In this document: one piece after another, positions 1 to 56,966 of the stretch | Numbering within the stretch: position 1 is the stretch's first letter | Layout of the letters: each line of letters begins with the position of its first letter | NCBI GenBank assembly: GCA_900659855.1 | Contig: CAACVI010000010.1 | Location: forward strand, 1 to 56,966 | Length of the DNA: 56,966 nt | Direction of reading: 5' to 3' | From: Candidatus Desulfarcum epimagneticum | GTDB lineage: Bacteria > Desulfobacterota > Desulfobacteria > Desulfobacterales > CR-1 | Notes under the pieces: generated by a model | Told to the model about the DNA's origin: nothing | What the model saw: only the letters and a program-made list of their open reading frames with translations | Databases searched by the model: none | Program-made: the position numbers and the translations under genes

Positions 1-16
1 ACCTTCAGAAAGTGTC

Positions 17-38
17 CATTAAAACCATACCACATCAG
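17..38. repeat. 22-bp inverted repeat, left copy
   Basis: The reverse complement of this stretch matches 1631-1652 exactly over 22 bp (core CTGATGTGGTATGGTTTTAA). The pair encloses the pglZ fragment in opposite orientation, and a further 19-bp copy follows at 1653-1671. The repeat is AT-rich and unrelated to the palindromic elements elsewhere in the window. It marks a recombination junction or an element end; which of these is not decidable here. Confidence 0.85.
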
Positions 39-88
39 AGCTGATTGCGGCAGCCAAAGTCAGTGTCGGCAAAGACCGCACCTACTGG

Positions 89-1621
89 ATGGATCTCAGT
101 CACAAAGGCGCAACTGAAATATTCGACCTGAACAAAGAGCTGCTTCCGTTTGTGCATGATCCCGACAGCTACTCAAAAGAGAAATATGACGCACAGCTCA
201 GAGAGACTTTTTACCGTAAGGTTAATGAGCTGCTCGGGCAGGATTATTTGAATAAGCCAGCGTCTACGCTGGCCGCTGAAGTGGTGAAAGCCATGCTCGA
301 CGGTTTGGCCAATGGCAGCTGCGATAAGATCCTCGAATTGGTCTATAAAGCCTGGCTCGACTCTGTCACGTATCGCGATTCATTCAACGGATACCTCAAC
401 AGCCATGCGCTCAGCCCCGATCTGGATATCTGGAATGTCAGTATCCATCATCCCTTCCGGCAGATTGATGAATGGTGGCTGGGTGAAATCGGTGCAACCA
501 TTTCCGATAAAGCATCCGTACCACATACGCTGGCCAAATTGCGTCAACGGAATCAAAGCAGGCAGGCTCAGGCTCTCGGCATTTGCTTCTGGAGTGATGT
601 AATCGCTTTACTGGAATTTGACCCCAAAGATATAGCCTACCTGAGCTCATTTAGTGAGTGCGTTGAATTTTACAAAAAGCATTTCTGCAAACTCGATACA
701 GCCATTCGGAACCTCTACGCCGAATTCCTCAATCGGAAAGAGCTCCTCGAACCATTTCAGGAGCTTTACAAAGAGCACGTCTCTATCTTCCTCGACAAAT
801 GGTTCAAGCACTGGAACGGCTATAAAGAAACCCAAACTGGGACTCTGCAACGAATTATCGACGAAGCTGGCGGCTTGAAGACAGCCGTTATTGTCGGAGA
901 TGGCGTTGCCTATGAAATAGCGGAACTGGTCGCTGCAAAGGTTAAGGGGACAGCCAATCTCAAGAAGGATTCAATCCTTGCGGATATCCCTTCCGAAACC
1001 GAAAACAACATGAGCCGCATCTATATGGCCAACGGAGTGACTGAAGCGGTCCAGAGTAACCGTGAGAAATATCTGGCCGCACAGAACCCTGATGTCACTA
1101 TCGATTTTATTCGGCTGGATGAAGTTACCGAAGAGGCTCGCCCCGGGCAGGTTTTGATTTGCACCTATAAAGACATCGATGATATGGGCGAAATACTTCA
1201 GCAAAAGGCGCTGAAGTATTTCCCAGAGACCATCGATTTTTTTGCTGAAAAGATCACACTTCTTCTCGCCAGTGGTTATGCCAAGGTCTATTTGATAACG
1301 GATCACGGTTTCGTGCTGACAGGATTGTTGAGTGACGCGGATAAGATTTCTGTTTCACCAAAAGGTGATTCCGACAAAGCAGAACGCTATATCCGCACAG
1401 AAACCAAGCAAGCCGACCTGACGCCCGGTCTGATCGAGGCAGAAAAGAGCTACAAGCAATTCGATTACCTGTATTTCGCAAAGAATATCAACCCATTCAA
1501 GACGCCGGGATTGTACGGATTTTCCCATGGAGGTTTGTCACCTCAAGAGCTGGTGACGCCATATTTCTGTTGGGAACGATTCGGAGCATCAGCGGCTTCG
1601 CTCCACCACCTACGGGCATAA
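89..1621 (+). pseudogene. pglZ: Internal fragment of BREX-type phosphatase PglZ
   Basis: The frame is open from position 23, just after an in-frame TAA inside the left inverted repeat; the first ATG is at 89. The product resembles the middle and end of the alkaline-phosphatase-like PglZ domain. Visible signatures are a YLITDHGFVLTG segment near residue 403 (metal-binding Asp-His of the fold) and YGFSHGGLSPQELVTPYF near residue 475. In BREX systems PglZ is a large protein required for phage exclusion; family members usually run 650-850 residues and continue past this last motif. Here the reading ends in an unrelated-looking tail (FGASAASLHHLRA) just before the right repeat, and no N-terminal region precedes position 23. 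I therefore read it as truncated at both ends. No brxL, brxC or pglX lies nearby. Base composition is lower in GC than the core genes, which suggests transfer. Confidence 0.72.
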
Positions 1622-1630
1622 CGAGCCGGG

Positions 1631-1671
1631 CTGATGTGGTATGGTTTTAATGTGATGTGGTATGGTTTTAA
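1631..1671. repeat. Tandem copies of the repeat that bounds the pglZ fragment
   Basis: Two copies of TGATGTGGTATGGTTTTAA lie head to tail at 1632-1650 and 1653-1671 with a 21-bp period. The first, extended to 1631-1652, is the exact inverse of 17-38. Such short tandem plus inverted copies at gene debris fit a recombination hot spot or the end of a small mobile element. Confidence 0.85.
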
Positions 1672-1892
1672 TTCTTCACAGGAAGAAAAAGAAAGCCGGA
1701 TTTTCTTTGAAAGAGGCAAAAACGTTTCACAAAAAAGCGGAAGAATTAATGGATATTGAAAAGCCGGGCAGGGCGGCGCTGTTTGTTTTTTCCGCCGCCG
1801 GTTTTGCAAAAAGGGCTTTGGATTATATGAAACAGGAAAATATCGCCTGGGCGCAAAACAGGGAGTGGCTGGAAACAAACCAGGATGCATAA
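1662..1892 (+). pseudogene. Remnant resembling the C-terminus of an ATPase
   Basis: A 76-codon frame begins inside the second tandem repeat copy, so its start is not original. Residues from about 14 onward (FSLKEAKTF, then ALFVFSAAGFAKRALDYMKQ) recall the end of prokaryotic AAA ATPases with a nuclease-like tail, where a FSKSGF-like block is common. That match is from memory and weak. There is no ribosome-binding site. It is probably a 3' fragment left by the event that inserted the repeats. An unrelated small protein is the alternative. Confidence 0.35.
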
Positions 1893-1940
1893 ATCGGAAA
1901 TCCAATTGACAATTTATGCATATTCTGATAGCCCTTCCAC

Positions 1941-3125
1941 ATGATTCCCCGCGTCTTAGAAAAAAAACTGCATGAACTGGCCGGATATTACCCGGCGGTG
2001 GCGGTTTCCGGTCCCCGGCAGTCCGGAAAGACCACCCTTTGCCGGATGGCGTTTCCCGAAAAGCCCTATCTGTCGCTGGAAAGCCTCGACACACGCGACT
2101 TCGCCGTGAACGATCCCCGGGGATTCCTTTCGGCGTATTCCAATGGGGCGATTTTCGATGAAATCCAGAACGCGCCCGGACTGCTCAGCTATCTCCAGGG
2201 CGATATGGACGAAAATCCGGAGCCGGGGCGATTTATCCTGACCGGGTCCCAGCATTTCGGGCTGTCCCAGGCCATTTCCCAGTCCCTGGCCGGACGCTGC
2301 GGCGTTTTGACTCTTTTGCCTCCCGATTTCCAGGAGCTGCGCGCGTTTGAAAACGCGCCCCGGGACTTGTTCACACTTATGTGGCAAGGCTCTTATCCCA
2401 GGATTTATGATCGCGGCATACCGGCGCGTCAATGGCTGGCCGACTATACGGCCACTTATATCCAGCGCGATGTCCGCCAGGTCGTCAACGTGGGAGATTT
2501 GAACGCTTTTTCCGGATTTCTGAAATTATGCGCCGGGCGAACGGGTCGGGAAATCAACCTTTCCTCCATGGGAAGCGACGCCGGCATATCGCGCAACACC
2601 GCCCGCTCATGGCTGTCTGTTCTTGAAACCAGCCACATTGTTCACCGCCTCCCGGCGTGGCATTCCAATATCCGGAAACAGGTCGCCAGAACGCCGAAAC
2701 TTCATTTCTTTGACAGCGGTCTGGCGTGCGATCTTCTGGGCGTTCGGGAGCCGGATCAGCTTGCGCTTCATCCCCTGCGGGGCGCGATCTTTGAAAGCTG
2801 GGTGGTGTCTGAAATTTATAAAGCCCGGGTCCACCGGGGTCTGCGGCCGGACATGTTTCATTACCGGGAGGCGCGGGGAATTGAGATTGATCTGCTGATC
2901 GAACAGGGTGAGCGCCTGGACGCGCTGGAGATGAAATCCGGCGCGACCCTTTCCGGGTCTTTTTTCAAAAATCTTTCCAGGTTCGCGGACCGGTTGAAAG
3001 ACGGAGGCCGGCCGCGCGAGGTGAGAAGCGCCGTGGTGTATGGCGGGGATGACTCCCAGACACGCTCTTTGGGGCGGGCGCTGTCCTGGCGCGATATCCG
3101 CCTGATTTCTCTGAATCTTCCTTGA
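1941..3125 (+). CDS. AAA_14/DUF4143 ATP-binding protein
   Basis: The 394-residue protein starts MIPRVLEKKL, the usual opening of this family. Walker A is GPRQSGKT at residues 24-31 and Walker B is in GAIFDEIQ near 69-77; an arginine-finger-like LTGSQHF follows. The C-terminal DUF4143 region contains FHYREARGIEIDLLIEQ and, after a short gap, LEMKSG, a D-x-E-x-K arrangement like a PD-(D/E)XK nuclease fold. Members are widespread, often single-gene accessory loci of unsettled function with suspected roles in defence or mobile elements. Length is normal and the frame is intact. No clear Shine-Dalgarno sequence precedes the ATG, and the gene sits directly downstream of the pglZ debris. Confidence 0.85.
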   Translation: MIPRVLEKKLHELAGYYPAVAVSGPRQSGKTTLCRMAFPEKPYLSLESLDTRDFAVNDPRGFLSAYSNGAIFDEIQNAPGLLSYLQGDMDENPEPGRFILTGSQHFGLSQAISQSLAGRCGVLTLLPPDFQELRAFENAPRDLFTLMWQGSYPRIYDRGIPARQWLADYTATYIQRDVRQVVNVGDLNAFSGFLKLCAGRTGREINLSSMGSDAGISRNTARSWLSVLETSHIVHRLPAWHSNIRKQVARTPKLHFFDSGLACDLLGVREPDQLALHPLRGAIFESWVVSEIYKARVHRGLRPDMFHYREARGIEIDLLIEQGERLDALEMKSGATLSGSFFKNLSRFADRLKDGGRPREVRSAVVYGGDDSQTRSLGRALSWRDIRLISLNLP

Positions 3126-3237
3126 CAGAAAACAAACCCCTCGGTTATAGTCCATATGTCTTGTCCATTAAGAGGCTTGCGTTTCCCAGGCGAAACGTCG
3201 TCGTGGTCTTAACCCATATGCCGCAAGGTCGTCAATC

Positions 3238-4743
3238 ATGCTGACACGTCTCAAGATGTCCGGCTTTAAAAATCTGGTGGATGTTGATGTTCGATTCGGC
3301 CCGTTTACCTGCATTGCGGGACCCAACGGCGTGGGCAAGTCCAACCTGTTTGACGCCATTTTATTTCTTTCCGCGCTGGCCGACGCGCCTCTTCTTGAAG
3401 CCGCCCTTTCGGTGAGGGATGACGGAGGACGAACCACCGACGTCCGAAGCCTTTTTCACCGTGTCGGGGACGCCTATGACAAAGAGATGTCCTTTGAGGC
3501 GGAGATGATTGTCCCCCGGGAGGGAACCGATGACTTGGGGCAGAAAGCGCGGGCCGGAATCACATTTTTGCGCTACGCAGTCACCATTGGCCGACGAGAG
3601 GATGAGAGCGCCCTTTCCCGGGGACCCCTTGAGCTGATCCGGGAGGATCTGGATTATATCAAGATCGGCGACGCTTCCAAATATTTAAAATTTCCCCACA
3701 AAGCAGATTCCTGGCGCAAGTCCGTGATACAGGGGCGAAGAACCTCTCCGTTTATTTCCACAGTGAATGAGGGGGGGCGTCGCGTGATCAAAGTAAGCCA
3801 GGACGGCGGCGGTGGAAGACCCAGATCACACAACGCGAAAAATCTCCCCCGAACAGTTTTATCCACAACCACCGCCGCTGAAAGTCCCACGGCGCTTCTG
3901 GCGCGGCGTGAGATGCAATCGTGGCGGCTTTTGCAATTGGAGCCCTCGGCGCTGCGGGAGCCTGACGGGTTTATGGCCCCGCCGACCCTTGGCGCGGACG
4001 GCTCCCATATGCCGGCCACGCTGTATCATCTGGCTCATTCACAGGAAACCGACTCCCATGAAGACAGCGGGGAGACAAATTCCCGGCTATACGAGCGGGC
4101 GGCCTCCAGGGTCTCGGAGCTGATCGAAGGCGTCGGCGCCATCCACGTGGACCGCGATGAAAAAAGAGAGCTGTTCACACTGGAGGTTGAGGACCGCGAC
4201 GGAACCATTCATCCGGCCCGCTCCCTGTCCGACGGAACCCTGCGGTTCCTGGCCCTGGCCGCGCTGGAGCTGGACCCCCGGGCCACCGGTCTTATCTGCC
4301 TGGAGGAGCCTGAGAACGGGATTCATCCCGGGCGGGTTTCATCCATGCTGCGGCTCCTGGAAGATATCGCTGTGGATGTCGATCTCCCCGCCGGTCTGGA
4401 CAACCCTTTCCGGCAGGTCATCATCAACACCCATTCGCCTTCGGTGGTTCAGGATGTGGATTCCGACAGTCTTCTGATGGTGGAAATGAAAGAAACCGTC
4501 CGGGACGGACATCGTTTTCAATGCGCGCGTTTCAGCTGGCTTCCTGACACGTGGAGGGCGAAAGCGGCCCCGGATGTGTATCCGGTGAGCAAGGGGAAGC
4601 TTCTGGCTTATCTCAATCCTGTTTTGAGACAGGAAGACGACGGAGAAAAAAGAAAGTCGAAGAAAGTCAGGGACATGCTTGTCTGTTTGAAAGCCGACGG
4701 CATCGTTTTTCCTCACACAGTCTCCCGGTCCGCCGGGTCCTGA
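3238..4743 (+). CDS. SMC/OLD-like AAA ATPase (AAA_21 type)
   Basis: A 501-residue ATPase of the RecF/OLD/SMC class. The N-terminus has FKNLVDVDVRFGPFTCIAGP followed by Walker A GPNGVGKS at residues 28-35. Far downstream come the ABC-like signature LSDGTLRFLALAAL and Walker B LICLEEPENGIHP, then a His-switch-like INTHSPSVV block. The middle lacks a long coiled coil. Such ATPases often pair with a nuclease or DUF4276-type partner in antiphage or repair operons. Here none follows: the next gene is an acyl-CoA synthetase 187 bp away. The ribosome-binding site is weak. The biochemical role is an inference from the ATPase head only. Confidence 0.85.
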   Translation: MLTRLKMSGFKNLVDVDVRFGPFTCIAGPNGVGKSNLFDAILFLSALADAPLLEAALSVRDDGGRTTDVRSLFHRVGDAYDKEMSFEAEMIVPREGTDDLGQKARAGITFLRYAVTIGRREDESALSRGPLELIREDLDYIKIGDASKYLKFPHKADSWRKSVIQGRRTSPFISTVNEGGRRVIKVSQDGGGGRPRSHNAKNLPRTVLSTTTAAESPTALLARREMQSWRLLQLEPSALREPDGFMAPPTLGADGSHMPATLYHLAHSQETDSHEDSGETNSRLYERAASRVSELIEGVGAIHVDRDEKRELFTLEVEDRDGTIHPARSLSDGTLRFLALAALELDPRATGLICLEEPENGIHPGRVSSMLRLLEDIAVDVDLPAGLDNPFRQVIINTHSPSVVQDVDSDSLLMVEMKETVRDGHRFQCARFSWLPDTWRAKAAPDVYPVSKGKLLAYLNPVLRQEDDGEKRKSKKVRDMLVCLKADGIVFPHTVSRSAGS

Positions 4744-4778
4744 ATTTCTTCTTTTGAATACCCCGAATATTTGAGAAA

Positions 4779-4810
4779 GGGCGGCCGCAAGGGCCGCCCC
4801 TACAGGGCAT
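4779..4810. repeat. GC-rich hairpin repeat (GGGCGGCC...GGCCGCCC)
   Basis: Arms GGGCGGCC (4779-4786) and GGCCGCCC (4792-4799) enclose a five-base loop, followed by CTACAGGGC. Closely similar hairpins are, from memory, dispersed in many environmental bacterial genomes. The remainder of the 187-bp gap before 4931 holds no gene; at 4889-4907 it contains TTTTTTTTACGGCGCCATC, which resembles one end of the family A elements. Confidence 0.6.
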
Positions 4811-4930
4811 CGCCGTGGATCATGGACGGGGAACGCGGACCCCATGAGGCATGAACTGCCCCATCATGGACGCGGCATGGACGCATTTTTTTTACGGCGC
4901 CATCAATCACCAAATACCCGGAGGATGTGA

Positions 4931-6412
4931 ATGAACGTAGCGTTCAACCTTGACCACTCGGCCAGGTATTTTCCCGACAATCGGGCGATCGTGGAACAAA
5001 ACAGGGAGATCCCCTTTTCGGTTCTCAACAAAGACGCGAACAGGATCGCCTCCGCCCTCTCCGGTTTCGGAATTACGCCCGGAGATCATGTGGCCCTTTG
5101 CGCTCCCAACTCTTATGAGTGGCCGGCGTTTTACTTTGGAATCCTGAAATCAGGGGCTGTGGCGGTTTCCTTTTCCCACCTGCTGTCCAAAGACGAACTG
5201 GCTGAGATTCTGTCCGACTGCCGTCCGAAGCTGATGCTCGGAACGGATGAAAGACTGGATGATTTAAGGAAAATATACCCAAAACCGATTGTGTCCGATC
5301 ATGGGGACGTTTCCTTTAAGCGTCTTAAAGAAAAAGGGGACCCGGGATTTCAAACCGTGGACCGGGATCGTCATGACACGGCCGCCATTTTATATACGGG
5401 CGGAACCACCGGCCTGCCCAAGGGGGCTTTGTTGAGCCACGAAAACCTGCAAACGTCGATTTTTAATGTCGCCCGTTATGAGCGGACGACGCAAAACGAT
5501 CTCGCCCTTTGTTTTCTTCCTTTGAACCATGTGTTCGCCCAGGTCCATATCATGCATTCATTGATCGCAAGCGGCGGCGGGCTGATTGTCCAGCCGGGAT
5601 TTGATCAGGAAAGAGTCCTGGAGGCCATAGAGAGACACGGGGCCACGAAATTTTATGGAACGCCGACCCTGTACATCCGTTTGTTAAGACTGCGCGGCCT
5701 TCGGGAAAAAATCGGGTCGATTCGGTATTGTTTTTCGGCCGCCGCCGCCATGGCCCCCGGGGTGGCGCGCGACTGGAAGAAAGAGACCGGGCTGGATATT
5801 TACGAGGCCTATGGCATGACCGAAAGCGCCTCGATGGTCACTTACAATCACTATCATCGCCATGTGACCGGCTCGGTGGGCGCCCCGGTCAATCTTGTTG
5901 AAGTCCGGATCCGGGACATGGAGGGGACTGTTCTTGAACAGGGTCGGCGGGGCGAAATCTGCGTCCGGGGACCCAATATTTTCAGGGGATATCTCAACAA
6001 TCCCGAACCGGAGACGCCGCTTTTTTGGGGAGACTGGTTTCGGTCCGGCGACATGGGATTTTTGGATGAAGACGGCTGCCTGTATATTGTGGACCGTTTA
6101 AAGGATATGATGATCACCGGGGGCGAAAACGTCTATCCAAAAGAGATTGAAGACATCCTGTATGCCCGGCCCGAAGTGTCGGAATGCGCGGTGGTCGGTC
6201 TTCCGGATCATGAATATGGAGAGCGGGTGGCGGCGTTTATAGAGACGAAAAAAGACCATCGCATAGACCCGGCGTCCCTGAAAGAGTATCTTAAAAGCCG
6301 CCTGGCGCCTTTCAAGGTTCCGAAGGAGTATATTGAAATCGACGAGCTGCCCAGGAACAACGCGGGGAAAATACTGAAAAGAGAAATCAGAAAGAGGTAT
6401 GGATCATCTTGA
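4931..6412 (+). CDS. AMP-dependent acyl-CoA synthetase
   Basis: This 493-residue member of the ANL superfamily activates a carboxylic acid to its acyl-AMP and then to the CoA thioester. The phosphate-binding loop YTGGTTGLPKGAL lies near residues 155-167, the adenine/Mg motif YEAYGMTES near 294-302, and the hinge DRLKDMMITGGENVYPKEIE near 385. The C-terminal lysine appears in RNNAGKILKREIRK. Length is typical of short/medium or long-chain fatty-acid ligases. The start ATG follows a GGAGG box at 4920-4924. Substrate cannot be told from sequence. No beta-oxidation genes flank it, so it acts as a single-gene unit. Confidence 0.9.
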   Translation: MNVAFNLDHSARYFPDNRAIVEQNREIPFSVLNKDANRIASALSGFGITPGDHVALCAPNSYEWPAFYFGILKSGAVAVSFSHLLSKDELAEILSDCRPKLMLGTDERLDDLRKIYPKPIVSDHGDVSFKRLKEKGDPGFQTVDRDRHDTAAILYTGGTTGLPKGALLSHENLQTSIFNVARYERTTQNDLALCFLPLNHVFAQVHIMHSLIASGGGLIVQPGFDQERVLEAIERHGATKFYGTPTLYIRLLRLRGLREKIGSIRYCFSAAAAMAPGVARDWKKETGLDIYEAYGMTESASMVTYNHYHRHVTGSVGAPVNLVEVRIRDMEGTVLEQGRRGEICVRGPNIFRGYLNNPEPETPLFWGDWFRSGDMGFLDEDGCLYIVDRLKDMMITGGENVYPKEIEDILYARPEVSECAVVGLPDHEYGERVAAFIETKKDHRIDPASLKEYLKSRLAPFKVPKEYIEIDELPRNNAGKILKREIRKRYGSS

Positions 6413-6484
6413 ATTCTCAAGGGAAGGGCTTAAATCAAAAAATGATGGAATCCTCAGATCATTAACGATTCGAAAGGAATCCAA

Positions 6485-6907
6485 ATGACCGGAACCGAAA
6501 ACGCGGCCGAGGCATTAAGAATGGTCAGCGACTGGGCCAAGTGGCTGGTCACCATCGAGACATTCGCCATCGCCGTTCTGGGAACCTTGTTCACCACGGA
6601 CAGGGCGTCCGTTGACAAAAGGGCCCGGGCCTACGGCACCGCCGCCGTGGTGTGCTTTGTGGCGTCCATCTGCTTTGCCGCCATGCTGCTTTTGACCCTT
6701 CCCGAGATCGCGCAGACGCTTCGGCCGGACTTGAACATATGGCTGACGGAAGACAGCGTGGCCGGCGTTGTTTTTGGCCTGAACACCCAGGGCTTCGCCC
6801 TGATTGAGTCCCTGCTGTTTGGGTGCGGGATTTTGTTTTCAGCGGCCACAATCATCACCATTATCTGGTCGGGCGAAAAAAAGGGTAAAACCAGGGGGCG
6901 GCCATGA
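6485..6907 (+). CDS. Small membrane protein, function unknown
   Basis: A 140-residue protein with three likely membrane helices: about residues 17-36 (WAKWLVTIETFAIAVLGTLF), 48-72 and 103-128. It ends with a short positively charged tail (GEKKGKTRGRP). An AAGGA box lies 6-10 bases before the ATG. I do not recognise the family. It stands alone between the acyl-CoA synthetase and vapB. Confidence 0.65.
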   Translation: MTGTENAAEALRMVSDWAKWLVTIETFAIAVLGTLFTTDRASVDKRARAYGTAAVVCFVASICFAAMLLLTLPEIAQTLRPDLNIWLTEDSVAGVVFGLNTQGFALIESLLFGCGILFSAATIITIIWSGEKKGKTRGRP

Positions 6908-7026
6908 CAATGTCCTGAGTCTGTCCGGCCTGATTTTCGTTTGCTTGCCTTTGCGTAAAATTTATGTTAAAAAAGCGATAAACCGACTTTTTTCTCTTGT
7001 TTTCATGAAAAGAAGGAGGATAAATC

Positions 7027-7254
7027 ATGGCCACGAATTTAGGGTTGGATGATTCTCTTATTCTGGAGGCGGTTAGAATCGGAAACCATAAAACCAGGAA
7101 GGATGCGGTGACCACAGCCCTTAAAGAGTATATCGCCCAGCGCAGGCAGATGGAGATTGTCGACCTTTTCGGCAAAATCGATATGGATCCGAATTATGAT
7201 TACAAGAAGGGGCGAGACAGACACATCCAAATCAATTTATATCGCCCGGCATGA
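7027..7254 (+). CDS. vapB: Orphan VapB-family antitoxin
   Basis: The 75-residue protein resembles type II VapB antitoxins of the MATNLxLDxxL class: an N-terminal ribbon-helix-helix-like half (residues 1-40, with HKTRKDAVTTALKEYIA) and the toxin-binding tail VDLFGKIDMDPNYDYKKGRDR. In the family the gene normally overlaps vapC, a PIN-domain RNase. Here the frame runs nine residues past the usual end and no PIN gene follows; the next gene lies on the other strand 60 bp away. A strong AAGGAGG site precedes the ATG. It is an orphan or the survivor of a lost toxin-antitoxin pair. Confidence 0.8.
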   Translation: MATNLGLDDSLILEAVRIGNHKTRKDAVTTALKEYIAQRRQMEIVDLFGKIDMDPNYDYKKGRDRHIQINLYRPA

Positions 7255-7313
7255 CGCGTCAAATTCCATGCGGCATGGGAACAGCGGTTTTTCGCCGCCA
7301 TAAAACCCCGCTT

Positions 7314-9779
7314 CTATTTTCCCGCCGCCAGGCCCGGTCTTAAGACCAGCTCGGATTCAGCGTTTTCCCTGACTTTTTTTTCACTCAGCCACCAGTATCG
7401 CGTCTCCCCGCTCATGTAGGCGGGAATCTGGTCTTTGAAATGGGGGGAAAAGGTCCGGCCCGACACGCCGCCGGGGATCACGGCCCACACTTTTTCGTCG
7501 TCGCTTAAATCCGCCAGCATTCGAAGGCCCGCCGAGTTTCGGACGACGTTTCCCGGCCGGTCAAAGGGGAAGTAGGCCCGGGCCAGGGTGTTTCCTGATC
7601 CCGACATGGGATGGGAGCCGCCCCCCAAAACGCCCTTTCCCCATCCGCTTCTTCGGATGGGGTTTAAAAACTCGATCCGGTGAATGTCTCCCCATCGCCA
7701 TTTCCGGGGATGGGGCCCCATCCGCGCGGACAAATCCGCCCGGGCCAGGGCCCCGGCCTTTTGGATCATGTCCGGCAGGGTTTCCGTGGTCTCGGGGGTG
7801 GAGATATCGTCAAACCACGGGGATTCGCCGCTTTTGATCATCATTTCCAGCCGCTCCTGCCAGAAATAATTTTTTCCGAGAAAAAAGTCGGTCAGCTCCT
7901 TTCCAAAATCGTCCTCAAAGACCAGGCGGGTGAGCCGGCGGTAGGTCTCATGGAAAATGGACGGGGCCGGGGAGGCCATGTCGTCCACAAAATTCCATTC
8001 GGAAAGGATTTTACCCATTTCCCGGGTTTCGGGCCGCCGGATCAGCGCCCGGGCGAAAATCGGGGACAGGTCCCGGGCCATGACGTTGAGCGCGTCTTGC
8101 ATAAACCCCCAGTGGTCTTTCAAAGACGCCTTTCCCGGCGCGTTCAGAAGCTCGGTCATGCGCTGGTAGCGGTGCCGGGGGGCGAGCCATGAGGAGTAGT
8201 AGCCCGGGTAATCCTTTGAGGCGGGTTTCTGGTTGGCCGTGCCCACCCATCCCTGGGCCGGATCACGGCTCCCGGGTTTTTTTCCCTCCGGGACCCAGCC
8301 GGCCCAGTTGTCGGAGCCGTCCGTGACATGAAGGGGAACGGTTCCGTTTCCCCGGCGCCGGACCGGGAGTTTCCCGGTGGTTCGCCAGGCGATGTGTCCG
8401 TTTGTGTCGGCGAACACATAGTTTAAATGAACCATGGCGTTTTGCGCCAGTTTCTTTTTCACATCCTCCACGGAACGGGATAAAAGAAGATAATCCAGGC
8501 CGATGGCGGGCCCCATGGTTTCCATCGGCGCCCATCGCATGGACACGACTTTTTGGGCGTTTAAGCCTTTCAGCGCGCCGGACACCACAGGGCCCCGACG
8601 GGTGAGGCGAATGACGAGATTTTTTTCTCTGAATCCGGACGGGCTTTCGGGGTCCTTGATTTTAAGGGTTTCCTCCACGATCTCAAAGGGGATGGAGGCC
8701 TCGCCCTCCAGGTAATGATCGGGGTTTTTCGGATCAAGGGTTTCGATGAAAAGGTCCTGGGCGTCGGCGAAGGAGTTGGTGACGCCCACGGCCACACGCC
8801 CGTTTCGCCCGATGAGCAGGCACGGAATCCCGGGCACGGTCACGCCCGCGGCCCGGAAGCCGGGGCCGAACAGTCCGGCGGGATACAGCTGGGTGGGCAG
8901 CATGCGGGTGTCCAGATGGGGGTCGTTGCATAAAACGGGTTTGCCGCCCGGGGTTTTTTCCGGAGACATGGCCCAGTTGTTGCTGCCCAGGGCCAGGGAG
9001 TCAAGGCCGCCGGAGGCCAGGCGTCTGAGCGCCGGGTCCTTCCAGGCGTCCAGGGCCTCGACGGGCGTTTTTCCGTTGTCCATGGCCCGGACGGGCGGGG
9101 AATCGTCATCGGGATGGGTGTGGACGGGAAAAAGGGTCATGAATTTTTCATAACCCACGGCGTCCAGAAGCGCCAGGGAGGTGATTTCGGATTTGATATC
9201 GGCCGACGATCCCCAGCTCATGTAATACATGACGGCCAGGCTGTCCTCAATGGTCCAGGGATGGGGGGCCATGCCGGCCAGGGCGAACTCCAGGGGCCGG
9301 GACGTCTCCGGGCTTTGAATATAGGCGTTGACCCCGTCGGCGTAGGCCTCCAGAATTTTCCGGTCACGGGCGCCCAGCAGCCGGGCGTGTGTTTTCGCGG
9401 CCCGGTAAAATCCCAGGACCCGGTGGGAGATGTCCAGGTCTCTGGTTTTCTCCCCGAAAAACTCCGACAGCCGTCCCCGGACCAGAAGCCGGGTGAGATG
9501 CATCTGAAACAGCCGGTCCTGGGCCGTGACAAATCCCTGGGCCTTGATCACGTCGTGAAAATGCTCACCAAAAATATAGGGCGTCCCGTTCTGATCGCGG
9601 ATGACCCGGGCCGGGGCCGTGAGCGCCGGAAGCGTCATCTCGCCTTCGGTCCTGGGGGCGTTGAGGGCGGGCGGGATGAAAAAAGCGGCCGCCGCCAGGG
9701 CGAGCGCCGCGGCCGCGATCCATTTGGTCCATTTTATGGCGCTCAGGTTTATGGAGCTCAGGTTTATGGCGGTTTTCAT
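7314..9779 (-). CDS. Penicillin acylase family Ntn hydrolase
   Basis: An 821-residue precursor of the peptidase S45 family (penicillin amidase, cephalosporin and N-acyl-homoserine lactone acylases). A signal-anchor-like segment covers about residues 20-36. The self-cleavage site and new N-terminal nucleophile is Ser266 in LALGSNNWAM, followed by the usual GGKPVLCNDPHL block. The enzyme would be processed in the periplasm to alpha and beta chains and would hydrolyse an amide bond. The substrate (acyl-homoserine lactones or another N-acyl compound) is not predictable. The N-terminal coding region holds a 15-bp tandem repeat giving INLSSINLSAI. The gene is monocistronic, with a family A repeat array upstream. 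Confidence 0.92.
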   Translation of the reverse strand: MKTAINLSSINLSAIKWTKWIAAAALALAAAAFFIPPALNAPRTEGEMTLPALTAPARVIRDQNGTPYIFGEHFHDVIKAQGFVTAQDRLFQMHLTRLLVRGRLSEFFGEKTRDLDISHRVLGFYRAAKTHARLLGARDRKILEAYADGVNAYIQSPETSRPLEFALAGMAPHPWTIEDSLAVMYYMSWGSSADIKSEITSLALLDAVGYEKFMTLFPVHTHPDDDSPPVRAMDNGKTPVEALDAWKDPALRRLASGGLDSLALGSNNWAMSPEKTPGGKPVLCNDPHLDTRMLPTQLYPAGLFGPGFRAAGVTVPGIPCLLIGRNGRVAVGVTNSFADAQDLFIETLDPKNPDHYLEGEASIPFEIVEETLKIKDPESPSGFREKNLVIRLTRRGPVVSGALKGLNAQKVVSMRWAPMETMGPAIGLDYLLLSRSVEDVKKKLAQNAMVHLNYVFADTNGHIAWRTTGKLPVRRRGNGTVPLHVTDGSDNWAGWVPEGKKPGSRDPAQGWVGTANQKPASKDYPGYYSSWLAPRHRYQRMTELLNAPGKASLKDHWGFMQDALNVMARDLSPIFARALIRRPETREMGKILSEWNFVDDMASPAPSIFHETYRRLTRLVFEDDFGKELTDFFLGKNYFWQERLEMMIKSGESPWFDDISTPETTETLPDMIQKAGALARADLSARMGPHPRKWRWGDIHRIEFLNPIRRSGWGKGVLGGGSHPMSGSGNTLARAYFPFDRPGNVVRNSAGLRMLADLSDDEKVWAVIPGGVSGRTFSPHFKDQIPAYMSGETRYWWLSEKKVRENAESELVLRPGLAAGK

Positions 9780-9824
9780 ATTTGTCCTTTGGGGCGTGGC
9801 GCGGTTTTTTTAAGACGCCGTCTT

Positions 9825-9881
9825 GATAAACCCGTAAAAAAACGCTATAACGCAGTGGATCGGATTTTTTACGACGCCATC
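9825..9881. repeat. Short family A element
   Basis: A 57-bp unit starting GATAAACCCGTAAAAAA and ending TTTTTTACGACGCCATC, the same ends as the longer element three bases downstream but without its central hairpin. It lies just upstream of the acylase gene start. Confidence 0.7.
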
Positions 9882-9884
9882 CAT

Positions 9885-10034
9885 GATAAACTCGTAAAAA
9901 AGCTTGGGATGGCTAAGTTAAAAATTCGATATACAAGGCGTGGTGGTTATTTTTAATTGAGGCAATACATGTAGTATGCCTCAATTAAAAATAAGCGCCG
10001 CAACGCCGTAGATCGGATTTTTTACGACGCCATC
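9885..10034. repeat. Family A palindromic element, 150 bp
   Basis: The ends GATAAACTCGTAAAAAA and (inverted) GATGGCGTCGTAAAAAA form imperfect terminal inverted repeats. The centre is a near-perfect hairpin with arms TTATTTTTAATTGAGGCA and TGCCTCAATTAAAAATAA. The same design recurs at 27956, 48654 and 51304, and in variant form at 52979. The unit at 48654 has the same length and lies in the opposite orientation. It codes for nothing and fits a non-autonomous MITE-like repeat. Confidence 0.8.
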
Positions 10035-10098
10035 ATCCATTATAGGAAGAAGTTCATTCAATGGCAACGAAAAAGGGCGGGAGAAGGCAAAAACGCGC

Positions 10099-10587
10099 AT
10101 GAATAATGATTTGACTCCGAAGAAAAAAACGGGCATGAAGGCCCGGTGGGCCGGGCTTTTGGCCCGCGTCAAAAAGCTCAACGGAAACCCCCGTTACGTG
10201 GCCATGGGCATGGCCATCGGGGTGTTTGTGGGGGTCACCCCCACCATCCCCTTTCACACCGCCATCGCTTTGGCGCTGGCCTTTGTCTTCAGGGCCAGCA
10301 AGCCCGCCGCCGCCATCGGGGTCTGGTTTTCCAACCCGGTCACCATCCCGTTTTTTTATTACGGCAGCTATAAAACCGGGGCGATTTTCATGGGGGATTC
10401 CTTAGTCCCCCTTGACTCCGCGCGCGGATCCATGGGCGAGATTCTGGCCATGGGCGGCGATGTGCTGGCGGCCATGCTGGCCGGGGGGGTAATCCTGGGA
10501 ATACTGCCCGGCGTCGCGGCTTATTTCATCACGCTCAAAATCATGAGGTCCGTGAGGTCGGCCGCGAAATCCCGAAATTCCGCCTGA
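10099..10587 (+). CDS. DUF2062 membrane protein
   Basis: A 162-residue protein with the DUF2062 pattern: after a basic N-terminus comes GVFVGVTPTIPFHTAIALALAFVFR, then NPVTIPFFYYGSYKTG, and a final helix (AMLAGGVILGILPGVAAYFI). Three to four membrane segments are predicted by eye. The family is of unknown biochemical function and often occurs with lipid or glycan genes. The 231 bp after the gene contain no frame I would support, apart from the serA promoter. Confidence 0.8.
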   Translation: MNNDLTPKKKTGMKARWAGLLARVKKLNGNPRYVAMGMAIGVFVGVTPTIPFHTAIALALAFVFRASKPAAAIGVWFSNPVTIPFFYYGSYKTGAIFMGDSLVPLDSARGSMGEILAMGGDVLAAMLAGGVILGILPGVAAYFITLKIMRSVRSAAKSRNSA

Positions 10588-10777
10588 GACGACGTTCCCC
10601 TCATTTCAGCCGCTTCGCCGCGTATTTTCACGGGTTTTCAGACACGCCGGGGAAATGCGCGGTTTCGGCCCTGTCGCTTCAAGGATATTTTCTCTTGAAA
10701 TGACGCTTTTTTTCTGTCATATAAAAAAGGTTTGCGTGTTTTTCAAAGGCGGCGCGCCCGCGTTCCGGGACGCTGAT

Positions 10778-10806
10778 TTGACAATATTATTTTTAAAAAG
10801 AATAGG
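10778..10806 (+). promoter_or_regulatory. Candidate sigma-70 promoter of serA
   Basis: A perfect -35 box TTGACA (10778-10783) is followed after 17 A/T-rich bases by AATAGG (10801-10806), a weak -10. A GGAGA ribosome-binding site follows close before the serA ATG. Confidence 0.4.
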
Positions 10807-10819
10807 TTAGGAGACAATC

Positions 10820-12400
10820 ATGAAAGTTTTGGTTAGCGACACCCTCGGCGATGCCGGAATCCGGATGTTTGAGGAGGCGAACGATATTGAAGTCGATGTC
10901 AAGGTCGGGCTTTCACCCGATGAGCTGAAAGACATCATTGGAGACTATGACGCCCTGGCCATCAGAAGCGCCACCAAGGTGACCGAAGACGTTCTGGACG
11001 CCGCCAAAAAATTAAAGGTCGTGGGACGCGCCGGAATCGGGCTTGACAATGTGGACATTCCGGCCGCCACCAAGCGCGGGGTGGTGGTCATGAACACCCC
11101 GGGCGGAAACGTCATCACCACGGCCGAGCACGCCATCGCCATGATGCTTTCCCTGACCCGCAACATCCCCCAGGGAACCGGGACCCTGAAGGACGGAAAA
11201 TGGGAGAAGAAAAAACTCCAGGGCCGGGAGCTTTACAACAAGACCCTGGGCGTCATCGGATTCGGAAAGATCGGCTCCATCGTGGCGGACCGGGCCCGGG
11301 GCCTGAAGATGAAGGTTATTATTCACGATCCCTTTGTCACCTCCGAAAAGATTGAAAAAGAGGGTTTCACCGGCGTCTCCCTTGAAGAGCTTTGCGACCG
11401 GTCCGATTACATCACCATCCATGTGCCCAAGCTCAAAGACACCGCGGGGATGATCGGACAGGAGCAGTTTGACATGATGAAAGACGGCGTCATGCTCATC
11501 AACTGCGCCCGGGGCGGGATCGTGGACGAAAAGGCCCTTTACGACGCCCTGGAGTCGGGCAAGGTCGCCGGCGCGGCGCTGGACGTGTTTGAAAGCGAAC
11601 CCCCGGGGGAATCCCCGCTCTTCAAGTTCGACAAACTCATCTGCACGCCCCACCTGGGTGCCTCCACCAAAGAGGCGCAGACCAACGTGGCGGTGGCGGT
11701 GGCCGACCAGATCATCGATTACCTGACCACCGGTACCGTGGTGAACGCCGTGAACACGCCCTCGGTGACCGGGGACCTGCTTGAAAGCCTGGGGCCGTTC
11801 ATCTCTCTCGGCGGCATGATCGGCGCCCTTCAGGCCCGTCTTACCCCGGGGGCCGTCAAAGAGGTCTCCATTGAATACAAGGGCGATTTCCAGGACATGG
11901 ATCTGACCCCGGTCTCATCGGCGGTCTTGAAAGACATTCTGGCCCCGGCCGTGAAGGATGACGTGAACTTCGTCAACGCCCTGGTTCTGGCCAAGGAAAG
12001 GGGCATCAAGATCACCGAGTCCACCAGCCCCGAGTCCGAGGAATACATCAACCTGGTCACCGTGAAGGCGTCCTCCGACGAGGCGTCCAACACCGTGAGC
12101 GGAACCGTGTACGGCAAAAAGGAGGCGCGGGTGGTCCGCATCAACTCCTTCAGGCTCGAGATGGTGCCCGAGGGGCATCTGGCCCTGATCTACAACCACG
12201 ACCGGCCCGGGGCCATCGGCGAGATCGGCGCCTGCATGGGCAAAAACAACATCAACATCGGCCGGATGCAGGTGGGCCAGGACCGGGAAGGGGAGCGCAA
12301 CATTATTTTCTTAAGCGCGGACACCCCCATCCCCGACGATGTGCTCAAACAGCTCCAGGATCTGCCCGCGGTGAAATCGGCCATGCTTCTGGACTTTTAG
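10820..12400 (+). CDS. serA: D-3-phosphoglycerate dehydrogenase
   Basis: SerA oxidises 3-phosphoglycerate to 3-phosphohydroxypyruvate with NAD+, the first step of serine synthesis. The 526-residue protein is the long form. It has a catalytic/NAD domain with the Rossmann motif GVIGFGKIGSIVADRA near residues 145-160, the Arg of NCARGGIVDE near 234, the catalytic Glu region and a catalytic His in CTPHLGAST near 280. These are followed by an intervening ASB domain and a C-terminal ACT domain (HLALIYNHDRPGAIGEIG onward) that binds serine in other bacteria. It begins a tight plus-strand set with the DUF1844 and HtrA genes (19-bp and 41-bp gaps). Confidence 0.96.
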   Translation: MKVLVSDTLGDAGIRMFEEANDIEVDVKVGLSPDELKDIIGDYDALAIRSATKVTEDVLDAAKKLKVVGRAGIGLDNVDIPAATKRGVVVMNTPGGNVITTAEHAIAMMLSLTRNIPQGTGTLKDGKWEKKKLQGRELYNKTLGVIGFGKIGSIVADRARGLKMKVIIHDPFVTSEKIEKEGFTGVSLEELCDRSDYITIHVPKLKDTAGMIGQEQFDMMKDGVMLINCARGGIVDEKALYDALESGKVAGAALDVFESEPPGESPLFKFDKLICTPHLGASTKEAQTNVAVAVADQIIDYLTTGTVVNAVNTPSVTGDLLESLGPFISLGGMIGALQARLTPGAVKEVSIEYKGDFQDMDLTPVSSAVLKDILAPAVKDDVNFVNALVLAKERGIKITESTSPESEEYINLVTVKASSDEASNTVSGTVYGKKEARVVRINSFRLEMVPEGHLALIYNHDRPGAIGEIGACMGKNNINIGRMQVGQDREGERNIIFLSADTPIPDDVLKQLQDLPAVKSAMLLDF

Positions 12401-12419
12401 GTGGAGAAGGAGACGCGCC

Positions 12420-12788
12420 ATGTCAACGGACACCCAGGATTTTGTCATCCCGGATGAAAAAAGAGACGAAAAAAAAGGCGGGGAAGGATCAGACTCCAGC
12501 TCCCCCGGCCATAAGGCCGGGGAGGGGGAGCCGGACTTTCAGCTTCCGGAGATCAATTTTTCCACCTTTATTTTTTCCTTAAACACCTCCGCTTTGGTTC
12601 ATATGGGAATGCTGGAGGACCCGTCCACCATGAAAAAAGACAAAAATCTTCCCATGGCCAAACAGACCATCGATATTTTGTCCATGCTGGAGGAGAAGAC
12701 CCGGGGAAATTTATCGGCGAACGAGGCCGATATGATCAAAAATATTCTGTACGATTTAAGAATTATGTATGTGAAAAGCGCCGGCTGA
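12420..12788 (+). CDS. DUF1844 domain protein
   Basis: A 122-residue protein with an acidic, low-complexity N-terminal third and a conserved C-terminal part: FSTFIFSLNTSALVHMGM, then AKQTIDILSMLEEKTRGNLS and a final helical LYDLRIMYV. This matches DUF1844, a small family of unknown function common in Desulfobacterota and Acidobacteria. It lies 19 bp after serA with a GGAGAAGGAG site in the gap, so the two are probably co-transcribed. Confidence 0.82.
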   Translation: MSTDTQDFVIPDEKRDEKKGGEGSDSSSPGHKAGEGEPDFQLPEINFSTFIFSLNTSALVHMGMLEDPSTMKKDKNLPMAKQTIDILSMLEEKTRGNLSANEADMIKNILYDLRIMYVKSAG

Positions 12789-12829
12789 GGCCCTTTGGCG
12801 GACGCCGGGCGATTGGAGGAGGCGCTGTG

Positions 12830-14281
12830 ATGAAAGATGCGATCCAGAGAACAAAACGTTTAAAGCTTGCGCCGGTTTTCGCGGGCATGCTCGCGGCCGC
12901 GCTCATACTGGCCGGCGGGCTCCCCGGCCTTTCTTCCCAGGCCGGCGCCGCCTACGCGCCTGAGAATTTCAGCGATCTGGCGGACAAGATCAGCCCGGCG
13001 GTGGTCAACATCCGGACCGAGAAAATCGTCAAGGGAGGGGGGCGGGTTTTCAAGAATTTCAGGATGCGGCCTTTTGGCGATGATGATTTTTCCAGGGATT
13101 TTTTCGACCGCTTTTTCGGCCGGGACAAACCCCGGGACTTCAGACAAAAAAGCCTGGGCTCCGGTTTCATCATCGACAAAGAAGGCTATATCGTCACCAA
13201 CAACCACGTCATTGAAAACGCGGACGACATCAAAATTATCCTCCGGAATGAACAGGAGTATGACGCCGAGATCGTGGGCCGGGACCCGGGGACGGATCTG
13301 GCCCTGATCAAAGCCAAGTCCGGCCAGAATTTTTCCGTGGCCGAAATGGGTGATTCCGACTCCCTGAAGGTGGGGCAGTGGGTGGTGGCCATCGGGAATC
13401 CCTTCGGACTGGGCCACACCGTCACCGCCGGCATTGTCAGCGCCAAGGGCCGGAACCAGGTGGGCGGAGGCCCCTACACCGATTTTATCCAGACCGACGC
13501 CTCCATCAACCCGGGAAACAGCGGCGGCCCTTTGATCAACATGGAGGGCAAGGTGGTGGGCATCAACACCATGATCGTGGCCGGCGGGCAGGGCATCGGT
13601 TTTGCCATACCGGTGAATCTGGCCAGAAAAATTATCACCCAGCTCAAGAGCAAGGGCGAGGTCACCCGGGGCTGGCTGGGGGTCTCCATCCAGGATCTCA
13701 CGGAGGAGATGGCCCGGTATCACGGCGTGAAGAACAAGGAGGGCGCCCTGGTGATCAATGTCTTTGAGGGCGACCCCGCCGACGCGGCGGGAATCCGTCC
13801 CGGGGACATCATCATCGCGGTGGACGGCAAAAAAGTCAAAACGGTCCGGGAACTCACCGGGATGATCGCGGATATCGGAGTGGGAGACCGGATCAGGCTC
13901 AAGGTCCTTCGGGAAGGCAAGGTCCGCTCTTTTGATGTCAAGATCGCCAAGCGGCAGGAGTCGAAACTTTCGTCTCATAAAAACGGCGACGACTACGAGG
14001 ATGAGATCGGCGTCCGGGTGGCCGGGATCACCCCGGAGGTGGCCGAAAGGCTCGGCGTCAGCCCGGATGAGGGCGTGATCGTCACCGGCGTTGAGGAGGG
14101 AAGCAAAGGGGAAAAGGCGGGAATCCTTCCCCGGGACATCATAAGGGAGATCGACCACCGGCGGATTCGAACGGCGGACGATTACCGGAAGGCCGTGTCC
14201 CGGTATAAAAAGGGGGACACCGCCCATTTTTTCATCATGAGGGCCAACGAAGGGTTCCGGGTCATTCCCCTCACGTTCTAA
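12830..14281 (+). CDS. degP: Periplasmic serine protease of the HtrA/DegP family
   Basis: The protein has a signal peptide (basic start, hydrophobic core, cleavage near SSQAGAA), a trypsin-like domain and two PDZ domains. The catalytic triad, counted from this start, is His126 (NNHVIEN), Asp156 (PGTDLALIK) and Ser231 (NPGNSGGPL). It degrades or refolds damaged envelope proteins. Length, about 483 residues, is normal for the Do family. I chose ATG 12830 over GTG 12827 because it lies seven bases after GGAGGAGG. It is the third gene of the serA group; ispE follows 21 bp later. Confidence 0.94.
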   Translation: MKDAIQRTKRLKLAPVFAGMLAAALILAGGLPGLSSQAGAAYAPENFSDLADKISPAVVNIRTEKIVKGGGRVFKNFRMRPFGDDDFSRDFFDRFFGRDKPRDFRQKSLGSGFIIDKEGYIVTNNHVIENADDIKIILRNEQEYDAEIVGRDPGTDLALIKAKSGQNFSVAEMGDSDSLKVGQWVVAIGNPFGLGHTVTAGIVSAKGRNQVGGGPYTDFIQTDASINPGNSGGPLINMEGKVVGINTMIVAGGQGIGFAIPVNLARKIITQLKSKGEVTRGWLGVSIQDLTEEMARYHGVKNKEGALVINVFEGDPADAAGIRPGDIIIAVDGKKVKTVRELTGMIADIGVGDRIRLKVLREGKVRSFDVKIAKRQESKLSSHKNGDDYEDEIGVRVAGITPEVAERLGVSPDEGVIVTGVEEGSKGEKAGILPRDIIREIDHRRIRTADDYRKAVSRYKKGDTAHFFIMRANEGFRVIPLTF

Positions 14282-14302
14282 GAGGGGGACGCGAAAAGCC
14301 AT

Positions 14303-15163
14303 ATGGAGACGCGATCTTGCGCCAAAATCAATTTGTTTCTCAAGGTTTTGGGCAAACGCCCGGACGGCTATCACAGCCTGGTCTCGCTCATGTGCCCCAT
14401 CGGGATTTACGACCGGATATCCCTGGACTTCGGCGCCCGCGACATCTCTGTGGAATGCGACGCCCCGGATGTTCCGGACGGCCCGGGGAACATCGCGTTT
14501 AAAGCCGCCCGCCTTTTTTTCGAGCGGGCGTTTTTAAAAACGGGCCTTAAGGGGAGGGGGGTCGCCGTCTCCATTTCCAAGACCATTCCCTCGGGAGGCG
14601 GTCTGGGGGGCGGCAGCGGAAACGCGGCCCGCGTCCTGTCGGCCCTGAACGATTTTTACGGCCGCCCGTTCTCCATGCCCGGGATGATGGAAATGGCCGC
14701 GGCCATCGGGGCGGACGCGCCTTTTTTTATCCGTTCAAAACCGGCTTTGGCCACCGGGATCGGGGAGAGGCTCCAGGCGTTTCATCGATTTTCAGGGCGG
14801 CATGTTCTGGTCATTTTCCCGGGATTCTCCCTGTCCACCGCCATGATTTTTAAAAAACTGAATTTGGGATTGACAAAGCGGGAACAAAAAGTTAAATGTT
14901 CTTTTTGTGTGAAAGATGGATGGTTTAATGCCGAGCATGACCTGCGGAACGATCTTGAGGCCGTCGCCGGGGCGTTGCGTCCCGAAATATTCGCGATGAA
15001 AAACGCGTTGTCGCGCGGCGGGGCCTCAGGGACGCTGATGTCGGGAAGCGGGAGTTGTGTGTTTGGGCTTTTCAGGGACCGGCCGTCGCTGAGGGCCGCC
15101 TTTGATTCCATCTCGAAAAAAAATGATCACTGGAAACTGTTCGCGGCTGAAATGCTGACGTGA
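14303..15163 (+). CDS. ispE: 4-diphosphocytidyl-2-C-methyl-D-erythritol kinase
   Basis: IspE phosphorylates CDP-methylerythritol with ATP in the non-mevalonate isoprenoid pathway. The 286-residue GHMP kinase shows CAKINLFLKVLGKRPDGYH at the N-terminus (substrate Lys), the ATP loop IPSGGGLGGGSGNAA near residues 95-109, GADAPFF, and the third motif LMSGSGSCVFGLF near the end. Size and motif order are standard. As often seen, it is directly upstream of a tRNA-Gln gene and prs. Confidence 0.95.
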   Translation: METRSCAKINLFLKVLGKRPDGYHSLVSLMCPIGIYDRISLDFGARDISVECDAPDVPDGPGNIAFKAARLFFERAFLKTGLKGRGVAVSISKTIPSGGGLGGGSGNAARVLSALNDFYGRPFSMPGMMEMAAAIGADAPFFIRSKPALATGIGERLQAFHRFSGRHVLVIFPGFSLSTAMIFKKLNLGLTKREQKVKCSFCVKDGWFNAEHDLRNDLEAVAGALRPEIFAMKNALSRGGASGTLMSGSGSCVFGLFRDRPSLRAAFDSISKKNDHWKLFAAEMLT

Positions 15164-15206
15164 ACGGGAGGCCGGGCCGGCGCGAAAAGCCCGGCGGACA
15201 ACGAAA

Positions 15207-15281
15207 TGGGGCGTCGTCAAGTGGCAAGACACAGGATTTTGGTTCCTGCATTCGGAGGTTCGAATCCTCCCGCCCCAGCCA
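15207..15281 (+). tRNA. tRNA-Gln (anticodon TTG)
   Basis: A complete cloverleaf: acceptor arms TGGGGCG and CGCCCCA, discriminator G and encoded CCA (15279-15281), anticodon stem CAGGA/TCCTG around loop TTTTGGT (anticodon TTG), and T arm GGAGG/CCTCC around TTCGAAT. It lies between ispE and prs. Confidence 0.96.
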
Positions 15282-15355
15282 CATGACGCGGGCATGTCCC
15301 CCCCTTTGTTCACGGGGTTTCGCGGGGCCGCATGAAAATAAGGCGATGAATTCAC

Positions 15356-16294
15356 ATGAATGAAATAGTGGTTTTTTCCGGAAATTCCAACCGGACGCTG
15401 GCGGAAGCCGTGTGCCGTTATCTGGACATGCCCCTGGCCGCCGCCAAGGTCGGCTCCTTCAGCGACGGCGAGATCCAAATCGAAATTGATGAAAATGTCC
15501 GAAAAAAGGACGTGTTCGTCATCCAGTCCACCTGCTCGCCGGTCAATGACCACCTGATGGAGCTTCTTTTGATGATCGACGCGTTCAGGCGCTCTTCGGC
15601 GAGCCGGATCACCGCCGTCATGCCTTATTACGGCTACGCCCGCCAGGACAAAAAGGTGGCCCCCCGGGTTCCCATCAGCGCCAAAATAGTGGCGGACCTT
15701 CTGGAGACGGCGGGCGCCCGCCGCATGATCACCATGGACCTTCACGCCGGCCAGATCCAGGGTTTTTTCAATATCCCGGTGGACAATCTTTTCGCGGCCC
15801 CGGTTCTGATCTCTCATATAAAAGAGAATTTCGACCCCGACGCCGTGATCGTCTCCCCGGACGCCGGCGGCGTGGAGCGGGCCCGGGCCTTCGCCAAACG
15901 TCTCGGGGCGGGCCTGGCCATTGTGGACAAGCGGCGGGAGGCCCCCAACGAGGCCAAGGCCATGGCCGTGATCGGCGATGTGGCCGGAAAAATCGCCATC
16001 ATACTGGATGACATGATCGACACCGGCGGCACTTTGACCGAGGCCGCCGGCGCCCTTTTGAAAAAAGGGGCCCGGGAGGTTCACGCCTGCTGTTCCCATC
16101 CTGTTTTGTCGGGAAAAGCGGTGGAGCGAATCACGAATTCCGGAATCAGCAGCGTGCTGGTGACCGACACCATCCCGCTTCAAAAAAAGGCCCGGGAGTG
16201 CGGTAAAATAGACGCGCTTTCCATCGCCGAGCTTGTGGGGGAGGCCATTGTCCGCAGTCATAAGGGCGATTCGGTCACCTCGCTTTTTGTTTAA
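15356..16294 (+). CDS. prs: Ribose-phosphate pyrophosphokinase
   Basis: Prs makes 5-phosphoribosyl-1-pyrophosphate from ribose 5-phosphate and ATP for nucleotide, His and Trp synthesis. The 312-residue protein carries the flexible ATP-binding loop [18 protein letters not shown] near residues 90-107, the metal-binding [13 protein letters not shown] near 123, and the PRPP loop [15 protein letters not shown] near 215-229. Length is canonical. Co-location with ispE, L25 and pth is the usual arrangement in related genomes. Confidence 0.97.
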
Positions 16295-16329
16295 AATGAA
16301 GGTTTTTTTGGTTTTTTGGAGGAAACATT

Positions 16330-16977
16330 TTGAATTTGATTGATTTGAAAGTCGCCGGGCGAACAGCTGGAGACGGGTCATCCCCCGGCGCTTTAAGAAA
16401 TGAGGGGCGCATTCCCGCCATTCTCTATGGCCCTTCCACTGAAAACGCCCCCCTTTCCGTTGAAACCGCCGAATTTGAGGATGTGCTCCGGGCCGGCGGC
16501 TCCGGCCAGACTCTTTTGAATCTGGTGATGGAAAACGGGGAATCCAAACAGGTGATGATCAAGGAATTGCAGCGTCATCCCCTGACAAGAAAGGCCCTGC
16601 ACATCGATTTTTACGCCTTTGATGTGAAAAAGAAGATGAAAGTCAAGGTGCCGGTGGCCACTGTGGGCGCTTGCGTCGGCGTGGAGATGGGAGGCATTTT
16701 GCAGCTGATCCGCCGGGAGGTGGAGCTGCTGTGCCTGCCCCTTGAGATGCCGGAGGTCATTGAGGTGAATGTCACGGAAATGACTGTGGGGGATTCCCTT
16801 CATGTTCAGGAGATTGAGCTTCCCGACGGCGTGGAGATCGTGTCGGATGTGAATTACACGATCGTCACGGTTCTGAGTCCGAAGGTCGAAGAGGAGGAGG
16901 TCCCGGACGAGGAAGAGGAAGGCGAAGAGATCGAGGGCGAAGAGGAAGAGGACCAGGAGGAGACGGACGAGGAGTGA
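16330..16977 (+). CDS. rplY: 50S ribosomal protein L25/Ctc
   Basis: L25 of the Ctc/TL5 type binds 5S rRNA through its N-terminal beta-barrel (residues 1-90) and has a second TL5 domain (to about 185). The 215-residue product ends in a strongly acidic tail of about 30 residues rich in Glu/Asp. It starts at TTG (reading MNLIDLKVAG), placed seven bases after a GGAGGAAA site; no better ATG exists. pth follows 34 bp later, the common rplY-pth pairing. Confidence 0.95.
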   Translation: MNLIDLKVAGRTAGDGSSPGALRNEGRIPAILYGPSTENAPLSVETAEFEDVLRAGGSGQTLLNLVMENGESKQVMIKELQRHPLTRKALHIDFYAFDVKKKMKVKVPVATVGACVGVEMGGILQLIRREVELLCLPLEMPEVIEVNVTEMTVGDSLHVQEIELPDGVEIVSDVNYTIVTVLSPKVEEEEVPDEEEEGEEIEGEEEEDQEETDEE

Positions 16978-17011
16978 TGTCTTTTTTCAGACGGCGGCCG
17001 CCCGGGGGCCC

Positions 17012-17599
17012 ATGACCGCGCGTCTGGTGGCGGGCCTGGGGAATCCGGGCCGGCGATACGCAAAAACCCGGCACAATATCGGGTTCATGGCGACGGAGGC
17101 CCTGGGTGAGTTTTTTTCCATCGCCATCACCAAAAACAAGTTCGACGCCCGTTTTGGAAAGGGCAAAATCGATGGGATTGACGCCATCATCGCCCAGCCC
17201 CGCTCATTTATGAATCGAAGCGGCGGCCCGGTTCTGGGCCTGGCCCGTTATTTCGGCGTGGCCGCTGGGGACATTATCATTGTTCATGATGACATAGACT
17301 TGGATTTCGGAACAATCAAAATAAAAGAGAAAGGGGGGCATGGAGGTCACAACGGATTAAAATCACTGATAGATGTCTTTGGGGACGACAGTTTCACACG
17401 GGTCCGCGCGGGGATTGGACGACCGCCGCCGCGCATGGACGTTTCGGATTATGTCCTGGGAAAATTTTCGGGTGAAGAGAGCCGAAATCTGGACGCGATC
17501 ATCGAAGGCTCGCGGGACGCTGTGGCCGCTGTCATCACGGAAGGCGCAAAGACGGCGATGAATCGATTCAACGGTCAAAGATTCGTCGCCCAAAGCTGA
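17012..17599 (+). CDS. pth: Peptidyl-tRNA hydrolase
   Basis: Pth releases tRNA from peptidyl-tRNAs that drop off ribosomes. The 195-residue protein has GLGNPGRRYAKTRHNIGFM at residues 8-26 with the catalytic His in RHNIGF, the conserved FMNRSGG, the Asp of IVHDDIDLDFG and the GGHGGHNGLKS loop. Its stop overlaps the start of a small palindromic element (family B, 17599). Confidence 0.96.
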   Translation: MTARLVAGLGNPGRRYAKTRHNIGFMATEALGEFFSIAITKNKFDARFGKGKIDGIDAIIAQPRSFMNRSGGPVLGLARYFGVAAGDIIIVHDDIDLDFGTIKIKEKGGHGGHNGLKSLIDVFGDDSFTRVRAGIGRPPPRMDVSDYVLGKFSGEESRNLDAIIEGSRDAVAAVITEGAKTAMNRFNGQRFVAQS

Positions 17600-17642
17600 G
17601 GGGTCGCTCAAAATCGCAAACCGGTTTTTAAGCGAACCCTAA
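17599..17642. repeat. Reduced family B palindrome
   Basis: AGGGGTCGCTCAAAA and TAAGCGAACCCTAA form imperfect inverted arms around a CAAACCGG centre. The same ends delimit the 160-bp element at 42531. It begins on the last base of the pth stop codon and could fold as a hairpin in the mRNA between pth and hppA. Confidence 0.6.
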
Positions 17643-17663
17643 ATTTTTATCATGGAGGAAGGA

Positions 17664-19688
17664 ATGGACTATCAAATACCATTAATTTGCACGTTGGTTG
17701 GAGTGGTGGGCGTAATCTACTCGATTATCATCGCGGGTGTCGTCAAAAAAGCGCCTTCCGGAAACGAAAGAATGAACGAGATCGCCGACGCCATCAAGGA
17801 AGGGGCCATCGCGTATCTGAACCGCCAGCTCAAAAGCATGGGCATCACCGGGGTGATTCTGTTCGTCATCATCGTGTTCGCCCTGAACCTGACCACCGCC
17901 ATCGGATTCGCCGTCGGCGCCGTCGCCTCTTTTCTCGCGGGCTACATCGGGATGCGGGTTTCGGTTATCGCCAATGTGAGAACCGCTGAAGCCGCCAAAG
18001 ACGGTCTTGCCGCGGGTCTTTCCATGGCCTTTAAGGGCGGATCGGTCACCGGCATGATCGTGGCCGGCCTGGCTCTGACAGCCGTCGCCGGATTTTACAC
18101 CCTCCTCATCGCAAGCGGAGTGCCGGTCAGAGACGCCGTCATCGCCCTCGTGGCCCTGGGATTCGGCGGAAGCCTTATTTCCATTTTCGCCCGTCTCGGC
18201 GGCGGAATCTTCACCAAGGGCGCGGACGTGGGCGCCGACCTCGTGGGCAAAGTCGAGGCCGGAATCCCTGAGGACGACCCGAGAAACCCGGCCGTGATCG
18301 CGGACAACGTCGGCGACAATGTCGGCGACTGCGCCGGAATGGCGGCGGACCTTTTTGAGACCTACGCGGTCACCGCCGTGGCGGCCATGCTGCTGGGAAA
18401 TCTTCTTTTCCCCGGAGCCATCATCGCCACTGAGTTTCCCCTGGTGCTCGGCGCCATCTCCATCGTGGCCTCCATCATCGCGGCTTTCTTTGTCAGACTG
18501 GGAAGCGGCGGATACATCATGGGCGCCCTGTACAAAGGCATGTTCGGAGCGGCCATCATCGCGGCCATCGCGTTTTATTTCGCATGCGCCAATATGGCGG
18601 TGGGAATCGGCGGCCTCAGCGCCATGAGCATTTACTACTCCACCCTCATCGGCCTTGTTCTGACCGTTTTGATCGTCATCATCACGGAATACTACACCGG
18701 CCTTCGCAAACCGGTTAAGATGATCGCCGAAGCCTCCACCACCGGACACGGCACCAACATCATCGCGGGTCTGGCCGTCAGCATGCAGTCCACGGCCCTG
18801 CCTGTTCTGGCCATCTGCGTCGCCATCGGCCTGGCGTTTAAATTCGCCGGACTTTACGGAATCGCCATGGCCGCCATGTCCATGCTGTCCATGACGGGAA
18901 TGGTCATCGCCATTGACGCCTACGGACCCATCACGGACAACGCCGGCGGAATCGCCGAAATGGCCGAAATGGATGAAAGCGTTCGAAACGTCACCGATCC
19001 TCTCGACGCCGTTGGAAACACCACCAAGGCCGTCACCAAGGGATACGCCATCGGCTCCGCCGGTTTGGCCGCGCTGGTTCTTTTCGCCGCCTACACCCAG
19101 GAATTCGCGATTCATGGCGGATCAGGGGACCTCAAATTTGACCTCAGCGACGTGAACGTCATCATCGGCCTGTTCATCGGCGGGCTTCTGCCCTACCTGT
19201 TCGCCTCCATCGCCATGAGCGCGGTTGGAAGAGCGGGCGCCGCCGTGGTGGACGAGGTGAGACGCCAGTTCAGAGAGATCCCCGGGATCATGGAAGGAAC
19301 CGGGAAACCGGATTACGGAAAATGCGTGGACATCGTCACCAGGTTCGCGTTGAAAGAGATGATGGTTCCGGCGCTTCTGCCGGTCGTGGCCCCGGTCATC
19401 GTGGGCGTCTTCCTCGGCAAAATCGCCCTGGGCGGACTGCTCATCGGAAGCATCATCACCGGCGTTTTCGTGGCCATTTCCATGACCACGGGCGGAGCCG
19501 CGTGGGACAACGCCAAGAAATACATTGAAGACGGAAATCTGGGCGGAAAGGGCGGCGAGGCCCATAAAGCCGCCGTCACCGGCGACACCGTAGGCGATCC
19601 TTACAAGGACACCGCCGGACCGGCCGTCAACCCGATGATCAAGATTCTGAACGTTGTGGCGCTGCTTCTGGTTCCGTTTCTTATGTAG
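17664..19688 (+). CDS. hppA: Membrane-bound proton-pumping pyrophosphatase
   Basis: HppA couples pyrophosphate hydrolysis to ion export across the inner membrane, conserving energy in anaerobes. The 674-residue protein has about 16 hydrophobic segments, the substrate motif [11 protein letters not shown] near residues 187-197, [19 protein letters not shown] near 212-230 and the C-terminal [17 protein letters not shown]. Lys455 in [10 protein letters not shown] is the residue found in K+-independent enzymes, which pump protons (known family rule). I start at ATG 17664, since the ATG at 17652 lies within the GGAGGAAGG ribosome-binding region. A strong terminator follows. Confidence 0.95.
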
Positions 19689-19731
19689 CGGGCCCTAAAC
19701 GCGCTCAGATCGATTGAACGACATCGAAGCC

Positions 19732-19772
19732 AAAAAAAAGGATTGGCGTTTTAAACGCCAATCCTTTTTTTA
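19732..19772. terminator. Rho-independent terminator after hppA
   Basis: Stem GGATTGGCG/CGCCAATCC, extendable by flanking A8 and T7 runs, around the TTTTAAA centre. The A-run before and T-run after make it potentially bidirectional. It separates hppA from the carD promoter. Confidence 0.88.
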
Positions 19773-19801
19773 TTGATTGTTGGGCGCATAGGCGCTATAC
19801 A
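19773..19801 (+). promoter_or_regulatory. Candidate promoter of carD
   Basis: TTGATT (19773-19778) and TATACA (19796-19801) are separated by exactly 17 bases, each matching the sigma-70 consensus at four of six positions. It lies immediately after the hppA terminator and about 60 bp before carD. Confidence 0.45.
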
Positions 19802-19864
19802 GAGGTTTCATGAGAGGCTTTTTTCAAAAAAAACCAACCGAAACCTTTATGGTCTGGAGTTTGA

Positions 19865-20464
19865 ATGACGGATAAATCAACACAGGAAGAACCGGACGCC
19901 GGAAGCAAAGAGACGCGGACGTTTCAGGTGGGAAGCCTCGCGGTTTATCCCGCGCACGGCGTCGGCGTCATAGAGGCCATTGAAAGCAAAGTGGTCAATG
20001 GCGAGAGACATGATTTTTATATCATGAAAGTGCTGGACAACGGGATGGTGATCATGATTCCCACCTGGAACGTGGAATCGGTGGGTCTCCGGGATATCAT
20101 AGACGAAAAAGACATCCCCAAAGTGTATGACGTCATCCGCTCCCGCCGGCAGTCCTCGTCCGAAACCCAGACATGGAACCGACGCTACCGGGATTACATG
20201 GACAAGATCAGAAAGGGCTCGCTGTACGATGTGGCCGAGGTCTTCAGGGATCTGTCCATTTTAAAGCTCACCAAGGATTTGTCCTTCGGAGAGCGCAAGC
20301 TGTATGACACGGCGCAGATTCTTTTGGTGAAGGAGCTTTCCACGGCCCGGAACATGGATGAAAAAGAAATTTTAGAGGAAATTGAATCCTTTTTTGTGGA
20401 GGAAAAACAGGCGGATTCCGACGCCGCCCCCGGAGAGGACGCCGTTGAAAAGGTTGACAAGTAA
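19865..20464 (+). CDS. carD: CarD-family transcription regulator
   Basis: The 199-residue protein begins with the RNA-polymerase-interacting Tudor-like domain (FQVGSLAVYPAHGVGVIEAIES near residues 20-41, then YIMKVLDNGMVIMIP), followed by the all-helical DNA-binding half typical of CarD/CdnL (RYRDYMDKIRKGS, VFRDLSILKLTKDLSFGERKLYDTAQILLVKELS). CarD stabilises open promoter complexes, often at rRNA promoters, in mycobacteria and myxobacteria. It ends in an acidic tail. It has its own promoter candidate and is followed after 54 bp by rluD. Confidence 0.93.
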   Translation: MTDKSTQEEPDAGSKETRTFQVGSLAVYPAHGVGVIEAIESKVVNGERHDFYIMKVLDNGMVIMIPTWNVESVGLRDIIDEKDIPKVYDVIRSRRQSSSETQTWNRRYRDYMDKIRKGSLYDVAEVFRDLSILKLTKDLSFGERKLYDTAQILLVKELSTARNMDEKEILEEIESFFVEEKQADSDAAPGEDAVEKVDK

Positions 20465-20518
20465 CAAGAAACCGGGCGTCAATCGACCCTCCCGCCGGCC
20501 CTTCAAAATCATGCGGCC

Positions 20519-21502
20519 ATGTCCCCCAACGACTCATTGAACATCTTGGAATCCTTCCACATCAAGATCGGCCCTTCCGATTCCGGAAAGCGGCTCGACC
20601 TCGCGGTTTGTGAGGCGGGCATCGGCGTCTCCCGAAGCTTTGCCTCCGCGCTGATTAAAAACGGGAACATCACCCTGAACGGCGGCGTCGCAAAATCCGG
20701 ACGACGGGTCAGGGAAGGGGACCATATCCGGATTCATGTCCCGGCTCCCGACGTCCCCGTCTTTCATCCAGAGCCCATTCCCATTGATGTGATGTATGAG
20801 GACGACGATATTCTGGCCATCCAAAAACCCGCCGGCATGGTGACCCATCCGGCCCCCGGCCATCCCTCGGGCACCCTGGCCAACGCCCTTTTGCACCGCT
20901 TCCCGGGAATTTTTAACATCGGCGGGGCCCGGCGGCCCGGCATTGTCCACCGGCTGGACAAGGACACATCGGGGGTGATGGTGGCGGCCAAGAATTCTTT
21001 GGCCCATGAGGGCCTTTCCCGGCAGTTCAAAGAACGGGAGGTGAAAAAAACTTACCTGGCGCTGGCGCTTCATGAGGTGAAAACCGCGTCCGGGGAGATA
21101 TCGCTTCCCATCGGGAGACATCCGGTGGACCGAAAAAAGATGTCCGTGGTCAGCCGAAGACCCCGCAAGGCCCTGACACTCTGGAAGGTCCGGGAGATTT
21201 TTCCCGGCCTCTCGCTTCTCGAGGTGGATTTAAAAACCGGCCGGACCCATCAGATACGGGTTCACTGCGCCGCCATGGGCCATCCGGTGGCCGGGGATTT
21301 AACATACGGGGGGCGAATCGGGAAAAAAGGCGTCCCGGGGATGCCCCGGTTTGAAAGACAGATGCTTCACGCCTGGCGGATTTCTTTGAAACATCCCCGG
21401 AGCATGCGCCCCCTTTTTTTTGAGTCCTCCATGCCTCCCGACATGGCCGGGGCGGTGTCGGAATTGAGAAAACGGAAACAAAACGCTTTGGAAAAAATAT
21501 GA
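20519..21502 (+). CDS. rluD: RluD-family 23S rRNA pseudouridine synthase
   Basis: The 327-residue enzyme has an S4 RNA-binding domain (residues 20-75) and the RluA/RluD catalytic domain with Asp147 in GIVHRLDKDTSG as nucleophile, plus the YLAL and GRTHQIRVH motifs. RluD-type enzymes convert several uridines of 23S rRNA helix 69 to pseudouridine; exact target sites are inferred from the family. Its stop overlaps the next ATG by four bases (ATGA), so it is translationally coupled to the small Cys-rich protein. Confidence 0.9.
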   Translation: MSPNDSLNILESFHIKIGPSDSGKRLDLAVCEAGIGVSRSFASALIKNGNITLNGGVAKSGRRVREGDHIRIHVPAPDVPVFHPEPIPIDVMYEDDDILAIQKPAGMVTHPAPGHPSGTLANALLHRFPGIFNIGGARRPGIVHRLDKDTSGVMVAAKNSLAHEGLSRQFKEREVKKTYLALALHEVKTASGEISLPIGRHPVDRKKMSVVSRRPRKALTLWKVREIFPGLSLLEVDLKTGRTHQIRVHCAAMGHPVAGDLTYGGRIGKKGVPGMPRFERQMLHAWRISLKHPRSMRPLFFESSMPPDMAGAVSELRKRKQNALEKI

Positions 21503-21756
21503 GACAAGACCACAGCGAGAAAAAAACAGCGCCCCGACAAACGCGCCGGGGCGCGTACCGGCAAAAACGAAGGGCGGCCCGGGCCTCCGGATGCCATTGC
21601 TGCGGGGAGGCCGCCCCCCCGTTCTGCTGGCGATGCCGATGCGGGTTCAGCATATGCCAGGTGTGTATGGATGAGAACGTGTGGGGCATGTCCTGCAACG
21701 GGATCACGTGGGAATGTCCCGATTGCGGGGGCCAGAACGGTTTTGGAAACCAGTGA
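21499..21756 (+). CDS. Small Cys-rich zinc-ribbon-like protein
   Basis: An 85-residue protein with a basic N-terminus and ten cysteines after residue 30, arranged as CHCCG, CWRCRCGF, CQVC, a lone Cys in GMSCNG, and CPDCGG. The pairs fit two zinc knuckles or a metal cluster. It overlaps rluD by ATGA and is likely co-translated with it, which hints at an RNA- or ribosome-related role (inference). I do not know a named family. The opposite-strand phosphoesterase ends 16 bp beyond it. Confidence 0.7.
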   Translation: MRQDHSEKKTAPRQTRRGAYRQKRRAARASGCHCCGEAAPPFCWRCRCGFSICQVCMDENVWGMSCNGITWECPDCGGQNGFGNQ

Positions 21757-21772
21757 AAAGGCTTTCCCCGCG

Positions 21773-22417
21773 TCATGCAAAGGCATGGCATGACAGGCGG
21801 TTTTCCCCGGGATGCCAGACCATGCAAAGCCCCTGGGACAGGGCCCCGCAGGTGACCACGCACGGGATTTTTTCCTTGAGGTCCGTTTCCCGGCCCTGTG
21901 AAATCGATTTTTCCCGGACAACGCCGTCTTTTTGAAACAGGACGCCGGGCGCATGGCTGTGGCCCCTGAACAGGATGGCTCCCGGCCGCCTTTTGAAAAA
22001 CCGCGCCGCCTCGCCGGGGCCCAGTATCCCGGTCATGGCCGAGGCCCCCATCTCCCGCTCAAAGGGAAGGGAGTGGCAAAAAACAGCGTGATGAAAGGTC
22101 AGGGTCTGGGGAAGCGCGTTTAAGTATTCCACAACTCCCGGGGGCTCCCCCGGGCGAAGACGGCCTTTCATGTTCAAAGCAAGGATGTGGTCGTTGTTTC
22201 CCTTGACGGCCCGTATATTCCGGGCCCGGACCCGCTCCACGCAAGGCCCGGCGGTCTCCGGGCGCAGGGAGTCGCAGATATCCCCCAGGTGGAAAAGGGG
22301 GCCGCAGCCGAGTTTTTTTAAAAACCGGGCGGCGGCCTCAATGGCCCCGGCGTCGCCGTGGCTGTCGGCCATGATTCCCGTTTTGGGGAGGCCCGGATGG
22401 TCCTCCCGGCTTTTCAC
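21773..22417 (-). CDS. Calcineurin-like metallophosphoesterase
   Basis: The product has the metallophosphoesterase pattern: IMADSHGDAGAIE (D-x-H), HLGDICD (GD), KGNNDH (GNxD/H), FCHSLPF and FRGHSHAPG (GHSH). I chose GTG at 22417, which overlaps the stop of the upstream CDF gene as GTGA; the longer frame from ATG 22444 (MHAQSPG) or further upstream is possible. About 214 residues. Substrate unknown. It is the last gene of the hflX-surE operon. Confidence 0.8.
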   Translation of the reverse strand: MKSREDHPGLPKTGIMADSHGDAGAIEAAARFLKKLGCGPLFHLGDICDSLRPETAGPCVERVRARNIRAVKGNNDHILALNMKGRLRPGEPPGVVEYLNALPQTLTFHHAVFCHSLPFEREMGASAMTGILGPGEAARFFKRRPGAILFRGHSHAPGVLFQKDGVVREKSISQGRETDLKEKIPCVVTCGALSQGLCMVWHPGENRLSCHAFA

Positions 22418-23331
22418 CGGCAGTCCCGGGGATTGAGCATGCATCGGGTTTGGGGGTCTTCTTTCTCCACCTGCAAGGTGGCGTGCTTGACGCCGAAATC
22501 GTCGCGGAGGCGGCGCTGGGCCTCCCACAGAAGCTCATTGTCGATTTGGGGGTTGGCGGTGACCAGGTGCGCCGTGAGGGCGGTTTCCGTGGCGCTCAGC
22601 GCCCAGATATGGAGATCGTGGACGCCTAAGACATCCCGGATTCCGGACAGGTAGCCTTTGATGCCCGCCGCGTCGATGTGCCGGGGAACCGCGTCCATGA
22701 GAAGATTAAAAGAGTCCCGCAAAAGCCCCCAGGTCCCGAACAGGATCACCGCCGCGATTAAAAGGCTGATGACCGGATCCAGCCACAGCGCCCCGGTCAT
22801 GATCATGCCCGCGCCGGCGGCCACAACCCCCAAAGACACGCCGGCGTCCGCCGCCATGTGAAAAAAGGCGGCTTTGATGTTTAAGTCGTGTTTCTTTCCG
22901 GAGACAAAGAGCAGGGCGGTGGCGGTGTTGACGACCACTCCCACGGCGGCCACCACGATCACGGTCACGCCGTCCGGGGGCCGGGGATCGGAAAAGCGGC
23001 CGAAGGACTCAAAGGCGATCCCCCCCAGGGCCGTGAGCAGCATAATGGCGCTGGCCAGAGAGGCGAATATGGTGGTTTTTTTAAACCCGTAGGTTCTTTT
23101 TTCCGTGGGGCCCCGGGACGCCAGAAGGCTGGCCGTCCAGGCCAGAAGCAGGGCCAGCACATCGCTCAAGTTGTGCCCGGCGTCCGCCAGAAGGGCCAGG
23201 GAGTTCGAGGCGATCCCGTAAAACGCCTCGATGAACACGAACACGAGGTTCAAAGACACGCCCACGGCAAAGGCTTTGTTGTGATTTCCTTCGCTGTTGT
23301 GGTCATGGCTGTGGCTGTGGGAATGGGACAT
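22414..23331 (-). CDS. Cation diffusion facilitator (CzcD/ZitB-like)
   Basis: The 305-residue antiporter starts with a His-rich metal-binding stretch (HSHSHSHDHNSEGNHN). It has six membrane helices and the paired metal sites LLADAGHNLSD (helix 2) and FFHMAADAGVSLG (helix 5), followed by the cytosolic domain with HDLHIWALS. It exports Zn2+ or related divalent metals for protons. An AAAGGAG site overlaps the stop of the preceding iron-sulfur gene, and its own stop overlaps the start of the phosphoesterase. Confidence 0.92.
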   Translation of the reverse strand: MSHSHSHSHDHNSEGNHNKAFAVGVSLNLVFVFIEAFYGIASNSLALLADAGHNLSDVLALLLAWTASLLASRGPTEKRTYGFKKTTIFASLASAIMLLTALGGIAFESFGRFSDPRPPDGVTVIVVAAVGVVVNTATALLFVSGKKHDLNIKAAFFHMAADAGVSLGVVAAGAGMIMTGALWLDPVISLLIAAVILFGTWGLLRDSFNLLMDAVPRHIDAAGIKGYLSGIRDVLGVHDLHIWALSATETALTAHLVTANPQIDNELLWEAQRRLRDDFGVKHATLQVEKEDPQTRCMLNPRDCR

Positions 23332-23344
23332 GGGGGCGTCTCCT

Positions 23345-24349
23345 TTAAACCGGTATGAAATCCCCGGCCCGGGTCTCCACGAGGGAGACGGCTCCCTCCG
23401 GGCAGGCGGTGTGGCACAGGCCGCATCCCATGCACTTGTCCGGGTCCGCCTTCATGGCGGCCTCCCCGGTGTCGGTCCGGGATTCGACGATGGCGTTGAA
23501 CATGCACCGGTCCTGGCATGTCCCGCAAAGCTGGCAGGCGGCGGGGTCGATTTCGGCCCGGTACCGGCTGGGATCGCAGATGGCCAGCCCCTCGGAAATG
23601 ACCAGGGGCATGGCCTGGCAGCAGCATTCGCAGCAGTTGCAGATAAAATGCCCCACATGGGCCTTGTTCATGGTCACATGGACCAGCCCCTCCTCCTCGC
23701 ACCGCCTTAAAATGTCCAGGGCCTCGGATTTGGAAATTTCCCGGCCCGTGCCCCGGTCCAGGGTGTAGCGGGCCGCGTTGTTCACCTGGAGGCAGACCTC
23801 CAGCGGTTTGTCGCATTTATGGGCGATGACCCGGCACGTGCACCGGGTCACGGCCAGGGCGTCGGCGGTTTCGATGATTTTGTCCACGCTGTCGGCGTCG
23901 AGTATCCGCTGTTTTCCGGAATCAATGGATTTTCCCACCGGAACCACCCGGGTGACCGGCCGGGGGAAAAACTGGGCCGCCAGGCGCGCGAAGTCCGGCC
24001 ATTCCTTCTCCATGAATGTCTGCCACAGGTCAAGAAATTTTGGGGGGGCCTCGGGCCACAGGATGGTTCCATCATGAAACTGGATGGGGTCCCGGGCCAT
24101 TTTGTACCCGGTTTCCCCGCCTTTAAAGGATTTGAAGGCCGCGCCCTTCCGATAAAGGTCCCGGCACATGGCCTCAACCGCCTCAAGGGGTTTTTGGGTT
24201 TTTTCAGCCAGCTGTTCCGGGGTTCCGGGCATGGCCATCAAAAGCGCCGCCTCGTCTTCATCCGCCAGCATTTTAAAAATTTCCGGGATGATTTTGGACC
24301 CGGTGAGCATGATTTTTTCAGTCATTTGGTCATAGATGGTCTGGGTCAT
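23345..24349 (-). CDS. Iron-sulfur protein with CNCCECCC motif
   Basis: A 334-residue protein. The N-terminal half is helical and winged-helix-like (ALLMAMPGTPEQLAEKTQKPLEAVEAMC); the middle has RCTCRVIAHKCDKPLEVC. Then comes the unusual HFICNCCECCCQAM, and the C-terminus has a 2[4Fe-4S] ferredoxin domain (CQLCGTCQDRCMF and CMGCGLCHTACPEG). Similar proteins occur in sulfate reducers and are thought to pass electrons to unknown partners. I start at ATG 24349, which overlaps the surE stop (ATGA) six bases after GGAGGAG; an upstream ATG at 24391 is less likely. Confidence 0.82.
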   Translation of the reverse strand: MTQTIYDQMTEKIMLTGSKIIPEIFKMLADEDEAALLMAMPGTPEQLAEKTQKPLEAVEAMCRDLYRKGAAFKSFKGGETGYKMARDPIQFHDGTILWPEAPPKFLDLWQTFMEKEWPDFARLAAQFFPRPVTRVVPVGKSIDSGKQRILDADSVDKIIETADALAVTRCTCRVIAHKCDKPLEVCLQVNNAARYTLDRGTGREISKSEALDILRRCEEEGLVHVTMNKAHVGHFICNCCECCCQAMPLVISEGLAICDPSRYRAEIDPAACQLCGTCQDRCMFNAIVESRTDTGEAAMKADPDKCMGCGLCHTACPEGAVSLVETRAGDFIPV

Positions 24350-25128
24350 GCGGCTCCTCCATGAGCGGGTTTTTTTTCCATAAAGCCCCATGTCTGAATG
24401 CCTTCAAAGACATCGTGGTCCGTGGAATCACATTTGATGGGGGTGATGGAGATGCAGTTGTCGTTTAAAACGGCGCCGTCGTCCCCGGGTCCGTACATGA
24501 GATTCTTGGGGTCTTTTTCCGACGCCGTGTTTTTCTGAAGTTTGGCGCTCGCCGCCGGAATGTCCATCAAGTCGATCAGGCCCTGCCGGGAGACCTTCAC
24601 GCCCCGGACGCTTTCAAGGGGGACGTCGGGAATGTTGACGTTTAAAAACGTGCCGAAGGGCAGGGATTTGTCGGCCCACAGGACCGCCAGCTCCTCAATG
24701 AAGCGGGCCGCGTCGGCCCATCGCGACGGCTCGCGGGCGTTGATGGACACTGAGATGGCTTTGGCGCCGAAAAGGGCCGCCTCCCGGGCCGCGGCCACGG
24801 TGCCGGAATAGTGGATGTTCACCCCTGTGTTGGGGCCCGGGTTGATTCCGGATATGACGAAATTCGGCCTTCGGCCCAGTATTTCCCGGATTCCGATCTT
24901 CACCGAGTCCGCCGGGGTTCCGTTGATGGCGTATCCGGATCGGCCGTCTCCGATATCCACCTTTTCGGCCGAAAGGGGACGCCTCAGGGTGATGCCGTGC
25001 CCCACGGCGCTGCGCTCCCGGTCCGGGGCCGCCACAGTGACGTCGTGGCGCTTTGAAAACTGGTCGTAAAGGGACCACAGCCCCCTGGAAAAGATTCCGT
25101 CATCGTTGGTCAGAAGGATGTTCATCAT
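24346..25128 (-). CDS. surE: 5'/3'-nucleotidase SurE
   Basis: SurE dephosphorylates nucleoside monophosphates and is linked to stationary-phase survival. The 260-residue protein has the N-terminal metal-binding NDDGIFSRGL, then VVAAPDRERSAVGHGIT-type residues (VTVAAPDRERSAVG), NGTPADSVKIG and SGINPGPNTGVNIHYSGTVAAAREA. The start region (MMNILLTNDDG) overlaps the end of hflX by 29 bases; the ATG at 25125 is equally possible. Confidence 0.95.
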   Translation of the reverse strand: MMNILLTNDDGIFSRGLWSLYDQFSKRHDVTVAAPDRERSAVGHGITLRRPLSAEKVDIGDGRSGYAINGTPADSVKIGIREILGRRPNFVISGINPGPNTGVNIHYSGTVAAAREAALFGAKAISVSINAREPSRWADAARFIEELAVLWADKSLPFGTFLNVNIPDVPLESVRGVKVSRQGLIDLMDIPAASAKLQKNTASEKDPKNLMYGPGDDGAVLNDNCISITPIKCDSTDHDVFEGIQTWGFMEKKPAHGGAA

Positions 25129-26785
25129 ACTCGCTGGATGCCTGGCGCCCTTGGTTTTTGGAAATCCGGTCCACGGCCTTTTCCATTTCCGAAATCAGCG
25201 GCGCCAGGGTGGCGGCGTTTCGGGCGGAAATGGCGACGCCGGACAGTTTTTTCTCGATCCCGGCCGCTTTTTCCGGGCAAATCCGGTCTTTTTTGTTCAG
25301 CGCGCGAATGGCGGGGATGCGGTGAAGGTTGAAATCCGCCAGTATTTTTTCCACCGACTCCATCTGCTCCAAATGCTCCGGGGCGCTGATGTCGATGACA
25401 TGGAGCAGAAGATTCGCGTTTTCCATTTCCTCAATGGTGGAGCGAAACGCCTCGGCCAGGTCTTTGGGCAGATCCCGGATGAATCCCACCGTGTCCGTGA
25501 TGATGACCTCCGTTTCCCGGGGGAACCTCAGGCGCCTGCTGGAGGGGTCCAGGGTGGCGAACACCTGGTCCTCGACCCGGACCGAGCTACGGGTCAGGGT
25601 GTTTAAAAGGGTGGATTTCCCGGCGTTGGTGTAGCCGACGATGGAAATCGTGGGGATCTGTTTTTTTTCCCTTTTGGATTTCTGCCGGGCCCGCCGGCGC
25701 GTGACCCGGGACAGGTCTTTTTTCAGGCGCCGAATTTTTTCCCGGGCCCGCCTCCGGTTGATCTCCAGCTTGGTCTCCCCGGGCCCCCGGCCCCCGATGC
25801 CGCCGGTGAGGCGGGACATGGCCGTGTTTTTAACGGCCAGGCGGGGCAGAAGGTACTGGAGCTGGGCCAGCTCCACCTGTATTTTTCCTTCCCTGGAACG
25901 GGCCCGGCGGGCGAATATGTCCAGGATGAGCTGGGTTCGGTCGATGACCTTCAGCTCGATCACATCGCCGATGGACCGGGCCTGGGAAGGGGTCAACTCC
26001 TGGTCGAAGATCATCAAAGACGCCCCCTTTGAAAGGGCGGTGATGGTGGTCTCCTGGAGTTTCCCGGGGCCGATGACGAATTTGGGGTCCGCCTTTTTCC
26101 GACGCTGAATGACCCGGGCCGCCACTTCAATGCCGCTGGCGCCGGCCAGCGCCGCCAGCTCGTCCAGGGAGGTTTCGGCGAGGGCCCTGGAGCGCGGCGC
26201 GGCGTTGATGAGAATGGCCCGCTCTTTTCCGGAGGCGTCATGAAAGACCCGGGACCGGGCCAGCTCGGATTCGATGGCCCGGATCATCTCCAGGCACCCG
26301 ATGTCCATATCCCAGGGATCCAGGGGGTCCAGAACCCGGCACGGCAGACTGTCTCCGGACGCCTCCGGGATGATGTGGGCCACATGGACCCGGCCCGGGC
26401 CCCCGTGGCGGTCCATGTCGGCGGCGGCCATCATGTCCAGCCTCAAAAGGGCCAGATCGGTCAAGTCGTCCCGGGTCAAAGGCTCCGGAGCCATGTGCGT
26501 GTGGACGCAGCGAAGCCCCTTAAGCCGGCCCGGCGCGGCCCGGTATTCGCTGATATCGGGAATCACGATCTTTGAGCCGGTTCCGGCGATGACATATTTT
26601 ATTTTCCCGGCCCGGTCCGCCAGTATCCCGATCTGTCTTCCGGTCTCATGGGAAAGCGCGCGCATCTCCTTGAGCATGTCCGGGGTGATGAGCCATTCCG
26701 GGGGGATCCGGCGTCTGTAAAGGTTTTCAAACCGCCGAATCTGGCTGGACTTGAGCCCCGCCTTATTTCCGAAGATTTTTTTCAT
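25100..26785 (-). CDS. hflX: GTPase HflX
   Basis: HflX is a ribosome-associated GTPase that splits stalled or stressed 70S ribosomes. The 561-residue protein is long for the family because it carries an N-terminal region of about 190 residues found in deltaproteobacterial members. Then come the HflX N-domain, coiled coil and GTPase domain with G1 GYTNAGKSTLLN, switch region, G3 DTVGFIRDLP and G4 NKKD. It leads the operon hflX-surE-FeS-CDF-phosphoesterase, 31 bp after mdh. Confidence 0.94.
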   Translation of the reverse strand: MKKIFGNKAGLKSSQIRRFENLYRRRIPPEWLITPDMLKEMRALSHETGRQIGILADRAGKIKYVIAGTGSKIVIPDISEYRAAPGRLKGLRCVHTHMAPEPLTRDDLTDLALLRLDMMAAADMDRHGGPGRVHVAHIIPEASGDSLPCRVLDPLDPWDMDIGCLEMIRAIESELARSRVFHDASGKERAILINAAPRSRALAETSLDELAALAGASGIEVAARVIQRRKKADPKFVIGPGKLQETTITALSKGASLMIFDQELTPSQARSIGDVIELKVIDRTQLILDIFARRARSREGKIQVELAQLQYLLPRLAVKNTAMSRLTGGIGGRGPGETKLEINRRRAREKIRRLKKDLSRVTRRRARQKSKREKKQIPTISIVGYTNAGKSTLLNTLTRSSVRVEDQVFATLDPSSRRLRFPRETEVIITDTVGFIRDLPKDLAEAFRSTIEEMENANLLLHVIDISAPEHLEQMESVEKILADFNLHRIPAIRALNKKDRICPEKAAGIEKKLSGVAISARNAATLAPLISEMEKAVDRISKNQGRQASSEYDEHPSDQR

Positions 26786-26816
26786 CGCCCCCCAAGCCGC
26801 GCCCGCTTTCCGGGAT

Positions 26817-27830
<1,014 letters not shown>

Positions 27831-27955
27831 TGTTTTTGGGGCGCTCTCTTTGTAAAGGGCGTCAAAAACGCCTTTCAGACCTTAAAATAATGTGTTATGG
27901 AAAAATATTTCAAAAAATCAAAAAATCGGGGCGCCCTGGCGACGCCGTTAAAAAG

Positions 27956-28120
27956 GACAAACTCGTAAAAAAGATTGGGATGGCTAAGTTAAAAATTCCA
28001 TAGGCTAAAATTTAAGCCACAAGGCGTAGTGGTTATTTTTAATTGAGGCAATACATGTAGTATGCCTCAATTAAAAATAAGCGCTGCAACGCAGTAGATC
28101 GGATTTTTTACGACGCCATC
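27956..28120. repeat. Family A palindromic element, about 165 bp
   Basis: Starts GACAAACTCGTAAAAAA and ends TTTTTTACGACGCCATC, with the same TTGAGGCA/TGCCTCAA hairpin as at 9885. It has a 15-bp extra stretch (near 28003-28018) between the left end and the hairpin. It sits directly upstream of the phosphodiesterase ribosome-binding site. Confidence 0.8.
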
Positions 28121-28137
28121 AAACAGGAGAGAGAAAA

Positions 28138-28620
28138 ATGAAAATAGGGGTGATATCGGACACGCATCTTTCCAGGCCCAATAAGGCCCTGGCGAATCTT
28201 ATGCGGGGGCCGTTTCAGGACGTCTCTTTGGCGCTTCACGCCGGGGATCTGACATCCATATCCGTTCTGGACGCCTTCGGAGACCTGGAGGTCATCGCGG
28301 TGGCCGGCAACATGGACGCCCATGGGACGGCCTCGTCCCTTCCCCCCAGCCGGATTGTGGAGGCGGACGGATTCAGGATCGGCCTGACCCACGGCTGGGG
28401 AGCCAGGCAGGGCCTGGAAAAACGGATTATGGAAAGCTTTGAAAACGTGGACGCCATTGTGTACGGCCACTCCCATGTTCCGGCCAATCACGTGAAAAAC
28501 GGCGTTTTGATGTTCAACCCCGGCGCCTTCATGGGCAGCTATTCCGGCTCCCTGGGCGGCTCCGTGGGGATTTTGACCACGGGCGAAAACGGCGTCCGGG
28601 GCGAGATTGTGCCGGTTTGA
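28138..28620 (+). CDS. YfcE/MJ0936-family phosphodiesterase
   Basis: A 160-residue metallophosphoesterase: ISDTHLSRPNKAL (D-x-H), LHAGDLTS (GD), VAGNMDAHG (GNMD), GLTHGWGAR and YGHSHVPA (GHSH). Members hydrolyse phosphodiesters in vitro; the physiological substrate is unknown. An AGGAGAG site lies 8-14 bases before the ATG, immediately after the family A element. A strong inverted repeat follows the stop. Confidence 0.88.
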   Translation: MKIGVISDTHLSRPNKALANLMRGPFQDVSLALHAGDLTSISVLDAFGDLEVIAVAGNMDAHGTASSLPPSRIVEADGFRIGLTHGWGARQGLEKRIMESFENVDAIVYGHSHVPANHVKNGVLMFNPGAFMGSYSGSLGGSVGILTTGENGVRGEIVPV

Positions 28621-28639
28621 CGCAGGCTATTCGGCATGT

Positions 28640-28703
28640 CGATCTTTTTTGCCCGCAGGCAAAAAAGATTTAAACTTTTTTTGCCTGCGGGCAAAAAAGA
28701 TCG
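28640..28703. terminator. Long perfect inverted repeat, terminator-like
   Basis: Two perfect 27-bp arms (28640-28666 and 28677-28703, centre GCCCGCAGGC/GCCTGCGGGC) around a ten-base loop. Each arm contains a T/A run, so an RNA hairpin followed by U-rich sequence could end transcription in either direction. After it come a family A end at 28713-28733 and then rarD. Confidence 0.6.
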
Positions 28704-28810
28704 AACGGGCTCGGGTTTTTTACGACGCTGTCGTCTTTTTCATTGCTATTTTTTTCAAAAAGCGCCTTTATAGGCCGCATCATTTTTTTGAAAGGAAAAG
28801 GCGAAAGACT

Positions 28811-29743
28811 ATGAGCAAGACAGCGGCGGCCCGTTTGAGCCGGGCCGGGGGAGGGGAAGACCCGGAGGCCGGGGACCGGCTTTCAGGCGCCGCGTGCGCT
28901 GTGGCGGGGTTTCTCATATGGGGATTGAGTCCGGTGTACTGGAAGATGCTGGGCCATGTCCCGGTTTTTGAGATACTGTCCCACCGGATTTTCTGGTCGT
29001 TTGTGTTTTTCATCCCGCTCATCGCCATCTCGTCCGGACGGCGGCGGGATATCCTGCGCGCCGTTAAAAGCGTCCGAATCTCGGCGACCCTTTTGCTCAC
29101 CACGCTTCTGGTGGGCTGCAACTGGCTGATTTATATCTGGGCGGTGAACCACGACCACGTGATGGAGACCAGCCTGGGGTATTACATGTCGCCTTTGGTG
29201 AGCGTGTTTCTGGGGGTGTTTTTTTTAAAGGAGCGCCTGAGGGTTTTCCAGATCGTCTCCATCGCGCTGGCGGCGGCCGGGGTCCTTTTCCTGGCCGTCC
29301 ACCACGGGAAGTTTCCCTGGGTGTCTCTGGCGCTGGCCTTTACCTTCGCGCTGTACGGCATGGCCCGAAAGACGGCGGCTGTGGGCTCGGTCCCCGGGCT
29401 TTTCATCGAAACCTTTCTTCTGCTTGTACCGGCCGCCGTATGGATGGCCTATGTGGAGAGCCATTCAGGCGGGCATTTTCTCAGGGACGGCGCCGGGACC
29501 GACCTTCTGCTCGTGGGCTCGGCCATGCTCACCGGGCTGCCCCTGCTTTTGTTCACCATGGGGGCCCGGCGGCTGAGGCTGTCCACCGTGGGCTTTCTCC
29601 AGTATCTCACGCCCAGCTGCACGTTTTTGCTGGCCGTGTTTATCTATCATGAGCCCTTTGAATTCGCCCGGATGGTCGCCTTTGTCCTGATATGGATCGC
29701 GCTTCTGATCTATTCGGTGGACATGGCGCTGTCAAACCGATAG
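28811..29743 (+). CDS. rarD: RarD-type EamA transporter
   Basis: A ten-helix DMT-superfamily protein of the RarD group, with GAACAVAGFLIWGLSPVYWK at the N-terminus, the diagnostic CNWLIYIWAVN near residue 100, LGYYMSPL and the late LQYLTPSCTFLLAVFIYHEPF. Function in the family (chloramphenicol sensitivity, metabolite export) is poorly defined. I take ATG 28811, after an AAAGGAAAAGG stretch; the frame extends upstream into the repeat region. Its end overlaps the end of convergent pckG by 12 bp. Confidence 0.88.
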   Translation: MSKTAAARLSRAGGGEDPEAGDRLSGAACAVAGFLIWGLSPVYWKMLGHVPVFEILSHRIFWSFVFFIPLIAISSGRRRDILRAVKSVRISATLLLTTLLVGCNWLIYIWAVNHDHVMETSLGYYMSPLVSVFLGVFFLKERLRVFQIVSIALAAAGVLFLAVHHGKFPWVSLALAFTFALYGMARKTAAVGSVPGLFIETFLLLVPAAVWMAYVESHSGGHFLRDGAGTDLLLVGSAMLTGLPLLLFTMGARRLRLSTVGFLQYLTPSCTFLLAVFIYHEPFEFARMVAFVLIWIALLIYSVDMALSNR

Positions 29744-31699
29744 GGACAAAAGCCGGGAGGGCGAGGCCACCGGCCCGAATTTTTTCCTGAGTTCTGAAAG
29801 CTCCCGGCGCTGGGTCTCATACACCTCAAACAGCGCGGCCGGGACCCCGGTTTCCTTGCCGTAGGCCTCGGTCTGGAGATCGATCCGGGCCATGATGGGG
29901 TCGATATACAGGGAAAACTGCCGGACATACAGGTCTTCGGGGTAGTCTTTTTCGATGAGGCCTTTAAACAGGATGTTTAAATCCCCGTAAAGGGGAAGGC
30001 GCCCGATGGGGGTGTTTATGGCGGACACCTCGCCATGGGCGAGCCGCTCCAGCCACGCCAGCCAGACCTTCACATCCCGCTTTTCGCCCAGGAGATTTTT
30101 GGACGATCCCCCCCTGGCCTCATCGGTGAGAAAATAGTTCAGCCCCGCCAGGATCGGCCTTTTGGCGTCGTCGATCTGGGGATTTTCAAAGAATTTAAAC
30201 TGGGCGTCCATGTAATCGGCGAGGCTTCCGGGGATGAAGGGGGCGTTGGCCCAGGGCGCGCGTTTCACGCCTTTCGCCCCCACCTCGGTGGCCGTGGCGG
30301 CGGAGACGATGGAGGCCCCGATGGCCACCCCTTCCCGGGGGGTCCGGGCGGCCCAGACCGGGGGCATGGTGTCGCTGTCCCGGCCGCTGTAGGTGACCAC
30401 CCGGGTTTCCACGCCGTCCGGGTCGTCCAGCTTTTCCGAGCAGTTTTCAAGCGCCCGGGCGGAGATGGTGCACCGGGCGTTGGGATGGGACATGGGAACC
30501 CGCGCCCCTTTTTCGTCGGTCATGCCCCTTTCCCATGGCCCCTGGAAATTCCGGCCTTTTTCCGGGGGCTCTTCCCCGCTTCCCGTCCAGTGGGGGACGC
30601 CCGCCTCGTCCACCAGGACGTTGGACCAGATCACCTCGGCGCCTTCGTTTCTGAGAGCCTTGATCAAAATGGGGTCGCCGACGGCGTTGACGTCCTCCAC
30701 GATTCCGAAAATGCCGATTTCCGGGTTCACGGACCGGACGGTTCCGTCTTCTGCGATCCACATATGGGCCAGGTCGTCTCCCAGGAAATGGTCCCCGGCC
30801 ATGGCTGTGGTGGTTTTGCCGCATCCGCTGGGGGCCGCCCCGGTGATCCAGGACACCCGTCCCCCGGGCCCCCGCACGCCGGTGATGAACATATGCTCGG
30901 CCAGCTCCCGTCCCCGGCCCCGGTAAACGGAGCGGTCCACGGAAAACCGGTGGTTTCCCTTTTTAAGCAAAAGGGTGTTGCCGGCGTAGGTGCAGTTGAG
31001 GCTGTAGGTGGTCTGGTCCCGCCGGTCCATGAAAACCCGGGCGTGGGGCAGGTCCTGGGGCCTGTTTTCCCCCTGGCTGTGGATGTTCACATAGCAGTGG
31101 CCCGCCCGGTCCACCTCCCGGTCGAACTCGGAAAAGATGTTTCGGTAAAGGATGTCGGCGCTGTGGAGCACATAGGCTGAGCTGGAGATTTCAATGGCCG
31201 GGTCGGACACCGGCGAGCCCGCCGGCCCCCTCATGTAAAATCCCGCCATCATGATTTTTCCCGCCATGATCCCGGACATCTTTTGGCCGACTTCCCCGGC
31301 GGCCTCGCCGCGCTCCATTCTCCGGGCCAGGGAGCTGATCTGTTCCTCTTTGTCCGCGATGTAGTAGGTCCGGTCCACGATCCGGCCCTGCTCGTCTTTG
31401 AGATCATAGTGGAGGGTGTGGCCCTTCATGGCGAGTTTTTCCTCCTCGCCTTTTTTAAGCGCCAGGTCACGTATAAAGCCCCGGTCCTGGTCGGATCCCG
31501 TGTGGATGAAAATGGAGTCCGGGCCGCACATCACGGCGGCGTTGGCCAGTTTGACCAGGGCGAATTCGTTTTGAATCCGGCTGATTTTTTCAAAACTGTC
31601 CGCGTCCATGCGGTCTTTGAGCGCCTTTTCGGCCTGTGTCCGGGTTTCAATTTTCCCGATTTTCAAAGCGATGTCGATGGTTGGGTTTAAAGTCGGCAT
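29732..31699 (-). CDS. pckG: Phosphoenolpyruvate carboxykinase (GTP)
   Basis: PckG interconverts oxaloacetate and PEP with GTP/GDP, serving gluconeogenesis in autotrophic or acetate-using anaerobes. The 655-residue size fits the GTP class. Visible are the phosphate loop APSGCGKTTTAM near residue 294 with the class-typical Cys, the FLGDDLAHM kinase-2 region, and the C-terminal NYFLTDEARG with a Lys/Asn-rich follow-up. The start MPTLNPTID at 31699 is chosen because GAGGGG lies seven bases before it; an ATG 15 bases upstream is less well placed. Confidence 0.92.
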   Translation of the reverse strand: MPTLNPTIDIALKIGKIETRTQAEKALKDRMDADSFEKISRIQNEFALVKLANAAVMCGPDSIFIHTGSDQDRGFIRDLALKKGEEEKLAMKGHTLHYDLKDEQGRIVDRTYYIADKEEQISSLARRMERGEAAGEVGQKMSGIMAGKIMMAGFYMRGPAGSPVSDPAIEISSSAYVLHSADILYRNIFSEFDREVDRAGHCYVNIHSQGENRPQDLPHARVFMDRRDQTTYSLNCTYAGNTLLLKKGNHRFSVDRSVYRGRGRELAEHMFITGVRGPGGRVSWITGAAPSGCGKTTTAMAGDHFLGDDLAHMWIAEDGTVRSVNPEIGIFGIVEDVNAVGDPILIKALRNEGAEVIWSNVLVDEAGVPHWTGSGEEPPEKGRNFQGPWERGMTDEKGARVPMSHPNARCTISARALENCSEKLDDPDGVETRVVTYSGRDSDTMPPVWAARTPREGVAIGASIVSAATATEVGAKGVKRAPWANAPFIPGSLADYMDAQFKFFENPQIDDAKRPILAGLNYFLTDEARGGSSKNLLGEKRDVKVWLAWLERLAHGEVSAINTPIGRLPLYGDLNILFKGLIEKDYPEDLYVRQFSLYIDPIMARIDLQTEAYGKETGVPAALFEVYETQRRELSELRKKFGPVASPSRLLSLSV

Positions 31700-31758
31700 T
31701 CGTTTTCCCCTCATTGTTTGATAAAGTCGTCAAAAACCGTCTGAGCGGCGCTGTGTGT

Positions 31759-32346
31759 TTACGGGTATGACCGGAGGACCACGTCTTCCAAAGCGCGTTT
31801 GGGCACATGGTGAACCCCGTTTTCATCCCGCCGGTACCGGATGTTTCCGTCCGGTCCCAGGGGCTCGATCCGGACCTTTTCCCCGGGCTCTCCCAGGGCG
31901 ATGACCAGAAGGATGGGATGGTCGTCCGGCGCGTCCAGAATGGCGGCGAGCTTTTTCCGGTTCACGGAGCCGAGCATGCATCCCCCCAGGCCCTTTTCGG
32001 CGGCGGCCAGAAGGATGGTCTGGGCCGCGATTCCGCAGTCGTGGGCGAGGTAATCGTTGGCGATTTTCGAGTCGCCCATTATCACGATATACGCGGCGGG
32101 CCGCTCCCCCTCCCCAGGTCCCGGCCAGTCTTTGAGATAAGCGGCCCATCCCAGGCAGGCGAAAATTTTCTCGTTCATCCCGGGGTCGCAGGACAGGACA
32201 TGGCGCAATGGCTGAAGGTTGGCCGCCGACGGGCAAAGCCGGGCCAGGTCCGCCAGCTCCATCAAAGTCTCCATTGAGATTTTGCGGTCCTGAAGGAACC
32301 GTCTCACGCTCCGGGTTTGCGCGACCAGCTGTCTCATCTGTGTCAT
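31759..32346 (-). CDS. Nitroreductase-family flavoprotein
   Basis: A 195-residue member of the FMN-dependent nitroreductase fold: TRSVRRFLQDRKIS at the N-terminus, LCPSAANLQPLR (FMN contact), then AHDCGIAAQTILLAAAEKGLGGCMLGSV and LLVIALGEPGE. It would reduce quinones, nitro compounds or an unknown substrate with NAD(P)H. I start at ATG 32346 (MTQMRQL), after a GGAGAA box; the frame could begin at 32367 within the end of rdgB. The pair rdgB-nitroreductase is likely one transcript. Confidence 0.87.
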   Translation of the reverse strand: MTQMRQLVAQTRSVRRFLQDRKISMETLMELADLARLCPSAANLQPLRHVLSCDPGMNEKIFACLGWAAYLKDWPGPGEGERPAAYIVIMGDSKIANDYLAHDCGIAAQTILLAAAEKGLGGCMLGSVNRKKLAAILDAPDDHPILLVIALGEPGEKVRIEPLGPDGNIRYRRDENGVHHVPKRALEDVVLRSYP

Positions 32347-32351
32347 CGGGT

Positions 32352-33002
32352 TTATTTCTCCACGCATTCAAAGGTTTCCGGGACCGGCATGTTCTGCTCG
32401 ATCCAGACCAGGATTTTGTCGATCTCGCTTTTGATTTCGGCCAGGGCCCGTCCCCGGTGGCTGACCCCGGCCTTTTCCTCCATGGTCATCTGGCCGAAGG
32501 TCTTGCCCAAAGGCCCGTGAAAAAAGACCGGGTCGTACCCGAATCCGTTTTCCCCGGCCGGCGCCTCGGTCAAAAGGCCCTCGCACCGGCCTTCGTATGT
32601 GAGCGCCGGGCCGGTGGGAACGGCGATGGAAATGACGCACTCAAACGCCGCTTTCCGGTTGGTTTTTCCCTTCATGTTTTCAAGCGCCCGGGCGCAAAGG
32701 CGCTCGGTGGTGGGATTCTCCCCGGCGTAGCGGGCGGACAGGACCCCCGGGGCGCCGTTCAGCGCCTCCACCACGAGCCCTGAGTCGTCGGCCAGCGCGG
32801 GCAGCCCCAGGACCCGGGCCGTGAAAGAGGCCTTTTTATAGGCGTTTTCATCAAAAGTGTCGCCGTCTTCCTCCACGGAGGGGATGGGGGGGAAATCGTC
32901 GAGCCCCTTTAAAATCACCGGCGCGTCGGCCAGAAAACTTTTGATCTCGGCCAGTTTTCCCCTGTTCCCGGTGGCCGCCACAATGGTCGTTGGATGTCTC
33001 AT
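32352..33002 (-). CDS. rdgB: XTP/dITP diphosphatase
   Basis: RdgB removes non-canonical purine nucleoside triphosphates (ITP, dITP, XTP). The 216-residue Ham1/MAF-fold protein has IVAATGNRGKLAEIK, EEDGDTFDENAYKKA, LADDSGLVVEALNGAPGVLSARYAG, GFGYDPVFF, and SHRGRAL near the C-terminus. All family motifs are in order. Confidence 0.95.
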   Translation of the reverse strand: MRHPTTIVAATGNRGKLAEIKSFLADAPVILKGLDDFPPIPSVEEDGDTFDENAYKKASFTARVLGLPALADDSGLVVEALNGAPGVLSARYAGENPTTERLCARALENMKGKTNRKAAFECVISIAVPTGPALTYEGRCEGLLTEAPAGENGFGYDPVFFHGPLGKTFGQMTMEEKAGVSHRGRALAEIKSEIDKILVWIEQNMPVPETFECVEK

Positions 33003-33179
33003 GTCGGTCTTTCCTGTTTTTTATTTTGAAATTAAAATCGTGATGGCAAGGATTACCATATCCCTTTGAAACAATCAATCAAAAACGCCCGCTTTCCCCG
33101 GCCGCGCCGGGCCTTTTTTCGTTTCCGCCCCGTTTGACAGCGGCGTCGCGTCTTTTTCATCGCGCTTTTCATTTTTTCC

Positions 33180-33207
33180 TTGACATGCAGACAGAATATA
33201 TTATTGT
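33180..33207 (+). promoter_or_regulatory. Candidate promoter and long leader of the cold-shock gene
   Basis: TTGACA (33180-33185) is followed after 16 bases by TATTGT (33202-33207). A leader of about 120 nt would precede the coding region, similar to the long 5' leaders of cspA-type mRNAs. The 330-bp gap 33003-33332 holds no other gene I can support. Confidence 0.45.
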
Positions 33208-33332
33208 GGAAAAAATGGCCGATAAGCATCTTGAAAGGTCGGTTAGGCTTTTTAAAGGATCTTGCTGTTCTCCTTTTGCCGGGTTATCGACCAATGCCAT
33301 CAATAACTATTAACACGAAGGAGGTAGGCGCT

Positions 33333-33548
33333 TTGGCGGAAGGAACTGTAAAATGGTTTAATAACAAAAAGGGGTATGGGTTCATCGAACAGGAAGATGG
33401 AAACGATCTTTTTGTTCATTTTTCCAATATTGAGATGGAGGGTTTTAAAACCCTCGACGACGGCGATCGCGTCACCTTTGAGATTTCGGAAAGCGATCAG
33501 GGCCCTGAGGCCAAGAAAGTGATGAAAATCGACAAAGAAGAAATCTAA
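33333..33548 (+). CDS. Cold-shock domain protein
   Basis: A 71-residue single cold-shock domain with RNP1 KGYGFIEQ and RNP2 LFVHFSNI, preceded by [10 protein letters not shown]. It binds single-stranded nucleic acids as an RNA chaperone. It starts at TTG 33333, eight bases after AAGGAGG; the frame runs open upstream but the family N-terminus ([10 protein letters not shown]) sets this start. A terminator follows 25 bp later. Confidence 0.93.
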
Positions 33549-33573
33549 AAAAGACCAACCACCCGCAGTTTTC

Positions 33574-33609
33574 AAAGGCGTTTCGTCATTCGGCGAAACG
33601 CCTTTTTTT
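33574..33609 (+). terminator. Rho-independent terminator of the cold-shock gene
   Basis: Arms AAAGGCGTTTCG (33574-33585) and CGAAACGCCTTT (33594-33605) are perfect around an eight-base loop, and the T-run continues to 33609. The convergent gene ends 22 bp downstream. Confidence 0.9.
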
Positions 33610-33630
33610 ATTGGGAGAAATCGGTAAAAA

Positions 33631-34920
33631 TCAGAGACGCAGAAGCGGGCAGATGAATTCCGAGATCACTTTATGAAGCCGTGAGACGGGTTTGTAAAGC
33701 TCGGTTTCAAAGTGATAGATTTCCCTGGCGGCGTCCAGCATGTCGATCCTTAAAGCCCCTCTTTCCGTGGTCATGAGTGTGAGGATGTCCAGGCTGGAGT
33801 CGAACAGACGGTTTTTGGACGAGGCGTTTTCCAGAATGATGAAATCCCGGCCGCTCTCCGCGTCCTTGATCAGGGCCGATACCCGCTCGGGATGGACGGA
33901 AAGATTCCGGATGGCCTGTTCCCGGTCGTCGCCTCCGCTGACATAATGCAGGGACGCCTCGGCGATGGCCTGGTATTTTTGGTTGCGTTTTTTGACCAGG
34001 GCCGCGCCTTTCTTTTTAAGGCCCCGGGGAAACCTTAAGGGGAGAAACGCCGTGAGGCGGGCCTTGTAGCGCATCACCGGGAATTCCTTCCGGCCCTCGA
34101 TTTTCTTTTCCCGGATATCAATGACGGTTCCCGGGCTGGGGATCAGCCTTAATTCAAACTCGATCTCATCGTTTGGCCGGATGGGCAAACGGCCCCTGTG
34201 AAGAATATGGTCCAGGGCGATGTAAAGATGGCCTTTTAATTTTTTGATTCCCAGCCGGGCCTCCCGGCCCTTGAAGTCGGCGTAGGAAAGTTTTCCGGTC
34301 AGGAGGGTGGGCACCTTTTCCGTCCGGCGGTTGACGATTTTGGCGATTCGGATTTCACGGTCATAGGTTTTCCGGCGCTGGTATATCAGCCGGTTGATCC
34401 GGTTTTCGAGTTTTCTCGCCTCGGTCTGGGCCCGGGGAATGGAGATTTCTTCGGCGTCCACGCGGCCCTGCTTCCGGTCGGTGATCTTTTTTTCAATCTC
34501 CCTTTTTTTCCGCTCCAGTTTTGAGACCCTGGGCAGAACTAAAAATTCCCGGGAGGGATCGTCATGCGTGAACTCATGTTTGATGGCCGCCATGATCTGT
34601 TCCAGGGCCGAGGCGGACATTTCTTTTAATTTGGGGGAGCTGACGTCATGGCCCCGGGAAAAAAATTTCCGGAGCCCCAGGGCGGCCAGCGCGCCCGCGG
34701 CCATGCAGGCGAGCCCGAACAGCAGAATGTCGTATCGGGACACGATCAGGTTCAGGGCGCCGTTAAAAAAAGACAGGCAAATGTCCGCGATCAGGCGGGC
34801 TGCGGATTCATACATGGACGCCAGAAACCGGAAAATATCCGACGTCCACGCGACGCCGTCGCCCTCCCCGATGGCCGGGGCGGGATGACGCGCGTGGAGG
34901 ATTTTTTCTATGAGGCTCAT
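33631..34920 (-). CDS. Unknown membrane-anchored coiled-coil protein
   Basis: The 429-residue protein has a hydrophobic N-terminal part (about residues 42-85, with one or two membrane segments, DILLFGLACMAAGALAALGL). A long basic helical region follows, with coiled-coil character (ERKKREIEKKITDRKQGR, TEARKLENRINRLIYQRRKTYDRE). A predicted beta-rich part (ARLGIKKLKGHLYIALDHIL to TVIDIREKKI) resembles a PilZ-type or ligand-binding barrel only loosely. I do not recognise a family. It ends just before the cold-shock terminator and begins 93 bp from the end of thrS; it may be transcribed from the thrS side. Confidence 0.7.
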   Translation of the reverse strand: MSLIEKILHARHPAPAIGEGDGVAWTSDIFRFLASMYESAARLIADICLSFFNGALNLIVSRYDILLFGLACMAAGALAALGLRKFFSRGHDVSSPKLKEMSASALEQIMAAIKHEFTHDDPSREFLVLPRVSKLERKKREIEKKITDRKQGRVDAEEISIPRAQTEARKLENRINRLIYQRRKTYDREIRIAKIVNRRTEKVPTLLTGKLSYADFKGREARLGIKKLKGHLYIALDHILHRGRLPIRPNDEIEFELRLIPSPGTVIDIREKKIEGRKEFPVMRYKARLTAFLPLRFPRGLKKKGAALVKKRNQKYQAIAEASLHYVSGGDDREQAIRNLSVHPERVSALIKDAESGRDFIILENASSKNRLFDSSLDILTLMTTERGALRIDMLDAAREIYHFETELYKPVSRLHKVISEFICPLLRL

Positions 34921-35013
34921 ATGGACTCTTCATTGTATTGTTTGATTTTTTTCAAATGATCATAATGAAAAAAAAACCGTCATGTCAAGGCCAAAGCGCC
35001 CCCGCCTTTCTTC

Positions 35014-36930
35014 CTATTCCTCGAAAGACAAGGGATCGCGACTCCTTTCGGCGGAATGCCCCACCGCCGCTTTGATGAACGACTCCAGCGGGACCCCATG
35101 CCGGACCTTTCCGTCGAGGGTGCGGACGGACACGGTCCCGGCGTCCTTTTCCCGCGCGCCCAGGGTCAGAATCAGGGGAATTTTCATGAGCTGGGCGTTT
35201 CTTACTTTTTTGTTCAGACTTTCCGTCCGGTCGTCCAGATGGGTTCGGAGGCCGTTTTTTTCCAGCTCGGCCCGGACTTTTTCGGCGAACGGGATCAGGT
35301 CGTCGTTGATGGGCAGCAAAACGGCCTGGACCGGCGCCAGCCACAGGGGGAAGCTCCCGGCGAAATGCTCAATCAAAATGCCCATGAAGCGCTCAATGGA
35401 TCCGTAAATGACCCGGTGGATCATGATGGGCCGGCGCTTCTGGTTGTCCGGGGCGATGTAGGACAAATCGAAGCGCTCGGGGAGCGACATGTCGAGCTGA
35501 ACGGTGCCGCATTGCCAGGTTCGCTTCAGGGCGTCTTCGATGTGAATGTCGATTTTGGGTCCGTAAAAGGCCCCGTCCCCCTCGTTCACCTCATAGTCCC
35601 GGCCGTAGATATCCAGGGCCGCCACCAGGCCGTTTGTGGCCATTTCCCACTGCTCGTCGCTGCCCAGGGACTTCTCGGGCCGGGTGGACAGCTCCAGGCG
35701 AAAGGTTAAGCCGAAAACGCCGTACAGGCGCTCCATGAGGGACAGAACCCCCAGGATTTCGTCCTGGATATGGTCCGGGGTCATGAAAATATGGGCGTCG
35801 TCCTGGTGGAAGGCCCGGACCCGGAACAGACCGTTGAGCACGCCGCTGAGCTCATGGCGGTGGACCAGCCCGATTTCGGCGGCGCGGATGGGAAGGTCCC
35901 GGTGGGACCGGGGCTTCATGCCGTAAAGGATCATGCCCCCGGGGCAGTTCATGGGCTTGATGGCGTAGTCGTCCTCCTCAATCTGAAAGGCGTACATGTT
36001 GGAGCGGTAATTCTCCCAGTGCCCGCTTTTTTCCCACAGCGATCTGGACAGGGCGATGGGGGTTTTGGTCTCCACGTAGCCGGCGGCCCGGTGCTCTTTT
36101 CGCCAGAAATCCAGCAGCGCGTTGAGCATATCCACGCCTTTGGCGTGAAAAAAAGGCATCCCCGGGGCCTCTTCATGGAAGCTGAAAAGATCCAGCGCCC
36201 GCCCGATTTTTTTGTGGTCCCGCTTTCGGGCCTCCTCAAGGAAGGCCAGTCGCTGTTTCAGCTCTTTTTTGGAAAAAAAGGCCGTTCCATAGACGCGCTG
36301 GAGCTGGGGGCCGTCCTGGTCCCCGCGCCAGTAAGCCCCGGAGACCTTGGTCAGCTTCACCGCCTTGATCCAGCCGGTGTGGGGCACATGGGGGCCCCGG
36401 CAAAGGTCTGAGAAGTCTCCCTGCCGGTAAACGGTGATGTCGCCGTCCCCAATCCCGGAGACCATCTCCAGCTTGTAGGGCTCGTCTTTATAAAGGGACT
36501 CGGCCTCTTCTCGGGACACCTTCATGGAGGCGAAGGGGATTTTTTCTTTGATGATTTTTTTCATCTCGGCCTCAATGGCCGGGAAGTCTTTTTCCGAAAT
36601 GGGCTCCATGTCGATGTCGTAATAAAAACCGTCCTTGACGGCCGGGCCGATGGCCAGCCGGGCGTTTTTTCGAAGACGCAAAACGGCCTGGGCCATGACA
36701 TGGGCCGCGCTGTGGCGAAGGATTTCCAAAGACTCCGGGTCCCTTGAGGTCAAAAGGGTCACCTGGGCGTCGGAGTGGATCTGGTCGTTTAAATCCTTTA
36801 TATCACCGTCGATTTTCATGGCCACGCAGTCCCGGGCCAGGCCCTGGGAAATGCTCGCCGCCACCTCCATACCGGTGGGGGGGTCGTTAAAAGTCTTTAT
36901 ATTGCCGTCGGGAAGCGCTATATGGATCAT
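35014..36930 (-). CDS. thrS: Threonyl-tRNA synthetase
   Basis: ThrS charges tRNA-Thr. The order is an N-terminal TGS domain (residues 1-60), the editing/SAD domain with HSAAHVMAQAVLRL near 72 and the Cys of DLCRGPHVPHTG, the class II core with Zn-binding Cys/His (MNCPGGM; RHELSG; the late His of IHRVIYGSIERFM) and the anticodon-binding domain (VQAVLLPINDDLIPFAEKV). Length is 638 residues from ATG 36930; the open frame extends far upstream, but the TGS start and an AGGTGA box favour this start. An ATG two codons earlier is possible. Confidence 0.96.
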   Translation of the reverse strand: MIHIALPDGNIKTFNDPPTGMEVAASISQGLARDCVAMKIDGDIKDLNDQIHSDAQVTLLTSRDPESLEILRHSAAHVMAQAVLRLRKNARLAIGPAVKDGFYYDIDMEPISEKDFPAIEAEMKKIIKEKIPFASMKVSREEAESLYKDEPYKLEMVSGIGDGDITVYRQGDFSDLCRGPHVPHTGWIKAVKLTKVSGAYWRGDQDGPQLQRVYGTAFFSKKELKQRLAFLEEARKRDHKKIGRALDLFSFHEEAPGMPFFHAKGVDMLNALLDFWRKEHRAAGYVETKTPIALSRSLWEKSGHWENYRSNMYAFQIEEDDYAIKPMNCPGGMILYGMKPRSHRDLPIRAAEIGLVHRHELSGVLNGLFRVRAFHQDDAHIFMTPDHIQDEILGVLSLMERLYGVFGLTFRLELSTRPEKSLGSDEQWEMATNGLVAALDIYGRDYEVNEGDGAFYGPKIDIHIEDALKRTWQCGTVQLDMSLPERFDLSYIAPDNQKRRPIMIHRVIYGSIERFMGILIEHFAGSFPLWLAPVQAVLLPINDDLIPFAEKVRAELEKNGLRTHLDDRTESLNKKVRNAQLMKIPLILTLGAREKDAGTVSVRTLDGKVRHGVPLESFIKAAVGHSAERSRDPLSFEE

Positions 36931-37021
36931 TGTCATCACCTGCTTGAAGTGTTTGTAAAAGCAAAGGGCGGGCCAAAGAAAGCCAACATAAAGACAAATC
37001 CGCGTCGCGGTCAAGAAAAAA

Positions 37022-38161
37022 ATGACAAATTCCCCATACAGAATCATCGACACCCCGTCGAAGCTGGAGACATTCGCGGCTGAAATCGCCGGGTCCAAAA
37101 CCATATCGGTGGACATGGAGGCCGATTCCATGCACCATTTCAAGGAAAGGGTCTGCCTGATACAGATGGCGGCCAACGGGAAAAAGGCCCTGATAGACGC
37201 CATCGCTCTTTCGGACATGTCCCCGGTCAAACCCCTTTTTTCCGATCCGGACATTGAGAAAATTTTCCACGGCGCCGATTACGACATCCGGAGCCTTCAC
37301 CGGTATTTTCAAATCGAGGTGAGCCATCTGTTCGACACCCAGGTGGCGGCCATGTGGGCCGGCGACCGGGAAACCGGCCTGGAGGCGGCGCTCAGGACCC
37401 GGGTGGGGGTCTCCATCACCAAGAAATACCAGAAAAAAGACTGGTCCATGCGCCCGCTGCCCCCGGAGATGCTGGACTACGCCATCTCGGATGTGGGGCA
37501 TCTTGTGGATCTGTCCCAAAGCCTCAAACGGGATTTGAGGCGGATGGGCCGCCTGGAGTGGGTCCTGGAGGAATGCGAGGCCGTGAGCCGGGTCCGGCGC
37601 TCGGAAAAGGAGCCGGGACCGCTTTTTGCCGGGGTCAAGGGCGCCGGGAGGCTGAAGCCCCGGTCCCTGGCCGCCCTGGAGTCTCTTTTGAAATTTCGAA
37701 AAAGCGCGGCAAAGAAAAAAGACCGGCCCCTTTTTAAAATCATCAGCGACCGCCGCCTTCTGGAAATCGCCCGGGCCATGCCCGGGGACATGAAGCGTCT
37801 CAAGGCGCTCAACGCGCTGAGCCCGAGGCAGACGGCCATGCACGGAAAGGAGATATTAAGGCGGCTGGAGCGGGTCCGAAAAGCCGATCCCTCCGATTAT
37901 CCCGCGCCGGCGAAGAGAAAGCCCCGCCGAAGGCGCTCCCGCCGGGCGGCCTCGCGCATGGAGGCCTTAAAGGCGTGGCGGGACCGAAAGGCCGGGGAGC
38001 TGGCGCTTCCCCAGGGTCTGGTGTGCGGCAAAAAGATCATGGCGGCCGTCGCCGAGGCCGATCCCTCGGGTCCCGGCGATCTGGAGAAGATTCCCGGTAT
38101 GAGGCCCTGGCGCCGAAGGGAATTCGGCCCTGAGATTCTTTCGGCCCTTGAAAAAGTGTAA
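37022..38161 (+). CDS. rnd: Ribonuclease D
   Basis: The 379-residue 3'-5' exoribonuclease has the DEDDy domain: SVDMEADSMH (Exo I), FHGADYDIRSLHRYF (Exo II) and LPPEMLDYAISDVGHLVDL (Exo III with Tyr and Asp). Two HRDC-like helical regions follow (about 210-290 and 310-379). RNase D trims tRNA and stable-RNA 3' ends. It is divergent from thrS, with 91 bp between the two starts. Confidence 0.9.
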   Translation: MTNSPYRIIDTPSKLETFAAEIAGSKTISVDMEADSMHHFKERVCLIQMAANGKKALIDAIALSDMSPVKPLFSDPDIEKIFHGADYDIRSLHRYFQIEVSHLFDTQVAAMWAGDRETGLEAALRTRVGVSITKKYQKKDWSMRPLPPEMLDYAISDVGHLVDLSQSLKRDLRRMGRLEWVLEECEAVSRVRRSEKEPGPLFAGVKGAGRLKPRSLAALESLLKFRKSAAKKKDRPLFKIISDRRLLEIARAMPGDMKRLKALNALSPRQTAMHGKEILRRLERVRKADPSDYPAPAKRKPRRRRSRRAASRMEALKAWRDRKAGELALPQGLVCGKKIMAAVAEADPSGPGDLEKIPGMRPWRRREFGPEILSALEKV

Positions 38162-38192
38162 GACCGGGTGTCCAAACCGTTTTTTATTTTTA

Positions 38193-38216
38193 AGACACAT
38201 GTGTCTCATGAGACAC
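38193..38216. promoter_or_regulatory. Overlapping palindromes, candidate activator site
   Basis: AGACACATGTGTCT (38193-38206) and GTGTCTCATGAGACAC (38201-38216) are perfect overlapping palindromes built from three copies of the half-site AGACACA. They lie about 65-85 bp upstream of a sigma-54 promoter, the normal place for an enhancer-binding-protein site. Confidence 0.55.
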
Positions 38217-38278
38217 ACCCGCCTGTGGAGCGAAATTCCAACCCTTTGATTTCAAATGAAATAATGATTCCGGCCTTG

Positions 38279-38294
38279 TGGCGCCGTTTTTGCT
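38279..38294 (+). promoter_or_regulatory. Sigma-54 (RpoN) promoter
   Basis: TGGCGCCGTTTTTGCT has the invariant GG and GC at the required 10-base spacing and matches the TGGCAC-N5-TTGC consensus at nearly every conserved position. It lies 62 bp before the ATG at 38356, with an AGGAGG ribosome-binding site in between. Confidence 0.68.
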
Positions 38295-38355
38295 TTATTA
38301 TAAAGACAACACATAAAAAATTAAAGCGAAATAAAAAGCGAAACAGGAGGAAGCC

Positions 38356-38712
38356 ATGTCAGGATTAAACGAACTGAAAAAAGATGTGGATATCATCAAC
38401 CAGATCGACTGGAATATGACGCCGGAAGAGGCCGTTCGGCTCTACCTGGAATGGGGAAACAACTGGGCCGGCGGAAGTTACGTCATTCGGTCCAAAGATG
38501 ACGTGTCCCATTATTTTGTGATCAACACCTGGAAAGGAGAGCCCGTGATTTACCTGGTCCGGCGGGACTCCCAGGAGGCCGAGAACCTGGCTGAAATCAA
38601 CATGCCCCTGGACCTGAAAGAAAGATACGCCCAAGAGGCGGGCGGCATCAAGGGCGTTTTCGCGGTGGAGGGGGAAGTCCGAGACTGGCTCAAAAAAGAG
38701 CTGAGCGTCTGA
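38356..38712 (+). CDS. Small conserved protein (DVU0772-like)
   Basis: A 118-residue soluble acidic protein without signal peptide or membrane segment. It contains DWNMTPEEAVRLYLEWGNNWAGG and a predicted alpha/beta core (YFVINTWKGEPVIYLVRR). From memory it resembles a conserved family of sulfate reducers named after Desulfovibrio vulgaris DVU0772; function unknown. It has its own sigma-54 promoter and palindromic upstream site, and convergent asmA ends six bases after its stop. Confidence 0.75.
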   Translation: MSGLNELKKDVDIINQIDWNMTPEEAVRLYLEWGNNWAGGSYVIRSKDDVSHYFVINTWKGEPVIYLVRRDSQEAENLAEINMPLDLKERYAQEAGGIKGVFAVEGEVRDWLKKELSV

Positions 38713-38717
38713 TCGTT

Positions 38718-40823
38718 TTATTTTCCCAGGAATTTCATCAGGGTCTCGCCGACTCCCCGGGCCGCGTCCCGAATGGGATTTGGCTTCCCTGATGGTTTTT
38801 CATTTCCGTTTTTCTTTTCGGAGTGAAGGCCCCGGGCCTTTTTCAGAGACGCGACGCAGGGGTTTTCATCCCCAGAATTCCCGGTCAGAAGCGCCGCGGC
38901 GGCCCCGACGGGACCAAAGAGCGCCACCCCGCCGATGGCCTTTCCGATGGCCACGGCGGTCCTGGCGGGATCCAGCGTCAAAGACGGATCGGACCAGGTC
39001 CCTTTCACCCGGAAGGTTTTGGCCAGATCGCCCAGCCCCACGCCGATTTTCCCGGCGCCGGGTATTTTTAGGCCCTCCTTGGAATGGGGATGAAAGGCCA
39101 TATCCAGCCCCCGGGTGTTCAAATCAATGGAGCCCTCCCCGGATACGCTGAAATTCGGCGTGTCCATCAGCAGGACCTCGGTCCGGGCCACCCCCTTTTG
39201 AATGCCGAAGGCGCCGGCCAGGCAGTTGACTTTTGCCGAATCCTCCTTTTCCCCCGCCGGGTTGAGACGTTTGATAAGGCCGGTGGAAAAGTCCGTCCCC
39301 GCCAGACGCAGCCACCGGCTGTGAAACCGGCCGTTTTGCATGGTCGCCGCGGCCGTTCCCGAAAGATTCTCCACCAGCCCGGCCGCCGATTCCCCCCGGG
39401 TTTTGAGGCGGATGTGGATGTCGGCCTTTCCCTCAAGGGCGCCGGCGCTTCCCATGCCTTTGACCATCTCCCCCAGGTCGAGCCCTTTCATGGACACATC
39501 CCCGGAGATGTCGGCGGATTTTTTGGCCGGGGTCAGGGTCAGGCGCCCCTTGACGGGGCCTCCCCCGATATGGGCGTCAAAGGCCCGGATGTCCAGGGCG
39601 CCGTTTTGAAGACGGCCGTGGAAACGCAAATCGTCCAGGGTCATTTTCGGCGTTTTAAGATTTTGGACCGCCAGGCGGATGTCGGCGTTGATCGTTTTCA
39701 GGACATCAAAGGGCAAAGGGGTCCGGGGCCAGGGTCCGGCCTCTTCCTTTTTCGCGCCGGTTTCCCCGTTTTTCCCCTCCCTTTTTTTCCCGATTTTTTC
39801 ACCCGGGAAAAAAGGCCCCAGGTCCACGGCCTTTGACTTCAGGTCGGTCCGGACAAAGGGCGTTTTCCCGGACAGATCGAGGCTCGCCGAGCCCTCAAGA
39901 ACGTTGGCGCCCAGCGCCAGCCGAAGACCGGAAAGGGCGTATTTCCCGGGCCCCCGGTCCCGGATTTTTCCAGACGCCTCAAAGGGGGCGGCCGAGGGGA
40001 TGGCGTCCGCCGCGGCCTTGATCCGGCGGATGTCCGTCGTTTTTAAAGAAAAGTCCAGGTTGAGCCCGGAGCCCGACAGGGGGTTTTGGATATCCCCGGA
40101 TATATCGGCGTCCACTTCGCCCGCGCGGCCCCGGATATCCACCGGCCAGGGCGTTTCGGGGTCCATGAGGTCTTTTAAGGCGCCGGTGGCGGCCGAAAAG
40201 CGGAAGGGCGTTTTTTCAAAGGCCCCTTTGAAATCGATCCGGATGGGAGAATTCACGTCTTGGGCCGAGGCGGCGGCGTGGTCGATCCGAATGGAAAGCG
40301 CCTCGCCCCCGGCGTCGCCGATCCAGGACACCACGGCGTTTTCGATTCTTAAATCATTGAAAACCAGGGACATGGGCCGGGAGGGCTCTTTTTCTTTTTT
40401 GGCGGTTTCTTTCCCGGCGTCTTTGTCCGGGACGTCGAAGGACAGGCTGGATTTCCCCCCGGGGCCGGTTTCGATGAACACCTCGGGCTCCACGATGACG
40501 AGCCGTCTGACCTCCACCTCGCCTTTGAAAAGGGGCCAGAGGGCCGCTTTGACCTCAAAGCGCCGGGTCCGGACCAAGTCCGGATTCCGGGCCCATCCCG
40601 GGTTTTTCAAGGCCGCGCCCTCGACCACAAGGCTCGGCGTCAGACCGATTTCCAGCCGGATGTCGCCGTCCAGCGCCAGGTCCCGCCCGGTGGCGCTTTT
40701 CACCGCCCGGATGACTTTGGGTTTGAGCGCGTTGTAGTCATAGCCGGCGAGAATGAAATAAGCCGCCGCCATCGCCAGGGCCAGAAACCCGGCGGCCGCC
40801 GCCATCGCTTTTTTGACAGACAT
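38718..40823 (-). CDS. AsmA-family protein
   Basis: The 701-residue protein has one N-terminal membrane helix (AAAAGFLALAMAAAYFILAGYDYN). It then has the AsmA opening (RAVKSATGRDLALDGDIRLEIGLTPSLVVEGAALKNP), a long repetitive beta-rich periplasmic body, and the conserved C-terminal AsmA_2 block (LSGTAAATMQNGRFHSRWLRLAG...). AsmA-like proteins are bridge-like lipid-transfer proteins that affect outer-membrane lipid balance. I start at ATG 40823 after GGGGGAGG; the open frame starts 26 codons earlier. Confidence 0.9.
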   Translation of the reverse strand: MSVKKAMAAAAGFLALAMAAAYFILAGYDYNALKPKVIRAVKSATGRDLALDGDIRLEIGLTPSLVVEGAALKNPGWARNPDLVRTRRFEVKAALWPLFKGEVEVRRLVIVEPEVFIETGPGGKSSLSFDVPDKDAGKETAKKEKEPSRPMSLVFNDLRIENAVVSWIGDAGGEALSIRIDHAAASAQDVNSPIRIDFKGAFEKTPFRFSAATGALKDLMDPETPWPVDIRGRAGEVDADISGDIQNPLSGSGLNLDFSLKTTDIRRIKAAADAIPSAAPFEASGKIRDRGPGKYALSGLRLALGANVLEGSASLDLSGKTPFVRTDLKSKAVDLGPFFPGEKIGKKREGKNGETGAKKEEAGPWPRTPLPFDVLKTINADIRLAVQNLKTPKMTLDDLRFHGRLQNGALDIRAFDAHIGGGPVKGRLTLTPAKKSADISGDVSMKGLDLGEMVKGMGSAGALEGKADIHIRLKTRGESAAGLVENLSGTAAATMQNGRFHSRWLRLAGTDFSTGLIKRLNPAGEKEDSAKVNCLAGAFGIQKGVARTEVLLMDTPNFSVSGEGSIDLNTRGLDMAFHPHSKEGLKIPGAGKIGVGLGDLAKTFRVKGTWSDPSLTLDPARTAVAIGKAIGGVALFGPVGAAAALLTGNSGDENPCVASLKKARGLHSEKKNGNEKPSGKPNPIRDAARGVGETLMKFLGK

Positions 40824-41042
40824 GCCCGACCTCCCCCGCCCCGCCCGCGTGTTCGGCCGACCGAGCCCCGTTTCAACCCAACCGTTTGAAATAAAATTCA
40901 AACGAAATGGGCGGATTTCAAAAAAGGCCCGCGTTGGGGGCGAAAAATCTTGATTTTATGCCTTATCTCTGTTTTAACTCTGTGTAAGATTTTGATTGTA
41001 CCGAATGAAGGCTCTTCTGTCAAATAAAGAGAGGTCGGCGTC

Positions 41043-41582
41043 ATGCTTGAAAAAGACAATCTGGTGTTTGTCATCATTGATATCCAGGGAAAACTGGCCC
41101 GGCTTATGCGCGACCGGGACTCGCTGTTTCAAAGCGTCCAGACCCTGATCCGGGGCATGGACATCCTGAAAATTCCCATCCTTCGTCTGGAGCAGATTCC
41201 GGAGAAACTGGGCCCCACGATTCCTGAAATCGACGCGCTCCTGCCCGCCGCGCCGCCCATCCCCAAATCCACCTTCAGCGCGTGCGGAAACGAGGCCTTC
41301 ATGGCCGCCTTAAAGGCGCTGAACAAAAGCCAGGTTCTTCTGGCCGGCATCGAGACCCACATATGCGTGTATCAGACGGCGGCGGACCTGGTCCGGCTGG
41401 GATACGAGACCGAAGTCTCGGTGGACGCGGTCTCCTCCAGGACCTCTTTGAATAAGGAGACCGGCCTTGAAAAGATCCGGGGCGCGGGCGCGGCCCTCAC
41501 CACGGTGGAGACCGCTTTTTTCGAGCTGCTCAAAGAGGCCGGGGGCGACGCCTTTAAAAAAATCGCCGCTTTGATCAAATAG
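41043..41582 (+). CDS. Isochorismatase-family cysteine hydrolase
   Basis: A 179-residue hydrolase with the catalytic triad visible as Asp13 (IIDIQGKL), Lys75 (IPKSTFSA) and Cys108 (GIETHICVYQTA). The family hydrolyses amides or vinyl ethers (nicotinamidase, isochorismatase and unassigned members). The protein is of the short YcaC-like type. It lies 70 bp upstream of the molybdenum hydroxylase genes on the same strand, so it may act on a related substrate (inference). Confidence 0.87.
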   Translation: MLEKDNLVFVIIDIQGKLARLMRDRDSLFQSVQTLIRGMDILKIPILRLEQIPEKLGPTIPEIDALLPAAPPIPKSTFSACGNEAFMAALKALNKSQVLLAGIETHICVYQTAADLVRLGYETEVSVDAVSSRTSLNKETGLEKIRGAGAALTTVETAFFELLKEAGGDAFKKIAALIK

Positions 41583-41652
41583 GGCGGCCCCAAACGGCTC
41601 CGGAAGCGGTCCTTTTGACCCCGGCGCCTTTTCATTCAAGGAGATGAGACTT

Positions 41653-42531
41653 ATGCGTTTGCCTGAATTTGATTTCACCGAAACCCAAACCCTGGACGAG
41701 GCCTGCCGCCTTATGGCCGGGAGCGGGGCCCGGCCGAAACTGATCGCCGGGGGAACGGACCTCATGGTCAATATGAAAAAGGGGCTGGTTTCGCCGGGCC
41801 ATGTGGTGTCCATTTCAAGGCTCGATGAGCTGAAAGTCATGGAACGCTCAGGCGGGGTGTTTAAGCTGGGGGCCTGCGTCGCGGTGTCCGACCTGGCCGA
41901 ATCAGACGAGATCAATGAGTCCCTGGGCGCCCTGGGCGCCGGGGCCCGGGCGCTGGGGTCGCCTTTGATCCGGAACCTGGCCACCATCGGGGGAAACCTC
42001 GCCTCGGCCCGTCCGGCGGCGGACCTTCCCCCCTCCCTGATGGTTTACGGCTCAAAAGCGTCTCTGGCAAGCGTCCGGGGGGTCCGGGAGGCGTCTTTGG
42101 ATGGTTTTTTCACAGGCCCCGGGCTGACGGAAATCCAGCCCGATGAGATTTTGACCCGGATATGGGTGGACATCCCGAAGGCCGGGTCCGGGGCCGGGTA
42201 TCTGAACATCGGCGTCCGCAAGGCCCAGGACTGCAACCTGGTCAACGCGGCGGCCTTCATCGCTCTGGATGACGACGAAAAAACGATTCGAAAGGCCCGG
42301 GTGGTCATGGGATGCGTGGGGCCCACCCAGCTTCGGTCTCCGGCGGCGGAAAACGTCCTGACCGGGGAAAAGGTCTCCGACAAACTGTTTGAGAGCGCGG
42401 GCCATGCCGCCGCAGGCGACGCTATGCCTGTGGATGATTTCAGGGGATGCGCCGAATACAAAAAAGACATGGCCGGCGTTTTGACCCGCAGGGCCCTGGC
42501 CCTGGCGCTGGAGGCGGCAAGGCGCGGCTAA
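41653..42531 (+). CDS. FAD-binding (medium) subunit of a Mo hydroxylase
   Basis: A 292-residue CoxM/CutM-like subunit of the xanthine dehydrogenase superfamily that carries FAD and passes electrons from the iron-sulfur subunit. The two flavin motifs are AGGTDLMVNMKKG near residues 34-46 and TIGGNLASARPAAD near 115. It lacks the extra [4Fe-4S] loop seen in 4-hydroxybenzoyl-CoA reductase. I start at ATG 41653 since the ATG at 41644 overlaps the AAGGAG site. Its TAA stop is shared with a family B palindrome that separates it from the next subunit. Confidence 0.9.
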   Translation: MRLPEFDFTETQTLDEACRLMAGSGARPKLIAGGTDLMVNMKKGLVSPGHVVSISRLDELKVMERSGGVFKLGACVAVSDLAESDEINESLGALGAGARALGSPLIRNLATIGGNLASARPAADLPPSLMVYGSKASLASVRGVREASLDGFFTGPGLTEIQPDEILTRIWVDIPKAGSGAGYLNIGVRKAQDCNLVNAAAFIALDDDEKTIRKARVVMGCVGPTQLRSPAAENVLTGEKVSDKLFESAGHAAAGDAMPVDDFRGCAEYKKDMAGVLTRRALALALEAARRG

Positions 42532-42690
42532 GGGCTCGCTCAAAAATAACTTTACATTTTGGAAGCCAATTCATCCTGTCTGACTGTGTTATGAAAACTC
42601 GGCATATCCCGATATGCCTCAAGTTTTCACGCCTTGTCAGACAGGCGACTTAACTCCCAAAATTGTAAACTAATTTTTGAGCGAACCCTA
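42531..42690. repeat. Family B palindromic element, 160 bp
   Basis: The whole 160 bp is an imperfect palindrome. Outer arms are AGGGCTCGCTCAAAAAT and its inverse at 42673-42689, inner arms CCTGTCTGAC/GTCAGACAGG, and the tip GGCATATC/GATATGCC. The left end overlaps the TAA stop of the FAD subunit and the right end gives CCCTAA. Reduced ends of the same type lie at 17599. Confidence 0.78.
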
Positions 42691-42707
42691 ATCGTTTTTT
42701 CAGGGAG

Positions 42708-42780
42708 GATAAACCCGTAAAAGATGGATCAGGCGGCTTTGTAAAAAAACGATATGACGCGTTTTTTTTACGGCGCCGTC
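42708..42780. repeat. Short family A element
   Basis: Begins GATAAACCCGTAAAAGA and ends TTTTTTACGGCGCCGTC, without the central TTGAGGCA hairpin. It abuts the AAGGAG ribosome-binding site of the 2Fe-2S subunit. Together with the family B element it fills the 265-bp gap between two subunits of one enzyme. Confidence 0.65.
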
Positions 42781-42796
42781 AAGGAGAATTTCAAAT

Positions 42797-43282
42797 ATGA
42801 AAACACTCATTCATTTAACCGTCAATGACAAGGAATACGACGTGGCCGCCGCGGCCAGCGAAACCCTGGCGGACCTGCTTCGGGTCCGGCTGGGGCTCAC
42901 GGGAACCAAGAAGGGATGCGAACTCGGGGACTGCGGGTCGTGCACGGTGATCATGGACGGCCGGCCGGTGAATTCCTGCCTGGTTCTGGCCGCCCAGGCC
43001 CAGGGCCGGCGAATCGTGACCGTGGAGGGCCTGGAGACCGCCGAGGGGCTCCATCCCGTTCAGAAGGCGTTTGTGGAAAAAGGCGCCATCCAGTGCGGGT
43101 TCTGCTCGCCGGGAATGATTCTTTCGGCCAAGAGCCTTCTGGACCGGCGCCCGGACCCGGACCGGGGCGAGATCCGAAAGGCCATCTCCGGAAATCTCTG
43201 CCGCTGCACCGGGTATCAGAAGATTGTCGACGCGGTGGAATCCCTTAAAGACCAACCGGTTACAAGGCGAACAGGAGAATAA
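42797..43282 (+). CDS. 2Fe-2S (small) subunit of a Mo hydroxylase
   Basis: A 161-residue CoxS/CutS-like subunit. The plant-type cluster ligands lie in GCELGDCGSCTVIMDGRPV followed by the fourth Cys in NSCL, and the second cluster in QCGFCSPGM and NLCRCTGYQKI. It relays electrons between the Mo centre and FAD. The large subunit starts four bases after its stop, so the two are co-transcribed. Confidence 0.95.
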   Translation: MKTLIHLTVNDKEYDVAAAASETLADLLRVRLGLTGTKKGCELGDCGSCTVIMDGRPVNSCLVLAAQAQGRRIVTVEGLETAEGLHPVQKAFVEKGAIQCGFCSPGMILSAKSLLDRRPDPDRGEIRKAISGNLCRCTGYQKIVDAVESLKDQPVTRRTGE

Positions 43283-43286
43283 AAAC

Positions 43287-45656
43287 ATGAGCGACTTCAA
43301 TGTCATCAACAGCCGGGCGACCCGGGTGGACACGCCGGACAAGGCCTCGGGCCGCGCTGTTTTCATCGACGATATGACCATGCCGGGAATGCTTTTCGGG
43401 GCGCTTCTCCAAAGCCCCCTGGCCCATGCCCGGATCAAAAGCGTTGATATATCGGACGCCTTGAAGGTTCCGGGCGTCCGGGACATCGTCACGGCAAAAG
43501 AGGCGGGCGCCGTGAAATACGGGGTCAGCCCGGCCCGGTACGATGAGACCCTGTTTTGCGTGGACAAGGTCCGGTATGTGGGGGACGAGATCGCGGCCGT
43601 GGCCGCCGAGGACCCGGACGCGGCCCTGGAGGCGGTGTCCCGGATCCGGGTGGACTACGAGGAGCTGCCCGTCGTGCTCACCATCGAAGAGGCGCTGGCC
43701 GAAGGCGCCCCCCTGGTGCACGAGGAATACCCCCGGAACCTGTGCGCCGAGGTGCACCAGGAGTTCGGCGACGTGGAGGCGGCGCTTAAGGAATGCCACG
43801 TGACGCGGACGGACACTTTCAAAAGCAAACGTCAGGACGCGGCGTTCATCGAGCCCCAGGGATGCCTGGCCCATTACGATCTGTCCGGCCGCCTCACCCT
43901 GTATTCCTCCACCCAGGTTCCCCATTATGTGCAGCGCACCGTGGCCATGGTTTTGAAAATCCCCGTGGGCCGGGTGCGGGTGATCAAGCCCTACGTGGGC
44001 GCCGGATTCGGCATCAAAGCGGCGGCCAACCCCATGGAGCTGGCCGCCTGCCTGCTTTCCATGCGGACGGGAAAACCGGTGAAGATGAATTATTCCAGAG
44101 AGCAGGTGTTTTTGTTCGGCCGGGCCCGGCACCGGTTCATTCATAAAATGACCACCGGGGTCAAAAAGGACGGCTCCATCATGGCGCTCAAGCACGAATG
44201 CCATCTGGACGGCGGCGCCTACTCCAGCTTCGGCATCGCCACCGTGTATTATTCCGGCTCCCTGCTGGGCGGGCCGTACAAAATGCCCCACATGAAATAC
44301 GACGGCTACCGGGTTTACAACAACAAGCCGGCCTGCGGCGCCCAGAGGGGGCACGGCGGCGTTATCGCCCGGGCCGCGTGGGAGCAGCAGCTGGACATGC
44401 TCGCCGACGAGCTGGGCATGGACCCCATTGAGTTCAGGCTCAAAAACATCATGACGGCCGGGGACGTGACCTGCAACGATCTCAACATGTCCAGCCTGGG
44501 CATGAAAGAGTGCGTTGAGGCCATCCGGGACCAGTCCGACTGGAAAAAGAAGAGGGACGCTCTTCCCAAAGGCAGGGGGATCGGCGTGGCCTGCGGATTT
44601 TTTGTGTCCGGAGCCGGATACCCCATTTACCGGTCCGACACCTATCACGGCACGGTGGTCATTAAACTCACCGAGGACGGGGGAACCGCGCTGGTTTACA
44701 CCGCCTCGGCCGAGATCGGCCAGGGGTCCGACACCGCGTTTGCCATGATTGCCGCGGAAACCCTGGGGCTTCGCCTGGAAGATGTCCGCCTGGCCTCCGG
44801 AGACACGGATTTCGGTGTGGATCTGGGGGCGTATTCCAGCCGGCAGACGCTCATGACCGGACAGGCGGTGAAGGACGCGGCGGAAAATGTCAAGAGCCAG
44901 GTGCTGGAGGCGCTCTCCGCGGAGCTGGATATCCCTGTGGAGGATATGGATATCGCCAACAGCGTTATCGTGTTTAAAAAACCCGGGGCGGACTTCGCGG
45001 CCATCCGGGACCGATACATCAAAGAGCACCGGGGCTGGACGGACAACCCGTCCGGGGACTTGACATTCAAGGAGGCGGCCCGAATCGCCTTTCTTGCCAA
45101 AGGAAGCATCGTGGGAACCGGGAAATACAAACCCACCCAGCTGGGAGGCAAGTTCAAGGGCGCGGCGGTGGGCACCTCCCCGGCCTACGGATGCTCGGCG
45201 CAGGTGGCCGAGGTGAGCGTGGATATGGACACCGGCCACATCACCGTTGAAAGCGTCACCGACGCCCATGACTGCGGCCGGGCCATCAACCGCACCTCCG
45301 TGGAGGGCCAGATGGAGGGCTCGGTGTTCATGGGGCTGGGAGAGGCCCTTTTCGAGGAGGTCAAATTCGACGACAAAGGCAAGGTCGTGAACTGCGATCT
45401 GGCCGAGTACAAGATGCCCACGGCCCTGGACATGCCCGAGATCAGGACCATCATCGTGGAAAGCGAGGAGCCCAACGGGCCTTTCGGCGCCAAGGAGGTG
45501 GGGGAGGGCGCCATCATGCCCACCATCCCGGCCATTTTAAACGCCGTTTACGACGCCGTGGGCGTCCGTTTCGACGAGCTTCCCCTGACATGCGAGCGGG
45601 TCTATATGGCTTTGAAGAAAAAAAAGCGGGAAGAAGAGGAAAAAGACGCCCGCTGA
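43287..45656 (+). CDS. Molybdopterin-binding (large) subunit of a Mo hydroxylase
   Basis: A 789-residue member of the xanthine dehydrogenase/aldehyde oxidase superfamily. It has the a/b hammerhead N-terminus, IEPQGCLAHYD, GAGFGIKAA, the QRGHGGV loop, EIGQGSDTAF and the active-site Glu in GAKEVGEGA near the C-terminus. The AYxCSFR loop of CO dehydrogenase is absent. The QRGHG loop recalls hydroxybenzoyl-CoA reductase-like and related enzymes, but the substrate remains unknown. The start ATG 43287 follows AGGAGA; the frame extends 21 codons upstream within the small subunit. xdhC, needed to insert the sulfurated cofactor, lies 6.5 kb downstream. Confidence 0.92.
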   Translation: MSDFNVINSRATRVDTPDKASGRAVFIDDMTMPGMLFGALLQSPLAHARIKSVDISDALKVPGVRDIVTAKEAGAVKYGVSPARYDETLFCVDKVRYVGDEIAAVAAEDPDAALEAVSRIRVDYEELPVVLTIEEALAEGAPLVHEEYPRNLCAEVHQEFGDVEAALKECHVTRTDTFKSKRQDAAFIEPQGCLAHYDLSGRLTLYSSTQVPHYVQRTVAMVLKIPVGRVRVIKPYVGAGFGIKAAANPMELAACLLSMRTGKPVKMNYSREQVFLFGRARHRFIHKMTTGVKKDGSIMALKHECHLDGGAYSSFGIATVYYSGSLLGGPYKMPHMKYDGYRVYNNKPACGAQRGHGGVIARAAWEQQLDMLADELGMDPIEFRLKNIMTAGDVTCNDLNMSSLGMKECVEAIRDQSDWKKKRDALPKGRGIGVACGFFVSGAGYPIYRSDTYHGTVVIKLTEDGGTALVYTASAEIGQGSDTAFAMIAAETLGLRLEDVRLASGDTDFGVDLGAYSSRQTLMTGQAVKDAAENVKSQVLEALSAELDIPVEDMDIANSVIVFKKPGADFAAIRDRYIKEHRGWTDNPSGDLTFKEAARIAFLAKGSIVGTGKYKPTQLGGKFKGAAVGTSPAYGCSAQVAEVSVDMDTGHITVESVTDAHDCGRAINRTSVEGQMEGSVFMGLGEALFEEVKFDDKGKVVNCDLAEYKMPTALDMPEIRTIIVESEEPNGPFGAKEVGEGAIMPTIPAILNAVYDAVGVRFDELPLTCERVYMALKKKKREEEEKDAR

Positions 45657-45686
45657 CCGGGTCTGATAGTTTTCGGGGAGAAAAAA

Positions 45687-45926
45687 ATGGGGAAAATGAC
45701 GCAGACACAAGACCCCCCCGGCCATATCCGCGTCGTGGTCAACGGATTTGAGGAGACGGTTTCGCCGGAGTTCTCCATATACGATCTGATGGCCCGGCTC
45801 AGGGAGGGGGACCGGGACCTGATCGTGGAGCATAACGGGCGTTTTGTGTTCCCCGCCCGATACAAAACCACCCGGCTCTCTCCCGGGGACCGGATCGAGA
45901 TGATCAACCCCAATTTCGGCGGATGA
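45687..45926 (+). CDS. ThiS/MoaD-like sulfur-carrier protein
   Basis: A 79-residue beta-grasp protein: IRVVVNGFEETV, the middle LMARLREGDRDLIVEHNGRFV, LSPGDRIEMINP and the C-terminal Gly-Gly (PNFGG) needed for adenylation and thiocarboxylation. The family donates sulfur for thiamine, molybdopterin or tRNA thiolation. It sits 30 bp after the Mo-hydroxylase large subunit and overlaps the next start (ATGA), so it is coupled to the nucleotidyltransferase fusion. A tRNA-related role or a molybdopterin role are both possible. Confidence 0.82.
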   Translation: MGKMTQTQDPPGHIRVVVNGFEETVSPEFSIYDLMARLREGDRDLIVEHNGRFVFPARYKTTRLSPGDRIEMINPNFGG

Positions 45927-48655
45927 TGAACACACACCTCCAGACGCCCCGGGGCGCGGCGACGGCGCCCGATTCCCGGGCATGCGTCATCACCACCCAT
46001 ATCAACGCGGATTTTGACGCCCTGGCCTCCATGATGGCGGCCCAGAAGCTCTACCCCGGCGCCGTCGCGGTTTTGCACGACTCCAGCAAAAAACGGAATC
46101 ACTTTTTCGTGGATTCCATGGCCTATCTCTTCAACATGCGTCCGCCCGGCGAGATCGCCTCCCTGGACGTGGGCCTCCTGGTGCTGGTGGATGTGTGCCA
46201 GGCCTCCCGGATCGGGAAGATGTCGTATCTCCTTGAGAAAAAAGACATCGAGATTCACATCTACGACCACCATCCCAAAGGCCCCGGGGACATTCGGGCG
46301 GATTACCGGGTCCAGCGGGACGTGGGGGCCACCGTGACCATCCTGACCGGGATCATCCGGGAAAAGGGGCTTCCCCTCTCCCCGGAGGAGGCCACGGCGC
46401 TGTCTTTGGGGATATACGAGGACACGGGCTCCTTCACCTTTTCCTCCACCACCGCCGAGGATTTTAAGGCCGCGGCCTTTCTGGCCTCCAAAGGGGCCAG
46501 CCTCAGCGTGATTTCGGACCTGATGTCCGGCGATATCAATCCCCGCCAGGTCAGTGTGCTCAACGATTTGATCCATTCTTCGAAAACCGCGGTCATCAAC
46601 GGCGTGGAGATTGTCATCGCCTCCATTTTTTCGGACCATTACATCCAGGATTTCGCGTGGATGGTCCAGAAAATGGTGAAAATGGAAAACATCAACGCGA
46701 TCTTCGCCATCGCCCTGATGGACCGGAAAGTGTACGTGGTGGGCCGGAGCCGGATTCCCGAGGTGGACGTGGGGACGGCTTTGAAAGAGATGGGCGGGGG
46801 CGGGCACCCCTTCGCGGCGGCGGCGTCCATCAAGGACAGGACCCCGGCCGAGGTGGAGATCCGGCTTCTGGACATATTGAAAAGAGAGGTCGAGGCCATC
46901 TGGCTCGCCGGGAACATGATGTCCTCCCCGGCCATCACGGCGGGCGCGGGTCTTTCCTGCGAGGAGGCCGGGGAGATCATGACCCGCTACAACATCAACG
47001 CGGTTCTGGTGACCGGCGATCCCGAATTTCCCCGGGACGGGCGCAATCTCTCGGGCATTATCACCCGTCAGGTTATTGGAAAGGCGCTGTTTCACAAACT
47101 GGGAGACGCCCGGGTCTCCGAATACATGAGCACGGAGATTCAGACCGTCCGGCCCGACTCCGGACTGAAGGAAATCCAGGACAAGATCATCGACCACAAC
47201 CAAAGAATCCTGCCGGTGGTGGAGGACGGGGAAATACTGGGGGTGGTGACCCGGACGGATCTTTTGAAAACGCTCATCAAAAAGCCGTCTTCGGGCGGGG
47301 AGAGTGTCGCCGACCCCCACAGGGAGCCGACGCGCGCGCCCTCCCGAAACGTCTCCAGCCTGATGAGAGAGCGTTTGTCCAAACGGGTGATAGGGGTTTT
47401 GGAAAAAATAGGGGAGATCGCCCGCCGGGAGGGATTCGGCGCCTACGTGGCCGGGGGATTTGTCCGGGATCTGTTTCTTTTCAGAAAAAACGAGGACATG
47501 GACATCGTCATTGAGGGCGACGGCATCGCCTTTGCCCGAAAATACGCGGCGCTGTCCGGCGCCCGGGTCCATTCCCATAAAAAATTCGGCACCGCCGTGA
47601 TTATTTTCCCGGACGGCTTTAAAATAGACGTGGCCTCGGCCCGCCTGGAGTTTTACAAATACCCGGCGGCCATGCCCACGGTGAGGATGAGTTCCATCAA
47701 GCTGGATCTGTTCCGCCGGGATTTCACCATCAACACCCTGGCCATCCAGCTCAATCCCGGCGCCTTCGGGGCGCTCATTGATTTTTTCTCGGGCCGAAAG
47801 GACATCAAGAAAAAGACCGTCCGGGTCCTGCACAACTTAAGTTTTGTGGAGGACCCCACCCGGGTCTTTCGCGCCATACGCTTTGAGCAGCGCTTCGGAT
47901 TCAAGATCGGCAAGCTCACGTCCGGGCTGATCGAAAACGCCGTGGCCATGGATTTTTTCAAACGTTTAAGCGGCAGGCGGGTGTTCAACGAGCTGCGCCA
48001 GATACTGGAGGAGGAAAACCCCCTGCCCGCCGTCTCCCGCATGGCGGATTACGGCCTGCTTTCCGTGATCGATGAAAAAGTGGCGCTCACCGACTCTCTG
48101 TCCACGATGTTCAAGTCGGTCCACAAGGTTTTGTCATGGTATGAATTGCTTTTTTTAGAAGAATCTTATATGAAGTGGACGGTCTATTTCATCGCGCTCA
48201 CAAAGGACTGCGATGAAAAGACCTGTCGGGAGATATGCCGACGCTACGAGGCGCCGATGGACCTTGAAAAGCTGTTTTGCGAGGATCGCTTTGAAGCGGA
48301 CCGCCGCCTTCGGGAAATGGCCCGGGGCGTTCCCGGGTCAAACAGCGGCGTTCGCCGGCTGTTTTTTCCCTTCAGAACGGAGATTATTCTGTATATGATG
48401 GCGGCGGCCCGGACCGATGAGATCAAACGGGCCATCTCCCTGTATTTCACCCGGCTTCGGTATGTGGACATTTCCGTGGCCGGAAAAGACATTAAAAAGG
48501 CGGGGCTTCCGCCCGGACCGGAGTACCGGGAAATCCTGGACCGGGTCCTGGACGCCCGGCTTGACGGCCGCGTCCAGACCCGGAAAGACGAGATCGCCCT
48601 GATTGAAAAAGAAGTCGTGAGACGAAACAAGAAAGCCGGAAAGGCGAAAAGATGA
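45923..48655 (+). CDS. DHH-CBS-polyA polymerase/A-adding fusion
   Basis: A 910-residue multidomain protein. The order is DHH/DHHA1 phosphoesterase-like (HINADFDALASMMAAQ near residue 29, YDHHPKG, GGGGHPFAAAAS near 293), two CBS domains (about 315-460), then the class II nucleotidyltransferase head (YVAGGFVRDLFLFRKNEDMDIVIEGDG near 505-531) with tRNA-binding domains to the end. In deltaproteobacteria, Aquificales and Deinococcus such proteins act as A-adding enzymes that finish the CCA end. The start overlaps the ThiS-like gene; MM at 45923/45926 are alternatives. A family A element begins within the stop codon. Confidence 0.88.
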   Translation: MMNTHLQTPRGAATAPDSRACVITTHINADFDALASMMAAQKLYPGAVAVLHDSSKKRNHFFVDSMAYLFNMRPPGEIASLDVGLLVLVDVCQASRIGKMSYLLEKKDIEIHIYDHHPKGPGDIRADYRVQRDVGATVTILTGIIREKGLPLSPEEATALSLGIYEDTGSFTFSSTTAEDFKAAAFLASKGASLSVISDLMSGDINPRQVSVLNDLIHSSKTAVINGVEIVIASIFSDHYIQDFAWMVQKMVKMENINAIFAIALMDRKVYVVGRSRIPEVDVGTALKEMGGGGHPFAAAASIKDRTPAEVEIRLLDILKREVEAIWLAGNMMSSPAITAGAGLSCEEAGEIMTRYNINAVLVTGDPEFPRDGRNLSGIITRQVIGKALFHKLGDARVSEYMSTEIQTVRPDSGLKEIQDKIIDHNQRILPVVEDGEILGVVTRTDLLKTLIKKPSSGGESVADPHREPTRAPSRNVSSLMRERLSKRVIGVLEKIGEIARREGFGAYVAGGFVRDLFLFRKNEDMDIVIEGDGIAFARKYAALSGARVHSHKKFGTAVIIFPDGFKIDVASARLEFYKYPAAMPTVRMSSIKLDLFRRDFTINTLAIQLNPGAFGALIDFFSGRKDIKKKTVRVLHNLSFVEDPTRVFRAIRFEQRFGFKIGKLTSGLIENAVAMDFFKRLSGRRVFNELRQILEEENPLPAVSRMADYGLLSVIDEKVALTDSLSTMFKSVHKVLSWYELLFLEESYMKWTVYFIALTKDCDEKTCREICRRYEAPMDLEKLFCEDRFEADRRLREMARGVPGSNSGVRRLFFPFRTEIILYMMAAARTDEIKRAISLYFTRLRYVDISVAGKDIKKAGLPPGPEYREILDRVLDARLDGRVQTRKDEIALIEKEVVRRNKKAGKAKR

Positions 48656-48803
48656 TGGCGTCGTAAAAAATCCGATCTACGGTGTTGCAGCGGTTATTTT
48701 TAATTGAGGCATACTACGTGTATTGCCTCAATTAAAAATAACCGCTACGCCTTGTATATCGAATTTTTAACTTAGCCATCCCAAACTTTTTTACGAGTTT
48801 ATC
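48654..48803. repeat. Family A palindromic element, 150 bp
   Basis: Begins GATGGCGTCGTAAAAAA on the last two bases of the upstream TGA stop and ends TTTTTTACGAGTTTATC. The core hairpin TTGAGGCA/TGCCTCAA is as at 9885 but in the opposite orientation, and the length is the same. Confidence 0.82.
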
Positions 48804-48817
48804 AAAAGATAAAAGCC

Positions 48818-49480
48818 ATGTTTCAACACATTGATTTTTACCGGATTATTCTGATGATGGTTCCCCTGGTTTTCGCGGTGGCCGTTCATGAGGCGGGCCA
48901 CGGATACGCGGCCATGAAGATGGGGGACGACACCGCCCTGCGGGCCGGAAGGCTGACACTCAACCCGCTCAAGCACCTTGATCCCTTTGGGTCTGTGATC
49001 CTGCCCCTGGCGCTGAGGCTGATGGGCTCTTCCTTTATTTTCGGCTACGCCAAACCGGTCCCGGTGAATTTTTCAAAGCTTTCAAACATCCGCCTGGGAA
49101 CCGTGGTCGTGTCGGCGGCCGGCGTCGCCGCCAACCTGGCCCTGGCCTTTGTGTCGGGCGCCGTTTACCGGGTTTTGTCTTACTTCGGACCGGATTCCTT
49201 TTCCCGGGGCTCCTTTCACGGGGAGGCCCTGCTGCTCCTGGAATACAGCGTCATCATCAACTGTGTGCTGGCGGTGTTCAACCTCATCCCCATTCCGCCC
49301 TTGGACGGCAGCAAAATCCTGGGCGTGGCGCTGCCCTTTTATCTCCGAAAGGCTTTTTTCGCCGTGGAGAGACTGGGCATGGTCATTCTGATTGTGTTGA
49401 TGATCGCGGCCCCGGGGTTTTTTTTCAAAGTCATGGTCTTTTTTATCAAACCGCTGGCGAGGTTTTTTTTGGGAACCTGA
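48818..49480 (+). CDS. Site-2-protease-family (M50) membrane metalloprotease
   Basis: A 220-residue polytopic protein with the zinc motif HEAGH at residues 24-28 in the first helix, the NPLKHLDPFGS block, and the second metal site FNLIPIPPLDGSKI near 160. It belongs to the short, PDZ-less M50 group (YwhC-like). Its substrate is unknown. It is often next to the A-adding fusion and trpS in related genomes, as here. Confidence 0.9.
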   Translation: MFQHIDFYRIILMMVPLVFAVAVHEAGHGYAAMKMGDDTALRAGRLTLNPLKHLDPFGSVILPLALRLMGSSFIFGYAKPVPVNFSKLSNIRLGTVVVSAAGVAANLALAFVSGAVYRVLSYFGPDSFSRGSFHGEALLLLEYSVIINCVLAVFNLIPIPPLDGSKILGVALPFYLRKAFFAVERLGMVILIVLMIAAPGFFFKVMVFFIKPLARFFLGT

Positions 49481-49486
49481 ATTTTT

Positions 49487-49544
49487 GACGACATCGCCTT
49501 GTATATCACTCGATGCCGTCTGATTCATTTTTTACGAGTTTGTC
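49487..49544. repeat. Short, degenerate family A element
   Basis: Ends GACGACATCGCCTTG and TTTTTTACGAGTTTGTC surround a reduced middle. It lies between the M50 gene stop and the trpS ribosome-binding site (TTAGGAG). Confidence 0.5.
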
Positions 49545-49575
49545 AATTTTTCCTTAGGAGTTTCAATCAAACAAA

Positions 49576-50562
49576 ATGAACACACGAAAACGGCTTTTAA
49601 GCGGCATGCGGCCCACCGGCCCCCTGCATCTGGGGAACCTTCTGGGGGCTTTGCAGAACTGGATCGGAATGCAGGATGATTACGAGTGCTTTTTCTTTGT
49701 GGCGGACTGGCACGCCCTGACCAGCGACTACGAGGACACCGGGAAGGTTCGCGAACACACCCGGGAAATGATCATCGACTGGGTGAGCGCGGGCCTGTCC
49801 CCGGACAAATGCGTGTTTTTCGTTCAGTCCCGGATCCAGGAGCACGCCGAGCTTTTCCTGCTTTTGTCCATGATCACCCCGGTTCCGTGGCTGGAGCGCA
49901 ACCCCACCTACAAGGACCAGATCGTCCAGCTTGACAACAAGGATCTGTCCACCTTCGGCTTTTTGGGATACCCGGTGCTTCAGGCCGCCGACATTCTCAT
50001 GTACAAGCCCCACGGGGTCCCGGTGGGCGTGGATCAGGTTCCCCATGTGGAGATCACCCGGGAGATCGCCCGGCGGTTCAACCATCTTTACGGCGAGGTG
50101 TTTCCCGAGCCCCAGGCCGTCATGACCCGGACGCCCAAAATACTGGGGACCGACCGCCGGAAGATGAGCAAGAGCTACGGCAACGCCATCTACCTGTCCG
50201 ATCCGCCGGAAAAAATCATCTCCGCCGTCAAGGGCATGATCACGGACCCCAAAAGAGAGCGGAAAAGCGATCCCGGAACGCCTGAGGTGTGCAACGTGTT
50301 TGATTTTCATAAACTTCACACCCCGGCCCGGGACGTGGAGGCCATTGACGAAAAATGCCGGGCCGCCGGAATCGGATGTGTGGAGTGCAAAAACATCATG
50401 GCGGAAAACCTGGCCGAGGCCCTGGCCCCGATTCGTGAAAAAAGACGCCGCTATGAAAGCCGGCCCGAACTGATTGATGAGATCATCGAAAAGGGAAACG
50501 AAAAGGCCCGGGCCGAGGCGCGCCGGACCATGGCGGATGTTCGAAACGCGCTTGAGCTGTGA
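49576..50562 (+). CDS. trpS: Tryptophanyl-tRNA synthetase
   Basis: TrpS charges tRNA-Trp. The 328-residue class I enzyme has the HIGH-like motif RPTGPLHLGNLLGAL near residues 12-26, GVDQVPHVEITREIARRFN near 157 and the KMSKS loop RRKMSKSYGN near 196. It overlaps scpA by four bases (GTGA). Confidence 0.97.
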   Translation: MNTRKRLLSGMRPTGPLHLGNLLGALQNWIGMQDDYECFFFVADWHALTSDYEDTGKVREHTREMIIDWVSAGLSPDKCVFFVQSRIQEHAELFLLLSMITPVPWLERNPTYKDQIVQLDNKDLSTFGFLGYPVLQAADILMYKPHGVPVGVDQVPHVEITREIARRFNHLYGEVFPEPQAVMTRTPKILGTDRRKMSKSYGNAIYLSDPPEKIISAVKGMITDPKRERKSDPGTPEVCNVFDFHKLHTPARDVEAIDEKCRAAGIGCVECKNIMAENLAEALAPIREKRRRYESRPELIDEIIEKGNEKARAEARRTMADVRNALEL

Positions 50563-51305
50563 CAGGCGGCGGCGTGGAGTATGAGCGCCACCGGGTCAAG
50601 GTGGAGAATATTTTCGAAGGGCCCATGGATCTTCTGGTTCACCTCATTCAAAAAAACGAGGTGGACATCTATGACATCCCCATTGAGAAGATCACCGCCG
50701 AATTCCTGGACTGCCTGGAATGGATGAAACGCATGAACATTGATGTGGCCGGGGATTTCCTGGTGATGGCCGCCACCCTGACCCAGATCAAATCCAGGAC
50801 CCTTCTTCCGCCGGCCCCCCGGCGGGGAGAGGAGGAGGAAGAGGACCCCCGCATGGAGATCGTCCGGCCCGTTCTGGAGTACATGCGGATCAAATCCGCC
50901 GCTGAAAAGCTGGGGGCCCGAAGCCTTCTGGGCGCCGACACCTTTGCCCGGCCCCTCGCGGACTTCGGGGAGGCGGGCGCGGGCGGCATGACGGCCGGAG
51001 AGGAGATGCTCCGCATCGGGCTCTTTGAGCTGATCGACGCCTTCCAGAAGATCCTGGACAAAAACCCGGACGAGCCTCCTGTGAGCCTGGCGCCCGAGGG
51101 CATGTCGCTGAAAGACAAAATTTCCCGGATCATTGATGTTCTGGAGGTCCGGGAGTCCGTCTCCTTTGATGAGATGTTTTCCGGGGAGCGGGACAGAAAA
51201 GACATGATCCTCACCTTTCTGGCCATTCTGGAAATGGTGAAGATGGGCATTTTGCGGGTGGTTCAGGGTCCTGAAAGCGGGGCGATTCGTCTTTTTTACA
51301 TTTGA
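50559..51305 (+). CDS. scpA: Segregation and condensation protein A
   Basis: ScpA is the kleisin that bridges the SMC heads in the bacterial condensin. The 248-residue protein has EGPMDLLVHLIQKNEVDIYDIPIEKI at the N-terminus and a C-terminal winged helix (ILTFLAILEMVKMGILRVVQ). The start is GTG 50559 overlapping the trpS stop; no closer ATG keeps the family N-terminus. A family A element starts in its stop codon and separates it from scpB. Confidence 0.93.
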   Translation: MTGGGVEYERHRVKVENIFEGPMDLLVHLIQKNEVDIYDIPIEKITAEFLDCLEWMKRMNIDVAGDFLVMAATLTQIKSRTLLPPAPRRGEEEEEDPRMEIVRPVLEYMRIKSAAEKLGARSLLGADTFARPLADFGEAGAGGMTAGEEMLRIGLFELIDAFQKILDKNPDEPPVSLAPEGMSLKDKISRIIDVLEVRESVSFDEMFSGERDRKDMILTFLAILEMVKMGILRVVQGPESGAIRLFYI

Positions 51306-51430
51306 CGGCATCGTAAAAAATCCGATCTGCCGCGTTATAGCGTTTATTTTTAATTGAGGCATACTGCATGTATTGCCTCAATTAAAAATAAACGCCACGC
51401 CTTGCATATCGAATTTTTTACGACGCCGTC
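51304..51430. repeat. Family A palindromic element between scpA and scpB
   Basis: Starts GACGGCATCGTAAAAAA on the last two bases of the scpA TGA and carries the TTGAGGCA/TGCCTCAA hairpin. It ends TTTTTTACGACGCCGTC, followed by a second TTTTTACGACGCCGTC copy ending at 51453. At 127 bp it is shorter than the 150-bp form because the segment with the GGGATGGCTAAGT block is missing. Confidence 0.8.
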
Positions 51431-51503
51431 CCATCACTTTTTACGACGCCGTCCCGTGATTTTTTATTTTTTACGATTTTATTTGATCTATTTTTTTACA
51501 CGC

Positions 51504-52109
51504 ATGAACAATCTTAAAAATATTATCGAGGCCCTTTTATTCACGGCCCGCTCTCCCCTTTCGGCGGAGATGATCCAAAATATCGTCATGGGTCAGGCCG
51601 ACACGAAAGAGATCAAAGACGCGGCCGGGGCCCTGGCAGTGGAATACGAGTCCCGGAACGGGGCCTTTCGTCTCCATGAGGTGGCCGGGGGGTGGCAGAT
51701 CCGCACCCTTCCCGACCACGCCGCCTGGATTCGGCGCATGCTTCAGCCCGGGGCCTTTCGCATGAGCCGGGCCGCTTTGGAGACCCTGGCGGTGGTGGCC
51801 TACCGCCAGCCCGTGATGCGAAGCGAGATTGAGCATGTCCGGGGCGTGGACTGCGGCGGGGTGCTTCGCGCGCTTCTGGAAAAAAAGCTGGCGCGGATAC
51901 TGGGGCGCCGGGAAATCCCGGGCCGGCCGCTGATTTACGGCACCACGAAGAAATTCCTGGAGGTGTTCGGCTTAAACAGCTTAAAAGACCTTCCCTCGCC
52001 TTCGGAGTTCCGGGAAATGGCCGGGGAAACAGCGGAAAACATCGACGCGCCCCCGGCCGGGACGCCCCGGGCCGACGCCGAAGATCAGCCGGATGGGCGG
52101 ACCGGGTAA
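51504..52109 (+). CDS. scpB: Segregation and condensation protein B
   Basis: ScpB regulates the SMC-ScpA complex. The 201-residue protein has two winged helices, with IEALLFTARSPLSAEMIQ at the N-terminus, LETLAVVAYRQPVMRSEIEHVRGVDC near residue 92, and GRPLIYGTTKKFLEVFGL. I start at ATG 51504, the family N-terminus; the open frame runs 50 codons further up through the family A element and is not expected to be translated. No good Shine-Dalgarno sequence is seen. Confidence 0.92.
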   Translation: MNNLKNIIEALLFTARSPLSAEMIQNIVMGQADTKEIKDAAGALAVEYESRNGAFRLHEVAGGWQIRTLPDHAAWIRRMLQPGAFRMSRAALETLAVVAYRQPVMRSEIEHVRGVDCGGVLRALLEKKLARILGRREIPGRPLIYGTTKKFLEVFGLNSLKDLPSPSEFREMAGETAENIDAPPAGTPRADAEDQPDGRTG

Positions 52110-52121
52110 GGAGCTGAATTT

Positions 52122-52955
52122 ATGGACATCACGGAAAAAATATATCGCCTCTGGAAAAAAAATGAGCCCTTCGCGCTTGCCACGGTGGTGAAAACCACCG
52201 GCTCCGCCCCCGGGAAAACGGGGTTTAAAATGCTGGTGGAAAAGGACGGCGCCGCCTTTGGAACGGTGGGAGGAGGGTTCCTGGAGAAGGACGCGCGGAA
52301 GGAATGCCTGCTTCGGATCCGGTCCGGCGAATCCGGGATCAAGGAATACATCCTGGACGACAAAAAAGACGGCGTCCCGACCGGCCCGGATCAGACCCTC
52401 GCCCCCATGATATGCGGGGGAGGGGTCTGGATTTATTTTGAGGTGTCCCGGCCCCCGGCCCATGCGGTCATATTCGGCGCCGGGCATGTGGGGAGCGCCC
52501 TTTGCCGGATTCTTGCGCCGTTGGATTACCGCGTGACCCTCATCGACAACCGGCCCGAATTCGCCGATGAAACCCGAAACCCCCTCGTGAAAACGGTCCT
52601 GGCCGATTACCGGGAATTCGCCGAGACCCTGGACACAGGCCCCCGGAGCTTCGCGGCCGTCATGACCCACGGCCATGAGCATGATTACGAGATTTTAATG
52701 GGCCTGATGAAAAAAAAAGACCCGCCCGCCTACATCGGCGTCATCGCCTCAAAGGCCAAATCCAGGGCCATGATCCGAAAGCTCAAAAAAGACCTGGGGC
52801 CGGGCGTGGATTTGTCCCGCCTTTACACCCCCATCGGCCTTGACATCGGCGGAAACTCGGCCTCTGAAATCGCGCTGGGAATCGCGGCGGAGATGCAGGC
52901 GACGCGTTATGACAAAAAAAACAGCCATATGAGGGACGCGGTGAAAGAAGGCTGA
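52122..52955 (+). CDS. xdhC: XdhC-family molybdenum cofactor chaperone
   Basis: The 277-residue protein has the N-terminal XdhC/CoxI domain (FALATVVKTTGSAPGKTGFKML, then GTVGGGFLEKDAR) and a C-terminal Rossmann-like domain (HAVIFGAGHVGSALCRIL; YIGVIASKAKSRAMI; PIGLDIGGNSASEIALGIAAE). XdhC binds and protects the sulfurated Mo cofactor and loads it into xanthine-dehydrogenase-like enzymes. It is probably the partner of the Mo hydroxylase at 41.6-45.7 kb although the scp genes lie between. It follows scpB by 12 bp. Confidence 0.92.
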   Translation: MDITEKIYRLWKKNEPFALATVVKTTGSAPGKTGFKMLVEKDGAAFGTVGGGFLEKDARKECLLRIRSGESGIKEYILDDKKDGVPTGPDQTLAPMICGGGVWIYFEVSRPPAHAVIFGAGHVGSALCRILAPLDYRVTLIDNRPEFADETRNPLVKTVLADYREFAETLDTGPRSFAAVMTHGHEHDYEILMGLMKKKDPPAYIGVIASKAKSRAMIRKLKKDLGPGVDLSRLYTPIGLDIGGNSASEIALGIAAEMQATRYDKKNSHMRDAVKEG

Positions 52956-52978
52956 CGGGTGTTCATTTTAAAGATCAG

Positions 52979-53127
52979 GATAAATTCGTAAAAAATGGAT
53001 CAGACGATATCGTAAAAATACGATATACAAGACGCAGTGGTTTTTTGAGCGAGAGGCCATACTTATAGTATGCCGAACGAGCAAAAAAACGCTGGAACGC
53101 AGTAGATCGGATTTTTACGATGTCGTC
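52979..53127. repeat. Family A element with a variant core
   Basis: Ends GATAAATTCGTAAAAAA and TTTTTACGATGTCGTC are of family A, but the hairpin differs: TTTTTTGAGCG and the inverted CGAGCAAAAAA frame a GGCATAC-type tip. An internal CGTAAAAA end at 53011 suggests a nested or repaired copy. It ends just before the lipoprotein ribosome-binding site. Confidence 0.68.
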
Positions 53128-53140
53128 AACAGGAGGTCTT

Positions 53141-54166
53141 ATGAAAACCAGGACTAGATATGTCGTTGGATGGGCGCTGGCTTCTTTGATCTTTTTTCTG
53201 TTTACGGCCGGATGCGACATGGCCGCCCGAAAGGATGAACGGGCGCCCATGAGGGACGCGGCCATGAAGAAAAACGGCGGTGAGGATGGGGGGCCGGACC
53301 GGTATTCTCCCATTTTTCTCCCCGATGACTCCGATGAGGAGGAAGAGGCCGCTTCCTATCCGGCGCCCGAGCCTGTGGATGACGATTTTACGGCCGGGGC
53401 GCCCGCCATGACGATGGAGCCCGAGCCGGAGCCTGAAGAGAGGATGGCCACAGCGCCCGCCGCGCCGAAGGCCGCCGCCGGCTCCCCGCGCAAGGCGGCC
53501 CGGCGGGCCAAAGAGGCCGCCAGACGAAAGGCCGCCCGGGCGGTCGGGGCCGGGGTCTCCGGCGCCATGTCCGGCTCCGACCCGCTGGCGGACATGGATC
53601 TGCCCGACGCGGCCCCGGATTCCGTTGATCCCATCGCCGAGATCGACCGAATCCTTGAAAACATGCAAATCGCGCAAATCGCCTTTAACACGCCCGAGCG
53701 CATGAATATCGAAAGCGTTGAGCTGATCCACCTCGCGCTGGACATGAAAAAATCCATCAAGACCTTAAAGGACATGGTCGAGGGCGCCGGGAAAAGGGTC
53801 GGGGCCTCCATCCGGGTCTCCAGCCGAATGCAGGCGCGCCTGAGCGGCCGGAATTTTAAGATCACCGCCATCACCCCGGAGACCCAGGCCATATCCGGTC
53901 GGGAGTCCACGGACTGGAAATGGGAAATCCAGCCTGAAAAGGAGGGGAGGCATTCGCTTCATCTGACCCTGGCGGCCATGATCACGGTGGAGGGACAGTC
54001 CGCCTCCCGAACCATCCGGACCTTTGACCGCGTCATCGAGATCCAGGTGACGGCGGGCCAGAAAATCCAGGCGTTTTTGAAACAAAACTGGCAGTGGCTC
54101 TGGGCCGCTGTCCTGGTTCCCCTGGTGACGTTTTTGTGGCGGCGACGGAAGAAAAAAGTCGCATAA
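53141..54166 (+). CDS. Unknown lipoprotein with C-terminal membrane helix
   Basis: The 341-residue product begins with a lipoprotein-like signal (FFLFTAG then Cys25; Thr at -3 is unusual). Low-complexity acidic and Ala/Arg-rich regions follow to about residue 150 (DDSDEEEEAAS; RKAARRAKEAARRKAARA). Next is a helical segment (SVELIHLALDMKKSIKTLKDM) and a beta-rich domain of about 100 residues (VSSRMQARLSGRNFKITAITP to IEIQVTAG). Finally there is one membrane helix (WQWLWAAVLVPLVTFLW) with a basic tail RRRKKKVA. If processed, both ends would be membrane-bound. I start at ATG 53141 after AGGAGG. I know no named family. Confidence 0.72.
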   Translation: MKTRTRYVVGWALASLIFFLFTAGCDMAARKDERAPMRDAAMKKNGGEDGGPDRYSPIFLPDDSDEEEEAASYPAPEPVDDDFTAGAPAMTMEPEPEPEERMATAPAAPKAAAGSPRKAARRAKEAARRKAARAVGAGVSGAMSGSDPLADMDLPDAAPDSVDPIAEIDRILENMQIAQIAFNTPERMNIESVELIHLALDMKKSIKTLKDMVEGAGKRVGASIRVSSRMQARLSGRNFKITAITPETQAISGRESTDWKWEIQPEKEGRHSLHLTLAAMITVEGQSASRTIRTFDRVIEIQVTAGQKIQAFLKQNWQWLWAAVLVPLVTFLWRRRKKKVA

Positions 54167-54169
54167 TTC

Positions 54170-54198
54170 TTGACACCCAACCCGATGCGGGTTATGCG
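54170..54198 (+). promoter_or_regulatory. Candidate promoter with inverted repeat in the spacer
   Basis: TTGACA (54170-54175) and TATGCG (54193-54198) are 17 bases apart, and the spacer contains the perfect inverted repeat AACCCG-ATG-CGGGTT (54179-54193). It could be an operator for the DUF432-mscS pair, or a weak hairpin after the lipoprotein gene. Confidence 0.32.
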
Positions 54199-54285
54199 TC
54201 AATCACCATCATTGAACAGCGCCTCCCACGCATCCCGTAATATCTGAGCGCCCCGAGGGAGGTCGCTTTTTTTGAGGAGAATCTC

Positions 54286-54996
54286 ATGTTCGGGCCATTC
54301 AAAATACCCGGGACCCTGGAGATGGGCGATTTGAAGCTGGAGGTCGCGCGCGGTGAGAATCATATTTTTTATCGCCGGCGGCTTTTGGGCGAAGAGGTGG
54401 AGAAAAAAATTTCCGCCAAAGGGAAAAAAGAGTTCATCATTCACCCGACGCCCCCGATCCGGACTCCCAAAAATATCTCCAATCATCTGATGATCGACTT
54501 CGAAAGGCCCCTGGTCATTGAGCCCAAATCGGCCTGCTCGGTGTTTCTGACCTTTCCCCTGGAGATCGGGGTGTTCGCGGAGGCGCGGAAAAAAATCCGG
54601 CTTCTGGATGTGTTTTCCCTCGGGCCCCCGAAATACGCGCTGTATGGAGAGCCCACCGGCGGAATCATCTGCCGGAGCTGGTCCAGCGAGGTCCATTTTT
54701 CTTCGCCTGAGGCCCTTCCCTTTGTGGAGGGGGTCATGGAGCTTGCCATCGTCAACCACACCTCGGAATGGACGGAGACCGCAAACGCGGTTTTTGACTC
54801 AAAATCCATGAAAATTTTTCACAGCCCCGACCGCGCGGTCATGAAGGCGCATATGAAGCTCAGGGACAAAGGGACCGCCGAGACGGGGTTTGCAAAAAAG
54901 GCCCGCCCCAGGGGAATGAAAAGAAGCCTTGAAATACGAAACGAATCCAGGCTGAAAATCGCGCCCGGCTCGTTTGTGATGGAGTTTGGATTATGA
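54286..54996 (+). CDS. DUF432 protein
   Basis: A 236-residue soluble protein of the DUF432 family: MFGPFKIPGTLEMGDLKLEV at the start, HLMIDFERPLVIEPKSACSVFLTFPLEIGVF in the middle and a final RLKIAPGSFVMEFGL. The family is found mainly next to small mechanosensitive channels in archaea and deltaproteobacteria, so a role in channel regulation is inferred. It overlaps mscS by four bases (ATGA). A GAGGAGA site precedes the ATG. Confidence 0.85.
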   Translation: MFGPFKIPGTLEMGDLKLEVARGENHIFYRRRLLGEEVEKKISAKGKKEFIIHPTPPIRTPKNISNHLMIDFERPLVIEPKSACSVFLTFPLEIGVFAEARKKIRLLDVFSLGPPKYALYGEPTGGIICRSWSSEVHFSSPEALPFVEGVMELAIVNHTSEWTETANAVFDSKSMKIFHSPDRAVMKAHMKLRDKGTAETGFAKKARPRGMKRSLEIRNESRLKIAPGSFVMEFGL

Positions 54997-55793
54997 TCCT
55001 GGGAAGAACCCTTTACGGGGACGTTCAAATCATCGACGTGCTGACCGGGCTTTTGATCCTGGTCTTCGGGATCATTGTGTCAAAGGCCGTGTCTTTGTAT
55101 GTCAAACGGGGGCTCAAGGATAAAATCAAGCGGGAATACGCCGATCTCGCGGTCAAAACCATTTACTATTCCCTGGTGGTTTTTGTTCTGCTCTCCTCCC
55201 TGCCCATGCTGGGATTCAAGCTGTCCGCCCTTCTGGTGGCCGGGGGAGTGGCGGGAATCGCCATCGGCTTCGCCGGCCAGAACATCCTGGGCAACCTGAT
55301 CTCCGGGGTGTTTTTGCTGATTGAAAGGCCCATCAAAGCCGGGAATCCCGTGGACATCGACGGCACGGTGGGCATTGTGGAGGACATCCAGATCATCTCC
55401 ACCACCCTTCGGACCTTTGAGGGCCTGTATGTCCGGATGCCCAACCAGAAGGTGTTCACCTCCAATATCACCAATTACGAAGCCAATGTGGCCCGGCGGT
55501 TTGAATACATCGTGGGAATCCGCTACAGCGACGACGCCCAAAAGGCCATCGAGGTGATCCGCTCGGCCATCGACAAAGAGCCTTTTGCCTTAAAAGAGCC
55601 CGCGCCCCGGGCGTTTGTGAGCGAGCTGGGGGACAACTCGGTCAATATCACGGTCCAGACGTGGGCGCCGGTGTCGGAATGGCACGCGCTTTACCGGTCG
55701 CTTTTGTGGAAAATCAAAACCGCCCTTGAGAGCGAAGGCATCGAGATTCCCTTTCCCCAGCGCGTGCTGTGGCAGGGGGAGAAACAAAAATAA
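54993..55793 (+). CDS. mscS: MscS-family mechanosensitive channel
   Basis: The 266-residue channel has three membrane helices and the MscS pore helix (LSALLVAGGVAGIAIGFAGQNILGNLISGVFLLIERPIKAGN near residues 75-117), then the beta domain (VDIDGTVGIVEDIQIISTTLRTFEGLYVRMPN) and the vestibule C-terminal domain. It releases osmolytes on hypo-osmotic shock. The last 80 bp overlap the end of the convergent GDT1 gene. Confidence 0.93.
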   Translation: MILGRTLYGDVQIIDVLTGLLILVFGIIVSKAVSLYVKRGLKDKIKREYADLAVKTIYYSLVVFVLLSSLPMLGFKLSALLVAGGVAGIAIGFAGQNILGNLISGVFLLIERPIKAGNPVDIDGTVGIVEDIQIISTTLRTFEGLYVRMPNQKVFTSNITNYEANVARRFEYIVGIRYSDDAQKAIEVIRSAIDKEPFALKEPAPRAFVSELGDNSVNITVQTWAPVSEWHALYRSLLWKIKTALESEGIEIPFPQRVLWQGEKQK

Positions 55794-56070
55794 CCGGCTG
55801 CGCGCGAATCAGCGTCCACACGCCGATGACGATAAAGCCGCCGCCCGCGATATAAACCAGGGTTTTTTCCCCCACATGCTGGGAAATGATCCCCCCGGCC
55901 CACGCCGCCATGGCCGAGGCCGCCACCAGGGCCAGGGACGCGGCCAGGAAAACGGCGCCCCTGCTGATATTTTTGTCGGAGGCGAACAGCAGGGTGGCGA
56001 TTTGCGTTTTGTCGCCCAGCTCGGCGACAAAGATGGAAAAAAACACGGTGAAAAAGATTTTATAGTCCAC
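55714..56070 (-). CDS. GDT1/TMEM165-family transporter (UPF0016)
   Basis: A small protein of about 118 residues with the family signature FVAELGDKTQIATLL near residues 12-26 and three membrane helices. Members export Mn2+ or Ca2+; the bacterial half-size proteins contain one copy of the ELGDKT motif. I start at GTG 56070 (reading VDYKIFFTVF); the longer frame to 56163 is less typical. The C-terminal tail past GVWTLIR is encoded opposite the mscS 3' end and looks like read-through into the convergent gene. Confidence 0.8.
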   Translation of the reverse strand: MDYKIFFTVFFSIFVAELGDKTQIATLLFASDKNISRGAVFLAASLALVAASAMAAWAGGIISQHVGEKTLVYIAGGGFIVIGVWTLIRAQPVIFVSPPATARAGERESRCLRSQGRF

Positions 56071-56189
56071 TTGGATGTCCTGTTGGGTTGGTTTTCGGTC
56101 AAAGGGGGAAAATCGTAAGCGTTCACTAAGGCGCCGTATCCGCCGCGCAACAAGTTTACGCAAAGCAATCAGACGACACAGAATATATT

Positions 56190-56369
56190 ATGAATCACAA
56201 TTCTTCAAGAATGAATAAAACGGGTTGGGACGCGGTCGATTCTCCACCGCTGTCGGATGAGATGCTTTCAAAGATGAAACCTGTAAAGGAGAGACATCCC
56301 AACATCCCAAAACGAGTTCGGGGACCACAAAATAATTATATGAAAGAACATACAGCCAATCCGCGTTAG
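56190..56369 (+). pseudogene. Truncated BrnA-like antitoxin
   Basis: A 59-codon frame. From the second ATG (56211) it reads TGWDAVDSPPLSDEMLSKMK followed by PVKERHPNIPKRVRGPQ, which recalls the N-terminal half of a BrnA-like antitoxin class. In that class this proline-rich leader precedes a ribbon-helix-helix domain (TxRLxxxVL). Here that domain is missing: after GPQ the frame reads NNYMKEHTANPR and stops. No toxin gene is adjacent. The family match is from memory. Nothing else is visible between 56071 and 56512. Confidence 0.45.
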
Positions 56370-56512
56370 CCTGATCACACGACCCCGGTCCCATTTCAAT
56401 TAATCGAACTTGCGGACTGCGGATTAGAAGTGGGTTGCTTCAAAATAGAATTTTTTTTATCAAACCCTTTATTTCCCAGCCATAAAGATATTATTCGTCC
56501 GTGTCTTTTTTC

Positions 56513-56965
56513 CTATCCATTGTTTATTTCTCGCCAGATTGGCAGTTCCTTCCAATTTTCAGGAAACCCCATACGTTTTCTGTCTATTTCAGGATGCTTG
56601 ACAAAAAGATCGCTGATTTTATTCTTCCACCTGTTGGGATTTATCTTGTCCATAAGGTATGCAAGCATGACAAGCGTATTGTATATTCTTTTTTTGGCGC
56701 CTTGATTGAGGGTTTCAGCTAAATCCGACGGATCCTTTTTGGGGAAACGATAGGCGAATGTAAACTCACGATTCCAAAGACGCCCATGATGCGCGCAGAT
56801 ATTTCTGACGATGGAGAGATGGTGCAAAAAGGAAGACAGGATTTTTTCATCCAACGCATAAATCTTCGCTATGGCATTGCGATCTTTTCTGGATATCAGA
56901 TTTTTATACCATATTGAGAGTTGTCCCAGTGTCATCACTTCGCATACAACCCATAACGGGGGCAA
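56513..56965 (-). CDS. Abi_2 family (AbiD/AbiF-like) protein, C-terminal part
   Basis: The frame is open to the window edge, so only about 150 C-terminal residues are present. It has the HEPN-type motif VRNICAHHGRLWNREF (R-x4-H), preceded by LGQLSIWYKNL, and a final MGFPENWKELPIW typical of Abi_2. Such proteins are abortive-infection factors or toxins thought to cleave RNA. AT-rich composition sets it apart from the core genes. The N-terminus lies outside the window. Confidence 0.85.
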   Translation of the reverse strand: MPPLWVVCEVMTLGQLSIWYKNLISRKDRNAIAKIYALDEKILSSFLHHLSIVRNICAHHGRLWNREFTFAYRFPKKDPSDLAETLNQGAKKRIYNTLVMLAYLMDKINPNRWKNKISDLFVKHPEIDRKRMGFPENWKELPIWREINNG

Positions 56966-56966
56966 T

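Follow-up and report, generated by a model that had tools for sequence, protein, structure and literature searches.

A putative sigma-54 promoter and operator place a DVU0772-family gene in a candidate oxygen-defence regulon of Candidatus Desulfarcum epimagneticum

The window examined here is a 56,966 nt stretch of DNA from Candidatus Desulfarcum epimagneticum. At positions 38356 to 38712 of the forward strand it carries an open reading frame for a 118 aa protein that matches the NCBIfam model NF045682 (‘DVU0772 family’) with 122.6 bits, well above the curated cut-off of 45, and thus bears out the DVU0772-like target named in the initial annotation. An AGGAGG ribosome-binding site is apparent from the sequence at 38345 to 38350 on the same strand. 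Upstream lies a forward-strand gene whose product has the 3′-5′ exonuclease and HRDC domains of RNase D-type proteins (37022 to 38161), and a reverse-strand AsmA family gene (38718 to 40901) converges from the other side; both flanking assignments come from Pfam.

The gap ahead of the DVU0772-family gene contains a predicted sigma-54 promoter, TGGCGCCGTTTTTGCT, at 38279 to 38294 on the forward strand, in which 10 bases separate the −24 GG (38280 to 38281) from the −12 GC (38292 to 38293). Farther upstream, 62 to 86 bp before the −24 box, are two overlapping perfect palindromes, AGACACATGTGTCT at 38193 to 38206 and TGTGTCTCATGAGACACA at 38200 to 38217, and the heptamer AGACACA or its complement occurs at 38193 to 38199, 38200 to 38206 and 38211 to 38217. 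The −24/−12 site, the palindromes and the 118 aa reading frame are all present exactly where they had been annotated.

Sigma-54 promoters remain off until an activator fires. The GG and GC doublets, their 10-base spacing and the TGGC-N8-TGCW context are those of a sigma-54 promoter, and the genome carries a single gene for RpoN (PF04552, one match, E 1e-58). The promoter pattern alone is weak evidence because it is common in the window, where TGGCN8TGCW with at most one mismatch matches 101 times (7 exactly) against 74.9 expected. Across the genome, TGGCGCCNNNTTTGCW with at most one mismatch occurs in 38 places and its reversed form in 8; the promoter at 38279 to 38294 is one of only 6 exact copies. 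Of 198 DVU0772-family orthologue loci found in named genomes 80 were kept, and 74 of these have 200 bp or more of upstream DNA; a sigma-54 score of at least 14 occurs in 49 of the 74. The resemblance to the RpoN consensus noted initially is matched by the rarity of exact copies and by similar sites before orthologues. Four more exact TGGCGCCNNNTTTGCW sites lie elsewhere in the host genome (G000:C1:491841, C12:116652, C12:387238 and C45:201459). Three of these are within about 3 kb of genes for other enhancer-binding proteins (EBPs), and are likely targets of those EBPs.

Comparison of the orthologue upstream regions changes the definition of the palindromic site. AGACACA, proposed initially as the half-site, or its complement is found in only 8 of the 74 upstream regions and is not the conserved unit, as against 30 of 74 for TGAKACA-N4-TGTMTCA with at most two mismatches. 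The window matches the latter form with one mismatch at 38191 to 38208 (TAAGACA-CATG-TGTCTCA, no strand assigned), and we take this as the main putative EBP operator. Joined to it at 38209 to 38215, likewise without strand, is a third half-site, TGAGACA, that creates the second palindrome at 38200 to 38217. Such an attachment recurs: in a set of 79 sites (which excludes L291, L298, L304 and L305, and whose two contributing genome sets overlap), a third TGAKACA with at most one mismatch is directly attached in 15, compared with 0 to 5 at offsets 19 to 31. An extra TGTMTCA is preferred 15 to 17 bases ahead of the operator (6, 9 and 11 of the 79 sites). The base profile of the operator was computed from 58 sites. 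By this comparison the two overlapping palindromes of the window form a putative compound operator with a third half-site attached. The distance from operator centre to −12 box ranges from 68 to 307 bp in the 46 upstream regions that have both elements and is about 91 bp here. The orthologues also favour the earlier suggestion that a palindrome bound by an activator lies where an enhancer would.

Within the host genome the 18 bp operator with at most one mismatch occurs in only two places, the window site at 38191 to 38208 and a locus on contig C13, as judged from complete matches to the 16 bp core that were then scored for the 18-mer; the exact 18-mer has no copy in this genome. About two copies with at most one mismatch are expected by chance at this genome size and an even base composition, and the pair carries weight only because both copies precede exact sigma-54 sites. 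At C13 the operator, TGAAACATATCTGTCTCA, lies in the gap between an EBP gene and a divergent operon, ahead of TGGCGCCGTATTTGCA, an exact copy of the sigma-54 form. Of the 38 sigma-54-like loci 30 were examined, and the operator lies within 300 bp upstream in just two of them, the window and C13. The best match to the 16 bp core in the genome, at L081, overlaps the start of a reading frame that we take to encode a transposase; no sigma-54 score in that locus reaches 14, and we counted this match as chance.

The search for an orphan NtrC-type regulator near a second copy of the operator, suggested initially, thus yields a candidate at C13, one that lacks a receiver domain. Its gene (G000:C13:30435-31766) encodes a 444 aa protein, otherwise uncharacterised, with PAS, AAA+ and HTH_8 domains. 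The AAA+ domain matches PF00158 (Sigma54_activat) with 223.4 bits (cut-off 20.2) and the C-terminal Fis-type domain matches PF02954 (HTH_8) with 37.2 bits (cut-off 22). EBPs carry a GAFTGA-type loop, which here reads GAFSGA. Nine host genes encode a full sigma-54 activation domain, with three weak matches besides; C13 is the only one of the nine loci with the 18 bp operator at one mismatch or fewer. An alignment of 53 rows from the EBP clade, in which some genes appear more than once, has invariant H21, C50, H51, C59 and C63 in the PAS sensor, with C66 present in 42 rows. Three other host EBPs have C50, C59 and C63 and lack H21 and H51. From these residues it is a fair guess, and no more, that the PAS domain of the C13 clade acts as a metal- or thiol-based redox sensor.

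The operon divergent from the C13 EBP gene encodes a 69 aa protein, a rubrerythrin, a desulfoferrodoxin, a rubredoxin-like protein and an FMN reductase-LMWPc fusion, together with a rubredoxin, a flavodiiron protein and a ferredoxin. By established enzymology this is a set with which strict anaerobes reduce superoxide, peroxide and oxygen. Two more genes, one rubrerythrin/ferritin-like and the other for a cytochrome c, are convergent with the operon. The initial annotation proposed a dedicated circuit for the DVU0772-family gene alone. The same pair of operator and promoter also sits between the EBP gene and the oxygen-defence operon, and that proposal is too narrow since the operator adjoins oxygen-defence genes both at C13 and in related genomes. 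The 69 aa protein at the head of the operon (L224:5232-5441) matches no Pfam or NCBIfam model, and it recurs near the operator at L295, L297, L301, L303, L315 and L318. A 29 aa stretch of the rubredoxin-like reading frame (L224:6643-6939) is also present at L094, L260 and L265 in the host genome and is probably a dispersed repeat.

The distribution of the C13 EBP clade was compared with that of the DVU0772-family gene and its upstream elements in 116 genomes of the order. Scored as present at 470 bits or more, the clade occurs in 62 of the 116 genomes; distant or split copies (G005, G082) fall below this threshold and were scored negative, and copies may be missed because 14 candidates per genome were scored in the order sample and 6 in the phylum draw. 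A DVU0772-family gene above the cut-off is found in 92 genomes, 57 of the 62 EBP-positive and 35 of the 54 others (P = 4e-4). Upstream DNA was read for all 92, and 87 regions were usable: four had less than 200 bp and G046 was left out as mis-located at a contig end, and the region from G109 contains 74 masked bases. Among EBP-positive genomes, 27 of 56 have a sigma-54 site before the DVU0772-family gene, compared with 2 of 31 EBP-negative ones (P = 4e-5). For the operator with at most two mismatches the counts are 16 of 56 and 1 of 31 (P = 0.004), and at the stricter limit of one mismatch they are 8 of 56 and 1 of 31, which is not significant (P = 0.15). When each family is given one vote, with G046 still counted as a non-hit, the values become 21 of 40 versus 2 of 22 for the sigma-54 site (P = 8e-4) and 14 of 40 versus 1 of 22 for the operator with at most two mismatches (P = 0.011). 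All these P values assume independent genomes or families. No recognisable sigma-54 site precedes the gene in 29 of the 56 EBP-positive genomes, and no operator with at most two mismatches in 40 of the 56. In the phylum draw, 16 of 23 genomes with the EBP (E ≤ 1e-115) have a DVU0772-family gene, compared with 39 of 224 others (P = 4e-7).

Both elements exceed the level of dinucleotide shuffles before orthologues, contrary to the lack of conservation that the initial annotation had named as refuting its proposal. Among 57 EBP-positive upstream regions, 27 have a sigma-54 score of at least 14 (shuffle mean 1.47, maximum 6) and 16 have the operator with at most two mismatches (shuffle mean 0.23, maximum 3); these 57 rows include G046, which has no real upstream DNA and counts as a non-hit, so that the true denominator is 56. 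The comparison therefore supports well the predicted sigma-54 promoter and the putative EBP operator. One variant lies outside this pattern. In G070, scored EBP-negative, TGAGACA-N3-TGTCTCA with a 3 bp spacer occurs about 216 bp before the DVU0772-family gene (L138), where perhaps a related regulator binds.

Gene order gives a further indication of linkage. The EBP and DVU0772-family genes lie within 6 kb of each other in 14 of 57 genomes, and in G027 the operator, the sigma-54 site, the DVU0772-family gene and a convergent EBP gene follow one another in a row. At 12 of the 80 named loci the DVU0772-family gene diverges from a rubrerythrin gene, a desulfoferrodoxin gene or both, and the operator with at most two mismatches is present in all 12 of these gaps, which are not all independent because three have one identical site. 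A sigma-54 score of at least 13 is directed towards the DVU0772-family gene in 9 of the 12 gaps, and at this loose threshold towards rubrerythrin in only 3.

A search with the exact operator alone found 48 sites in the 116 genomes compared with 3 for a reversed control. We defined as regulon-type the genes for rubrerythrin, desulfoferrodoxin, flavodiiron protein/rubredoxin, ferritin-like protein, FMN reductase, the 69 aa protein, the DVU0772 family and the EBP. Such genes lie within 1.5 kb of the operator at 17 of 30 loci fetched from the 48 sites, L300 and L307 being included by weak similarity only. Two more of the 17 (L293 and L311, with a DVU0772-family gene alone) are circular since the consensus was derived from DVU0772-family upstream regions, and without them the count is 15 of 30. 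In 40 control loci from the host genome the only match was to a 29 aa repeat, in three loci. The operator is inside a reading frame at two of the 30 loci (L298, L305). Exact operators are present in 24 of 62 EBP-positive genomes and 10 of 54 others (P = 0.024), and are thus only moderately tied to the presence of the EBP. At four of the remaining 13 loci (L302, L309, L312 and L313, operator at 1501) a prismane/CO-dehydrogenase family gene, which we take to encode CO dehydrogenase, adjoins the site; a sigma-54 score of 14 faces that gene in three of the four, and CO dehydrogenase is a possible further member of the regulon. Glutaredoxin or citrate synthase genes are found at others of the 13.

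Genome comparison thus points to a conserved promoter and operator, to an operator beside the EBP gene, to gene linkage and to co-occurrence. It is quite probable, in our judgement, that the EBP encoded at C13 works the sigma-54 promoter at 38279 to 38294 and that the DVU0772-family gene belongs to an oxygen- or redox-stress regulon. In the model that we infer for binding, activation, signal and the role of the protein, the C13 EBP would bind the compound operator at 38191 to 38215; when its PAS sensor is triggered, it would reach sigma-54 RNA polymerase at 38279 to 38294 and open the DVU0772-family promoter. The same EBP would also drive the oxygen-defence operon that faces away from the EBP gene; the regulon would then be a response to oxygen or redox stress, with the DVU0772-like protein among its members.

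NorR is an EBP with a GAF sensor domain, and the sigma-54 promoter that it activates serves a flavodiiron NO reductase. The C13 EBP and its regulon might respond to nitric oxide or nitrosative stress, as NorR does, all the more as the C13 operon includes a rubredoxin and a flavodiiron protein that scores best against flavorubredoxin models, albeit under their cut-offs. The C13 EBP scores 311.6 bits against the NorR model, below the curated cut-off of 476, and is not NorR by that test. NorR-norVW of Escherichia coli likewise has a one-component EBP beside a sigma-54 stress operon with a flavodiiron protein. The sensor here is instead a PAS domain with conserved His and Cys residues, the operator is TGAKACA-N4-TGTMTCA, the operon encodes rubrerythrin and desulfoferrodoxin, and the DVU0772-family gene is a further target. 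The rubrerythrin, desulfoferrodoxin and ferritin-like neighbours indicate superoxide, peroxide and oxygen, and in one study NO left rubrerythrin and catalase of D. desulfuricans unchanged (PMC5701242), in another species with other regulators. We consider an NO signal unlikely.

It is also conceivable that the sigma-54 promoter is real and that another EBP, or another type of transcription factor, binds the palindromes, with the adjacency to the C13 EBP gene coincidental. The host has nine EBPs to choose from, and 10 of the 48 exact operators are in genomes scored EBP-negative. Some of those genomes are incomplete or have distant copies (G005, G061, G031), however, and the operator is linked to, and co-occurs with, a single EBP clade and is missing at one mismatch or fewer from the other eight host EBP loci, which makes a different binder decidedly improbable. 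That promoter and operator are functionless chance matches has in its favour how common the promoter pattern by itself is in the window; since both are conserved far above shuffle level and tend to occur where one EBP clade is present, we give this explanation hardly any credence.

PerR regulons have been predicted for Desulfovibrio. Rodionov 2004 (PMC545781) placed predicted PerR boxes ahead of a hypothetical gene in two genomes of that genus; going by its number, the one in D. vulgaris is probably DVU0772. The same text cites a personal communication that oxygen stress in D. vulgaris turns the predicted PerR operons down. As far as described there, rubrerythrin genes and the probable DVU0772 gene are common to these predicted regulons and the one proposed here, although PerR, a repressor of the Fur family, has its boxes close to the start codon and control here would be through sigma-54. 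The host itself carries one Fur-family gene. Of the eight DVU0772-family genes from family f112 of the phylum draw, 6 are preceded by a PerR-like box no more than 80 bp from the start (500 shuffles gave a mean of 0.1 and a maximum of 2), and none of these eight genomes has the EBP at E 1e-115. Clear PerR-like boxes were confined to f112 within the phylum draw; the idea that EBP-negative genomes of the order generally carry a PerR box before the gene found no support, as matches there are near shuffle level. The pattern suggests a regulator swap, with PerR controlling the DVU0772-family gene in one lineage and the EBP doing so in others, and control by these two regulators supports an oxygen-defence role for the gene.

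We propose tentatively, and with slightly less than even confidence, that the main anaerobic oxygen-defence switch across much of the order and in parts of the phylum is not PerR but a one-component EBP that acts through sigma-54 and whose PAS domain bears a clade-specific His/Cys set. The targets of this EBP would be genes for rubrerythrin, desulfoferrodoxin, rubredoxin/flavodiiron and ferritin-like proteins and members of the DVU0772 family, with CO dehydrogenase added in some species, and the DVU0772 protein would be a new component of oxygen defence that is under PerR in another family. If this is true, then because sigma-54 promoters are off until activated, strict anaerobes would have a tightly gated oxygen-defence switch instead of derepression. 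The proposal would supply a regulator with its operator, and a regulon open to testing, for a group in which the response to oxygen is poorly explained, and PerR-like boxes in one family and the EBP in others would constitute a clear case of regulator replacement around a conserved target. Among open-licence papers (most subscription papers fall outside this set) we found no description of such an oxygen-defence sigma-54 regulon and none that pairs desulfoferrodoxin with an enhancer-binding protein. EBP regulons were likewise reconstructed by comparison in a relative, D. vulgaris Hildenborough, whose sigma-54 regulome comprises 36 regulons (Kazakov 2015, PMC4641369); the main text mentions no rubrerythrin, desulfoferrodoxin, superoxide, oxygen or operator half-sites.

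The regulon would also tie the DVU0772 family to the oxygen response; no open-licence paper naming DVU0772 was found. Pfam at E 0.001 gives no family match for the 118 aa protein, and the best hit of a profile search has E 0.23. The predicted structure is a fair model (pLDDT 82.5, pTM 0.74) for which structure comparison gave no convincing solved fold (best Foldseek E 0.34, best Z 2.8). Invariant residues of the family include W19, W33 and W59, and W111 is a fourth tryptophan; these residues give no function. At L259 in G281 a DVU0772-like part is fused to a C-terminal region that, in our reading, resembles DUF1566.
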